This document shows, piece by piece, positions 1 through 64,000 of a DNA stretch of 64,000 nucleotides; the stretch's first letter is position 1; every line of letters starts with the position of its first letter. The stretch lies in the NCBI RefSeq assembly GCF_018143015.1, contig NC_054740.1, positions 17,777,190 to 17,841,189 on the forward strand, written 5' to 3'. The notes under the pieces are model-generated. The model did not search any database. It was not told the DNA's origin and saw only the letters and a list, made by a program, of their open reading frames with translations. The translations under genes and the position numbers were made by a program. The stretch is from Lytechinus variegatus. Its lineage: Eukaryota; Echinodermata; Echinoidea; Temnopleuroida; Toxopneustidae.

Positions 1-1357
1 AAGAGGTATTTGCTACCTTTTTACAAGTTTAAGTGGTTCACCTTTTTTCTTCTCAACATTGATTTTCAAAAGTTCTCACAGAATATCAAAACAGAATGTA
101 AAATTGTTTCATTCTTTGCATCAGTATTTCATTTTAGATGTTTCTTTTCCAACATACATTCTATATTATTGAGATATTTACACAAATCACTCTATAAGAA
201 TAAACGGATTGTAAAGATGAATAATGACATGTTAATTGTAATACAACTCTGTCCTCATTTAATGAGTGCTATGAAAAGATTAGAAACTCAAATAGTTTGA
301 TACAAAAGGGCAGATACAAAATGATACATACAGTTGGTTCTGGGAATGAAAGCAACAAAGCGGATGGAAGGAGAACAATATGACTGGCTTCAAAAAACAA
401 CAATTTGGGATAAAATTACAAGAATTCACCATAAAAAGGGGCCATAGACTCAAGAACATTAAATAATCTCAAGAACATTGGGAGATGGTGAATAATGTAT
501 ATTCAAGCATGCCATTAAGGCAAATTGCGCACACAAAAAACTACAAAACTGAAATTAGGAAGAATTCATGTCCAATTTGACTTTCAATTGCTATATTAAA
601 ATTAAAGCAAGCTAAATGACTAAGAATATTTCTAAGAATGATATATGGTATACCATCCAATTAACTCAATCTGAGTTATCTATCAATCATATCACAGCAT
701 AAAACCAAATTCACCATCGACAGTTTTATTTGCTTTGGTTGTATTTCTTAATCTACTGACTTTTCTTATAAAAGAGCAATTATAGAGATCCTAACTGAAT
801 ACATGTTGCAATATTGCCCTACCTCATATAAAGATAAGAGAACCTTTTCAATGCACTCTTGTACATAAACAAGTACCTACATTTTGCTTTTGTTCTTAGA
901 AAACAAGGAAGCATGTTTTATTCTACACTGATTTCAGTAATACACCAAAGTCAGCTTTTTTGTGCGATGCAAGCAAAACTTTTAAGTACAATCAATTCAC
1001 TTCATATCATGCTTCCAATGCATATGTTCCATACTGAAGCTTAAAGGAACAACTGATTTGTAAACTTTCTACCAGTGCAATGTATAAAATAAGCATGTAA
1101 ATCAACAAGCTTTTGTGATTACATTACATATGCATGTAAATTTGCTAATGCTACAAATTCCAAATGAAAAATAATGAATGAAATCCATTACGCCAAAGAT
1201 GCTTTTGTGTTACAGAAGCTATTTTGGGTGCATGAGCATGACATACTGAGAATGAAATGAACTATCAATGAACAAATTTGGGTGCTTGTTAAGAGAGAAA
1301 ATGATGAGTAATAAACCCTTAGCTGTAGACCATGTAGCAATGTGAACAGTCTCTTAC
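1..1357. other. NCKAP1 intron, no exon seen
   Basis: AT-rich sequence downstream of the last NCKAP1 exon visible here. The donor directly after CTHELCPEE reads GTAAGAG on the minus strand. I looked for the next family block (around DRSLSLCNMFLDEMAK) on the minus strand and did not find it, so this is probably intron. Small ORFs here have no family features. Confidence 0.6.
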
Positions 1358-4300
1358 CTCCTCAGGGCATAGCTCATGTGTGCAATTAATGAAATGAGCA
1401 CAGATGAGGGGGAAGGCCACCGCAAAACGAGATTGGGTAGGATAGCCTAGAGACATCTCAAAGTTACGCTCAAAGATACGACTGTGGTGACTGGTGTTGG
1501 TGAAATATAACACAGAGAAATCAATCAATTGAACATTCATTACTCATTAAAATTTTCATGATTTTTTTTGTATGTTTACATAACAATTGGAATGGTGAAA
1601 CAAAAACAAAAATGAAGATCAATCCTGTTATTTCTTCACTCATCATTAAAAAAGAAGGGTATATCATTAATGTGGCTCTTCCCGGGAACTCAAAAATCAA
1701 CACTAATCATCCTCAATACAATGCCTTTTTATAACATAAACTGCTATTTCAATTTACAATCATGAAAAAAAGAGTGTAAACCAAATATGCTTAGAATGAC
1801 AAACAAAAATTAGACACAGGACTACTACATAATAAAGTGTAAAAATACTTCCAAGTAGGCTATCTTAAGATTGATCTCAAGCTGCATTTACTGGCACAAA
1901 AAATAAATGCTGTATGCATGAATGATCTTCTATTCCCAGGGTCAGCCAATATCTGCTATCTACTAAGAATTCCACTTATCTCTATGATAAGTAACTTCTA
2001 TCTAATCTAATATTACAAATGGTATGAAACCTTACGTTTTATGATACTTTAGAAGGGATAAAGACTCACCAGAAGATACTAAGATCAGATGTTTCCAAGA
2101 GAACCTCATCAGCAGCATCCACCATCAATGTATGGAAGATGATAGTGTTCATTGTTCTAGCTAGTTCAGTATTATCACCTAGGACCAAGGTAGCTCGACT
2201 GATGCTGGTATAGGCTTGTAGACGGAACCAATCAAGACGGAATCCAGTGAAGTCTGGTTGTGGACCTTCTTTCACTGTCAGTATTTAGAAAAAGACATTG
2301 ATTTGATTTTGTTAATTCATGTTCCACATTCACAAAGATGTAACAATAATATTCATGTGTATATATAAAAACTGTATGACAGATATCACAAAAATTAAAA
2401 ACAGAAATGTATTCTCACATGAAATTTTTTTTTAAATCCAAATATATGAAGGTGACATAGAAATTCTACAAGCAACTAAGACGTGTTTGGAAATAATATC
2501 TTAAGGAATTGCATGGGCTAATTTATTTAAAATATTGAAGTGGTACTTTGGACGGGATATCTGAATACTTTGTCAACAAGAATGAAAAAAATATATCTTG
2601 ATGTTCGATTGAAAATGACACTCACAGGTAGTAGTATTTCGTTGAGCCAAATTAGTTCAGAAATAGCTAAACTGTGATGCAAAATACAAACATTGAGTCT
2701 TCTTTGTTGGTCTTATACAAAGACACTCATGTGAAGAACCAATGAGATTTCTGTTCCTGCTATACGTGTGCAATCTGTGTGCATATTCTCTGCAGAAAGC
2801 TTCGAGCAGAGATCAATAGAGTTGTGTTATACCGCTAATATCAGTATGTGATATTTGAATTATTACATTTTTCACAATTATGCCAATTAATATCTTGCAT
2901 GGATGTTTTCATTGAATTTAGAAAATACAAGAGCACTTTCAATCAGTATAATGCCAATAACCTCTTATACTCTTAATAACATATACAATCATTACAATTG
3001 TCAACAATTCAGTTTCTGTCACAAAGTGTTACTATAAAAGATAAAGAAGGGTACAAGTTAGTGCTAATTATCAAAGCATTATAAAACATAGAACATGGAC
3101 AGCTGAACACAGGATTCCCTACGCAGTCCACAGATATTTGTCATGCCATTTGCTGCCTCTGTCCATCCAACCATTTTGTTTTCCACTCAAAGATAACGGA
3201 TACAGAAAAGCTCTTGACTGTGGACTGGTGGAGCGATAATAACTTTACCTTGTTTAACATTGAGTGATTCCAAGGTCTGTACAAAGGATGATAAGATGAT
3301 GGATTCATCTTCTGGGCACATGGTAAGACTCTGCAACAAGATAAAGAGATGTTATAAAACCTTTGGTGAAAGATTGCTAAAGGGAGAAAATACAATTAAT
3401 AAAATGTGTACCTGTTTGTAGAGTTGAGTGAAGTGGTGTTAAATGCAAAAAGAATCATGGAATTATGAAAATTTTTAATGTACAGGTCCAAAACATTGAA
3501 ACCAATTGAGATTGTTAATGTCAGTCAATGTGAGTAAAATTAATATCCAAAATTAAAGGTGAATTGAATAAAATAACTGTGCAAGTTTTAAATATACAAA
3601 GAGTACTGTATAAAAATACCAACATTCCTATGTATACATATTTGAATTTTTTTTTCATCTAAAAATAACAACATTCTCAGTAAATATCATAAATCATATA
3701 TTACAGTGGTAAGAAAGTGGCTGAAGCATAAGACTAACCTTGACAATGTTGTTGAGCACGATAGCATCATATCCATTGAGATACTGGATGTAGTAGTCTT
3801 GCAGGACATAGAAATACTTCTTCACAAGACCTACGGAGCAAGGGAAATAAATCTCTCATTATCATCCTATCAAGAATGATTTCATTTTTCTCAGTGGATT
3901 GTTGGAGTTGAATTTCACAACTCCAACAATGCAAAAATATCCGCTAAATAGCTATTACTACCACTTTGCTTGTTGTTATCAATGATTTTGCATGGTTTTT
4001 TTCTTGTAAACAATGAAAATGTATTTTTGTCTAAAATCAATCATTCGATCATATCTAATGCAATTAATTTCAAACATTGCAATTGATCATTGGACTATTT
4101 ATAGCAACACAAAGTATGAATTAATTTATTGACACAGAAAATGCTTTATCAATAACACATTTTTGAATGCATGGCAAAGATTATTCTGTCTACACCCCTT
4201 AGACATACCACATAGTTCCTTGCTAGAAATGAACAAACTTTTCACTACTTCACAAATCTAGACCCGGGTCTTAAAAAAGATGGTGTACGATGATAGCTAA

Positions 4301-7300
4301 GCTTTGTGTTATGGGACCCTGGGGTGCGCTTCACAAAGAGTTAAGTATGACTTAGAGTCACGCGTAAACACCCATGTGTACATGTTATTTTACTCGTAAT
4401 CTCATTGATGGATATACAGTAGAGTGCATCCTATGCACATGATTTGACCAATGAGGTGATGCGTTATATACTACATGCGACTGTGAATCAAATTTAGATC
4501 TTTGTGAAAAACCCCCCTAGTCTCTACAGAATGTTCTTATCCATTTTTAAGAACCTGTTTAAGACTTACCACGTAGTTCCTCGATGTAGAAGAGTAGCTC
4601 TGGTAGATGATGATCCACAAGATCATCCATGACTGGTTTATTCTTGAGCTTAGGGTGAGGATGCTCAGTGTGTCTTACAAGCCACAGGATCTCATCGCGA
4701 GCAAACGCAAGACCCATGAAGACATACAAAGCCTAAACAATTAAACAATGTCAATTATGTATTACAGAATAATAATGAGTCAATATATTAATACAGTAAT
4801 ATTTACAAGAAAATAAACTGGAGAGGAAACTTTTGATAATTGCTATTTGTTATCATTTCTTTAGTCTCATCCTTAATGAATTGTTGACATTTGTCAACAT
4901 CCTTTGAATATCACGTAGAAACTTTGGCTATCTTTATCTCTAAATAAAAGTTCAGGTGAAAGCTAATTAGAAGGATGATGTTTATAATCGTATTATTGTT
5001 ATATTTTCTGCGTATTATGAAATGTGAGCGATAAGATGATTTTGTTTGTGCATGACAACTGATGAATTTCTTCAATCAATTATAGAGGGAGAGAAAGAAA
5101 GAAAATGAAGAGATAACTCCTGTAGCTAACCTTTGGTCCCAGTAACCCAGGCTGATCAGAGATGATGGTGATGAGCTCCTTTAGAGCTGTCCTCAAGAAC
5201 TTTCTTCTCTCCTTGTGAAGGCCAGGTCTGAAGATTAAATGACATTAATACAATGATAATAACAAAATATGAATGACATTTGCAATAAGAACAAAGAAGT
5301 AAGAGAAGCAGGAGAAAGGAGGAAGAGTAGTGGCAGTAGAAGGAGGAGGTGGAAGAGGAGGAAGAAACAGAGAAGTAGTAGGAGGAGGAAGAGGGAGAGG
5401 AGGAGAAGGAAGAAGACAAAGAGTAGAAGTAGGAGTAGGTGGAGATGAAGGAGAAGAATGAGGTGTAGGGGTAAGAGGATGAGAAGAAGGGCAGAAGGAG
5501 AAGGAAAGAAGGAAGCAAAATACTTACGCATAATTCAATGCATGGGTAGCCGCATCCTTCACTTCTTGGGCTTTCTTACTGAACCTGAAAAGATAAAACA
5601 AAACATGGGAAATAAAATACAGGCAACATTCTTCAAGCAATCAACAGATGTGATTTCATTTATGTAAACAATTAGTGTTTTTTAAGGGTCTGACTAAAAA
5701 CCATGCTTGAATGCTAATGCACACATGATATGATGAAAGTGTAATGCAATTGGAAATTTAAATACAGTTTTAATCTGACTTTTTGACACACCCCATGGTT
5801 TTTAATTTCGAAAATACAATTTCTGGCGTTCACCCAGAAAACAAGATTGCATTGATCAATCTGATAAATAAGTCAGAAAAAAAAATCTAGGAACCAACAG
5901 AATTTGAACATCTCATCTACTGATTGCTGATCAGTGACTCTACCACAACGCCATCACTGGTCCACAGTCAGGATGAAATAGGAAAAAACACCTCAGTACC
6001 TTTCATTTTTAATCTGACTTGCGTTCTTAGTCCATGGCAGAATAACAACGCAAGCCTTGACATCCAATTCCCTGATTTTGATTTGCATTTTCTGTGATAT
6101 TTTCTCATGCAGGACATAGACCAGAGTTAATAGAAGCAAGCCCATGTTGCTGATGGTGATCAAATGCAGCAGGAAAATGATTAAGAAACGGCATAATTTA
6201 CCCCCACAAATGAACTTGATTCTATTCCATTTCTTACCCTTTGATGGAGGTGAAGAAGACCTCAATGTATTTATGGAAGATGAGCACCTCATCACGACAC
6301 AGGGTGATACAATAAGAGCTCTGCAGGGCGGGGCGCCATAGGGCTAGGGCACGCTCATTGGTTGTCAGAAGGGTGGGGCATACCATAAATCCAACTGTCA
6401 AATCAAAAGGAATGTTAATTGTATTATTATCAGATGAATAAGGAATAAGAACCATTCTAGTATTATGAAGAGATGAAGTAATAATCCTGATCAAGGCTGC
6501 ATAACAAAATAGTAACAATCAATTGCAAAACTTGTGTATGCCAAACAAACTTGAAGTTTTTTAAAACCAAGAAACTTGCGATTGATTTTATATCTTCTGG
6601 AATTTCATATCTTCTAAAATACTTTTACTTTAACTCAGAAAAAATAGATACATATTACTGATTAAATGATACAACTTTCAGCTGTCTTTCTCTACATTGA
6701 TGGATTTATTTAAGATACTGAGTGGGTAAAATATCCAAACTAAACCAATGTATTTTTTAAATGAAAACCAAACAAAACAAAACCATGAATACTTCCCAAA
6801 TATTTTATCCGATGACTAAGGTTTATTTAAGATTTTATATTTGTATTTCTTAATATTCAATGTCACAAAGCATTTCTTTTTCTCTGAACTCACTTATAAT
6901 CCATCTCTCGAGTGTGTCAAGGGATAGGTATTCACATCTCATCTGAAAAGAGAACAAATAAGTAAAAGTGAAGTAATATTCCATCCATGAGCTTGGTAAT
7001 TGGATCAAAAGGATAACTGCATGGAAAGGTTATCTCAATTCAATCTACTTTCAATTTAAAAGTAAACTTACTGTTTCACTTTGTGCTGGGTTAAGGAGGA
7101 CATTAGGCTTGGCAACCAGACTGAGCATCTCCTGTGACCTCCACTGCTCGGCAGTCAGGTTACGACGTGGGTAAAGATGAAGGAGCGAGAACAGAGCCGA
7201 GGCTACACACTATCAATAGGGAAGAGTTAATACAAACCATACATTAATTGTTATATTGAGTTAAGGGCAATATGACCTACAGGTGGAAAAGTAGGAATAT

Positions 7301-10300
7301 AGCAGTGGATCCATGTTGCACATATAGGAGCATGGTATTAGCTGTGCAATTAATCAAGTGATCTCGGGAATTATTTTATTCATCCTACAGTGATATGTAG
7401 CCAAAATTCAATTTTTCAATAAGTTACCTTTTTTTAATGAATTTGATGGTCATGTGTGATATCATACAGTTTAGTTTGCTGCTAGAAAGCTCATGAGCAA
7501 TTCCCATTAACACATGTACAATAACACACAGCATGCTTTTGTCAGCATAGACAAATTTTGCTTTGTGACAGGTACACAATAAATGTCAATAACTGCATCA
7601 ATCTTGAATTCAGAAGTAAAGAATAATTCAAGAAAATGCTTCATCCAATAATGATCTTTGAGTGATTTCACTGAGAAGGTCAGCTCCCATTGGAATGCTC
7701 CATCACCCAATGCAATATCACACCCACCTGACTGGCACTTATTTCCCCACTGACAAATAAAGTAATATGAAAATGACATTTTCAAGATAAAGACCAACTA
7801 GTGTTCATCCCCATGAACTCCTGATGCAAGATATTGGGTGATTCCTGGTGACATTCCTGTCTCTGAATAATAAAAATAGCAAAATTAAATAAAGAGTAAA
7901 GTTTAAGATTGATCACTTACTCTCTCTAATGGGATGAATTCTTCTGCAAGCTTCTTCATTGGATGTTCGTACTCCATTATCATGGTTCCAAGACGAGCAA
8001 ATGATGGCTCACTGTAACAAGAAAAAAAAGTACCTAATATTTTGTACCATCGTAAATGATACTGAAATAAAATTAATAGTAATAGTCCTTGCAAATTGTT
8101 TATCATGGTTATGTATGGCATATTTGAACATTCATTTGTGAATATTGCTGAAAGAACTTTTGTGCAGATGAGTTTCAGATACCTTCAAGTAACCCTAGAA
8201 ATATATATCTCATCAAAAGCTCTATTGGGAAATCAGTAGAATGGATGCATCATATCTAAACAGTACTTTACTTCAAAGAGATTATCATCCAGTGCGGTAT
8301 AGAGGAAAATCAACACCCGGAGCAAGTTCTTAAATTGTACCCCCCTCCCAGCATGTAATGCTGGAGCTTTTGCTCAAATCATAACCTTCTAACTTTTGAT
8401 TCTTATTCTTTGTTCACTCATCAGATTGACATGTAGCGTTTCTTTTTCTTTTAACCTTTTTTGCACCCCATTACAGTGGCAGTCAGGTAATCTCCAGTAA
8501 TCATCATCATAAATACCTTCTTTGATTTGCTAGATCATATGCTGTGTTGTATAGGCCCAGCATGGCTTTCCTGTCCTCAACTCTAGCCAGTAGTAGTAAG
8601 ATTGAGACATACTTCACAACAAGGTCTAGGTAATTCTTGGTCATGTCAAAGTTGCAAGTCTAAATAGCATGGGATGAAAGGCAACAAAACAAATAATTAA
8701 TGCATCATTCAAAATATAATGAACATTTTATCCGATTACAAAATGATGAATATAATATGACCAAACAACTGACATTTGATAGGCTCTTCTCTCAGCAGTA
8801 GCTGAATGATTCATGTTGAGTTAAAACAGTAAAAAGCAGTGAGCAACTATCATGTAGTCCTCTAAAATTTATGGACGCTCGTCGTAACTTGTATGACAAA
8901 ATCATTCTTTGCATTTACATTTACCATACATGCATGGCAGTGATATGGTAGTTTTCTTTTATTGCTAAGAAAGCATGAATGCTTGTAAGCAATCAACCAG
9001 AAGACCGACGGCGTAAGGTCCTCTTTGAGGGACCTGGTAATGAGGATCAATGCCTTGCCAAAGGGCACTAGAGCACCAAGTGGGAATCGAACCCGGGTCA
9101 GCAGAATCCGACACCCCCATTCTATGGACTGAGCTATTGCGCCTCCTCCAAAATATGAATATTTCTCTTTTCTTTTTAGCTACACTGTATCACATCATTT
9201 GCAATTTTCTCACAAAAACAAAGAAAAATAGAGATCTATAAAAAGTTTAAAAGAATAATCAAAGAACAGTTGCAAACATCTACAGAACTTAAATTCAGGG
9301 AGGACAGAAATTACAACATAAAAAATTATGTTTGTACAGGACTACAATATTTTGCACGGTCTTTGAAATGAGTTTTCTATGGGATGATAATTAAGATTTT
9401 ACTTACAATATCCAGGTTTGTGTTGCATGTTGCTATTACAGTCAATAGTTCTGAGACATGGTCCTAGTATTGTGAAAAAAAGAGAAATGCATTAAAGGGG
9501 AAGTTCACCCTGAAGAAAACTTTGTTGTAAAAATAGCAGAAAAAATATTTAAAAATATCGGTGAAGGTTTGAGGAAAATCCGTTAAAGAGTAAGAAAGTT
9601 ATTGGAGTTCAAAGTTTTGGATTTGTGACGTCATAAACGAACAGCTGCCCCATATGTTATGTAATATAAAATGCATGAATTTCAAATTTTGTATGGTTCC
9701 TGATGACTTAATTTTGTTTTCTATTCATGATCGGGTGTGAAATGATTTGTCTATTGATATACAAACTGTATAGTAAAAACCATTTTCAATTTTCTGAGAA
9801 AATGACATTTTATTGATTTTTTACAATTCGCTATGTAGGAATGCTTCTCGCATATGACGTCACAAATCAAATAATTGAAATTCTAATAACTTTTTAATTA
9901 TTCGATGAATTTTTCTCAAACCTTCGGCAATATCTTTTATTATTTTTTCTGCTATTTTTACAATAAACTTTTTGTCAGGGTGAACTTCCCCTTTAACACA
10001 AAATAACATAAAATGCAAAAACTTGTAATCATGGTCATATGTTGATTATTATCTCTCTTCCCTCTTTAGGCCCAACTCCAACTCATTCTTATCTTATTCT
10101 CTTTATCTCTAAGGGGAGGGGGTCAAATGTTTTACGTTACTAACTTAGAGAAATAATGTTTTCTTTAACTGAGGCAATTATTTGATTTATGGAAGGTCGA
10201 CTTAGGCAGAATTACTGCTGTATTTGTTTTTTCATATCATGCTCATAAGAACGAATGGAGATATGAGAATTATTAAAAACACATGATTTGATGAATTTTG

Positions 10301-13300
10301 TTGATGCCTTCATAAAAATAAAAAAATGAAATTCAATGAGGGTCAAGAATGATAGGCATGGTATAAAGGAACACAGAGGGGTGCTTCACAAAGATTCACG
10401 TCTGACTAAAAATTTGATTTCCCAGTTTCAAGTGATATCACCAAAATTCACCAAATTAGTCAGATCATACTCGTGGGGTGTGAGAAACAACGTAATTATG
10501 GCTACTTAAAAAACTCCTCATGAAACATCATCCCCCCACTCCCTGAAAGTTTTACCTTGTATTCTAAGATATCTCTGAATGTCATGTAGTACACACTCAG
10601 CACCTTGAGAATCTCGGCCTTCCTGGTATCTATAGGACTCAGCTGACCCTGGAGGAAAATGATGCATAAACAGGAACATTTGTTTAAAAATTCTGACCTC
10701 ATAAATGTTCTTTGGCTGAATTGGCTCGCTCCAACGATCTAAAATGTAAGGTTACCTTGGTTGACTGAATCTACATGTATCATTTAATCCCAAATGGCAC
10801 ACCAAGTGGGAAGAAATCAAGAATAACTAAAGCTTACGCAGGTCCCTCACTGTAGAATGCTTCCATTTAGTGTTTCTCAAGTAAACTTAGATTGATGTTT
10901 CAAGTTAATCCTTAAAATATATTTTAACCAAAAATATTTCTTTTGTTTTGGCATCTTATTCCTCCTTTTCTCTTATCTTACCTAAGAATTTCAATGTATG
11001 AAAACAACATTTACAAACTGTTATGGACATCATCATTCTGTCTTTTCATAATCTTAGAATGGGTTTCTTAGGTAACAGAATCATATCATCATCTACTACT
11101 ACTAGGTCCACCACCACCACTATAATATTAGCCTAGGGCTACATAAATTACTATGTTGATGATAATAATCTAGGTAACTAAGAAATTCAGTTTAGAAAAA
11201 CAAGGATATACACATATACTTAGTAACAATCAACATATTTTTTTAAATTCAAAATTAAATAATAAAATCACACAATACAGAACCTATTGTCCTGTCCTTT
11301 TATAGTGTAAACAACAGAAAACATATCCCGTGCTTTTATGGCCTTGTAGTGAGTCACAAAATGGCTAATTGCTGAATGGAAACAGTAGTGTGGGGTTCTT
11401 GGCAAGTTTCATATTAGATAATGATGTATATTATAAACTCAAGAATTTGTTTTTAATATTGTAATTTACAAACTCAAACTTTGAAAAAAAATGTTATAAC
11501 TTGATATTTCCTTAATCCTGGCATCAGATGATACCACTTTCATGGATATAAACCTATTATGAACCTTGTGAAAATTGCTTTTATAATGAAGGCATATGTT
11601 ATATATTTTGCGTTGGTGTCATTTTATCAAATTCCCTGACTTAAGAAACATCCCTAAAAATTTTACGTTTTAAGTATAGTACCTTTGACCAATATGAATG
11701 AAAAGGCAATAAAATCATGAAGATAAAATCTTGGAATGCCTCCATCGAGCTAAATGAACATTTCAGTATGCATGGGACATAGGAAGTAATTGAAAAAGAT
11801 TATTCTAGTTTACTCACATGTGCATTCTTCTCTGTATGAGGAAATTTCCTGACGATACTCTTGAGACATGATTCCAGACTTTTCTCTGAGAGGAACGCTG
11901 GACGTGACTTTGGATCTTGACAAGCCTAATCATAGGAAGAAATACAACATGAGTGATTTAATAAACATGTATGACAAATACATTCACAAATGGTTTCTCC
12001 CCCCCCCCCCCTCTTTTACATTGTCTAAACATCCAACCTCCAGCATCTTGAACATGCCAGACTATTATATCCAGGTACAGATGGGAAGAAATTTCCCGCT
12101 CATCCTTACAAAACTAATGGCTTTGAAGAGCATATGAACAAAAAAAAGAAGGAAAAGGTAGACCTCCATGTCGCATTCGTTCTCGGTATCGATCAGCCAT
12201 TTTGTTTGCAAGTTTGAAAGAAGCAGAATGAACGAGACAGAACTTTTCCTTTTTTTGAGGGTCCAGTTTGTGCCTCGATGTCAGGATTCTGTGTCGCGAC
12301 CTTCATCCATATAATCGAGGTAGATTTAAGTGCATAATTTATTTTTCCCCATTTTATTTGGGGTGCTATTACAACCCCATTGCATTCACTCTAGGCGACA
12401 ACGCAATACTTACCTGTGTTAAGAAACTGGGACTCCACTCACGCGCATTTGGGCCGCCCTAGCTTAGAACTAAGCTTTGTTTCACGAAAAATTGAATATT
12501 CTTATAATTCAATACATGTAACTAATTAGATTAGTACTGTTAAATCGGTACTCACCGGTTCTTTTCTTGAATTTTCTTGAAAATTCCCACGCTTCTGGCT
12601 TCAATTCTGCTATAAATTCTGTTGCCATAGACAGCTACACATGCAACTTTATTTATAAATGGAGCGCCCCTTACGAGAGTCGCTAATGCCGCGGAAAAAT
12701 TGTTAGGCATTTTGGCCTGTGGTCAAGGCGTTCTTCTGTTCTATTTTTTTTTATAGGTATGAGATCGAAATCACAGCGACTATTCACACTGTTCCATAAT
12801 GATTCCGAAAGGAGGTGCAACACCCCCCACCCACATGGGCGCAAATCCCAGGGGGACACTTCCCCCTAACCCAAAATAGTAGGGGCACATTATCAAATGT
12901 CCCCCTACTATTTTTGTTCTTTTATATATGATGGAAAGAAATAGGCCTACATCATTTAAATCGAAGTAAAACATGTATTTTGGACGAGACGACCTTCTTT
13001 TGGGGGTGATAAACCTTCCTTTTTGTTTTTTTTTTGTTAGTTTGTTTTTGTTTTTTTTTTGCCTGTTTTCCAGCCCCTGGTCCCCTACCTTAGATTTCCA
13101 CCCTTGCCTCCCACTACTCTTGATATTGTTTGCCAATCTGCACGGGCGACGAGGGCTGGGGATGAGGAAAAGCGGTGAGACGAGAAAAAAAAATAGAAGG
13201 GAAAAGGTAACAGAAAAAAGTGAACGAAAGAAAAATTAATGGAAAATAAAAGGGAAGAGAAAATAGGGAGAAATGTGATGGGTAAAATAAATTATGGGAA

Positions 13301-16300
13301 AAGAGGACAGAAAAAAAGTGAACGAAAGAAAAATTAATGGAAAATAAAAGGGAGGAGAAAATAGGGAGAAATGTGATGGGTTACGTCGAGATTTCATGTG
13401 CCCTGCAAAAAGAAATAAGCAGAGGTTGACATGTTGTCTGTTTGGGCAAATGCCGGTCTATTTCTCGGACTGGCGCTCGTGTTGCAAAAATTATTACCGT
13501 AAGCTGATGGAATCACTGCTTCATGTATACCGACAGGATTTAGCCAGGGGCGGATCCAGCCTTCGCCAATAGGGGGGGGGCGGACATTTTTTCAGCCATA
13601 TTTCCCCCGATCGGCCGCTCGAATATGATTTTTGCCGGGATTTTTTGTTTCTTTGAAGGGGTAGTCCTAAATGGTCACTTTTTAGATTTATTCTTATGAA
13701 ACATAAATGTATAATACCATAACCCTTATTTGTATAATGCGAGCGGAAAGCGAGAGCTAAATTTTTTTGGAAATTTTATGTACTTTTTCCTAAAATTTTG
13801 AACATTCTGGGAAATGTTTGTTTTCCTGAAAAAAAGATGTGTATGCAAGTTAATAATTACTACGAACGTAAAGAGTGAGCAGAAATGAAGTGATGGAAAA
13901 AGTATTGTTAGATACTTGCTTGCAGTTAGCCATGAAGACGTTACACATTTTAAAAAATCAAATAATGCGAGCGCAAAGCGCGAGCCGAAATTTTTTGACA
14001 TTTTTACCTAAGGAATGGAAATTCTTAGACGTTTTGTAACTTAACTGAATAGGTATATAATTAAACATGCGAGCACGAAGCGTAAGCAAAAAAATCGATA
14101 TTTAGACCTGCTGAACAAGACACTCTATTAAATTAGTATTGTAAATCATGAAAAGGATGAGTAAGTGGGGATCTTCCTTACATTAATAATGCGAGCGCAG
14201 AGCGCGAGCAGAAATTTTGTGTATACGTTTTGAACTGCTCAAAATTGTACCTGTTATGGACTGCTTGCATTTAGCCATGAAGAATTTACATATTTCAACA
14301 TTCAAATATTGCGAGCGCGAAGCGCGAGCTGAAAAATTTTGACCTTTTTTACCTGAATAATGAAATGCTAAGCACTTTTTGTAATCTTGGAATGACTCTA
14401 AGTATTTTATTGATGCGAGCGCGAAGCGCGAGCGGAAAAATTCTGGACACACTATTCATGTTTTATCATGAAAAGGATAAGTTATTTATCCGCGAGCAGA
14501 CACTTTTTGATATTGTGATCTGAAACTGGATAATGATTTAAATAGAGAACAATCTGCGTATCTGAATTAACGTGTGTTTTAGATTTCGACCTAGAATTTG
14601 GGTATTCTAAGTAACTTTCTTATCATGAAAATCAATAAAGAGAGCGCAAAGCGCGAGCTAAAAATATATGATATAACAAAGGGTGAATTTAAGCTCTGTA
14701 ATGCAAACACTTTGTGGGAAAATTGTGAATTGTGATGGATCACAGTTAAAAAAGAGCTGATGTATTTTATTTTTATTACTTTGAGTTTTTACATAGGACC
14801 GGAACATTCTATGAGGGCATTATGTCATCATATGAAAATGATGACCATCTTCCTATTTCTCTTTCTAAGCATGGGAGCGCGAAATGTGTTAATATTATGG
14901 CCTGAAAACTGGACATTTAAAGCACTTTGTAATTATGCATAAGAGGCATTATATCTATCAATGCGAGCAGAAATCGCGAGTCGAATTTTTTGATAAACTG
15001 TCATCAAATTAGTTTGATTTAGAATTAATATTGGGATATACATAACCGACTAATCCAAATGCTATAGCGTGCGGCGCTAGCTGATACGTTTTAACAATCT
15101 GACTTGAATAGGGAACTTTTTGAGAACTTTATGGAATACAGGAAAATAATAGGTACCTGAAAATTCAAATTTTGCGAGCGCGCAGCGCAAGCAGAAAATG
15201 ATAATGTTCAGACCATAACACAGACATTTTTACAGAGCACTTTTTTTAAATCAATTTGTAAATGAAACAAAATAATGAAATTTCAATTTCCCAGCTGAAA
15301 TATGTTTTGTATAATGACTTTAAAGTTTGATATTTCAAGCTCCATATTGAGCAAGATATGCAAATACCCTAAAAGACAATAAGGCGCGAAGCGCGAGCGA
15401 AAATTTTGTATCCTAACAAATAGATTAAAAAAAATTATTTTCAAAGTCTTCCCCTAATGTTATTTCATTTAATCATGTTCCTCCTCTTATGTTTGCCTTT
15501 CTTCTTTTTTCCTCTCTTTTCCCTTCCTTTTCTTTTTTCCTTTTTTTTTTCTTTTTTTGCTCTGCCAATAGGGGGGCCCGGGCCCCTCGGCCCCCCCTGG
15601 ATCCGCCTATGTTAGCTGTTGTAGGTATAAATCGCGCTCTAACGCTCTAAAACTGTGTTCTTTATCAAAAAGCTGTCTTTCATATTCATTTTGTTCGCAA
15701 AAGAATGTAAAGTTAATTTCAATCATTGTCTATAGTTATCCTGTTTATGATAAAAATACTTAGAAATTGGGTTAGGTTAGGGTTATCAAATCATCAGGGC
15801 AGAAACATTTTTTTTCTGATTTTGCGCGTCGAGCTGGCACTATTTGATCTGTGAGATTATGTTTTTGATGACATTCATTGTATTCACAGCAATAATTATT
15901 AAACATTGCGCACGCGCCGTGCGCCGCATGAATTATGTAGATCAGGTGAATAACTTACCGCTACACACGAGCAGTTGCTCTATATATTCTATGTAATATA
16001 ATATATAGAGCAACTGCCCATTTTTAATGGTCCATAATATACCCACTTTTTTCTTTTTTGGAACGAGTATGAATTTATCTACTGATATACTGAATGTACA
16101 ATAAAAGTCATTATCATGTATTTCTTGGCATTTCATTTACTTTTTTTTACCATAATTATATCACATAGCTGCTCGCATATACGCCGTCACAAATAACAAA
16201 ACAAAATCTCACTTTTTTTCTTTTTTGGTGGGGGATTGATTTTCCATACGCATACGTACAATTTTTCTAATTATTTTTTTCTGCTATTTTCATAATAAAC

Positions 16301-19300
16301 TTTAAATGATTTCTCCTTTGCACTATTATTATTTTAAAGACAAAATAACAAAATTACATCTAGTCATCATCATCATATCATCGTCACCAACTTAATTCTC
16401 ATCTTTATGACCACTACCACCATCATTATCATCATCATCATCACCGCCACCATCACCACCACTATCATCTTCACCAAGATAATTTTCATCATCATTATCA
16501 TCATTGCCATCATCGTCTTTTTTTCTTATTTTTTCTCCTTCCTGCTTTTTTCCTTCCTATTTTCCTCTTTTTAGAGGGGCACACCACCACGCCCCCTCAC
16601 TGGATATCCGCCTCTAACCTTTGTTGTTGTATATAAGTTGGCGGATGCCTCATGAAATGAAATTAAATAAGATAAAATAAGGAAAGGGAAACTAATTAGA
16701 AAAAGGACTGAGGAGAAGAAAAAAGAAAGCCAAACAATTAAACAAGAAAAAACAATATCAAAATTTTGTTGTAAAGTCTTCTACGTCAGTTTAATAATTA
16801 TGTTTTCAATGAAATGAGAACATAAAAAAATTGAAACAAGTAAGATGGGCTATACATAGTAGCAAAGAAATAGAGGGAAGCTCCGAGACAATAAAAAGGG
16901 TGAGAAAAAGAAAGGACTTTGAAATACCCACAACACGAGCATAATAAAAAAATATGGAATAAGCAAGGACAAGTAGCTGAGGGACACCCCCCTCTCTCTC
17001 TCTAGTTATTTATGTATCAAACTCGCATACACAAGAATTTCTTACTAATCAAAATATTGCGAGCAAAAAGCACGAGCTGACATTTTTTTAAATATTCAAA
17101 ACTGATAGACACATTTTAAACAATTCATGAATCATAATAATTATACAATTAGCTCATTACGAAAATCTCCCATTTAAATCTTTCCGAGTTAGCCCTGGCA
17201 AACTCGAAATTGAAACATTGACTTCTCTGCAGCACCCCAAGAAACCTTATCTGTCCCCAGACCGCAGAATGCCCTTGGGTGTGATAAGGGCATAAAGGGC
17301 TTGATAACAACAGAATATACAACTACTGAATTCCAACTGAGCTGCATGGTTGAATGATACTCTCCTGTAAAATAAGTTGTCTCTTATAATGGAAAAGTTG
17401 TTAACAGGAATTTGTATCCCAGAATAAGCTTTAAAGCATGAAAATTGGATTGGAAATAGATGAAATATTACTTAAGAATCCTCTAAACACAGAAATGATC
17501 AACTTGCATTTTGAAGGGAGTAGCCAAAATATGTTGTTGACACAATAGTCATCGCCCATCACTGACCTTGGCTGTGGTTTTTAGTTTTACCGCAAGTGCA
17601 GATTAATCTGACTGGCTTGAATTTCTGGACATCATGATTCGTTTTCTTGTTAGTTATTTCATCTTCATTTTATAAATACGACTTCTTAAATTGATAGCTA
17701 CCCCAGATATAACTTTGAATTTCTGAAAAGGACCGAGTATAAGCCAAGATATGTTATATTCAGTTTATATGTCTCTCTGCTGAGCGCGCTGCCAACGCTC
17801 TTCATGTGCCCATATCGAACGGACGCATTTGGACTCGTTTCAATTGAAACATTGACTTCCGAGTTTCCCATGTAGACAGTCTTCGGGAACTCGGAAGTCA
17901 GTGTTTCAATCTGAAAGACAGCAAACTCGTTATCATTGACTAGTCTAATTCATAGACCAGATTACTGTTTCTATAAATGTATCTTTGGTTTCTAATGTAA
18001 ATGAGAGGGGTGTGAATCACTTCACAACTTTTTACTAATTGATGGAATTATGAGGTTTAGCGTGGCAATGATAATACTCCTAATAAATAATATTTCTTAA
18101 AGTATGAAAAATTAGATCGCAATATGAGTGAGTATGCACTCATTAATTGCACAGATGGAAAGTGGAACAGCTAGGAGAATGGGGAAGGAGGATCTGAGGC
18201 AGAAGGGAAGAAGAAGCAGAGGGAGAAGTAGACAAAGAAGAAAAAAGAATCACGGATGATGATATCATGCGTAAGAGTATAGAAGAAAGAGGGAGAGAGG
18301 AAGAGAGAGAGAGATGACCATGACAAAGTGATACGGGCAGGAGCAAAGAGAGAGGGGGAGAGAGGTGAATGACTATAAATTGCGCTAACAAATGTCTGAG
18401 TACAAGACTATCCAACCTATCAAATGGGTTTCAGATGCGGTTAACTGTTGCCCACAAGGGGCTACTTGTGTTTACTTTCTTTGATAAGCTTCTTCGAGTT
18501 GGAACTCTCCCCTCTTTCAAAGGCAATGACTCAAAGTTTAAACGAGAGGTTTTCGTCATGTACCAATCGAATCATTCGATTGCGACAAATGATCTGAGAA
18601 TTAATGTTTTTAGGAATTTATTAAATTAAAGCAAAGTATCTCAACATTAAAATAATTAAGGCGGGCTCAAGGTATCAGCTAATACACCGATAATTTTTTT
18701 TTTGACATTTGAAGTATTTTCGGTAATCATGAAAAAGATTGATATTTCATGAAAGCTCAAATCCCGAGGAGCGGAATATTTTTATTAATTGACTTTTTAA
18801 AAAATGTTCTAAGCCCCATTTAATATTTGATTATAAGTCGATGCAGTAAAAGCTGAAAAAATAAAGTATTTTGTGTTCCTCTATCATAATTGTCTTTCTC
18901 TTTAACCCTGGTTCTTTTTTTTTTCTGGGGGAAGCATTTTGGTTAAAAAAAGAGAGAAAAAAGATAATTGCTGGCTTGTGGACGCCCGGTGTGGACGGTG
19001 GTAGGGACACCCCCGCCCCCCCCCCCCCCCCCGTAGTTACGCCAATATGGGACCAAATGATCCTACATGTCCGAGGCGAAACTTGTGCAATCAAACGTTA
19101 TTTCTGAAATAAATTAAAGCTTGCGCTGTTCAACTTCAATCTCTTTCAGCTAAATTTGCGATGAACGCTGCGTTATGAAATATATAATTATCAACATCTG
19201 GCGAAAAGAATAACCGACCGATCACCTGACGAGAACGCGTACTAAGTGATCTGCATATCAGGTCCGATCGCGAGTCAGAAGTGAAGGGCAACTGCCAAGA

Positions 19301-20755
19301 AAATCAGGAAAAAGTCGTCAAAATGTAAGTTCCCCTTCATTTCTTTCAATTTTTTGTTACTTATTAGAAAATAAATGTCTCATTAAAGCAAAATTTCAAC
19401 AAAAGCCTCAAATTTAGCTATTACTTTTGTTGAAATTACAATAAATTTAGATCCACATAAATCTCTAACCCAATTTTAGCACTGATGTCGCCTATGAGGT
19501 CCATACATGTAATGTTTGGACCTCATTGGTACTAGGAGTGATTAGCCTGGGGCGTTTTGGGGAGTGAAAGTTATATACTGTACGTAGTCACTCCCCACTA
19601 ACGCCTGGGTTTCCTCCCTATACTTCCCCACATACGGGTACAAAACCAGAAACTTTCGCCCCCGAGAATTCTACTTTCCCTCTAAAAGATCTAGCCCTAA
19701 AACATGTACATGGGGTCCAACTTCATTTCCAACATTTCAGCGATATTGATTTCATTTATAAAGAAGAATTCATTAAAAAAACGAGAGATTTGTTTTGAAA
19801 AGATGGAAAGAGCACGCAAATCGCGCGATTTGCGTGCTGTCGCCAAGCGGAAGACAAAGAAATCAAGATGGCGACGTAAACACGGAAGTAAGCTCTTTCC
19901 ATCTTTTCAAAACAAATCTCTCGTTTTTTTAATGAATTCTTCTTTATAAATGAAATCAATATCGCTGAAATGTTGGAAATGAAGTTGGACCCCATGTACA
20001 TGTTTTAGGGCTAGATCTTTTAGAGGGAAAGTAGAATTCTCGGGGGCGAAAGTTTCTGGTTTTGTACCCGTATGTGGGGAAGTATAGGGAGGAAACCCAG
20101 GCGTTAGTGGGGAGTGACTACGTACAGTATATAACTTTCACTCCCCAAAACGCCCCAGGCTAGGAGTGATTGCATTGGAGATACCCGCTGCCTTATAAAA
20201 CACGGACAAGTCCTTGGCTCCGGCCCACTTTGTGGGCCTGTGATCCCTGGGTTAGGGATGTCAGTGTCAAACTCAAATTTTGTCTGCAAATAAAAACATG
20301 GCAATATAAAAAAATAAACATTTTATGTCATAATTAAATACATTTCAAGATTTCACAAAATATTGTCGAGATGGAAATTATCTAGTCTACATTAATGACA
20401 TTGGCTTGCAAATTATATACTAGTATTCAACAAACATTGATGCCAAATTTCATTTTGTGAAAAAAATATTTCAGAACAAAAATATTTTAAAAAGTAGGGA
20501 TCGTACGTCGAGTGTGCTAAAACGGGGATTCTACTTATGTGTAATTCGTAAGCAACCATCAAGGAATCGTGCTAACGCCGATTACGTTGTGTGCATCAGA
20601 TATTGCATACGGTGATAATATGAGTGGCCCACTGTTATTCGTACCTTTTTGATGTTGTATAGTCTTGCAAGCATTCCTGTGCCACGATCATTGAGAATTG
20701 AAAGTTTTTCAGCCAGCTTGAGCTGGCCTTGAGATACAGGCATCCTGCTGGACAT
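1358..20755 (-). CDS. NCKAP1: NCKAP1 (Nap1/Hem family), WAVE regulatory complex subunit; N-terminal half, 16 exons
   Basis: NCKAP1 pairs with CYFIP in the WAVE regulatory complex that controls Arp2/3 actin branching at the membrane. Exons, in transcript order: 20755-20645, 11925-11818, 10648-10556, 9463-9407, 8659-8517, 8011-7921, 7209-7072, 6942-6894, 6394-6238, 5584-5528, 5227-5131, 4732-4570, 3830-3739, 3330-3249, 2274-2070, 1490-1358. All junctions are GT-AG, phases agree, and the total is 1776 bp, or 592 codons, about half of a roughly 1,130-residue protein; the rest lies beyond the left edge. Recognisable blocks include [16 protein letters not shown] (residues 12-27), [65 protein letters not shown] and CTHELCPEE. 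The first of two in-frame ATGs (20755) is used; the second is four codons later. Intron 1 is 8.7 kb and repeat-filled. The 7209 acceptor was preferred over one 7 bp downstream because only it keeps frame and family length. The family call is essentially certain. Confidence 0.96.
4318..4523. mobile_element. Short MITE-like repeat in an NCKAP1 intron
   Basis: About 205 bp bounded by inverted ends: GGGGTGCGCTTCACAAAGAG on the left and a TTTGTGAAAAACCCCCC end on the right. The TTCACAAAGA and TCTTTGTGAA ends are complementary. It is non-coding. A related fragment with a GGGGTGCTTCACAAAGATT start lies at 10376. The superfamily is not determined. Confidence 0.55.
5283..5518. repeat. Polypurine tract (GGA/GAA-rich) in an NCKAP1 intron
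   Basis: The plus strand is almost entirely A and G (AGGAGGAGGAAGAGG type) for about 230 bp between the exons at 5131-5227 and 5528-5584. It produces long Ser/Leu-rich minus-strand frames that are low-complexity artefacts. NCKAP1 is transcribed through the pyrimidine-rich strand. Confidence 0.8.
8862..9152 (-). mobile_element. tRNA-derived SINE in an NCKAP1 intron
   Basis: Read on the minus strand, the head resembles a tRNA. It has an A-box-like TAGCTCAGTCCAT and a B box GGGTTCGATTCCC (9085-9097 region), roughly 50 bp apart, so an internal RNA polymerase III promoter is present. The head is followed by a non-tRNA body containing GGCAAGGCATTGATCCTCAT, a motif typical of deuterostome SINE bodies. 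The leading strand is the same as that of NCKAP1. The body length and the missing acceptor-stem pairing argue for a SINE rather than a tRNA gene. The 3' boundary near 8862 is approximate. Confidence 0.78.
9496..9992. mobile_element. TTAA-flanked MITE, AGGGGAAGTTCACCC family
   Basis: About 497 bp with inverted ends AGGGGAAGTTCACCCTGA and GGGTGAACTTCCCCT, flanked on both sides by TTAA. A central TGACGTCA-containing segment is roughly mirror-repeated. A TTAA target site plus an AGG/CCT terminus fits Kolobok- or piggyBac-mobilised non-autonomous elements. There is no coding capacity. Diverged relatives occur at 15960-16310 and inside the 54.6 and 55.5 kb duplicates. Confidence 0.8.
10376..10492. 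repeat. Fragment of the TTCACAAAGA-ended repeat
   Basis: Starts GGGGTGCTTCACAAAGATTC, sharing its end with the element at 4318. The partner end (GGGGTGTGAGAAACAAC) is degraded. Non-coding, in the NCKAP1 intron between exons 10556-10648 and 9407-9463. Confidence 0.4.
12790..12920. repeat. Dispersed GGGCGCAAATCCCAGGGGG repeat
   Basis: A C/G-run-rich segment containing TGGGCGCAAATCCCAGGGGG followed by two CCCCCTACTATT / AATAGTAGGGG stretches in inverted arrangement. It has the look of a common non-coding repeat of marine deuterostome genomes. Boundaries are uncertain. Confidence 0.4.
13212..13382. repeat. 98-bp tandem duplication, purine-rich
   Basis: A segment beginning at about 13212 (AAAAAGTGAACGAAAGAAAA) is repeated 98 bp downstream at 13310 with very few differences (for example AAGAGAAAATAG versus AGGAGAAAATAG). 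Two copies, non-coding. Confidence 0.85.
13545..15611 (+). mobile_element. GGATCC-ended non-autonomous DNA element, full length, with internal GCGAGC array
   Basis: 2067 bp. The ends are CAGGGGCGGATCCAGCC and CTGGATCCGCCTATG (inverted), flanked by an exact 5-bp target-site duplication, TTAGC, at 13540-13544 and 15612-15616. Inside, about ten degenerate units, mostly some 100-200 bp apart, each carry a core close to GCGAGCGCGAAGCGCGAGC followed by GAAAATTTTTGA. G-runs and a pyrimidine-rich tract sit just inside the right end. There is no open reading frame of note, so it must have been mobilised by another element's transposase. Copies occur at 24741, 50365 and 59159. Confidence 0.85.
15960..16310. 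mobile_element. Degraded TTAA-MITE fragment
   Basis: The stretch with CTCGCATATACGCCGTCACA and TTTTTTCTGCTATTTTCATA parallels the right half of the MITE at 9496-9992 (CTCGCATATGACGTCACAAA, TTTTTTCTGCTATTTTTACA). The terminal repeats are lost, so it is an old, truncated copy. Confidence 0.5.
16351..16520. repeat. ATC/ACC-rich microsatellite
   Basis: Interrupted (ATC)n and (ACC)n triplets, for example ATCATCATCATCACCGCCAC. No reading frame or other signal is attached. Confidence 0.85.
17845..17918. repeat. Inverted repeat around GAAACATTGACTTCCGAGTT
   Basis: GAAACATTGACTTCCGAGTT is followed about 30 bp later by AACTCGGAAGTCAGTGTTTC, giving a 20-bp stem with one or two mismatches. A related half site (GAAACATTGACTTC) occurs at 17210, so this is probably a small dispersed foldback repeat. 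Confidence 0.65.
18165..18368. repeat. Polypurine tract with GA repeats
   Basis: The plus strand is largely A/G, with GAGAGAGAGAG runs. The minus-strand Ser/Leu/Pro-rich frame across it is low-complexity, not a gene. Confidence 0.75.
19544..20161. mobile_element. 618-bp foldback element, two 270-bp arms, 10-bp TSD
   Basis: The left arm is 19544-19813 and the right arm 19892-20161. They are inverted copies with no difference that I could see, joined by a 78-bp loop. The ends are AGCCTGGGGCG and CGCCCCAGGCT. The flanks carry an exact direct duplication, AGGAGTGATT, at 19534-19543 and 20162-20171. The loop opens with a perfect 26-bp palindrome (19812-19837). Arm identity means recent insertion or gene conversion. 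A 9-10 bp TSD with long terminal inverted repeats is typical of Mutator-like MITEs, but the superfamily is inference. Frames on both strands give the same start and end peptides, as expected of identical arms, and are not genes. Confidence 0.9.
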
Positions 20756-21000
20756 ATCACACAGAAATCAACGACATCTAGACTCTAATTAAAGCTGAAA
20801 TAACGGGCATTCGATACAGGTTTAGCATTCAAGGTGCGGCCTTGTCGCAGAATTAGGGAACTTAGCCGCTTGTTAATCAAACCAGGAAGAAAGTCGATTA
20901 AAACAATTTACAAACTTTATTAAAGACATTTTTTAATAAAAAAAATTTCCCTTTATCTTCCAATTTTTTTATTTAAAAATAATTAATAATTACATAATTT
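20756..21000 (-). promoter_or_regulatory. Presumed 5' UTR and promoter region of NCKAP1
   Basis: Sequence directly upstream of the NCKAP1 start codon. No TATA box or acceptor-like tract stands out. A transcription start site cannot be fixed from sequence, so the assignment rests only on position. Confidence 0.4.
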
Positions 21001-21512
21001 ATTATTTTTAAATTATTTTTTGAACAAAAAATATATTTTAATGCACATAAATATATATGTTTTGTATGTAGATCGGCAATATCATCTTATGCATATCGTG
21101 ACCCATATAGAATTTCAGCACGTGAATGCGGAAGGAAAATCGATAAACATGCGTACCGTGGCACGCCTAATTCCCCCCCCCCCCCCCGACATGGTTTTTT
21201 AAAGGGTCATGCATGTCACCTAGTGAACGTAACAAATTTCATCTTTTTTTCTTTACAAAACGAAACGGATATACATGTGTTTGATTTGTATATGCGAGAT
21301 AATTTTTCACGGGAAAAGATTCTTTAACAGTTTATTTCTCTATCCGGGGGGCCACTAATGCCCTTTTTACACAGGATTTTCTTAACCCCGGACTATCGCT
21401 AACCCCGTACTATCCTTAACCCCGTACTATTTTTTTTCCTTTTCACATATGCCAAATTGTTATTGCTAACCTCGGATAAGGAATGCTTGCTTTTTACACA
21501 CGAAACTCGCTA

Positions 21513-22759
21513 CCCAGAAGGAAAAAACAGTTCTACTGGACCAGTTAGACCAGTTAGACCAGTATAATTTTAACTGGTAACTCTGGAAATTGGAACATCG
21601 GTTTACTGGTCTAACTGGTCATACTGGTCCAGTTAAAATTTTACTGGTCCAGTTAAAAATTAAACTGGTCTTGAAGTACTGGAATTTTATACTGGTCTTG
21701 TTTCTGGTCTCACTGGTCTTCATACTGGTCTAACTGGTCCTCAAACTGGTCGAACTGGTCCTCGTACTGCTCTTACTTGATCAGTTTTTTTTGGTTTGTT
21801 ATATACCATGGCCAGTGAAATGTGATGGAAAAGATAGTTAGTAAATTAATCTTTCTGCTGTTATTTTGAATGTGATGTATGAAATTACACATTTTCATTG
21901 TGAATTAGTTCACACACTTATTTTGAAGGTTTTCAAACAACAATGAGTGCTATTGCAAGGATATTCCATTATAAATCCTGATTTTTCTTTAAAAAACAGG
22001 AAATATGCAAATAAGGTAAACCACGTGATCAGCATCATCAGAATTACTGGTATTACTGGTCTTGACCAGTTTAATTTCAAACATCTTTAGACCAGTTGAC
22101 TATATATCAGAGGAATACATCTTGCTTTGAGCTTAATCATAATTAGAGGAAATAATTATTTTAATATATCAATACTTGATAATTATGATAATGTTAATAA
22201 TGATAATAATTACAATAACAATAATAACAGTAATAAGAATGATTACAACAATGATCATAATAATCATAATAATAATAATTGTGATAATCATAAGAGCAAT
22301 GATGATAACAATGATAAATGATAACGATAATAAGTTTCTCTGAATTGCAAGATTCATTTTTCATAATTTGTTAAATGATCTGACTTGAAAGTCATTATTT
22401 ATTGGACCAGTAACCAGAATGCAATTGTTTGAACTGGTCTCCAGTTCATTTTTACTGGTCCAGTTAAAAATCAATTGGTCCAGTAAACATATACTGGAAA
22501 CCAGTAAAAATCTACTGGAAACCATTTATTGGACCAGTAACACCAGTTTAATGAAAAACAATTTAACTGGTATTACTAATTGCTTCAACTGGAATGCAAT
22601 TGTTGGAACTGGTCTCCAGTTGATTTTTACTGGTCCAGTTAAAAATCAACTGGCCCAGTTAAAAATCAACTGGCCCAGTAAAAATATACTGGAAACCAGT
22701 AAAATTATACTGGAAACCAGTAAAAAAAATTACTGGTCTAGTTGGTTTTTCCTTCTGGG
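21513..22759. mobile_element. TA-flanked element with ACTGGT/ACCAGT arrays, inserted in the previous element
   Basis: Ends CCCAGAAGGAAAAA and TTTTTCCTTCTGGG, flanked by TA. Removing it restores CGCTAACCCCGGACTAG, in register with the host repeat. Both flanks of its body (about 21538-21790 and 22405-22740) are dense arrays of ACTGGT and its complement ACCAGT, as in TAACTGGTC or TACTGGAAACCAGT. The centre is AT-rich with an AAT/GAT microsatellite. The 147-residue frame from 22419 is a by-product of the array. Confidence 0.8.
22187..22345. repeat. AAT/GAT microsatellite
   Basis: Interrupted AATAAT and GATAAT triplets inside the ACTGGT element. The Asn-rich frame it gives is an artefact. Confidence 0.85.
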
Positions 22760-23745
22760 TAACCCCGGACTAGTGGTTTTTGTCGATCATTCGCAGTACA
22801 AGTGCTTCACTCGTACACTTTTTACACACGCTACAATTTCCTTAACCCCGTACTATAGGTAGGGCAAAATTGCCATTTAGCCCCACCTATAGTACGGGGT
22901 TAAGCTTAGCCCACTTTCGTTTTACACATGCGATCTTAACCCCGTACTATTGCTCTTAGCACCGCAATTGGTGGGATAACCCTGCTTTTTTGCAGGGCCA
23001 AATAATCCCGTACTATAGGTGGGGTTAGCCCACTTTGCAAAAACGCTGTGTAAAACGAAAGTGGGCTAAGCTTAACCCCGTACTATAGGTGGGGCTAAAT
23101 TGCCATTTAGCCCCACCAATAGTACGGGGTTAAGGAAATTTTAGCCTGTCTAAAAAGGGTATTACATTGACGAGTGGATACCACGCGCGACCAAAAAAAA
23201 AACAAGTAAAAAGGATGTCCTTTTCAAGATAGGGGACGTTACGTACGTAACGTGATAAGGGTGTCAAAAACACAAAAATTATGAAAAAGGGGTATCTATT
23301 TCGCTAGGAAAGTTACGTTACTTGAGGGTCAAATTTGCGGGGATATGATAAAACAAAATTAAAACGTTTTAAAAAGCATGTCCTTTCTGCCCCAACACTA
23401 CGTATTTAGAGTCCGATTTGGGCCGGATGTGGAAGCTGGGGCCGTACTAAACCAAAGGGTGTGTAAACTGTAACTGAGGTAAAACAGACGACCGACGGAC
23501 CTGTGACATAAAAATAAAATATCGCTGTACTTGTTTATAAGGGTTCATTTCAGGTAATACTTGCCAAGAGTATCGTTTTGTTTCCAATACTTGTTAAGGG
23601 TATGGTTTCAGACGCCAATAATTGTTATGGGGTGCATTTTCAGAATATGGAAAATACGTGCAGGTTTAGGGTGCTTTTCGAGACCCAATGGTCACGCATG
23701 GTATCCACTCGTCAATGGAAGTCCCCCCCCCCCGGGTTTCTCTAT

Positions 23746-24740
23746 TTTTTCCCGAGTTTCAAGACTATATAGGGCACACGAGTGTAATTCATCTGCGCGC
23801 AATGCATGCCGGACAGGCGTAAGTAAAGATCACATGACTTTGTTGATTGAAATAATTCATTAAAAATAGATCAAATGTTTGTATATCAAAAGAAAAACGA
23901 TAGACATAATGCTATGTTCATACTCTTTCATAATCAAGGCGTTTGGGAAGGCTAGACTGCATTTTTGTATTTCATTTTAATCATTATTACCCACAATGCA
24001 GTTCTGGTTTTTCTGGCGATGAACTGGCCGAAATTATGGTTAGTCTTATTTCAGGCCATTTAACTTTTGATTGAGCTGGTCAAGTACCTGATTAACATAT
24101 CAAGTCTTAATGCACTGTTAATTGTGACTAATGTCAGTGAATTAAAGCAAAATCTATCGAGGGATTGATTTTTAATGATTTTTTGATGAGCTATGATATA
24201 ACACGTGAGTGAATGGGGGTCTGTATTACTCATGTGTGCCCTATAGAGTATCCCAATTAAGGGAGCCCCCCTGTCACACCGCAGACAGACAGGACGATGT
24301 CTGGACGGTGTCGTATGAAGGGACGGATCATGCGGTAACCCGTAAGATACGATAGTCTTTATAATAATAATAATTAGAAAAAAGAATACAAATAAAATTA
24401 AATTAAAATTTAAGGAGAAAAAAAAGAAAGGAAAAAAAAAGAAAGAAAGAAGGAGAGGAACGATTTTAAAGGACACGTCGAAAAAAAAAGAAAATAATAG
24501 TAGGCCTAACGAGTTGGCGATGATGAGTCAAATATGACTGGTCGCCATTAATATCCAACAAATAACAAAACGAACAGGGAAGTTTTAATGCCGTTTGAAT
24601 TCATCTTACAAAAAAAGTATCATAATTTTAAATATCCTACTAAATGTGAGCTGATGTTCTTTTCAGTGTTCTGACCTAAAAAGCGACAATTGTATGCAAT
24701 ATGACATTTTATAATCGTTAACAAGACACATAATATAATG
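23746..24740. other. Intergenic, no gene seen
   Basis: The 1 kb between two mobile elements shows only an AAT run near 24360 and a purine-rich stretch at 24410-24500. No conserved frame or splice pattern was recognised. Confidence 0.6.
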
Positions 24741-26785
24741 CAGGGGCGGATCCAGCCTTCGCCAATAGGGGGGCCCGGATTTTTTTTCAGCCATATTTTC
24801 CCCGATCGGCCGCTCGAAGATAATTTTTTTGTTTGTTTCTTCGAAGGGGGTAGTCCTATATGTCACTTCTTAGCTTTATTCTTTAAATCAACATGAATAT
24901 ATAATATCATAATCCTCATTTTATAATGCGAGCGCGAGCAATTTTTTTTTTTGAAATTGTATGTATTTTTTCCTAAAATTTGAACATTCTGAAAAAAAAT
25001 GTGCCTGCAATAATTACTACGAACGCGAAGCGCGAGCAGAAATTTTTGATACACGTTTTGAACTGATCGGAAAGGCAGGCCTACCTGTTAAGACTGCTTG
25101 CAGTTAGCTATGAAGACGTTACATACTTTAACAATCAAATAATGCGAGCGCGTGAAGCGCGAGCTGAAAACATTTGACATTTCTACATAAATAATGGAAA
25201 ATTATAATCAATATTTGTAATCATAAAGAGGATAGCTATATGACTAAACAAATGCAAGCTCAAAGCGCTAGCAGAAAATGTTAAACGTTTTGAACTGATC
25301 GAAAGTGCCTTTTAAGGACTGCTTGCACTTATAGCCATGAAGACGTTACATATTTCAACAATCAAATAATGCGAGCGCGAAGCGCGAGTGGAAAAAAATC
25401 GAGATTTAGACCTAGAACGGGACAATCTATTCATGTTTTGTAAATCATGAAAGGGACGAGGGGGGATCTTCCTACATTAATAATTCGAGCACAAAGGGCT
25501 TGCAGAAAATTTTTGAAATTGTGATCTGAAACTGGATAACGGAATGATTCGCGCGTGTGTTTCGGATTTTATAATCTAGACATTCTAAATACATCTTTTA
25601 TCATGAAAGTAAAAGCGAGCACGAAGCGCTTGCTTAAGATATTTGATATTCCGATCTGAAAAGGGGGGGGGGGTCAATTTCAGCTTTATATTTCAAACAC
25701 TTTGTTGGAAAATTGTAAGGTAGATATAATCGCACTTGATAAAGAGCTGATATTTTTCATTATTACTTTGAGCTTGAGACAAAGGGCCTTGCATCCTTAG
25801 GACATGTTATCATATGAATATGATGACTATATCTTCCTATTCATCTTGCTAAGCGCGATATTAAACAAAAGGGACAATTTTAATTATTAAAATTGATATC
25901 TTATTTATTAATGCATAATGAGGGCGCGGAATCTGGTGATATTATGGCCTGAACACTGTTCATTTCAGGCACTTTTTATTACGAATAGGATGCATCAGTA
26001 ATCAGTTGATATATTTTTAACCATTAATGCGAGCGAAAATCGCGAGCCGAATTTTTTGATAAACTGTCATGAAAAGGGGATTTTAAGTAGTTTGTTATAT
26101 AATCAATATTGAGACATACATAAACCGCCAATCAAAATGCAAGCATGGCAGCATTACCTGATACGTTTTGACAATCAGACCTGGGGCCCGTTGCAGAAAG
26201 AGTTGCAATCAAACGCACCTCTAAAAATCATGCGCAACTTGATTTTCAACCAATCAACATCGCGCATTTGGGACTTGCGATTGATTTTTTGACTTGCGTT
26301 TAAACGCAACTCTTTCTGCAACGTAGACCTGAAAAGGGATATTTTGAAAACTTATAATGGAATACATGAAAATAATAAGTACCTCATAAATAAAAAATTC
26401 GCGAGCGCGCATCGCGAGTGGAAAATGTTAATATTCAGACCATAAAACATTTTTACAGAGCACTTTTTAAAAATCAAGTTGTAAATCACACAAATTGATT
26501 AAAATTTCGATTTCCGAGGAGAAATGTGTTTTGTATATTGACTTCCAAACTTGATATTAAGCTCCATGTTGAACAAGATAATGCAAGATAACAGGCAATG
26601 CGAGCGCGAGCCGCGGAGCGAAAATAACTGACATGAAATATATTTTTCCAAGTTTTCTCATCTTATTTTATTCACTCGTCTTCTTCCTCTTCTTTTTTTA
26701 TTTTCTTTTCCTTCATTTTTCTTTCTTTCCTTTTTCTTCTTTTTTTACTCCGCCAATAGGGGGGGGGGGGCGGGCCCCTCGAAAT
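24741..26785 (+). mobile_element. GGATCC-ended element, second copy, right end lost
   Basis: Starts CAGGGGCGGATCCAGCC and follows the 13545 copy block for block (CGATCGGCCGCTCGAA, then TAGCTATGAAGACGTTAC, then GCGAGC-core units). The right terminus stops inside the G-run near 26780, without the GGATCCGCC end, so the 3' boundary is approximate. A small MITE is inserted at about 26180. Non-coding. Confidence 0.8.
26180..26325. mobile_element. Small MITE, GGGCCCGTTGCAGAAAGAGT family, nested
   Basis: About 145 bp with inverted ends GGGCCCGTTGCAGAAAGAGT and ACTCTTTCTGCAACG. It interrupts the GGATCC-ended copy. AGACCTG appears on both sides as a probable target duplication, and the uninterrupted copy at 15105 reads through with TGACTTGAA. 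A related element lies at 47691. Confidence 0.75.
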
Positions 26786-29640
26786 TTATTTTACCGATAA
26801 GCAAAGATTATCACATTAATGACGAAGTGAAAAATCTTGTAAATTTTTACCTTTTTAAATTCTATTTTTTTAAAAACCATGCACACGCTAATTATATACA
26901 CAAATAAAAAAGTTATCATTATTCACTTATAATTAATTGATATAACTAGGCTTACTGTTAAATAAAAAAAAATCGATGAGGGACAATTATTCATAATGCA
27001 TCTTTATATCCAGTTTGGGAAACTATTAGGCTTTTCATTAATTTTAATTATTTTTTGCCTTTTCCCTGCCCTGATGAAGCTTAATTGGGTTAATAAAAGG
27101 CATATACATGACCATGCTGTCTCATAAACTTTAAAGCAATCATTTCTTTTCACCTATAATCATCCAAATACAAAACAGCAGCTTCATTATGTCCGGGAGC
27201 CATTCCTTACGCTGTATCTATAACAAAATTATTTCACTAGAAAAAACAACTAAATTATTTAGAAAACTAATGCCAATCGAATGAAAAACCATTTTCATCA
27301 AGAAAACGCTGCATGTTTATCAAAAATAATTTTGTTATTAGTTGCTAGTATCAAACTTGCATTATAAAAAAAGAAATGATAAAGAAGTTACCCCCCCCCC
27401 CCGAAAAGCTAGGTTTGACTATGCACAACCATACAAAATATGTATATGGGGGACGTACAAAAATATAGGGTCCGATTCGTGGGTCCCCATCAGAGGCGCA
27501 ACACCGAGGGGGGGGGGCAGGGGAACGTACAGTATTCACTTCTTCATGTCAAACAATGATCGAAACTTTCATTTTCGGGTAAATACGTAGTGAGATAGAG
27601 AATCATTGCAAACAAGTGGATATATTATAAATACTCCGTTTTCCGGTCTTGATACAAAAAATATTCAGTTTGCGTTTCGCAATCGTGAGGTGTTTGATCC
27701 TCTAAACTAATAGTCCTTTAAAATTTCCTTTTTACATATCAGCTAGTATATCAAAGATTTTAGCTCGGATATCGCGATGTCTCATTGCTTAATGTGCGTT
27801 CGATTAAAAAAAATATTTTGTTTGCATTCCCCAAAAGTTCTCCGCCAGAAGTGTTACTCCGCTGCTCAGTGATGGAATCGTGAGCAAGAAAGTTTGAGGG
27901 AGCGAGGTATGGCGTACCGCGTAAGTTGAGAGTGATATTGACACAATTGATATTCAGGAAATGATATCATATCTCACCTTTCTCTCTTTCCCTTTTATTA
28001 ATCCCCTTCTCTTCTTTTTTACTAGGTCGTGATTTTTTTTGGAGGGGGGGGGGTGCAAGCGCCCCCAATTAAGGCCTCCCCCAACTGTACGCCTCGATCT
28101 GCGATACTGAGGCCAATGTTTTTTTTTTTGATGATATATTTTATATTTATCTTGACATGTATTTTAAACTGCAGGGCGCCTTTGTAAAGCAGTTTTAAGA
28201 ACTGAACAGGCCTACCCTGCAGTATAAAATAAATAAAACAAAATAAATAAATAATAATAATAATAAATAATATATAATTAGGCCTACGACATCGAGAGCA
28301 AGGAATCATATATATCGTAAACTCCTTACTATTGTAAACCATGAGTTTTATTTGTAAATAATTATAAATAGATACTGAAGACTGTCTATATGATAGTTAT
28401 GTTCAATCTTCAAACTCTATAGCCTCGATCAGTCCGGCTTACTTGGCCTCGCTTTTTTAAAAACCTCTAAGTTGAGGACTCCATGACTTAATTGCTCCGA
28501 CGACAATTTCTTACAGGAACAACATGAAAATCTAAACCTCAAACATATCACCCTGGCTATAAATCTAAATAAATATTTTTTCTGAAGCAAATAATTCATA
28601 TCAAAGTAAAGATTCCGCGGGAGTTTAATCGGGATGCAGGGGTGACCGGGGGTCGAGCATATAGGTGTCAAAGTAGTACAGTACTAGGTTAACATGGCCT
28701 TAACCATCGTCTATATTCAGAGGGGGCGAGATCTATGCAAAATATTTTAAAATTGAAATTTTGAAAGGACTATTAATTAATATCAGGATAGGAATGCTAT
28801 ATAGACCTAATTGCAGTGTCCCTTTCCAGTTTTATTGAAGGGCAATTGGTTTCAGTTCTGTTTATTCTTGGCATATTTGAAAGAGATCAGAATATTAATT
28901 TGAAAATGATATTATCTCTCGTAAAAAGGCTCACCTCATAGTATATTCAAACTTTTTCAAATTTTCTTAATGATAATGATAACGGTGACTGAGAATACTG
29001 AGAATAATGATATCGATACTATTCATAAAGCGTGTCATCGGGTCTTTTGTCAAATTTCATTATAACAGTATGTGTTTTCAACTTGAAAAAAAAACAGTAT
29101 TGTTTATTGAATTCATCATAAGAAAAGTAAATTCTCAGTTGTGAAATTATTGTAGGCTTTTCTCGTTAGTCCAGAAATATCATATCATTTTCGCTCTTTT
29201 GGCAAATTAATGAAAAAATCTCTGTCACACAAAGAACAAGAAACAAACAAATTTTAAGGGTCTTACTGCAATGGGCTTGCAATTATGTCTGTGTCATTCC
29301 TCGTATAGAGCTCAGGGAAGAAATATTTCTATATTTTAATATAAAGTTAGGCCGACTGTTGGTTTTTACTTCACCACTTTCTTCTGACATTTTATATGTT
29401 ATAATGTCAATGTGGGTATAAGGCAAAACAAAGAACTGAAGTTATTTCTTCAAATAATGGCTTGATCGTTTCTATTATTTTTATCTCATTAGCTTTCCAT
29501 ACATGATCAGTCGAGAGTAGAGTACGAGTTAGCCGACGGCGATAATAAGATGAGCTGAGCTGAAGTCGTGAAATTACCTTAATTAGCCGAGCTAGCTGGC
29601 CCAAGCCAGGCCAGTACAAGAGAACTGACATCTTTAAAAA
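26786..29640. other. Intergenic, no gene seen
   Basis: AT-rich intergenic DNA with scattered C or G homopolymers (27391, 27510, 28045) and an AAT run at 28250. A few short G-rich repeat scraps (27440-27540, 28030-28100) look repetitive. No conserved frame was found. Confidence 0.6.
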
Positions 29641-29719
29641 ATAGGTTAAATGGTAGGTACTGGTAAAATACTATAATTAACTAATGTGCTAATTTACATG
29701 TTCTTCTTCAAGCTGTTGC

Positions 29720-30500
29720 ATACTGGACAGCTCGACAGACAAGTCAAGAGCACGGTTACCGACGAGTCGGTGCCGGGCACGGGTGGGTAAGACGCTGGTT
29801 CTCCGCTACGAGCGAATTTTATAGCTAGTCAAGCTCAAGTCTAGGAAGTCTACGGTAGTATGGTTGGAACTACCCCTTATCGACCACCTAATCTTCTAAG
29901 CATCGTATCTTCGAAAATATTCATCAATTTTACCCAGTTTTCGTCTCATTTGTGCAGAAAATTGAGCAGCTCAGATTCCTATGTTTCGCTTGGCGACTCC
30001 GATTCAATCCGCGTATATATCGACGAACAACGAATGCGACGATTTTACATCTGCTCATTTGCACCCATCTTTTTAAACCGACCACCCGCGATACACTAAG
30101 TTTACGTCCGATTCTTGTCGCGGTGGCGAAATATTTTTACTCTTTCAAATCAGTTCTATGACGTCAACATGCTAAATGATCGCCTCACCACTTCCACTGC
30201 GAGCTCCGGCGCATGATTCGACGATTGACGACGGAAATTTGTTCTAAAGCCGTTTCCTATCGGATTTCTTGGTTTTTCAGCGGGGTTTGGGTTTGGTCAA
30301 TACAATTTTGATTAATTCTACTAAATTTCTACTTTATGTTGCTTCTTTTTTTCTCGTAAAATCGATTCTTACCGTTTCTATGGACACTGCGCCTACTCTC
30401 CCGCGCGTATCGTTTGTAATACGCAATAATTTTAACGCGCGCAATGTGGTCGGTTTCAAAAGAGGTGGTCGATATGTGGTAGTCTCACCATACTAGTAGT
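29720..30500 (+). promoter_or_regulatory. Candidate promoter and 5' region of MAT2B
   Basis: CpG content rises here relative to its surroundings (ACGAGTCGGTGCCGGGCAC near 29760, CGCGCGCAATGTGGTCGG near 30436). It contains a consensus CRE, TGACGTCA, at 30159-30166. It lies 0.7-1.4 kb upstream of the first MAT2B coding exon and is the only promoter-like stretch between it and NCKAP1. The role is inferred from position and composition alone. Confidence 0.35.
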
Positions 30501-31176
30501 AGCGTGCTTCAACCATTAGATTAACACTGTACACTCCTGATGAGTGGCTGAGTGAGTGCCTAGTTAGTAATCATGTCATGATGATGAATTGAATTATTTT
30601 TTGTTTGATAATATTACCATGATTAAAACAAGTGGTCACTCTCATCTCACTGAGTGAGAGAGGCTGCTACAGTGAAGACTACACAGTCGACTGGGCACTG
30701 GACAAATATTCCTCTGCTCTTGCTCTGCCCCCCCCCCTGTTCTGAAAATAAGAGGGAGGCTGCCTGCAAAAAAAAGGAAGTGGGTGGGGCCAGGGTCATA
30801 ACACATGTTATTTTATCACTCTTGGTTTTTACAGTTGAATGTGTCTAGAAATCCTTAATAGTTGAACAAAATTGATCCAAGTTTCACCTCAACAATGGAA
30901 GAAAATAAGAAAGACCTTGATTTTCAGACAGGTGCCTGTAATAACTGGTGCAAGGCCATGATACGGATAATATTCAGATGCACAGTAACTAATCCAGCTG
31001 GGCTCCGGCGGCAGGGGTGGCCAGTGGTGAGGCCAGGTATAATTTAGAGTTTTGGCAGTTAGCTGAGGGAATCTTTGAAATCTACATGATTTTAAATTGT
31101 TAACCTCAAATTGTACCATTTTTGTTCTATTTCTAGATTGTTTTACAATTGTGTCCTGCATGGTGAGGACTTTAAT

Positions 31177-34100
31177 ATGAAGAAGATTCTTATCACTGGT
31201 GCATCTGGACTCCTTGGCCGGGAACTCTTCAAAACTTTTCAGGACTCTGGGTGGGACGTTCTTGGACTGGCTTACACCAGAGCTAAAGAGAACTTCAGAA
31301 AAGTGGACTTGACAGACAGTAAAGCCATACAGGATGTCATCATGGGATATCAGGTGATTTTAATTTATCACCCCCCCCCCCTTTTTTTTCACTCAGGTCA
31401 CTCTTTTTCATAGCAGTATATTATGTAGAAGTTAGACATTATCTGTCTCAAGTAGGAAGCATTTTGAAACAGAGATTATATTTTCCTTATAAATGTCTTC
31501 TAGTCATCAATTCATGTTTTTTACTCAAAGTAGAAAAAGAGGAATGAAACACAAAAATAATATATATATATTGTCAAGGAATCTTGAGTTAAGATTAAGA
31601 TAAGATTTCCATGCAAACTCATAATTTGTTAACATAAATAAGTCCTTTTATCTATTTATTTTTTTTGAGAGAGATAGCAGTCTTAGATAGCATAGAACCC
31701 ATCCATAATTAAAAAGGAGAAGGTTTTCAACCAAGGCCAACAAAAGTATTCTTCATTGTATCATACTTTGATTTGTGAATCAAAACTTGCATTTCAATCA
31801 GTGTAACATAGCTATATTTATTTTGTTCCTGATAATCAAATAATTCCTGGTTGCCTTAGGATGGGTACATCTCATATGACTCATAATAATGTTATGTTGC
31901 AGCCCGATATTGTTATCCATGCAGCAGCCGAAAGGAGAACAGATGTTGTAGAGAGAGACCCACAGACTGTTCAAAAACTCAATGTAGGTGCCACAGCTCA
32001 AATTGCTGCAATTTGTGGTGAGATACCAAGTTTTTTTCCATCATGAAATTGTGTACTGTTTATGGGAAGGATCTGTGTGGATTCACTGACCTTTCGTACT
32101 GAACATGAACCTTATAAAGATATCAGTCTAGTTTGGGTCATTCCTGCATTGGTCAAGTTTCCAAACTGTAAATCAGTACAGGGAATTGATTCATATTCCA
32201 CAGCACTAATATTTTTGGGCCAATGATGTATACCACACTTGACCTGGATGAGGGAAATGTTTATGTGGCAAAAATGGATTCCTTGAATTGCAAAAGTGCC
32301 TTTAAGGCAGCTATGCTAAAGCTAGTCGTGGATGCCATTATTTGTGAGTGCTATACAAGAAATATTTGGTAAATTTGTACAGTTCGGGAATATTCTCTAT
32401 TTTATAATATAAACTAGCAAGGTTAGTCATGTTTTGTGTGTAATTTGACCCCACTAATTTTTAATAAGAAATTCAAAAGTAATTGCTTCTTTTGATTTAA
32501 GTGAAAGTTATTTTGTATTATTTATAATGTTATTGATGGTAAGAAAATAAGAAACCAATATGGAAGTATATAGTTTAAAGTAGGAGCATTCATTTTTTAT
32601 TTGAATGGTGATGTTATGCTTTGTATGTATCATCATGCAATAAATTATCGCTAGTGCATTTTCTAATTAATATGGAGAAATCTATATAGAACAGAAAGAA
32701 TATGTAATTGCATATAATGGTAATGTGTTTATTTGACAGGGAAACTGGGTATCTTGTTGGTTTACATCAGTACAAATTATGTCTTTGATGGAACAAAACC
32801 TCCATATAAACCTTCAGATGAACCCAATCCACTTAACAAATATGGTCAGAGCAAGCGTGATGGTGAAATAGCAACTCTTAAAAACTATCCTGGTAAGCGT
32901 ACATTATTACCTTCACCAAGAAGTGATTTCAAATATGATTTCCTACTTTCAACACAGTATCTTTCTTTATTTTTCATAAATTGATTTATTTTACATATCT
33001 TTGAAATCAAGTAATATATCAATTTGTATGCAGATTCTAAAATTATCCAAAGGTATAGTATTGTGATGACCAAAAGAATACTTTGTGCATTGAATTTGAT
33101 TGGTTAGATGGATCTTTGTTAACATATTTAATTTCCCATTCTGTTTCACATATATATTTTCATTAGAGTCAGAAGTTGCATAGAAATAGCAGTTACAGTT
33201 ATAAAAGTGTTTAGCAGTCAATAAAAATCAAGGTTTTCACTGATATTGAAATTACAAGAAAACTTGTAATTGATGGCAACTTTTGTTATACAGAGCCCTA
33301 ATTTTTTGTCTGAATTAAGCACTAGATTGCAGCAAAAACATTTTTACCTTTGAGGTTAATGAGTTCATAGGTCATAGAGGTCATTGTAAATTTGATTTTT
33401 TTTTATAACTAAAGTAGGCCTACCCTTTATGGATCAAACTTTGCTTGTCATTTGGAGGTCACAAGGACAAAGGTCATAGCCCATTATCACAATACTTTGC
33501 ACATCCAAGAGATGATTGGTTCAGAAATGTATATGAGAGTGATGAAAAAATTTCATATTTCAAAGTAAATTTGATAAGTTTTAAACTATTTGCAACTTTT
33601 ACAGTGCACTGTCTGGATTGCTACTTGGCAATGGAGTCATTAATACAGGATTTTTAATTACAGGAGCAGTGATCCTAAGATTACCCCTACTCTATGGTAG
33701 CATAGAGAGACTAAATGAAAGTGCAGCAACCTATCTTCTACATCAGATCCAAGATACAAGTAAAGTCCTGCAACTCTGTGACTACCAACAAAGAAGACCA
33801 ACTCATGTCAGGGATGTAGCTTCAGTGGTAATACAACTAGTGCAGAGACATTGTAAGGTGAGTTCAGGATTCAATACTGAATATAACAGTTGCAGATTCA
33901 ATGAAAAAAACAATGTGACTCTAAATTTCGAACTTAATTTTTAGGTGGTAAATTTTGTCTATTATGCTAGAGTATATTGTAAAATACATCAGCAGAATAT
34001 ATATATATATCTCAGGTAAGTTGTCATCATTTCCCTGAAATAATCATCATAAACGAATTGTGCATGCTTTATTGGATATTTATGTATTCATCCAAAATTT

Positions 34101-34613
34101 TATATCAGCTTTTATATCAGCTTTTGTTTGGTTGGACTTAAGTTTAACACTGTATGACATTTCAGGTATGAAGGTAGCATTTTTGCAAAACTCAAAATGT
34201 AACTAAATGAATTGTCAACTGCACGAATGTTAACTGGAAAAAGGTATTACGATACTTGATATGTGGATGATTGTGATGCTCAGAGTGAATGGTATATTAC
34301 TAGAAGAACTTAACAGTTTTATGCATTATCATTTTCATAATTATTTACCATGAAGGGAGAGGGGGTTTCAGGCATCCTACATTGGAATACATCAGAACAA
34401 CTCACACGATACCAAATGGCTCTTATCATCACTGATATCTTCAAACTCCCTATGGATCATCTTAAACCAAACCCCAACCCTCCTTCCACTGGCACACCCC
34501 GCCCACACAATGCAACCATGGACATCTCAACTATAAATGCCCTTGGGGTCAAAGTTACAGATACGCCATTTCGGAAGGGTATCGAGGAATGTTTGACTCC
34601 TCATCTGTGTTAA
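31177..34613 (+). CDS. MAT2B: MAT2B, regulatory (beta) subunit of methionine adenosyltransferase II
   Basis: MAT2B binds the catalytic MAT2A subunit and modulates S-adenosylmethionine synthesis; it belongs to the extended SDR family related to dTDP-4-dehydrorhamnose reductase. Exons: 31177-31353, 31903-32017, 32740-32892, 33664-33857, 34356-34613; 897 bp, 298 residues plus TAA, with consistent GT-AG phases. The Rossmann motif GASGLLG is at residues 8-14 and HAAAERRTDVV follows exon 2's start. YVFDGTKPPY is at 111-120, YxxxK is Y132-K136, LPLLYG and QRRPTHVRDVA lie in exon 4, and HWNTSEQLTRYQMA is in exon 5. The ATG opens directly on KKILITG. However, TTCTATTTCTAG at 31135 looks like an acceptor, and the frame is open from there to the ATG, so a further upstream exon could extend the N-terminus, as in vertebrate isoforms. 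The last acceptor (ATGAAG|GG) is weak but fits the family alignment. Confidence 0.95.
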
Positions 34614-37600
34614 GGCCAAGGATTTATATGTGTTTGTTTCACAACTCTAAAGCCCAAAAGTGCCTGTCACCTTGCTTCCTCATGCATTGATATATCACTG
34701 ACCATTAGAAATCTTGAATGATTATAATTATTAATGAGATTCTTTATAAATATTTTAACACAAAATTATGAATGTGCAATGAAAGAATATCAGTATGTTT
34801 CTTTAACAAAGGCCAAGTAAATATAAGTGTGTGGATTTCTTTAAATTGCAATTAGGTTTTACCAAAAAAATTATGTCTGCATTTGAAGTAATATCAGTAA
34901 TCATGTTCGTGACTTTGTCCCAGTTACTGTGTTTAATTCAAATTTGAGATGAGATCATAAAGAAAGAGCAGCTTGATGTAGATAAGTAGCTATTGTGTGC
35001 TAATGAAGCCTTTTCTTAAGACTTTATTTTATGCTTTAATCCTAGTTCTCTTATCTATACTTGGATGTATTTCGATAGTGCTTTTCAATGCCTTAATATT
35101 TCAGAGAAGATTCCACCAGCTTCTTTTCAGTGGTCCTTGGATCAATCGCACAAGTAATCGCCAACCTTTGTGTTACGGGACCCAGGTGGTATTTGGGTTG
35201 GATGCAAAACCTTTGAAAATATTGTAAAACAAATGAATCTATTGGTTTTGCAGCTTGCAATTACAGGTTTTCTTTTCTCATTTATGAGATTTGAATTATT
35301 TGTTGATGAACATGCAAAATCATATATTTTTTTTCTTTATTCTCTCTTCATTTATATGGGAAATAATTTATTTTGAAATACATTAGTTTTGAGAGTAAAC
35401 TCATTTGTATTCCTCTTTAGAGTGTGATATCTTGAAACAAATAATTGGAAATTTTGAATACTGGTTTTTGAAAACAAATACATGTACATGAATCTTATGC
35501 TGCAGTATAATAGGCTTTTATTTATTAATGTTTGCTGAGTTTCTTACACCTTGATATGAACATGGACCTACTAATAGGCTACATTTAGTATTAACATTCA
35601 AACATGACACATGGTGTCTGAAATGTTTATTGATTTTTGAGGTCGATTCTGCCCCAGAAAATGTTGATTTGAATCAATAGAGAAAAATCAAACAAGAATA
35701 ACGCTGAAAATTTCATCAAAACCCAATTTAAAATTACTAGAATAAGAATGTTATGGCATTTTACCATTTTGCTTATTTTTAACAAAACAGTTAAATGCAC
35801 ATCTCAGTGATAAGCAAAAATGTTGATGACCATTGCAGAAGAAAATAATGACTGAGACAGTTTATGTAATATTATGTGTACTAAAATACTGGCTGAAATG
35901 CAGTATAATTCACTGTATGATCAATTGAATTTATTTATCTTTGGATTAAATCTGACATTTTCCCTACAGTGAAATTGTTAATGTTTGCTCTGACAATATT
36001 TCACCCATAGAAAGTATCGTCTTAGGTTGAGTTGGCATATGCAGACTTGCTCAACTTTGTTGAAAAAGTGTAGCACCACAGATTATGAAAAAAAAATTGT
36101 AACATTTTTATCTGAGAATTGATTCATCTGCTCTACTCCAGTTTCCAGCGAGCAGAAATCTATTGAGATGTACGTTGCACTCAATCCAACTGATTTCAAT
36201 TTTATATTCAAAAGAGCTTATATCATTGAATTATAGCATGCCAAAATTTGGTTATGATGTTGTTTTATGAAATATACTTTCCATCATAATTTAATTTAAG
36301 TGATATCAAATATCAGTAATCAACGCATTGTTGTGCATTGTATTGTTATACTAGTAGTATTCAGCTTTTTGTTTATAGTGCAGAATACCCCAAATTATGC
36401 TCAAGATATTCATTGTCTTCCATTGCATATTTTGTACTACTATGTACTCAATTTGATTGTTCAGTATTTGATTTTTGTTTTGTGCTGTATTTTTACGCTG
36501 TATTGTTCTATTCAGTGAGTGCAAAATGCATGTATTCAATGTGCAGTAATTCTCTAATCAATGCTAAACAAATAAAAATATATATATTCTTGAAAAATAT
36601 TTTTCTGTTCAAAGAGTTGTATATGGAACCATTTCTAGTCATCAAGAACATTGAGATGTAAATTGTTAAATGAAATAGTTGAAAACAGATTTTCAATTGG
36701 AAATAGAATCTTACCCTGATGGTAAGTTTAAAGATAACAAGAATTATTTAAATTGTTCCAATTAACTTGTTATCATGCATTGGAAACAAAAGATAGACTC
36801 CTGGATGTAAGGTTTGCTTTGACATCAGTTTTCATTTTTAATAGGGGCATACAAGTAAAATAAAGCCTGCCCCAACTACCGTGAGGTACATGATTTTTTA
36901 GTATATAAGAAAAGAAGAGAGAATGGGTAAGGATGGAATAAGCAGAGTGGTTTTCATTTCTTAGGGGGCACGGATAAATCAACCATTTTATTTTGCTTGG
37001 ATTTGACAAGTTATTTAATTGCCCCCATAGGGGACATAGCTATCAATTTAAAAACAGTCATTTAAAAAAAACTCTCAAATGAGAGAGAAAATAGTTAATA
37101 GGACACCCTTTTCTATCCTTGCTCCCAAGGGTGAAATAGGCTTGGGCATTACTCCTCACATGTTACTGATTGTGTACATACTTTTTATAACCAAAAAGGA
37201 GGGAATATGCCTCCTGTGTCGACTTGCTCTCCCTTCCCCCATTCCTTCCTGTATTGGGTATTGAGCTGGGGTATTGAGGGAGAAACTTGTAAGTTGGTAA
37301 GGGGCAGGTGTCTTGGAAAATATAATTTTTGGGGATCGAGACAGGTAATAATGAGATTTAGATAAATATTTATTTGCAGACAATTAGTTGATAAATATTT
37401 GATAGTTGCTAAATCTGGGAATTCAATCTGTGAAAACACTTAACAAATTTGGCATCGTATGATGATCCAGTAAGGATCACTGCTCTGTGTATAATTTATT
37501 TTAAGCAGATATGTGTGCCTACAGCTTTTAGTTTTTCAAGAACAATTAGGAATCAACTAATTTCAAGGCTTGTTCAATGGTATTTAGGGATTATCAATAA

Positions 37601-37964
37601 AGTCTAGACTTACCAAATATATACACATAACATTAAGAAATCTTGACAAAGAATATCCAGGCCTAATTTTTCACTTGCCGTACTCCCTCGCAAAATTGAG
37701 TCTAATTGTGAAAGTTGAAATTTATAAAAGAGGTAAAAACAAACATTATAACAATTTTAGCCTATTCAGTTGAATTTATCATATTTTGGAAACTTCTCTG
37801 TTTTTCAGCGTGTAAATACAAGCCAAGTTCTGCAGGCAACCTTGTGCTCATATCAGAGCCAATAAGCGATCCGCGCGACGAGACATGTAGCATTCCATAG
37901 TTTTTGTACAAAATTCACTAGGCTGTGGTGTGAGTGAGAATAGACTGGATTTTAGGTTTTTAAG
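34614..37964. other. MAT2B 3' region and intergenic DNA before MRPL30
   Basis: AT-rich. It contains a degraded TTAA-MITE (35638-35870) and an AATAAA at 36571-36576 that could serve MAT2B if its 3' UTR is about 2 kb. No conserved coding frame was found. The segment 36700-37440 holds purine-rich and poly-T patches only. Confidence 0.5.
35638..35870. mobile_element. Left-half fragment of the AGGTCAAGTCCACC MITE family
   Basis: AATGTTGATTTGAATCAATA and AACGCTGAAAATTTCATCAA match the inner left half of the copies at 41047 and 57490. The outer repeat is degraded (GGTCGATTCTGCCCC) and the right half is gone. Confidence 0.65.
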
Positions 37965-40900
37965 ATGAATTTACCAGGATTGAAGACCCTTGTGTCACAG
38001 AGAGTGGTGAGTATTGTGTAATTGAATCAAATTTTTAGAATTAAGAAGTTGCTAATGTTCATTTTTACGTTAATTTTCACGTAATTCGCAAACTTCATGC
38101 GCTAAGGCACGTCACCAAGTCCCACGTCTTGACTCTGTGCGTACGGATCCGGTACGGTACGGTAGGGCGGAGTTATGGACGCGTAGATTCACTTTGTTCC
38201 ACGCTTAACCCAGGGACTCAACGTGTATTTGACCCACTCACACATTGTACGAGGTTAGTATGTACTAACCTCGTACAATAGACCGTGTTTGACCCTGGAT
38301 TTCGAAGTAGTCGGCAAACATCGCTTCATTGCTGAAGTAATATTTGCCGAAGCTCCTTCTCGCTACGCACCGGGGCTCTTGCCGGTAAGTAGCAAGAGTT
38401 TGTGGAATATAAAAATAATAATAAAATAATAATCCGATAAAAAAAGCACATTTTGCTTACCTCGGCCTCGAAAGTGACTTCGCTTGTCTCTTCCACGGAA
38501 ATACAAGGAAGCCCGTTGGAATTGGTGGCGCTAATAATTTCACAACCTTGATTCAGCTCCTCGGTAATTTTATAACTGTATCTAAATTCTTTGAATGCGC
38601 AATCCTCATGATTAATTTACTAATTATGGGCACCAATTCATGAAATGCCTTCAAAAAACATAATTAATGATTATTATTGGTGATGATAACACTCATTTGC
38701 ATTAATTTAAAAAGATGACTGATAAAAAAAAAATGAAAATAATATACGTGCCTGGAAAGAAACCAGCAGTACAAGCTTTGACGAACGTCAATAATACGTA
38801 TACGGTATACCAAAGTCTATACAATGAAAAGATTGGACACTTCACGGACTTTGCGTAATGCCTTGCGTCGATATGCGTGTAAAATAGTGTAGGTGCCTAT
38901 TCTTTCCCTTGTCGTGTCTTTGATATGAATATAAATCGCGCGCCCTCTTCAGGAGAAAATTGATATCAACGCTGACTGATTTCTATCTCCGTAAAATCTT
39001 CACTAAAGATCAAGAAAATATACATATTTTTAGAAAGAAACTTCAAGGAGAAGTCACGGAAGGATCTAAATGATTCGGTAAGTGTCATAGCAGGATGTGG
39101 AATATTTATTTATACATAATATTTTATGTGGGCAAAAGCCCACTGTATTTTCGAAGTGTAGTGGTGTGTCGCGTGCGTATGACTGATAATCCTTCACTCG
39201 CGAGACGATATGAACCCATGGGTGTATTTGACCATACTCACGGGACTAGCGTGATTTATGGTCTAAATATTTCTCCAAATGAATTGTGAAAACAGAAATT
39301 ATGCTCTTGACTTACCACGATTATGGATGAAGGTCTAAACAAGTGGCAGTTTTCCTGATTCTGGGCACAGACTGGAACCTAAAAAAAAACGAAGAAAAGC
39401 TCTCTCTTTCTACTAGTAGTACTAATAATTCTACCCCTGTCTCGATCGGCCATTTTGTTACCATTCATAACACTGATGACTAAAAAAACGCGGTAACAAA
39501 ATGATTAAATGAATACCTGTATTCGCTTTCTCACACGAAGCCTTTCATATTTTCTTTTTTAGTCTCATACATACAGTCACGTCAGACACGTTGATTTTGT
39601 TTACTCCATTTATTTTTATCTAAAAAAAACATTTAACACCTAATTTGCAAAATTATCATTTGAAATTAACATTCAATATCATTCAAAATATTGAAATAAT
39701 GTTGAAATTACTAGTAATTCAATTTTTTATTTTTTTGGACAAGGGTCTCTCGTTGAAATATCAATGAAAGGTGTCCTTAAGAGGTCACATGTACTATATA
39801 AGGAAACTAATGAAAATTTCCATTTCATCCAGTTATGTTTGTAAAACTTTAAGCTGTTTCTCATTTTACTTCTTTAAGTAAGCTCCATACATCAATTCTA
39901 CAAACTGTAATAAATGAACAATTATTTGATCGCCATTTATTGATATGATAAGTTCAAAGTTGTCATTCCGTAGTAGGTTCATGTGATGATGAAGACTAAA
40001 TTTTTTGACGATACTATCGATATCAAATAATGTCACGAACTTGGAAGACAAAATTTCCTTCGTGAAGCAGGAAGTGCTGATTGTTTGTCGCCAATCTTCC
40101 TATCTTGGAAGAATGGTCCTAGGACGTTCCTGCGTTTTGCTCATCTCGTCATGAAACAGGCCCCTGAATGAACGATAGATAGACACAGTAACTGGTTTAT
40201 TAATTAAAAAAACATTGCAGCATAGCTGAATTGCGATGAGTTTACATGGGCATGCTTATATTTATAACTGGAAAAACAGTCTGCTGGCTGAGGTACATGT
40301 AGGCCCCGTGCTTAAATAAATGAAATGAAATGAAAACAAAAGGAAACAAAAGTTCAAAAGTATACTAGTATCACGTATCATCACTCACGAATTCACAATG
40401 TGATAAAAAGGAAGTGCATTTTGTTAAAATACAATGGAAAAGTATTACAGATTCAGTTCAAATTTTGGGATCATATGAAATGAGAGAAGGGAGACAAAGC
40501 AATATGTATGTAGAGGGAGAAAAAATTTAGGTAAAGAGAGGGAAGAGGGAGAATGAAGAAAATGGGGAAGAGGAAGAAGAAAGGGAAAAGTGGAATAAAA
40601 ATGGGGGAATGTACACTCTTTATTATTTAGTCCTTGTTTGAAAATGTGATTATTCTTTATAAAAGAATACAGAATGCTATCATCAATCTCTCACATCTTG
40701 TTGCAGTATAGTGCTATTTCAATAACATGCTCAGGCTTTGTCATGGAACTTTCCATTTCACTTTTAAATTTTAAACACAGGTCAAGAAATTAATCAAGTC
40801 ACATACACTACCCTCGGCTTTCTTTGACTTCATCTCACTCTATGACAGTATACAGAGTATCTTTATGGCATACATGTGCATTTCTCTCTCTCATTCGATA

Positions 40901-42889
40901 AGCCTACCTTCCCCCATAGTCAAATTCCCAAATGTTATTTCTCACTTGACAGGCCCTTCTTTACAAATAATCTGGTTAGTGGTCAGAAGTGTTCTATATA
41001 TCAGAGCTCAGACCAAGAAAGAGTTGGTGCTTCTGTGTTACTTTAAAGGTCAAGTCCACCTGAGAAAAATGTTTATTTGAATCAATAGAGAAAAATCAGA
41101 CAAGCACAATGCTGAAAATTTCGTCAAAATTGGATGTAAAATAAGAAAGCTATGACATTTCAAAGTTTCGCTTATTTTTAACAAAATTGTTATATGAACG
41201 AGCCAGTTACATCCAAATGAGAGAGTCAATGATACCACTCACTATTTCTTTTGTTTTTTATTGTTTGGATTATATAATATTTCAATTTTGACGAATTTGA
41301 TGATTAGGACCTCCTTGCCTGAAGCACAAAATGTTAAAATATTGAATTCCACGTCTTCAGGGAGGAATAAAACTTCATTTCACATGACAATGACAAGAAA
41401 ATAAAAATATTCCATATAATACTAGTAAAATAAAAAAGAAATAGTGAGTGAGTGATGTCATCAGTTTCCTCATTTGCATACTGACTGAGATATGCATATA
41501 ATTATTTTGTGAAATGAAACAAATCTTTAAAATGTTTTAATTTTCTTATTTTACATCCGATTTTGATGAAATTTTCAGTGCTATGCTTGTTGAATTTTTC
41601 TCTTTTTATTAAAATCAAGTTTTTGTTGGGGTGGACTTGTCCTTTAAAGAATAAAAAGGAATTAAAGTTTACCATGAATACAATTTGATAACCAGATATG
41701 TAATCAGAAATGTATTTTTCAATGACATTTCAATTTTCTTGTGTCATTCTCTAGATTCAGGCGTATTGCACCTGTGTGCGTATGACCTTCCCTGTTACAA
41801 GGTCATTGAGTAGTCACCCATCAGCAACAGATAAAAGCTCAGTGGATGGAGAGAAAGAACCTCATTTATTACATGCAGTATGGAGGATCAGATCACTTAA
41901 ACGAAGGCCTTACTGGGAAAGAGACATAATGAAACAATTGAAATTAGCTGATGTGAGTTTATATTTACAGTCTTTTATCACATAGCTTCTCTAGGTATTT
42001 TGTATACTCTAGAGTCTAGACTCTTGATAACTTTCAATGAGTCGAACCTTTTTTTTCAACCAGAATATGCAAAGATGTTTTATTAAACTTAGAATATCTT
42101 ATAAGTTGAATTTTGACAAAGACAAAAATGTCTCTGTGGTTTCAAAAGATTTGATTAGGCAGATTCACCTGTCCTGTATATGCCAAATGAATCATGATGA
42201 AGAAACAGGAGATTAAAGATTTATGGAATTCCTTTAATTGTACTGTATATACTGATAGGAGATTTTGTGTTTTATTAATATTGTTAATGAATGTGGTATT
42301 TTTACTATGTTTTGGCGATCCAGCTTTACAGGTTTTTTTTATAACATTCATTGAAAACTACAAACTTGATTTTGTATCTACTTACATTTGGTGATTCTTT
42401 GTGTTTTATCTTATTTGTGAAATAAAGATTGAAGTGAATTGAATTCCCATTTCTTGGTTGTCAGCTTTAATATTTATGTAGTTCCATCTATCATAATCCA
42501 ATTTGATTTCTCTTAAGGAACTTTGCTTTTTTGAGAATAGAGAAAGAAAAATTCAAGTATTGTAAATTCAAAGAACAAATATTAATTGATTAGATAAATT
42601 GTTATATGAAAATACTTGACAAGTGTTATTACAAATATTCTTTTTTTTTGTTCAGACTCGTAAACCTGTTATCCACAAGAACACACCCTTGGTTAATTCT
42701 CTTCTGACCCGGGTCCGCCATCTTATTCGCATCAAGCCGGTTAATCCTGTCTATGGAATGCCAGATGGGGATTATGAAGATACCTTGCTCAAGTGGAATG
42801 GAGATTTTATTGTGAAAAGAAAGATTGAACCACACGGAGAGGAAAAGACTGCTGCTATATCAGATGGAGCTCATGAAACAAAGAGCTAG
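37965..42889 (+). CDS. MRPL30: MRPL30 (uL30m), large subunit protein of the mitochondrial ribosome
   Basis: Exons 37965-38006, 41755-41952 and 42656-42889 (474 bp, 157 residues plus TAG), all phase 0 with GTGAGT donors; human MRPL30 is about 161 residues. The N-terminus MNLPGLKTLVSQRV has basic and no acidic residues, as expected of a mitochondrial presequence, though its sequence is not conserved. The uL30 core spans LHAVWRIRSLKRRPYWERD (residues 53-71), then VRHLIRIKPVNPVYGMP in exon 3, matching the family's RRPYWEKDI and VKHLIRIKPL blocks. Intron 1 is 3.7 kb and carries an entire TTAA-MITE. The exon 1 choice is the least certain part: the ATG lies in the right frame and phase, but an alternative short first exon near 39071 (ATGATTCG|GTAAGT) would be out of phase. 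AATAAA motifs downstream lie at 43456 and near 43850. Confidence 0.93.
38244..38279. repeat. Perfect 17-bp stem hairpin
   Basis: ATTGTACGAGGTTAGTA and its exact complement are separated by TG. It lies in MRPL30 intron 1, about 240 bp after the donor. An imperfect inverted repeat (CGGCAAACATCGCTTCA and its partner) follows at about 38310-38352. It could form a strong RNA hairpin, or be the core of a small foldback repeat. Confidence 0.8.
41047..41643. mobile_element. TTAA-flanked MITE, AGGTCAAGTCCACC family, in MRPL30 intron 1
   Basis: Ends AGGTCAAGTCCACCTGAG and GGTGGACTTGTCCT with TTAA on both sides. Beyond the termini the two halves stay mirror-like (TCATCAAAATCGGATGTAAA type against TTTACATCCGATTTTGATGA). 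Near 600 bp, no frame. Full copies at 48747 and 57490, fragments at 35638 and 61100. TTAA targets suggest Kolobok or piggyBac mobilisation. Confidence 0.88.
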
Positions 42890-44360
42890 AATTATAGTAC
42901 CGCAATGGACATATATTGATGCGGAGTTTGGACTTCTATGAGATGTCACAAATAGCTATTTTAAATGTGGAAGGTAGAGATTGATGAGCAGCATTTTTCT
43001 TACAGGTTACTATATTCCTATTTTGTATTTATGCTTTATATTGCTATGTCAATGTTTGCAGTAAAGAAGTTGAATGTCTACATCATTTCAGGAGATCATA
43101 TTCATACAGGGCTTGAATGAATCAAAGGCCATTTCTTTCAGGCCATGGCTATGGATGTCCTGTTGATTTTCTTTGATGCCTCTGCCATTGGCCTTGCACA
43201 GTGTTTGTCCTCTTCAGGGGACGCGGAAGCAAGCCCCCCCCCCCCACTCTTATCCAAAACCATGTACAAAAATGTAAAATTGACCATAGGATTGTGATTT
43301 TTTGCATGATCAGCCCCCCCCCACTTTTGGCTCAGCCCATGCTCTTGTTTTATTTCATTTTTTCCAATTTACCCCTTTAATGCTCGTAAGTGATGGACTG
43401 ACTATATCATTGCTTGGGTGATAATATCTCTTTATCTTCCAATTTTGAAGAAAGAAATAAAAATATTTGATCAGCTTGCAAGTGATGTCCCATTGAAATT
43501 TGTGTATCTTATAAAGTTTAGCCACTGCTATGTCTGAGGCAAGACTACCCCTTGTGTTTCTACACTCTTCTAAATATTTCACAATTTTGAAGTTACAGCA
43601 GCATGCCAAACATTTAAAGGAATGTTCCATTGTCATAAAATCTGAAAATTGACATTTATATTTTTCATCAGATTTTGAAGAAATCTTCATTGTCAGTCAC
43701 TTTAAATTAATTTGATGTTTGAAATGAACTATATCCTGTCATGAAAATGAAACATTGGTAAAGAAAGAGGGAAGAGATATTTGTAAACCATCACATTTTA
43801 AAAGCCACAATATAGGAGATATAGAGATCGAGTTGAGTTTATTTGTTCAAAATAAAGCTTCAAAGAATGGAAAGGATAGAGATATTAGAATGTACTGGAT
43901 CGAGCTTGAAAGAATTACATGGCAAAGAGCTATATTATAATGGCTGTAAAAATGAAAAGAACACATAGCTTGAATATGCTCTACTTCATTGGAAAACACC
44001 CCCCCCAAAAAAAAAAAGAAGATAATAATAATGATAAATGAATAAAAATAAGAGCTGTGCTTTTATCATGTACATTAATCATTATTCTGAAAAAATATAT
44101 CCCATGATTGGAGATGATGAAAGATACTACCTGTGAAAAACAAGTTTATCGAGTCAAGGGGGGCAGGGGGCTGAGAAATGTAGATAGGGAGAGAGAGAGA
44201 AGGGAAGAGAGGAAGAAAGGGGTAAGGGGAAGGGAGTGATGAAATGGTGAAATGAAGATAGGCAATGATTGAGTGAGAAGGGAGTAAGGAGAGAAGGGAA
44301 AGAAGACAAAGAGAAGGGAGAGAAATGGAGAGTGTAGGACAGTGGAATAGGGGGCAGGGG
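42890..44360. other. MRPL30 3' region and intergenic; homopolymers and a polypurine tract
   Basis: Probable 3' UTR of MRPL30, then non-coding DNA with C-runs (43236, 43313, 43999) and a polypurine stretch at 44160-44345 (GAGAGAGAGAAGGGAAGAGA). Ser/Pro/Leu-rich minus-strand frames across the latter are artefacts. Confidence 0.6.
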
Positions 44361-45764
44361 AAGGCGGGGTAAGTTGAGCATGGGGGCAAGTTAAGCCACC
44401 TCCTGCAGGCCAATCATGAACGAGTCAGACATTGTGGTGGTGTCATGTATTGATGACCCATTGCATAATCACTAACCCCACCACATTGTTTTCAACTTTG
44501 AAACCAAAAATACCTTTTTAGAGAGAAAAAATACAAGTTCCAGCCAAAAAGGGTGTGAAATAGATAAATGCTTTTTCAGGGTTCCCACGGTCATGGAAAA
44601 TCCTAGAAAAATTTGTGGTCCTGGAAAGTCAGGGAATTCGGAAATTTTGTGAAAAGTCATGGAATTGCATTTACCTCATGGTCATGTCAGCTTTCCGTTT
44701 GGTCGTGTCTCGCAAAATTCTCTCATACTTAATTATCATACTCTGCTATTATAATTGGTGTTCATAATTTCCATTTTTCCCAGTTTTGTGACATCCCAAA
44801 TTCTACAAAACTACCGAGTGGGACATAGTTTGCCAATCAGTCAATGTATTTTTAATATGTCACATTTGTAACCAGTTTTGCATTCTTAGTTGTTTTTAGA
44901 GAATTTGAATTTCAAGTTTTGTACAATTTTACTCAACATTCATGGCAATTAGTTTACATATCAAGTCACAACTGATCAAGCACTACCAGCATGGCTATCA
45001 GAACACAATACATTCAAAAGGTTCTGAATCTCTTATACAAGATGTTTCAATTGCTATTTTAGCGTCAAATAATGTGTCCCCTGGAATAGTTACTTGAAAA
45101 TGAAGTTTAATGAAATACCGAAATAGGCATTAAATGTCCAATTTTCAAGACATCCTCATTATTTTTGGAGCATATAGAGAAATACACTTGTTAATTTAGC
45201 TGGTGTCCTCAAGTTGTATAACAAATGGCCTCATATTTTTTTATAATGTTGATTAAAATGCAGCACTATGTTGAGAATTTTAGGATGAGGATGTCTTTGT
45301 TAGCCTTTTTTTTCATGTCACCTTATTGTAAAACTTAAATGTCACTCTTTTGTAATAATTGGCTCATGTGTGACATATGTAAAGTGTTTCATCTTCATAT
45401 ATTTCAGGGTTCCCCAAAAAATTTGAAAACAGAAAATAATGTGGATGTGAAATTATTGCATTAAGTTTGGACTGGGGTAAGTTGAGCCAGCCAACATGGG
45501 GCAAGTTGAGTCATGGTAATTATTATGTAGTAATGTATATAAAAAGACATACAAACCTTAAAAAGCCATCGATATGCAGGCAGAAAGGAACAAATTAACA
45601 TGACTGTTCTTTTCCTTTTAGAGGATGTTAGTAAGTGAAAATAGGCTATAAAAATATTTTTTTTTTAAATAAGAAAATTGACATGAGGGTTCTTCCCCCA
45701 TACTTTTTGTACATAGTTTTTGTGGCTCAACTTACCCCAGAAGGTGGCTCAATTTAACCCATAG
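44361..45764. mobile_element. Candidate element with GGGGTAAGTTGAGC inverted ends
   Basis: The left end has GGCGGGGTAAGTTGAGCATG then GGGGGCAAGTTAAGCCACC. The right end has GGCTCAACTTACCCCAGAAG then GGTGGCTCAATTTAACCC, so the paired motifs are mirrored over 1.4 kb. An extra copy (GGGGTAAGTTGAGCCAGCC) lies at 45475. There are no coding signs between. Boundaries and target duplication are not resolved. Confidence 0.5.
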
Positions 45765-45780
45765 TGGGTGTAGACCTATT

Positions 45781-46046
45781 GGCCCGTATTCTGAACTCGG
45801 GGTTTAAATCAAACCCTGGTTTAAAGTTGTGGTTTAACTATGAAGAGCCAATTGGAACACAAATCCCTAACATAACACGTTCAGTATGATTATTCATATG
45901 ACATCCAAATCGTTCATAATTGTCTGGGAATGAACGAAGTATTTTTCTTCATTATGAAAGGAAACAAAGATAAACAGAAGAAATACACAATATAAACAGA
46001 TTTTTTGAACACGGTCTAAGTAAACCCTGACTTCAGAATACGGGCC
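45781..46046. mobile_element. MITE with GGCCCGTATTCTGAA ends
   Basis: 266 bp with ends GGCCCGTATTCTGAACTC and TTCAGAATACGGGCC. ATT is present immediately outside each end, a possible 3-bp target duplication as in Harbinger-type elements. Inner GGTTTAAA motifs are also mirrored near the ends. No coding capacity. Confidence 0.75.
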
Positions 46047-46254
46047 ATTTTGTCCCCGCCCTTATTTCTTGTGGGGGAGGACCTCCACCCCCCCCCTCCC
46101 TTGTCTGACCGTGTTATGTACTTCCTCTATACATACTTGTCATACCATGAAATTGTATGATGCTCAACCGTAAATAATTAGGGGCAATGATAAAACATGC
46201 CATCCCCTATAATTGTGGGGATGTATATCCCCATCCCCCTTGCCTTCAAAGGAG

Positions 46255-46790
46255 CCAACAAAATCAGCTTTTAGCGGCCGATCGGAGAAAAATGTGGATG
46301 AAACATAATACCAGTTCGTAGTTACTTCATGGGCAATTTTGGTCAAATGACCTTTCATTTCTTTCATCATGATAGGCAGATTTCAAAGCACGATATTACG
46401 TAAGCTTGCCTTACAAAGCAGGCTGAAGAAATCGAATAGACCAGGTGACTAGAATAGCACACCAATGAACACTTAATGAAGGTATTTGTTGCATTCCTAT
46501 TTTGAATGCATATCTTAGTATGTTGCACAATGTACTTGACAAACTGTGAAATACCAGTCGTTCGTGGAAGCATTGTTGTTTTTTTGTGGATGTAAATGAA
46601 AACGACAATTCAAAAGAATATATGAATAATCAAGACATCAAAGTTGGTGCTTATCTCATTAGATTTTAAAGCATCATATCACTTTAGTACAAATGACCTT
46701 CTTCTGATCATGCGTAGAATCTTTTGATCATGCGCAGAAAGGAACTACGAACTGGCTTCTGCCCGCACCTTATTGGCGAAAGCTGGATCC
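46255..46790 (-). mobile_element. GGATCC-ended element remnant, split by a nested MITE
   Basis: In minus orientation the family's left end (GGATCCAGCTTTCGCCAATA) is at 46762-46790 and its next block (CCGATCGGCCGCT) at about 46272-46287. Between them is a 445-bp insertion, 46311-46755, with 13-bp inverted ends CCAGTTCGTAGTT and AACTACGAACTGG. The rest of the family sequence is missing. Confidence 0.65.
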
Positions 46791-46983
46791 AATCACTGAA
46801 CTAGAAATACGCCCCGCGCAATCAGATGAATGCAATTAACGGACTGCATACCGCCACCACCAAAATCACTGAACTGTGACATATACCCTGGATGAATAAA
46901 GTGCACTCTCACTGGGGAGCATCATTGTTGAGATAAAAGGTATAGAATCACATTCACAACGTCATTACAAGACGTCTTTCATA

Positions 46984-47074
46984 ATGGCGAGATTTGGTAA
47001 ACACCTATGGATAACGCTGACCTTCTTATCAATTGCTTTAAATTGCTTCCTTTTCTTCGGCGGGAACATCTTTG
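46984..47074 (+). CDS. Duplicated first exon of a type II membrane protein (paralogue or decayed copy)
   Basis: Encodes MARFGKHLWITLTF and a hydrophobic anchor ending ...FFGGNIFG, followed by GTAAGT, leaving phase 1. It matches the exon at 56502 in length, phase, residue pattern (MARxxxxxWIxLTFxSxAxNCFLxF) and in the upstream segment CCGCCACCACCAAAA with ACTGAACTG. No second exon like 61434-61564 was found between here and 56 kb, so it may be a stranded copy, an alternative first exon of the same gene, or a separate gene whose later exons I cannot recognise. The intact frame and donor argue against long neutral decay. Function unknown. Confidence 0.6.
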
Positions 47075-47690
47075 GTAAGTATTTCCTTATTCATTAATAG
47101 TTTGCAATGTCATTTGGATATATTCATCTCATAATGTAAGATTGCCTTAATTTATCCATGACACTCAGGCCGACTTTATCAGACCATGAAATCTGGTCAG
47201 GGGTCCAACAACCTAAAAGTTACTCTGAATCGCCTATTCTGCTGTATTATCAAATTGCGACCTTAGATATGCCATCCCATATGGCGCATACATGGAAATC
47301 TACTTATTCTGATATCAGGATATAATTGTATTTCTGCGAACAGGAATATTGTACTTGTTGACGGCGCAAAAAAAAAAAGAAGATAAAAGAAGAAAAATAG
47401 AAAACGGGGAGGAAGAGAAATAAGAGGGGGAATCTATCGGATTATAAAATATCCTGTTTTCAAGTCAATACACACAAAGTTGCTAGATTTCAGTACTTTT
47501 TGAGATACATGTATACGCATATCATGTTCATGATAACAAAAAAGGCTTAAAATTTCACATTTTCAGGTCTGAATACCAATTTTGTAGTTTGTACGTCACA
47601 CTGACATTATTTGCTTAGTGAGATAGGTATGCCCTTCATGCTTCTCTACACGAAGACCATGAATATCTCCTTTTATCATGCCAGGGCCCC

Positions 47691-47832
47691 GGCTGTTGCA
47701 TAAAGGTTACCATTTGTAACTTTGGCATCTTGCTTGGAATCCTTGATTTTGATTGGTTGTTAATCATTGTTACCATGGTAGTTTGGATGGGAAAGTTACC
47801 ATAATTTAGTAACTTTTATGCAACGGGGCCCC
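47691..47832. mobile_element. Small MITE with GGGGCCCC...GTTGCATAAA ends
   Basis: About 140 bp. The left end is GGGCCCCGGCTGTTGCATAA and the right TTATGCAACGGGGCCCC, with mirrored GTTACCATTTGTAAC / GTTACCATAATTTAGTAAC inside. It belongs to the same broad group as the 26180 element. Non-coding. Confidence 0.7.
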
Positions 47833-47835
47833 GGG

Positions 47836-48170
47836 GGGGGAGAGGCACTCATTGTATGCATAGAGGGTATGTGCCGCGGAGGGGACCCCAATTTTTACAC
47901 TCAAATTACCGTTCCAATTCATAGCATTTTTGTCTTATTGAGAAAAAGAACAAAGAAAGCCGCTCCAAAGCACAGCATTTTCTTCTTATCGAGAAAAAAG
48001 AAGAAAGAAATCCATTCCAAAGCTTCGCATATTTTCCGTTACGCCGTTCCGGCCGTACAATGGGTAGCCTCTTGTCGAGGCCCTGGCGGCTGCCTCCCGA
48101 GCGAACGGGAACGGGGCCCAGGAATCAAACATTTCAGTTCGCGCTTCGCGCACTGTGACATTATTATTAG
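47836..48170. repeat. GC-rich dispersed repeat (GTGCCGCGGAGGGGACCC type)
   Basis: Contains GTGCCGCGGAGGGGACCCCA and two approximate internal copies of a CATTTTTCTTATCGAGAAAA-like unit. The 132-residue frame through it has no domain features and is read as repeat sequence, ending in a GCGCTTCGCGC scrap of the GCGAGC family. Confidence 0.45.
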
Positions 48171-48469
48171 TTTTCTTAAAGACGCATCCCCTATTCACAT
48201 TACAAGAAATACTTAGAATGTCCCCTTTTCAGGTTAGTAATTACCAATAATTTTAGAACACACTAGCACCAATTATTTAGTTACACATACACATTCTGTT
48301 CATCATGATATCAATTGCTTAGTATATGTCGCATCTTTTTGGTCTGAATCTGAAAACACAATCAATTTAGTTAGTATGACGGACAGATGAGGACCGTCGC
48401 GTCGCAGCAAATTTGAAAGTGGTATGCAATTTGGAATTAACAAAAATGATACGTATCTCATTCAGTACA

Positions 48470-49415
48470 TAATGCGAGCAAGAAGCAAGGGTTTATTTTT
48501 TCGGATATGTATACCTGAAATGGAACATTGCATGTGATCGTGAATATCTCTGAAACATTAGTATATCAAATAATGTCAGTGCAAAGCTGTAATTTATGAT
48601 ACTGACCTGAAAACGGGACATTTTGTATAAGCGCATTTTGTAATAAGCAGGAAACATCTCCAGAACATGTCTTCTAAAAGAAATAATGCGAGCGCGAAGA
48701 GCGAGCTGAATCTTTTGAGTATGCATGAAATGAAAAATAATTTTAAAGGACAAGTCCACCCCAACAAAAACTTGATTTGACTAAAAATTGAAAAATTCAA
48801 CAAGCATAACACTGAAAATTTCATCAAAATCGGATGTAAAATAAGAAAGTTTCGTTTATTTTCAACAAAATAGTTATATGAACGAGCGGGTTACATCCAA
48901 ATGAGAGAGTTGATGACATCACTCACTCACTATTTCCTTTGTATTTTATTATATGAAATATGAAATATTTTTATTTTCTCGTCATTGTCATTTGAAATGA
49001 AGTTTCATTCCTCCCTGAACACGTGGAATTCCATTATTTTAACATTTTGTGCTTCAGGCAAAGAGCTCCTAATCGTCAAATTCATAAAAATTGAAATATT
49101 GTATAATTCAAACAATAAAAAACAAAAGAAATAGTGAGTGAGTGACATCATCGACTCTCTCATTTGGATGTAACTGGCTCGTTCGTGTAACTATTTTGTT
49201 GAAAATAAGCGAAACTTTGAAATGTCATAACTTTCTTATTTTACATCCGATTTGATGAAATTTTCAGCATTGTGCTTGTCTGATTTTTCTCTATTGATTC
49301 AAATCAACATTTTCTGAGGTGGACGTGACCTTAATGACTAATGTTTTTGCATAGAAACTTTTGAATATGATGCGAATCTCAATAGATTAATAATGCGAGC
49401 GGAAAGCATGAATTG
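48470..49415 (+). mobile_element. GCGAGC-family remnant interrupted by a MITE
   Basis: GCGAGCAAGAAGCAAGGG (48475), GCGAGCGCGAAGAGCGAGC (48687) and GCGAGCGGAAAGCATGAA (49395) are degenerate cores of the GGATCC-ended family, without its termini. The MITE at 48747-49330 lies between the second and third. Confidence 0.6.
48747..49330. mobile_element. TTAA-flanked MITE, second AGGTCAAGTCCACC-family copy
   Basis: Starts AGGACAAGTCCACCCCAAC and ends GAGGTGGACGTGACC, with TTAA directly outside both ends. It includes AAATAGTGAGTGAGTGACAT and the mirrored GTTACATCCAAATGAGAGAG, shared with the other copies. Confidence 0.85.
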
Positions 49416-50364
49416 ATTTATATGCTGTATATACCATATAGGCCTACTGACCTTGAAATATATTTCTTAATCACTGTATTACGAAGGAATCTATGAGCGT
49501 GGTACTTAAAAATACCTGACATTACCACATACAAATTAGTATAGCAGAGAGAGGGAGAGAAAGATAGAGAAAGAAAGAAAGAGAGAGGGTGGGGCTGAAA
49601 TGTTGACATCTAAAATAAAGTTGTTGTTCGAGGGGACGTAGCGACCTAACTAGAATTCATTAAAAGTGTTGGAACTTCGCATTTTAATCAAGTACCATTT
49701 TGGTGGTTCAGTGTGTCATATACATGGGCGTGTCGATCGGTTGGGGAAGCCAGTATTATACATATTCATGGATTCATTGAGAGAGAGTGAAGTGGGGTGT
49801 TTGTTTGTTTTGTGTTTTTTTTTAAGAATATGGGTAGAAGAAATCTTTAAGACTGAAGTTAGTGGCTCCGACGGACCTGGGACAGAATAATGTTTTCTGC
49901 AAATAATTTTCTCCATGATTTGTTTCGTGTTGGCCCCTTTAACAGTGAGATTACAGGGATTACAGGACAGAAGCTCTATTGTCATGATGTATCACTTTGA
50001 CCCAATATTTTCTTCGCCAACAGTACAAACCAAGTCTTGCAAAATAATGAAAAACAAAAATAAGTCCAAGTCACTTTCAAACTCGCTCTCATATTATTTC
50101 TCGGCTAAGCCATCTCGTTCAATAGCTTAAGGCTCGGTCCCATTGCACTTACGAATACAGAGAGAATGTAAAACGGAAAAGAATCTTGCCATCCATTGGA
50201 AAATTGTATCCGTTTTGTACTCTTTGCATACGTGTTTCATAGTTCTATATCCATCCATTGAGCATCCACTGTGATTTCATTTTTTGACTATTTTGTCCAT
50301 TGGCTTGAGCGGATGAAAACGGATGGAGCCAGCCGGAAATTGTGCTTGTCCGCTATATCCGTTA
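49416..50364. other. Intergenic, no gene seen
   Basis: Holds a GA-rich stretch (49550-49590) and otherwise ordinary AT-rich DNA. Short frames have no recognisable features. Confidence 0.55.
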
Positions 50365-51143
50365 CAGGGGCGGATCCAGCCTTCTCCACAAGGGGGGCTG
50401 GCGGGTTTCACCCATATTTCGTCGATCGGCCGTTCAAAGTTGATTTTTTGTGTGTTTCTTTGAAGAGGTAGTTCTAACAGTCTTTGTTCTTATAAAACAA
50501 CATAAATATGTAATAATCGCATAAGCCTTATTTAAATAGTGCGAGCGCGAAGCGCGAGCTAATATTTTTTTGGAAATTTCATGTATGTTGTCGTGAAAAC
50601 TGAACATTCTGGCAATGTTTGCGATCCTGAGGAAGATGAATATACTAGATAATTCGTGTGAGCGCGAGCAGAATTTTTTAAGTTCTGGCTTGATCGAAAA
50701 GGGACCTAAGGACTGTTTGCAGTTAGCCATGAAGACGATACAGATTTCAACAATTAAATAATGCGAGCGCGAAGCCCGAGCTGAAAATTTTGACATTGCG
50801 ACCTAGAAATAAGCACTTGTTATAATCATGAACGGGATATAATTGAGATTTTTAGAACTTAAAACGAGACACTCTATTCATGTTTTATGAATGATTAAAA
50901 GGATTTTGAATACTTTTTTATCATGAAAATCAATAATGCGAGCGCAAATAAAGCGCGAGCTGAAAATATTTGATATTCCGATCTGAAAAAGGGTCAATTT
51001 AATGACAATTCCAAGCACTGTGCAGGAAAATTGTGGAGTGGATGTGGATCGTACATAATAGGCACGAGCTGATAATTTGTAGGTATCATTTTGACCTAGG
51101 ACCGGGATATTCTAAGGACATCTTGTCATATGAAAATGATTAT

Positions 51144-53103
51144 GGGTCATTCCATCTGGATTCACCCAGTGGTTGCACCCGACCGTCTCAGAATTCATTG
51201 TAATTCATTGTAACTCATCCAGCCCAAGACTCAGACCACTTCCATCCGGCTCCGTTCATCAACATCAATTCACCTGCAGATAGCACCAGGTCCACGCACT
51301 AAGACACGCTACGGTGACCGTGCTTTCTGTGTGTGTGCCCCCAAGCTTTGGAACGATCTCCCAGTGATAATCCGTGATTCTCCTTCTGTAGACACCTTCA
51401 AGATCAGACTCAAACAATATCTATTCAATGGACTGTAGTTCGATTCACTAATTCCATGTCACCCATCTGTTTTCTTTGTTTATTATAATTTCTTGCAATG
51501 TAATTTAACGTAATGTAATTTAATGTAATATTATGCAACGTAATGTGATATAATTCATTATGCTCTTAATAATCCTTATACTTGTATTGCTTTAAGATAT
51601 AAATGTTAAGCGCTTAGAAATTATTGTAATAAGCGCTATATACTAATGTACATTATCATTATTATTAATTTGGTATACATAAAATTCACCATGGCCCAAG
51701 CACAAAACAAAAAAATTAGTCCAATCGGTCCGTCGGTTCTCGCGCTACGGCCCGCCCTTTTCTCCTTGTTTTGACAAAAATGGGCGTGACCTTCAAAACA
51801 TAATTAAAAAAAAAAAAAAAAAACTTTCAATGGCCACTGCGTCGTTACGTGTTGACCAATTTTCATGAAACTGGTACCATTTGATAGGAAATCCAGAGAG
51901 GAATCCAAAACACGCATCGAATAATGTATTGGAGCAATTTATAAGGTCATGACCTTTGACCTTAACTTTGACCTTGAGTTTGACCCCCGGACAAATAATT
52001 TTTTAACTTGATTTTCGTGTATGTTAATTATTGGTATGATATTGACAAAATATGTTAAAATCAATGATGATATTTTATTTCTTCACCTTTAAAAACTCTT
52101 CCAAAGATACCATGAAATTTCACTCTAGTCCTACACACTGATATTCATGTTAGTAAAGTGTTTACCAGTTACATGATTTCTTCCAATCTTAAGTTACAGT
52201 ATGCAAGCACATGAAAAGAAATTAAGCTTAATCAGTTTACAAATAAAAGATTAAACCTTTATGCTCATGAATAGGTATCTGTTTAGGCATTTTGATGTTC
52301 ATCAATATATATATTCATTTTGATGTTCGGCAATATATATCATATATATTCATGGTAGTAAAGTCTTCACTTTTATCATCAAAATATATACATGTATATA
52401 TATATGTATATGATATATATTGCTGAATCATAAAATGCCTAAACAGATACCTATTCATGAGCATAAAGGTTTAATCTTTTATTTGTAAACTGATTAAGCT
52501 TAATTTCTTTTCATGTGTTTGCATGCTGTAACTTAAGATTGGAAGAAATCATGTAACTGGTAAACACTTTACTAACATGAATATCAGTGTGTGGGACTAG
52601 AGTGAAATTTCATGGTATCTTTGGAAGAGTTTTTAAAGGTGAAGAAATAAAATATCATCATTGATTTTAACATATTTTGTCAATATCATACCAATAATTA
52701 ACATACACGAAAATCAAGTTAAAAAATTATTTGTCCGGGGGTCAAACTCAAGGTCAAATTAAGGTCAAAGGTCATGACCTTATAAATTGCTCCAATACAT
52801 TATTCGATGCATGTTTTGGATTCCTCTCTGAATTTCCTATCAAATGGTACCAGTTTCATGAAAAATGGTCAACACGTAACGACGCAGTGGCCATTAATTG
52901 AAAGTTGAAGGACACGCCCATTTTTGTCAAAACAAGGAGAAAAGGGCGGGCCGTAGCGCGAGAACCGACGGACCGATTGGACTATTTTTTTTTGTTTTGT
53001 GCTTGGGCCATGGTGAATTTTATGTATACCAAATTACAACGAATTCCGAGAGGGTCGGGTGCAAAATTGCACAATCATTGGGTGAATTGGCATGGAATGA
53101 CCC
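51144..53103. mobile_element. Large palindromic DNA element, TTAT target duplication
   Basis: Ends GGGTCATTCCATCTGGATTC and GGCATGGAATGACCC. TTAT flanks both sides (51140-51143 and 53104-53107), inside the GGATCC-ended copy. The arms run from the ends to about 52340 and from about 52409, mirrored almost throughout. For example, TTTTGACAAAAATGGGCGTG (51769) pairs with CACGCCCATTTTTGTCAAAA (52913). An AT-rich centre of about 70 bp separates them. Native length is about 1.5 kb after removing the LINE fragment in the left arm. Four-bp TSDs occur in several superfamilies (e.g. Sola, Chapaev), so no assignment is made. Non-coding. Confidence 0.85.
51206..51666 (+). mobile_element. 5'-truncated LINE, 3' end with the C-terminus of the RT polyprotein
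   Basis: An open frame from about 51229 to the TAG at 51436-51438 encodes the typical C-terminal tail of non-LTR retrotransposon ORF2 proteins, including TRYGDRAFCVCAPKLWNDLP and SVDTFKIRLKQYLF. It is followed by a short 3' UTR with AAGCGCTATATACTAATG and an ATT-type microsatellite tail, as in CR1/L2/Rex-like LINEs. AATT borders both ends as a possible target duplication, and the opposite arm of the palindrome lacks the insert. Truncated at the 5' side, so inactive by itself. Confidence 0.82.
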
Positions 53104-53943
53104 TTATCTTCCTTTCCTCTTTCTCGGTGCGAGATAAAATTTATTCCATTCTGGAAATGGGGATTATTTTCATGAAGATGTATAATGAGAGCATTAAATT
53201 TCTTAAAATTAAGGACTGAAAACTGGACATTTAAGCACTTTTGTATATGGATAGGATGCGTGCATGGGCTATATATTTTAACAATGAGTGCGAGCACAAA
53301 TCACGAGCCGAAATGTTTGATAACCTATAATGAAAAGGGAATTTTAAGTAGTTTGTTATAGAATTGATATTATGGTAATATTATTATATAGAGGTATGCA
53401 TAACTCACCAATCAAAATGCGAGTGCGCAGCGCTATGATAGGCCTGGGTTTTAACAAACCTGAAAGGGACATTTTGAGCACTTCGTTGAATAAACGAAAA
53501 CAATAATGTACTTGAAAAATCAAATAATGTTATCGCGCAGCGCGATCTGAAATTTTTCCCCAGAATATTTGAACAGGGTGGCCTGATCAGCACAAAAAAA
53601 ACATAGTAACAGGACATTATGAGATACAGAAAAAAAAGGAACAAAAACAAAGTAATTTACTAGAATATTTTACGAGATAGAGATGACAAGATACATGATG
53701 TAAACATTTATATATTTATATTCAGACCATTAAACTGACATTTTACAGAGCATTTAAAAAATGAATTTTTAAATCAAGCAAAATAATGAAATTTCGATGA
53801 CCGAGCTGAAATCTGTTTCGTATATTGACTTCAAAAAATGATATTTTAAGCTCCCTTATATCAGTATATTGAGCAAGATATGTATTTCATCGAACAGGCA
53901 GCAGTTCAGTTGTTTTGGTGGTGTCGGTATACAGGATTTCGTC

Positions 53944-54117
53944 ATGGGAGTGATCATTTCCCTCGCCCTATTCATCGCGTGGTCGGTGCCAGGTAAAAAT
54001 GGTAGAAGTAATAATGGCAGAGGTAAAAATGGCAGAAGTAATAATGGCAGAGGTAATAATGGCAGAGGTAAAAATGGCAGAGGTAAAAATGACAGAGGTA
54101 TAAATGCTGAGTCTTAA
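53944..54117 (+). CDS. Signal-peptide-like ORF running into NGRG repeats, left arm (hypothetical)
   Basis: From the inner ATG at 53944 the frame reads MGVIISLALFIAWSVPG, a hydrophobic stretch like a signal peptide or anchor, then KNGRS/NNGRG pentapeptides, and stops after P begins. The frame extends upstream to 53869, but that part comes from the transposon junction. GGTGCCAG|GTAAAA at the end of the hydrophobic part could be a splice donor, in which case the repeats are intronic and only a leader exon is present. The inverted copy at 56328 differs by two Ala-to-Val changes in 17 residues. No family is recognised. Confidence 0.3.
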   Translation: MGVIISLALFIAWSVPGKNGRSNNGRGKNGRSNNGRGNNGRGKNGRGKNDRGINAES

Positions 54118-56049
54118 ACTCCCATGCCAAAATTCTCAAAGCCCCTCCATGTACAGTATACTGTACATGGAGGGGCTTTGGGAATTTTTGGCATGGGAGT
54201 TTAAGACTCAGCATTTATACCTCTGTCATTTTTACCTCTGCCATTTTTACCTCTGCCATTATTACCTCTGCCATTATATACTGTACATGGAGGGGCTTTG
54301 GGAATTTTTGGCATGGGAGTTTAAGACTCAGCATTTATACCTCTGTCATTTTTACCTCAGCCATTTTTACTTCTGCCATTATTACCTCTGCCATTTTTAC
54401 CGATGCCATTATACCTCTGCAAAAATAAGAAAGGTTCTGAGAAGAAAATAAGAATTACAATGTTGGACTATTGGAAAAGATTACACATTTAAATCATACC
54501 GAATTGATAACACTTGAATTGGTATTTCTTATTTTTCCTGGACTTACATGCACGGTCTTTTATGTCAAATCGCTCTTATAATACTTTGAAGCTCACTTTG
54601 AATCCCAAGTATTGTAATTAATTCATTAAAGGGGAAATTCACTCTGACATAATAAAGTTTATCGTAAAAATAGCAAACAATTATTAACATGATATTGATG
54701 AGAGTTTTAGGGAATCCAAAGATTTCAAAAGCTATTAAAATTTTGTATTTTAATGATGATGTCATTTGCGAGCAGTTTTTTCCCATATATACGGTGTAAT
54801 AAAAAAAATGAAAAATGTCTATTGTACCTTAAGTATGTCAACATACAAATCATTTCACATCCGCTCCTGAAAGATTTTTTTTAGCATATCATGATCTTTA
54901 CCTCTGCCATATTTGCCTCTGCCACCTTTACCTCGATCTGCCAGTTTTAACTCCGTATACCTCTAGCTGCCATTTTTACCTCTGCCATTTTTACCTCTGC
55001 CATTATTACCTCTGACATTTTTACCTTTGCCATTTTTACCTCTGCCATTTTTACCTCTGCCATTATTACCTCTGCCATTATTACCTTTGCCATTATTACC
55101 TCTGCCATTTTTACCTCTGCCATCATCCTCTGCCAGTATTACCTCTGCCATTATTACCTCTGCCATTTTTACCTCTGCCATTATTACCTCTGCCATTATA
55201 TACTGTACATGGAGGGGCTTTGGGAATTTTTGGCATGGGAGTTTAAGACTCAGCATTTATACCTCTGTCATTTTTACCTCAGCCATTTTTACTTCTGCCA
55301 TTATTACCTCTGCCATTTTTACCGATGCCATTATACCTCTGCAAAAATAAGAAAGGTTCTGAGAAGAAAATAAGAATTACAATGTTGGACTATTGGAAAA
55401 GATTACACATTTAAATCATACCGAATTGATAACACTTGAATTGGTATTTCTTATTTTTCCTGGACTTACATGCACGGTCTTTTATGTCAAATCGCTCTTA
55501 TAATACTTTGAAGCTCACTTTGAATCCCAAGTATTGTAATTAATTCATTAAAGGGGAAATTCACTCTGACATAATAAAGTTTATCGTAAAAATAGCAAAA
55601 AATTATTAACATGATATTGATGAGAGTTTTAGGGAATCCAAAGATTTCAAAAGCTATTAAAATTTTGTATTTTAATGATGATGTCATTTGCGAGCAGTTT
55701 TTTTCCATATATACGGTGTAATAAAAAAAATGAAAAATGTCTGTTGTACCTTAAGTATGTCAACATACAAATCATTTCACATCCGCTCCTGAAAGATTTT
55801 TTTTAGCATATCATGATCTTTACCTCTGCCATATTTGCCTCTGCCACCTTTACCTCGATCTGCCAGTTTTAACTCCGTCATTTCTACCTCTAGCTGCCAT
55901 TTTTACCTCTGCCATTTTTACCTCTGCCATTATTACCTCTGACATTTTTACCTTTGCCTTTTTTACCTCTGCCATTTTTACCTCTGCCATTATTACCTCT
56001 GCCATTATTACCTTTGCCATTATTACCTCTGCCATTTTTACCTCTGCCA

Positions 56050-56328
56050 TCATCCTCTGCCAGTATTACCTCTGCCATTATTACCTCTGCCATTTTTACC
56101 TCTGCCATTTTTACCTCTGCCATTATTACCTCTGCCATTATTACCTCTGCCATTATTACCTCTGCCATTTTTACCTCTGCCATTTTTACCTCTGCCATTA
56201 TTACCTCTGCCATTATTACCTCTGCCATTATTACCTCTGCCATTATTACCTCTGCCATTTTTACTTCTGCCATTTTTACCTGGCACCGACCACACGATGA
56301 ATAGGACGAGGGAAATGATCACTCCCAT
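56050..56328 (-). CDS. Signal-peptide-like ORF running into NGRG repeats, right arm (hypothetical)
   Basis: Minus-strand frame MGVIISLVLFIVWSVPG followed by KNGRS and about 14 KNGRG/NNGRG repeats, ending where CCTCTGCC breaks the 15-bp phase. The start lies about 170 bp from, and divergent to, the start of the plus-strand membrane-protein exon at 56502, so a shared promoter is possible. As in the left arm, CCAG|GTAAAA at the leader end may be a donor. Repeat-derived coding potential alone is weak evidence for a gene. Confidence 0.35.
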   Translation of the reverse strand: MGVIISLVLFIVWSVPGKNGRSKNGRGNNGRGNNGRGNNGRGNNGRGKNGRGKNGRGNNGRGNNGRGNNGRGKNGRGKNGRGNNGRGNTGRG

Positions 56329-56501
56329 GTCGAAATCTTGTATACCGCCACCACCAAAACAACTGAACTGTTTGTGTGGCCTGAAAAGTGCACTCCAGCA
56401 ATCTCACTGGATGACTGGGAGAGCTCGAGAGTAGTCACGTGTAATGTTTGTAGGCCTACATTATCAAAACCCCCCAAAACCCATCGTTGTGCAAGCCTGT
56501 G

Positions 56502-59500
56502 ATGATGGCGAGATGGAGGTATTTTTGTAAATTCTTTTGGATAGCGTTAACCTTTTCATCTGTTGCATTTAACTGTTTTCTCCTCTTCAGGAACTTCTTT
56601 GGTAAGTATGTACATTGTACTTTCATTTGCATTGATACGTACATGAATTATTCAGACCATGTCACTTACAGAATTAGATTATATACTTAATCTGTTCTTA
56701 ATCAGATCAGGGAATATAATCATGATAATAAGAGGCTCTAGTGCTGTCTACTACTTCTACTTCGATTTCCTGCGTTGTGAATTTGGTTGAGACTTCTTTG
56801 CAACAGTAGTTTAAGACAATGTTATGGTGAGTTGGTAACATGATTTGTCGTTAATTCACACAAATAGCTATATAGAGTTATTCAACCGGCCGGGGCTATT
56901 TCAGATACAATACCGAACGAATACCCCTCTTCCCCCCTGTCCACGGCTAGCTCTTGCATTTACCGCTTGTGTGATCTAGCCTAACATCACCATATAGATC
57001 GCGGGGTAGATCGTAAACGTGAGAGAATTGCTTATTGTCGAATGTGAGTGTCAGGGCAGATTACCCCGCACATTTGATTTCACTGCCAGCCGAAAAGCTA
57101 TAGACCCATACTGGCTGGCATTGTTTCATTAATTGATTGTTTGCTGTTTTGTATGCTTCGTATGCCGTATCGTTTTGTTAAATTAGAGACGAGGTGACTC
57201 AGGCACATATTATTTGTTTTCTTATTTTGCCTAGTCTTATGTACATGAATTGAAATGTATTGAAATTAAGATTATAAGACTGAAATAATACCGTTGCATG
57301 TACAGCCTTGCTTGCCTGCATATATATCTCGACCACAGACAGGAAATAAAAATTTCCTTCTGTAGTTCATGATTACACTACTGAGTTCTCACAATTCATT
57401 CCCTGGTTATTCGATCGATGGAGGTATTCACCATGGACCTATATCATATACTGCATAGTAGTTCCATGGAGCTATTAATACATGTTTAAAGGACAAGTCC
57501 ACCCCAACAAGAACTTGATTTGAATAAAAAGAGAAAAATTCAACAAGCATAACACTGAAAATTTCATCAAAATCGGATGTAAAATAAGAAAGTTATGACA
57601 TTTCAAAATTTCGCTTCATTTCACAAAAACAGTTACATGAACGAGCCAGCTATACATCCAAATGAGAGAGTCGATGATGTCATTCACTCACTATTTCTTT
57701 TGCTTTTTATTGTTTGAAATATGAAATATTTTGATTTTCTCGTCATTGTCTTGTGAAATGAAGTTTCATTCCTCCCTGAACACGTGGAATTCCATTATTT
57801 TAACATTTTGTGCTTCAGGCAAGGAGGTCCTAATCGTCAAATTTCTAAAAATTGAAATATTGTATAATTCAAACAATAAAAACAAAAGAAATAGTGAGTG
57901 AGTGACATCATCAACTCTCTCATTTGGATGTAACTGGCTCGTTCATATATCTATTTTGTTAAAAATAAGCGAAACTTTGAAATGTCATAACTTTCTTATT
58001 TTACATCCGATTTTGATGAAATCTTCAGCATTGTGCTTGTCTGATTTTTTTCTATTGATTCAGATCAACATTTTTCTAAGGTGGACTTGACCTTTAAGTT
58101 AGCTCCATGCATATGCACGTAATATGCGGGACGTTATGTCGTTTGACCATGCATGAGCGTGTCAAAAAGTCGTGTCGTCATGTCTACAAGTCGTCCATGG
58201 ATCAACGGCGACAAATACAGGATATCACCTTTGTCATTCAGTTTCGCACTGGTGCAATATGTGCTCAAAAGTTAATGAACCCCACCACAAAATGCACTCC
58301 TTCATCCCGGGGGGGCCACTTCCATTCACGAGTGGATACCATGCACGACCATGGGATCTCGAAAAGCACCCTAAACACGTAATTTCCATATTCTGAAAAT
58401 GCATCCCTTAACAAGTATTGGCGTGTGAAACCCTACCCTTAACAATTATTGGAAACAAAACGATACTCTTGGCAAAAATTCCCTGAAATGAACCCCTAAA
58501 CAAGTACAGGAATGTTTTATTGTTACGGGTCCTTTGGTTGTCGGCTTTATCTTATTTGGTTTAGTACGACCCCACCTTCTACACCTCGCGCAAATAGGAC
58601 TCTAAACACGTAGTGTTGGGGCAAAAAGGACATCCTTTATAAAACATTTTAATTTTGTTTTATCATCCCCGCAAACTCGACCCTAAACACGTAATTTTCC
58701 TAGCGAAATAGATACCCTTTTTTCATTATTTTTGTGTTTTTGACACCCTTTTCACGTAACGTGCCCTATCGTGAAAAGGACATCCTTTTTACGTGTTTTT
58801 CTGGTCGCGCATGGTATCCACTCGTCAATGTAAGTGCCCCCCCCCCCCGGGTCCTTCATGCTGAGTGTTGCTTGTAGACGACAACACTACAATGTTTGGT
58901 GAGCCCAGAGAAACAAACTTTGTTTGAATTTAACATTTTATCACCTGACTTGGCAATTGAATATCTGAAACACAGTAGAACTTGAACACTTTAAAACGTT
59001 CATTTTCTGGTAGGGTGCACTAACTTTTGAGCACCACTGTGTATTGTAAGCCTATAATTTTTATTCAGACGGGAATGTAATGAGCCAGAATTCAAACTCT
59101 CTCCTGATTTATTTACCATTTATTTCCCGGGTAAAACTACCGTCATTCGATCAGTAAACAGGCGCGGATCCAGGAGGGGGCCGACCCCGCCCCCCCCCCT
59201 ATTTTCTGACAACCTGCAGAAAAAAAGTGTGCTCTTTATCTTGTTAGAAACTACGAAAAACAGAAAGAAAAGTAAGAAAGAGGTATTATACCCATGATGT
59301 GTAATTTATGGCCTCGCAATGGCCGGTCCGAACCCGAAAGGAAACAAGAAAAAGGTGAGGGGAAGAATTGGAAAATAGACTTTATTTAAAAATTTTCGCT
59401 CGCGCTTCGAGCTCGCATTGCCTGTGTAATGAATCCCATTCAAAAGGATTAAATGACACTTCATATATCCAGTTCTGAAATCAATTTGCTCACAATATTT

Positions 59501-61564
59501 TAGCTCGCATATCAAGCTTTCATTATTTTGTTTGATTTACACAAATTGTTATATCAAAATTTACAGCTCGCGTTATGCACTCGCATTGTTTGATTTGTGA
59601 GGTACCTATCCTCTTTGGAAATTCTTTCCAAGATTCGTCAAAATGCTCCTTTATCATGTCAGTATATCAAAAAATTAAGCTCGTGCTTCGCGCTCGCATT
59701 TATGTTTGAGACACACAGCTTGTTCTTTATTTAAATAAAAACACGCTTATATAGACCGTCCAGTTTTCAGGTCGGAATATCAAACATTTTGAGCTCGCGC
59801 TTCGCACTCTCATTATTTAATTGATGATACTTGTATCCTCTTCATTAATCACTAAAACAGTCCTAATTGAGTCCCTTTTCACGAAACTATAATAAAATTT
59901 CGGCTCGCGCTTCGCGCTCGCATTGTTTAGTTGGATACTTATCTTTGTTCATGATAATAAAAACTCCTCAGAATCTTTAGTTCTTAAGGACATAAAATAC
60001 CAAAGAATTTTAGCTCGGCTTCGCGCTCGCATAATATATTAAGACCACATAAGATACCTTATCTTGTTTATAACAATAAAAGCTAACATATAATTAAAAC
60101 TTCAGTCTTTAGTTAGGACTACCCCCTAACCCCCCTCTGAGCCTCGCCCCAAAAAAAAAAAAAAGATTATAGCGGCCAATCGAGAAAAATTTTGATGAAA
60201 ATATTTTTCGCCCCCCCCCCTATTGGCGAAAGCTGGATCCGCCCCTGGTAAATCCGGAGAATAAAAAGCCAACTATCTTGATTGGGCCGGCCTTCGTAAA
60301 AAAGTACAGAAATGAAACGACCGAAAAGAATAACACGGCAATAAGTAGCTCAGTTGACAATAGAATGCTTCGCCTCAGTACGTATATCCCTTTGATAGGC
60401 CCACACAATGGATTTTCAACCCTTGAAAGAAGCCCAGAACTGCAAACCAAGAAACCATTGTTATTCGAATTTTTCTGACTATAGACCATGCCTTTATTGC
60501 ATCATAATTTGAGCATTGGATGTATTGATCCTTATTGATGAAGAATGACAAAATATGAAATTTATCAATTATGTTTGTAATAAAGTCAGAATGAGACATA
60601 GTATAGGCCTATGCCTAATTCATGTGTTTCGTTTTGAGACCGTATATTGGTAACGGTCAGTCACCATGGATTAGGGCATTTTGCGGCACGAAAATTTTGA
60701 GTCACGTATTGAGCGCGAAGCGCGCTAGATGCATAGCCAGGTGGTTCTTGGGAGCTAGCCCTTCTCTAACCTTCCATTGAACTGTAAAGAAGATTACCTT
60801 CATAAATTTTGATAGGATGATGCATTTTAAAAGACGAAAGAATTGAATGTATGAGAGTATGAGTGTCGCATCCCCACTTTCCTTTTTATTACATAATATC
60901 ATTATTGCTTCATTATTCCATACATATGTGAATAATATGTCTCCCTTATAATGAAATAAGTTGTAGCAATGAAAATGTAAAAATGTAATGCACTAAATCC
61001 CTTGTGGTGGTAAAAAATTTACCCATTTTTTTTACAGTGGATACGGTATCAATTTGCTCACGGAATATTAATTTCATGAAGACATGTCTAGAACTGTTTC
61101 ACCGGAAAATACAAAACTATTCCATGTCCGATTTTGATCAAATTTTCAGTGTTTCTCTATAAGATATTTCTTTATCTGTGCGAATCATATTTTCTTCAAC
61201 CTTGAGTACCCCTTAAGGTCATTTCGTCTACAAAAAATGACAAGCAAATAAAAAAAGTCCTTACTTTCAAAGAAGGGGGGGGGGTCATATTTGTGTAATA
61301 ACGGCATATTTATATTACAACTTTTGATTGTGCCTCTCAAGGGGGGGGGGGGGCACGGTTTGGCTGTGCCCCATGGATCCGGCATTGCTTATACACTTCC
61401 CTTGGTGACATTTTTCTCCTACTTCCATCACAGGTCCAATGAACTTGGATGTAAATCAAGAGCACATGTTAGCGGATGATGTGAGAAGTATTAAGAGGTT
61501 AGACCAAGGTCATCAAGAAGTACCAGTTGAAATAGATCGAGAAAACCAGGACGAAATATTAAAG
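56502..61564 (+). CDS. Type II membrane protein, first two exons, 3' part beyond the window
   Basis: Exon 1 is 56502-56601 and exon 2 is 61434-61564; the GTAAGTA donor is phase 1, the CATCACAG acceptor matches it, and exon 2 ends phase 0 before GTAATC. The joined 77 codons begin MMARWRYFCKF (basic cytosolic tail), then a hydrophobic anchor of about 18 residues (W13-F30), then an acidic stem with LADDVRSIKRLDQGHQEV and EIDRENQDEILK. This resembles Golgi glycosyltransferases and sulfotransferases, whose catalytic domain would lie in later exons, but no enzyme motif is visible, so the class is inference. Two ATGs in tandem open the frame; the paralogous exon at 46984 matches the second. The 4.8-kb intron holds a TTAA-MITE, a hAT-like element and a GGATCC-ended element. 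Confidence 0.7.
57490..58093. mobile_element. TTAA-flanked MITE, third AGGTCAAGTCCACC-family copy
   Basis: Ends AGGACAAGTCCACCCCAAC and AGGTGGACTTGACCT with TTAA on both sides. About 604 bp, in the intron of the type II membrane protein gene. It is close in sequence to the 48747 copy. Confidence 0.88.
58306..58851 (-). mobile_element. hAT-like CCCGGGGGG element, intact copy with 8-bp TSD
   Basis: 546 bp from CCCGGGGGGGCCACTTCC to GTAAGTGCCCCCCCCCCC plus GGG. Exact TCCTTCAT duplications lie at 58298-58305 and 58852-58859. Inverted subterminal blocks GAGTGGATACCATGC and GCATGGTATCCACTC are present. Same family as the 21344 element but in reverse orientation and without insertions. Non-autonomous. 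Confidence 0.88.
59159..60247 (-). mobile_element. GGATCC-ended element, complete shorter copy with 5-bp TSD
   Basis: 1089 bp in reverse orientation, from CAGGCGCGGATCCAGG to CTGGATCCGCCCCTG, flanked by GTAAA at 59154-59158 and 60248-60252. The internal cores read GCTCGCGCTTCGCGCTCGC (59909, 59687 and others), each about 110-130 bp apart. It is about half the length of the 13545 copy, so fewer array units are present. Confidence 0.88.
60248..61433. other. Intron sequence of the membrane-protein gene
   Basis: AT-rich intronic DNA with G-runs at 61276 and 61340. TCCGATTTTGATCAAATTTT near 61130 to CCCCTTAAGG at 61210 looks like a right-half fragment of the AGGTCAAGTCCACC MITE family. No other coding exon was recognised. 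Confidence 0.5.
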
Positions 61565-64000
61565 GTAATCTTGCCTGTATGTGCAAAGCAAACATTAAGT
61601 GATTGACATCTGATTTCAAGTTAAAGCATTAATGTTTAGATCTTTTTTTACCCTTCTCCCTTTCTCTCCCCTGTCATGGAAAGTGATATGTATTATTTAA
61701 CAATAAAAATATCATTGACGCCCAAGCTTGACAGAATTTCAGACACTTCTTACTCCAAGAGTACATGTATCTAAAAATTTAATTTTCGTCAATTAATTTT
61801 CGTCAAATAAATTTCGATTTGCGTAAGGATTAAAGAACAAAGTCATTGAAGATTACTATAGGTACATGGCGTGTGTATCCATCGATTCAATAGAGACAAA
61901 TCAGTTTAAAGCGCGACTTCAATATCTTTATTTATTACAGCAGCATACCTGTGTGTGTGTGTAAATTCTAATCATGTAAACAAGTGGCAAAAAATGAAAG
62001 AATGATAAAAGGCCTAAAATAAAGATTACTGTAATACTTGTTTTATTAAATCTTTCCTTGTCCATTACCTAAACATTTCTTAATTAAAGCATATTATGGC
62101 CCTACACTGTTAAAAATAATTTAAACAACTCTGTTTACTATTTGAATCGCACAGTAAATGTTTAAAGATTTTAAACAAGTGTTCAAAATTTTAAACAACA
62201 ATGTTTAAATACAAATATTCAATTTTCAATATTTAAAGCATGGATGTTTTAGATTTTTAAAACATTTTAAAACAACTACTGTGCGATTCACATAGTAATC
62301 AGCGTTGTCTGAATTATAGTGTAGAAAGTTATTGCAAATTTTGTCATCCATTTGAAGCCCTCTAAAATGTAGATCTGTATTTTTACCCTTCAGTACAATT
62401 AGTGCAGCTATAATGAACGGGAATGATATCGGTACTTTATAGTTCCTCCAGCTCCTGTACTGCGATTCTAATGTTACAGCACATACAACAAGTGTGGGTG
62501 GATGTGGGTGTCGTGTGTGTTTGTTGGGAATTAAATCATATAGTTTTTTCCGCAGATTAACATGCCATGTCTATGATTGAGTATGTAGCAATATCCCGTT
62601 GAGAAATCACCACGTGTCGGGGTTAAGTGGGTTTCCAGTTCTGCTACTCAGGTAGTTGGGTGTAATCGTCAAGATCTTTTTGATGACATTTTCACCAACT
62701 AACCATGAACCATATGAACTATGCCCTCTTAATCTGACGAGAGATTGGGAGGGCTGTGTCAGAATATAAAATCTTACCCTGATGTGTTTGTAAGTTATTG
62801 TAACAGTTACTGTCTTTGAGAAACACACATTTGAGCAGTTCATTTTATCCATCCATGCGTGTACCAAAGCTCCTTGATTTTACCATGGGATAATAGGTCC
62901 ATGATTTTACTCATCTCTATCACGCCTTCTGCGTTGTTCAATATTACTTGCCACCCCGGCTCCACCCCCCCCCCCGAACTGTTTTTTTCTCTCTCCTTTT
63001 GTATCTGTCTAAAATCTGCTGGTATCTTCTGTTCTATTATCAATCAGAGAGTTCTACTTCCACACAATAAGACTACTGTAAACCGACGATCCTACTGTAT
63101 ATTCATGTATCGAGCTATTACAATGGTAATATGGTTTCTTGACTTGGGGCATATAGGGGCGTGGAAGAGGAAACCAAAATGATGTCCTGTCTCACGTAGC
63201 GTTGTGCATCGTACACATAATATACTCACCGGGTGTCAAATATAGTCTCTCTTTCTAAACATTTGAGACTCATTTCATGCTGTAGGGGATCGTGATAGAA
63301 TAAAGAGATAACAATGTTCTCTCAACAAATTTGAATTTATAAACGAAATGGGGAATTATTCGAATCCATCATTAACGCATTCCAGACCTTTTTAAATTAT
63401 TATTTATCTACTAGTATCGACCTACATAACTATAGGCGTCGTAATTGTATAGGCCTATAGATGATTAACATCACTTATTGAGTTATGTCTATAATTATAG
63501 GCATGTTTTTGCTGTTTTAATTGGTTTTTACAAAATAACAATTACAAACAACAAAAGATAGGTTATATGAACATTTTAAACACCTTTACAAGCCAAGTTA
63601 GCGCAAATTAATTAAATAAGCCCCAAACATCCATCCACACACCGGACACTCCATACCACTCACCCCCCCACACACACACACACGTCTTCCCATTGTTTAA
63701 AAGAGTTGCATGAAATAAAACTAACTTTATACATTTCTATATTTCAATAGAGGACCCTCATAGCATTTACAGCATTATAGCATGGCATGTACAAAATATA
63801 TGAACCAGTGTGAATTATCTTTAAAACTGTATGCTCCATTTCTGGAAATGAGCATTCAACTCGTTCTTTTTTTTTGCAATCTTAGATTCTACACTTTGTT
63901 TAGATTTTACGATTGGTGTAAATACTTCAAACCTTATTTTGTTTTCCTGAAATTCAAACGAGTAAACATAAAACTTCAAATGCAGAAATAGAACATTAAT
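61565..64000. other. Presumed following intron of the membrane-protein gene
   Basis: Follows the GTAATC donor at 61565. No convincing further exon with the right phase was found. It contains a 165-bp foldback (62135-62300), a C-run at 62967 and a CA microsatellite at 63669-63683. Confidence 0.5.
62135..62300. repeat. Small foldback repeat with GAATCGCACAGTA arms
   Basis: TACTATTTGAATCGCACAGT on the left pairs with ACTGTGCGATTCACATAGTA on the right with one mismatch. The AT-rich centre contains several TTTAAACA motifs. It is probably a short MITE; flanking duplication is not resolved. Confidence 0.65.

Follow-up and report, generated by a model that had tools for sequence, protein, structure and literature searches.

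What is the mirrored block that occupies positions 53902-56370 of the window, the 64,000-nucleotide stretch of Lytechinus variegatus DNA analysed here? The first-pass annotation described a leader (L) and its inverted copy (L') enclosing 15-bp units, and this outline agrees with our coordinates: the inverted arms, 53902-54106 and 56166-56370, are 205 nt long and 94% complementary. The 15-bp arrays extend over 53991-54106, 54212-54420, 54967-55342 and 55819-56281, and inner runs of inverted units (minus strand) were located at 54222-54266, 54342-54401, 54903-55188 and 55264-55323. A 55-bp segment is indeed present once in the forward direction (54107-54160, plus strand) and three times inverted (54157-54211, 54277-54331 and 55199-55253, minus strand), the second inverted copy lying in a 120-bp tandem duplication (54157-54395). 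The reported 922-bp tandem duplication is also real, as a 466-bp middle segment occurs twice on the plus strand (54425-54890 and 55347-55812) at a spacing of 922 bp, the copies being identical at 463 of 466 positions.

The array and the middle segment belong to a dispersed DNA transposon of the foldback type. In the genome of the same species (869.6 Mb), the array had its best matches spread over 13 contigs when 40 of 1141 candidates were scored, and the middle is likewise a dispersed repeat (40 of 1307 candidates scored). The dispersal of these two parts was absent from the first-pass annotation. The left end of the family, which begins with GGTGCCAGGTAAAAATGG... in the window, was detected at 523 places genome-wide (250 + 273, with at most one mismatch), and at none with the reversed control. 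Plus/minus pairs of 15-bp arrays were present at 17 of the 20 places read, and the family has two distinct end types, left and right, the right one reading GGCTCGG... Target-site duplications of 8 bp, accepted when at least 7 of 8 bp matched in one of two registers, accompany 13 of 17 distinct insertions, as against 2 of 272 mismatched pairings. Eight relatives (L016-L020 and L054-L056) are ordered right end, array, 55-bp segment, middle, array and left end; they are not a free sample, because the pairing script accepted only elements in which both ends were found.

The DNA outside the transposon belongs to the neighbourhood of a host gene. The oppositely directed exon at 56502, annotated earlier as an exon of a type II membrane protein, is correctly so described, and the gene proved to be a Sulfotransfer_2 gene: the exon (exon 1b, MMARWRYFCKFFWIALTFSSVAFNCFLLFRNFFG; 56502-56601, plus strand) ends at a GT donor in phase 1, and the catalytic exon just past the window end matches Sulfotransfer_2 (PF03567, E = 7.8e-41, profile positions 2-252 of 252). 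No Pfam match above the cut-off was found in the plus-strand frames of 56.5-64 kb, and the sulfotransferase exon had no match in NCBIfam or among PDB sequences. By its similarity to exon 1b, we recognised another first exon, 1a (MARFGKHLWITLTFLSIALNCFLFFGGNIFG; 46984-47074, plus strand), which is either a paralogue or an alternative, the two sharing 57% over 35 aligned positions (E = 8e-6) and 73% over 90 bp. The two exon regions, ~9.5 kb apart, both have the leader's first 33 bp upstream of them. The copy upstream of exon 1a (46844-46877, minus strand), which had escaped the first-pass annotation, was located with a 32-base pattern that, with up to three mismatches, occurs at three places in the genome, all within the window. 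Full-length matches of a 93-bp leader query were confined to L and L', and we rejected the idea that the leader is itself a dispersed part of the transposon on the ground of these two places; this search missed the 33-bp third copy, so short matches escape searches of this kind.

Do the two leaders nevertheless represent a gene? The open frame described previously is present in both, reading MGVIISL(A/V)LFI(A/V)WSVPG and continuing into KNGRS/NNGRG-type pentapeptides, and the distance of about 170 bp to the exon is confirmed, as the right leader starts with an ATG at 56328 (minus strand), which lies 174 bp away from the one that opens the exon (56502). A genuine leader exon, divergent from the sulfotransferase promoter, whose intron or tail turned into a VNTR and whose product is a secreted peptide, would account for an ATG and a stop-free hydrophobic run kept in both copies upstream of a real gene's exon. 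Only 10 other ATG frames of the 1152 in the window match the right leader in hydrophobicity, and the left leader is equalled or exceeded by 25 of the 1152 ATGs followed by 17 open codons, a count that includes the two leaders. Nevertheless, four findings make such a gene very unlikely: (i) SVPG, the GT resembling a splice donor and the NGRG pentapeptides are the transposon terminus known from the 523 places; (ii) the coding part of the leader has no counterpart in the paralogous DNA upstream of exon 1a, to which 375 of 500 shuffles align equally well and in which a stop interrupts each of the three frames no more than 31 codons past the 33-bp core; (iii) both differences between L and L' in the host-coded part are non-synonymous; and (iv) a 15-bp period holds a stop-free frame open. 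As far as the sequence can tell, the 'signal-peptide leader' is probably host upstream DNA read into a transposon terminus and not a gene. Neither proposal made for it before is supported, since the frame from SVPG onwards is the terminus of the transposon and the supposed VNTR in a leader-exon intron consists of the ends of a dispersed foldback element. Annotators should be cautious, as the 15-bp arrays of this family can mimic signal peptides with pentapeptide tails.

The copy in the window departs from the family in its ends. L (53902-53984, plus strand; MGVIISLALFIAW), the 83 bp of host DNA that form the host part of the left 'leader', is identical at 78 of 83 positions to 56288-56370 reversed, the homology ending at 53902. 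It is followed by a left end with an array of ~8 units (53985-54106, plus strand). At the other side, a long array with 29 unit matches (55825-56287, minus strand) terminates in a left end as well and is joined to L' (56288-56370, minus strand), the DNA upstream of exon 1b. The two left ends thus face each other with the same host flank at both, no right-type end lies between them, and we detected neither a target-site duplication nor shared words in the flanks, which together identify a rearranged copy. The inverted duplication that was proposed to have copied the leader DNA is upheld. L' is likely the original host flank; calling it so rests on the match to the exon, as both outer sides weakly resemble the DNA upstream of exon 1a (shuffles did as well in 11 of 500 cases for the DNA beyond L and in 13 of 500 on the right).

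Palindromes and arrays are difficult to assemble, and a chimeric or collapsed palindrome could in principle mimic this arrangement. Such an artefact is expected to be near identical in its two halves, but there are 5 mismatches in the 83 positions of L and L' and 7 in the 122 of the array stretches next to them, which makes this explanation highly improbable. An inverted duplication of the host flank could instead have come first, with the transposon entering between the copies afterwards. Inverted duplications without transposons do exist, but nothing speaks directly for this order, and the base at which the flank joins a left-type end is the same on both sides, which one ordinary insertion with a left and a right end does not give; we regard it as extremely improbable. 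As usually described, alternative transposition pairs a left end with a right one. A transposase acting on two left ends on sister chromatids would have to depart from that rule, and the central TATA junction is situated inside the element, away from its ends. Two same-type ends are nevertheless present in the window copy, and inversions in maize are described as products of alternative transposition (PMC8225341); we still give this route hardly any credence here.

The two left ends with the same host flank and the missing right end point to an inverted duplication of half an element together with its 83-bp flank, and the block is very probably a rearranged, non-autonomous foldback transposon formed in this way. 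A foldback element would have inserted ~215 bp upstream of the exon 1b ATG, at the junction seen on the right; the insertion itself is deduced from the relatives, because neither a right-type end nor a target-site duplication is left. Later, the side carrying the right-type end would have been lost together with the flank outside it, and the left-type end with 83 bp of host flank now stands there inverted, giving the observed arrangement L-element-L' by an order of events that we reconstruct. The trigger was most likely a break inside the element. Copying primed by fold-back of the inverted arrays may have followed, or else fusion of sister ends at the TATA microhomology of the palindrome centre CTGTACAG-TATA-CTGTACAT (54146-54172), the putative fusion point in comparison with related elements, in which the 55-bp segment is placed between array and middle. 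The arms around this centre (54041-54145 and 54173-54277) are 94% complementary. The copying, or the breakage of a bridge, would have stopped after 83 bp of host flank, and slippage or unequal exchange among the arrays could then have generated the 120-bp and 922-bp tandem duplications. If the duplication arose so, an apparent new gene family becomes a readable case of foldback transposons reshaping host DNA, in which one end was lost and the other was mirrored, taking along 83 bp from upstream of a gene.

It is very unlikely, albeit attractive to speculate, that the block is a composite with captured sulfotransferase upstream DNA, 83 bp at each end, both pieces pointing inward and starting transcripts. 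If so, transcription would enter from either end and run into a long inverted repeat, yielding double-stranded RNA of the foldback family, which would be a source of small RNAs, and the use of exon 1b versus 1a might be altered.

No other locus read has a mirrored host flank with two left ends. Among 100 listed left ends of the 523, these 100 being exact matches extending to C4 at 35 Mb, inspection by eye found a single convergent left-left pair within 10 kb (L053); because it holds exact matches only, this list misses the window's own pair. L053 was rejected as a second mirrored copy, as its flanks are unrelated (24 of 80 positions, ungapped) and a right end lies between.

Foldback elements of sea urchins have a history. 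The TU elements of Strongylocentrotus purpuratus, described in 1983-1985, are reported to have heterogeneous middles between long inverted ends, whose outer domain is built of 15-bp repeats, and to duplicate 8 bp of target. At the level of these features they match the family studied here; a mirrored host flank is not known for TU. PMC4079207 names sea urchin among the organisms with foldback elements. Tm1 of Meloidogyne, a Mutator/Foldback element described as Phantom-like, resembles the family in its ends: 7-bp terminal motifs that are asymmetric and lie beyond the inverted repeat, one of which starts with CGGT in both, are followed by variable numbers of 13-15-bp tandem repeats. It differs in its 9-bp duplications and in an element group with a putative transposase (PMC3169594). 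In duplication length, 8 bp and not the 9 bp of Tm1, the family does not match Mutator/Phantom, although an element with 8-10-bp duplications is still assigned to the Mutator superfamily in PMC4079207. That element, Tetris of Drosophila virilis, is proposed there as a Mutator member and is likewise described with tandem repeats in inverted ends and no autonomous copy found, but its ~220-bp repeat unit has spread as satellite-like DNA (PMC4079207). Galileo, a foldback-like member of the P superfamily, also has tandem repeats inside its long inverted ends, but it has few long direct repeats and a P-type transposase (PMC3688188), whereas none of the 16 P-type matches compared with the 100 listed ends of the family lay close to one (nearest 75 kb). 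Additional transposase-binding sites within the tandem repeats, and a link to chromosomal inversions, are reported for Galileo (PMC3688188), and by analogy the 15-bp arrays are plausibly repeated transposase-binding sites.

A transposase of the family was found neither inside the longer relatives nor near the listed left ends. In the genome, we obtained 31 MULE, 42 P-type and 63 hAT matches, of which 14, 16 and 22, respectively (52 in all, lying within the reach of that list), were compared with the 100 listed left ends; the nearest lay at 44.6, 75 and 270 kb. No 15-bp arrays were seen in five MULE neighbourhoods read. The plus-strand frames of L046 gave no Pfam match above the cut-off. The two end sequences from the relatives provide a handle for finding the transposase. 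In L053 (six frames), L036 (six) and L042 (four of six), Pfam returned only Pentapeptide, Decapeptide and CBM-type matches and no transposase, the Pentapeptide match being above the cut-off in L036 and L042; the 15-bp arrays of a foldback family can thus score as Pentapeptide repeats.

The window lies at positions 17777190-17841189 of contig C1 in the Lytechinus variegatus genome (G000; 869.6 Mb in 33 contigs). A query joining the 'leader', which the first-pass annotation proposed as the possible start of a secreted peptide, to its adjoining 15-bp array matched places on 13 contigs among the 40 of 1141 candidates scored; in the same set, the best match per place outside the window started at query base 79 to 91 (6 to 18 bases ahead of the array); additional matches fell within arrays. 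The arrays ran in the plus and then the minus direction in 17 of the 20 places read, and in a single direction in three (L026, L032 and L039). Their outer ends are of two types, GGTGCCAGGTAAAAATGG (left end) and, read inward, GGCTCGGTGTAAAAATGG (right end). Over the whole genome (22 bases, up to one mismatch), the left end was detected 250 times in forward and 273 times in reverse orientation, against 0 for the reversed control. Eight relatives (L016-L020 and L054-L056) share a canonical order: right end, array, a 55-bp segment, a middle segment, an array in the opposite direction and left end.

Left ends facing right ends were sought with a pairing script in 29 loci, leaving out L021 and L022 (right end only) and shorter pieces of the same places. 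Seven of the 29 loci yielded no pairing; in L025, L029, L030 and L040 the opposite array lay beyond the piece read. The 23 output rows became 22 elements once an additional pairing within L031 had been removed, and 17 distinct sites when six elements with a common flank were counted as one insertion. Allowing either of two registers, 13 of these sites carry a direct duplication that matches at 7 or more of 8 bp, versus 2 of 272 mismatched pairings; L019, L041, L053 and L055 showed no such duplication in either register. The dispersed, array-bearing elements are a family of foldback-type DNA transposons. At L027, L028, L031, L033, L034 and L035, the flanks and the target duplication GGCCAGAT are common to all six copies, and the transposon seems to be nested in a different repeat and to have multiplied with it.

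We take the layout of the family to match that of the sea urchin TU elements. Transposase matches in the genome numbered 42 for P, 63 for hAT and 31 for MULE; none of the 52 (of 136) matches compared, being those on contigs C1 to C3 and those on C4 within the listed range, lay within 44 kb of any of the 100 listed left ends, out of 523 in all, which is a weak test. Among the systems compared from the literature, the closest parallel is Tm1 of Meloidogyne, described as having asymmetric 7-bp ends, 13-15-bp repeats and 9-bp duplications (PMC3169594); asymmetric ends and short repeats are alike, whereas the duplications in the window family are of 8 bp.

In the window, the arms at 53902-54106 and 56166-56370 are inverted copies of 205 nt with 94% identity, and the 15-bp arrays, the 55-bp segment (once forward, three times inverted) and the 922-bp tandem duplication noticed earlier are all present. 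The block starts with an 83-bp host flank (L, 53902..53984, plus strand), followed by a left end, an array, the 55-bp segment forward and then inverted, units, a second inverted 55-bp segment and units; then come a middle, an array, the third inverted 55-bp segment, units, the other middle, an array, a left end and the right copy of the flank (L', 56288..56370, minus strand). This copy has two facing left ends and lacks a right end, and its array and 55-bp segment are flipped relative to the middle. Facing left ends without an intervening right end occur in the window alone among the layouts compared, where one-ended pieces are uninformative and pairs were chosen for having both ends. The centre of the block reads CCATGTACAG-TATA-CTGTACATGG, where relatives carry CCATGTACAGTATATTAAATAAG or a sequence close to it. 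A further repeat occupies 53718-53854, left of L, and has other copies in the window at around 15.2 kb and 26.4 kb.

Both leaders keep the open frame reported earlier, MGVIISL(A/V)LFI(A/V)WSVPG, continuing into NGRG-type pentapeptides. This frame probably does not belong to a gene. The transposon starts within the leader: the bases from CGGTGCCA onward belong to the family-wide terminus, so SVPG, the donor-like GT and the pentapeptides are transposon sequence, and the frame stays open because the 15-bp unit contains no stop. Two of the five differences between L and L' fall in the host-coded part, both replacing alanine with valine. The right leader is unusual in hydrophobicity, not outstanding, since 11 of the 1152 ATG frames in the window that stay open for 17 codons match or exceed it (leader copies included). 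For the left leader the count is 25, comprising 13 frames within tracts of simple repeats at about 16.4 and 22.2 kb, 10 elsewhere and the two leaders. The 15-bp arrays of the family are a trap for gene annotation. Translated, they match Pfam Pentapeptide repeats (PF00805) at L036:2031-4711 (E=1.5e-6) and L042:2600-4260 (E=8.3e-5), both passing the curated cut-off; L053 scores below it.

The leader alone occurs at two places in the genome, both in the window. Its first 33 bp occur a third time, at 46844-46877, and a 32-base pattern (up to 3 mismatches) found three sites genome-wide, all within the window. The third copy and L' each lie ~100-130 bp upstream of a related plus-strand exon (1a, 46984-47074; 1b, 56502-56601), which argues that L' is the DNA belonging upstream of exon 1b, with L as a derived copy. 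The two exons agree at 73% over 90 bp and 57% over 35 positions. Compared with the 1a side, the leader core was equalled by 0 of 500 shuffles, and the would-be coding part bore no resemblance (375/500 as good). The DNA beyond L resembles the 1a upstream DNA weakly (11/500), similarly to that beyond L' (13/500), which counts against L' as the original; the direction therefore rests on the exon.

Just past the window end is an open Sulfotransfer_2 exon of 303 residues (PF03567, E=7.8e-41). Exons 1a and 1b would both end in phase 1, which fits the putative acceptor CCAG|AAGTG before it. A search of 114 kb gave no second strong match to this catalytic exon, so a single gene may use 1a and 1b as alternative starts, possibly under alternative promoters giving different membrane anchors. 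Within this Sulfotransfer_2 gene, if it is one, the first exon is duplicated and comes with its own upstream core.

For the mirrored copy, we propose that the first event was the insertion of a foldback element in the DNA upstream of exon 1b, and that a break then took away the right-type end together with the flank outside it. The left-over end could have been mirrored in one of two ways, by fold-back priming on the inverted arrays or by a fusion at TATA that joined sister ends; the mirrored copy would have reached 83 bp into the host flank. The 120-bp and 922-bp tandem duplications would have come after the mirroring. The 922-bp duplication looks recent, as its two middles are identical at 463 of 466 positions, and the mirroring would be older, given that L and L' are identical at 78 of 83 (5 differences).

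Elsewhere in the window (19568-20137), two open frames of 76 residues, one on each strand (19568-19798, plus; 19907-20137, minus), are identical. They indicate inverted arms some 230 bp long or longer, perhaps of another mobile element. A ~611-bp repeat at 48742-49332 and 57485-58094 shows 90% identity between direct copies and 74.5% when one copy is inverted, and is therefore partly palindromic. Frames such as KILITGASGLLGRELFKTFQDSGWDVLGLAY at 31096-34613 are presumably exons of methionine adenosyltransferase 2 subunit beta.
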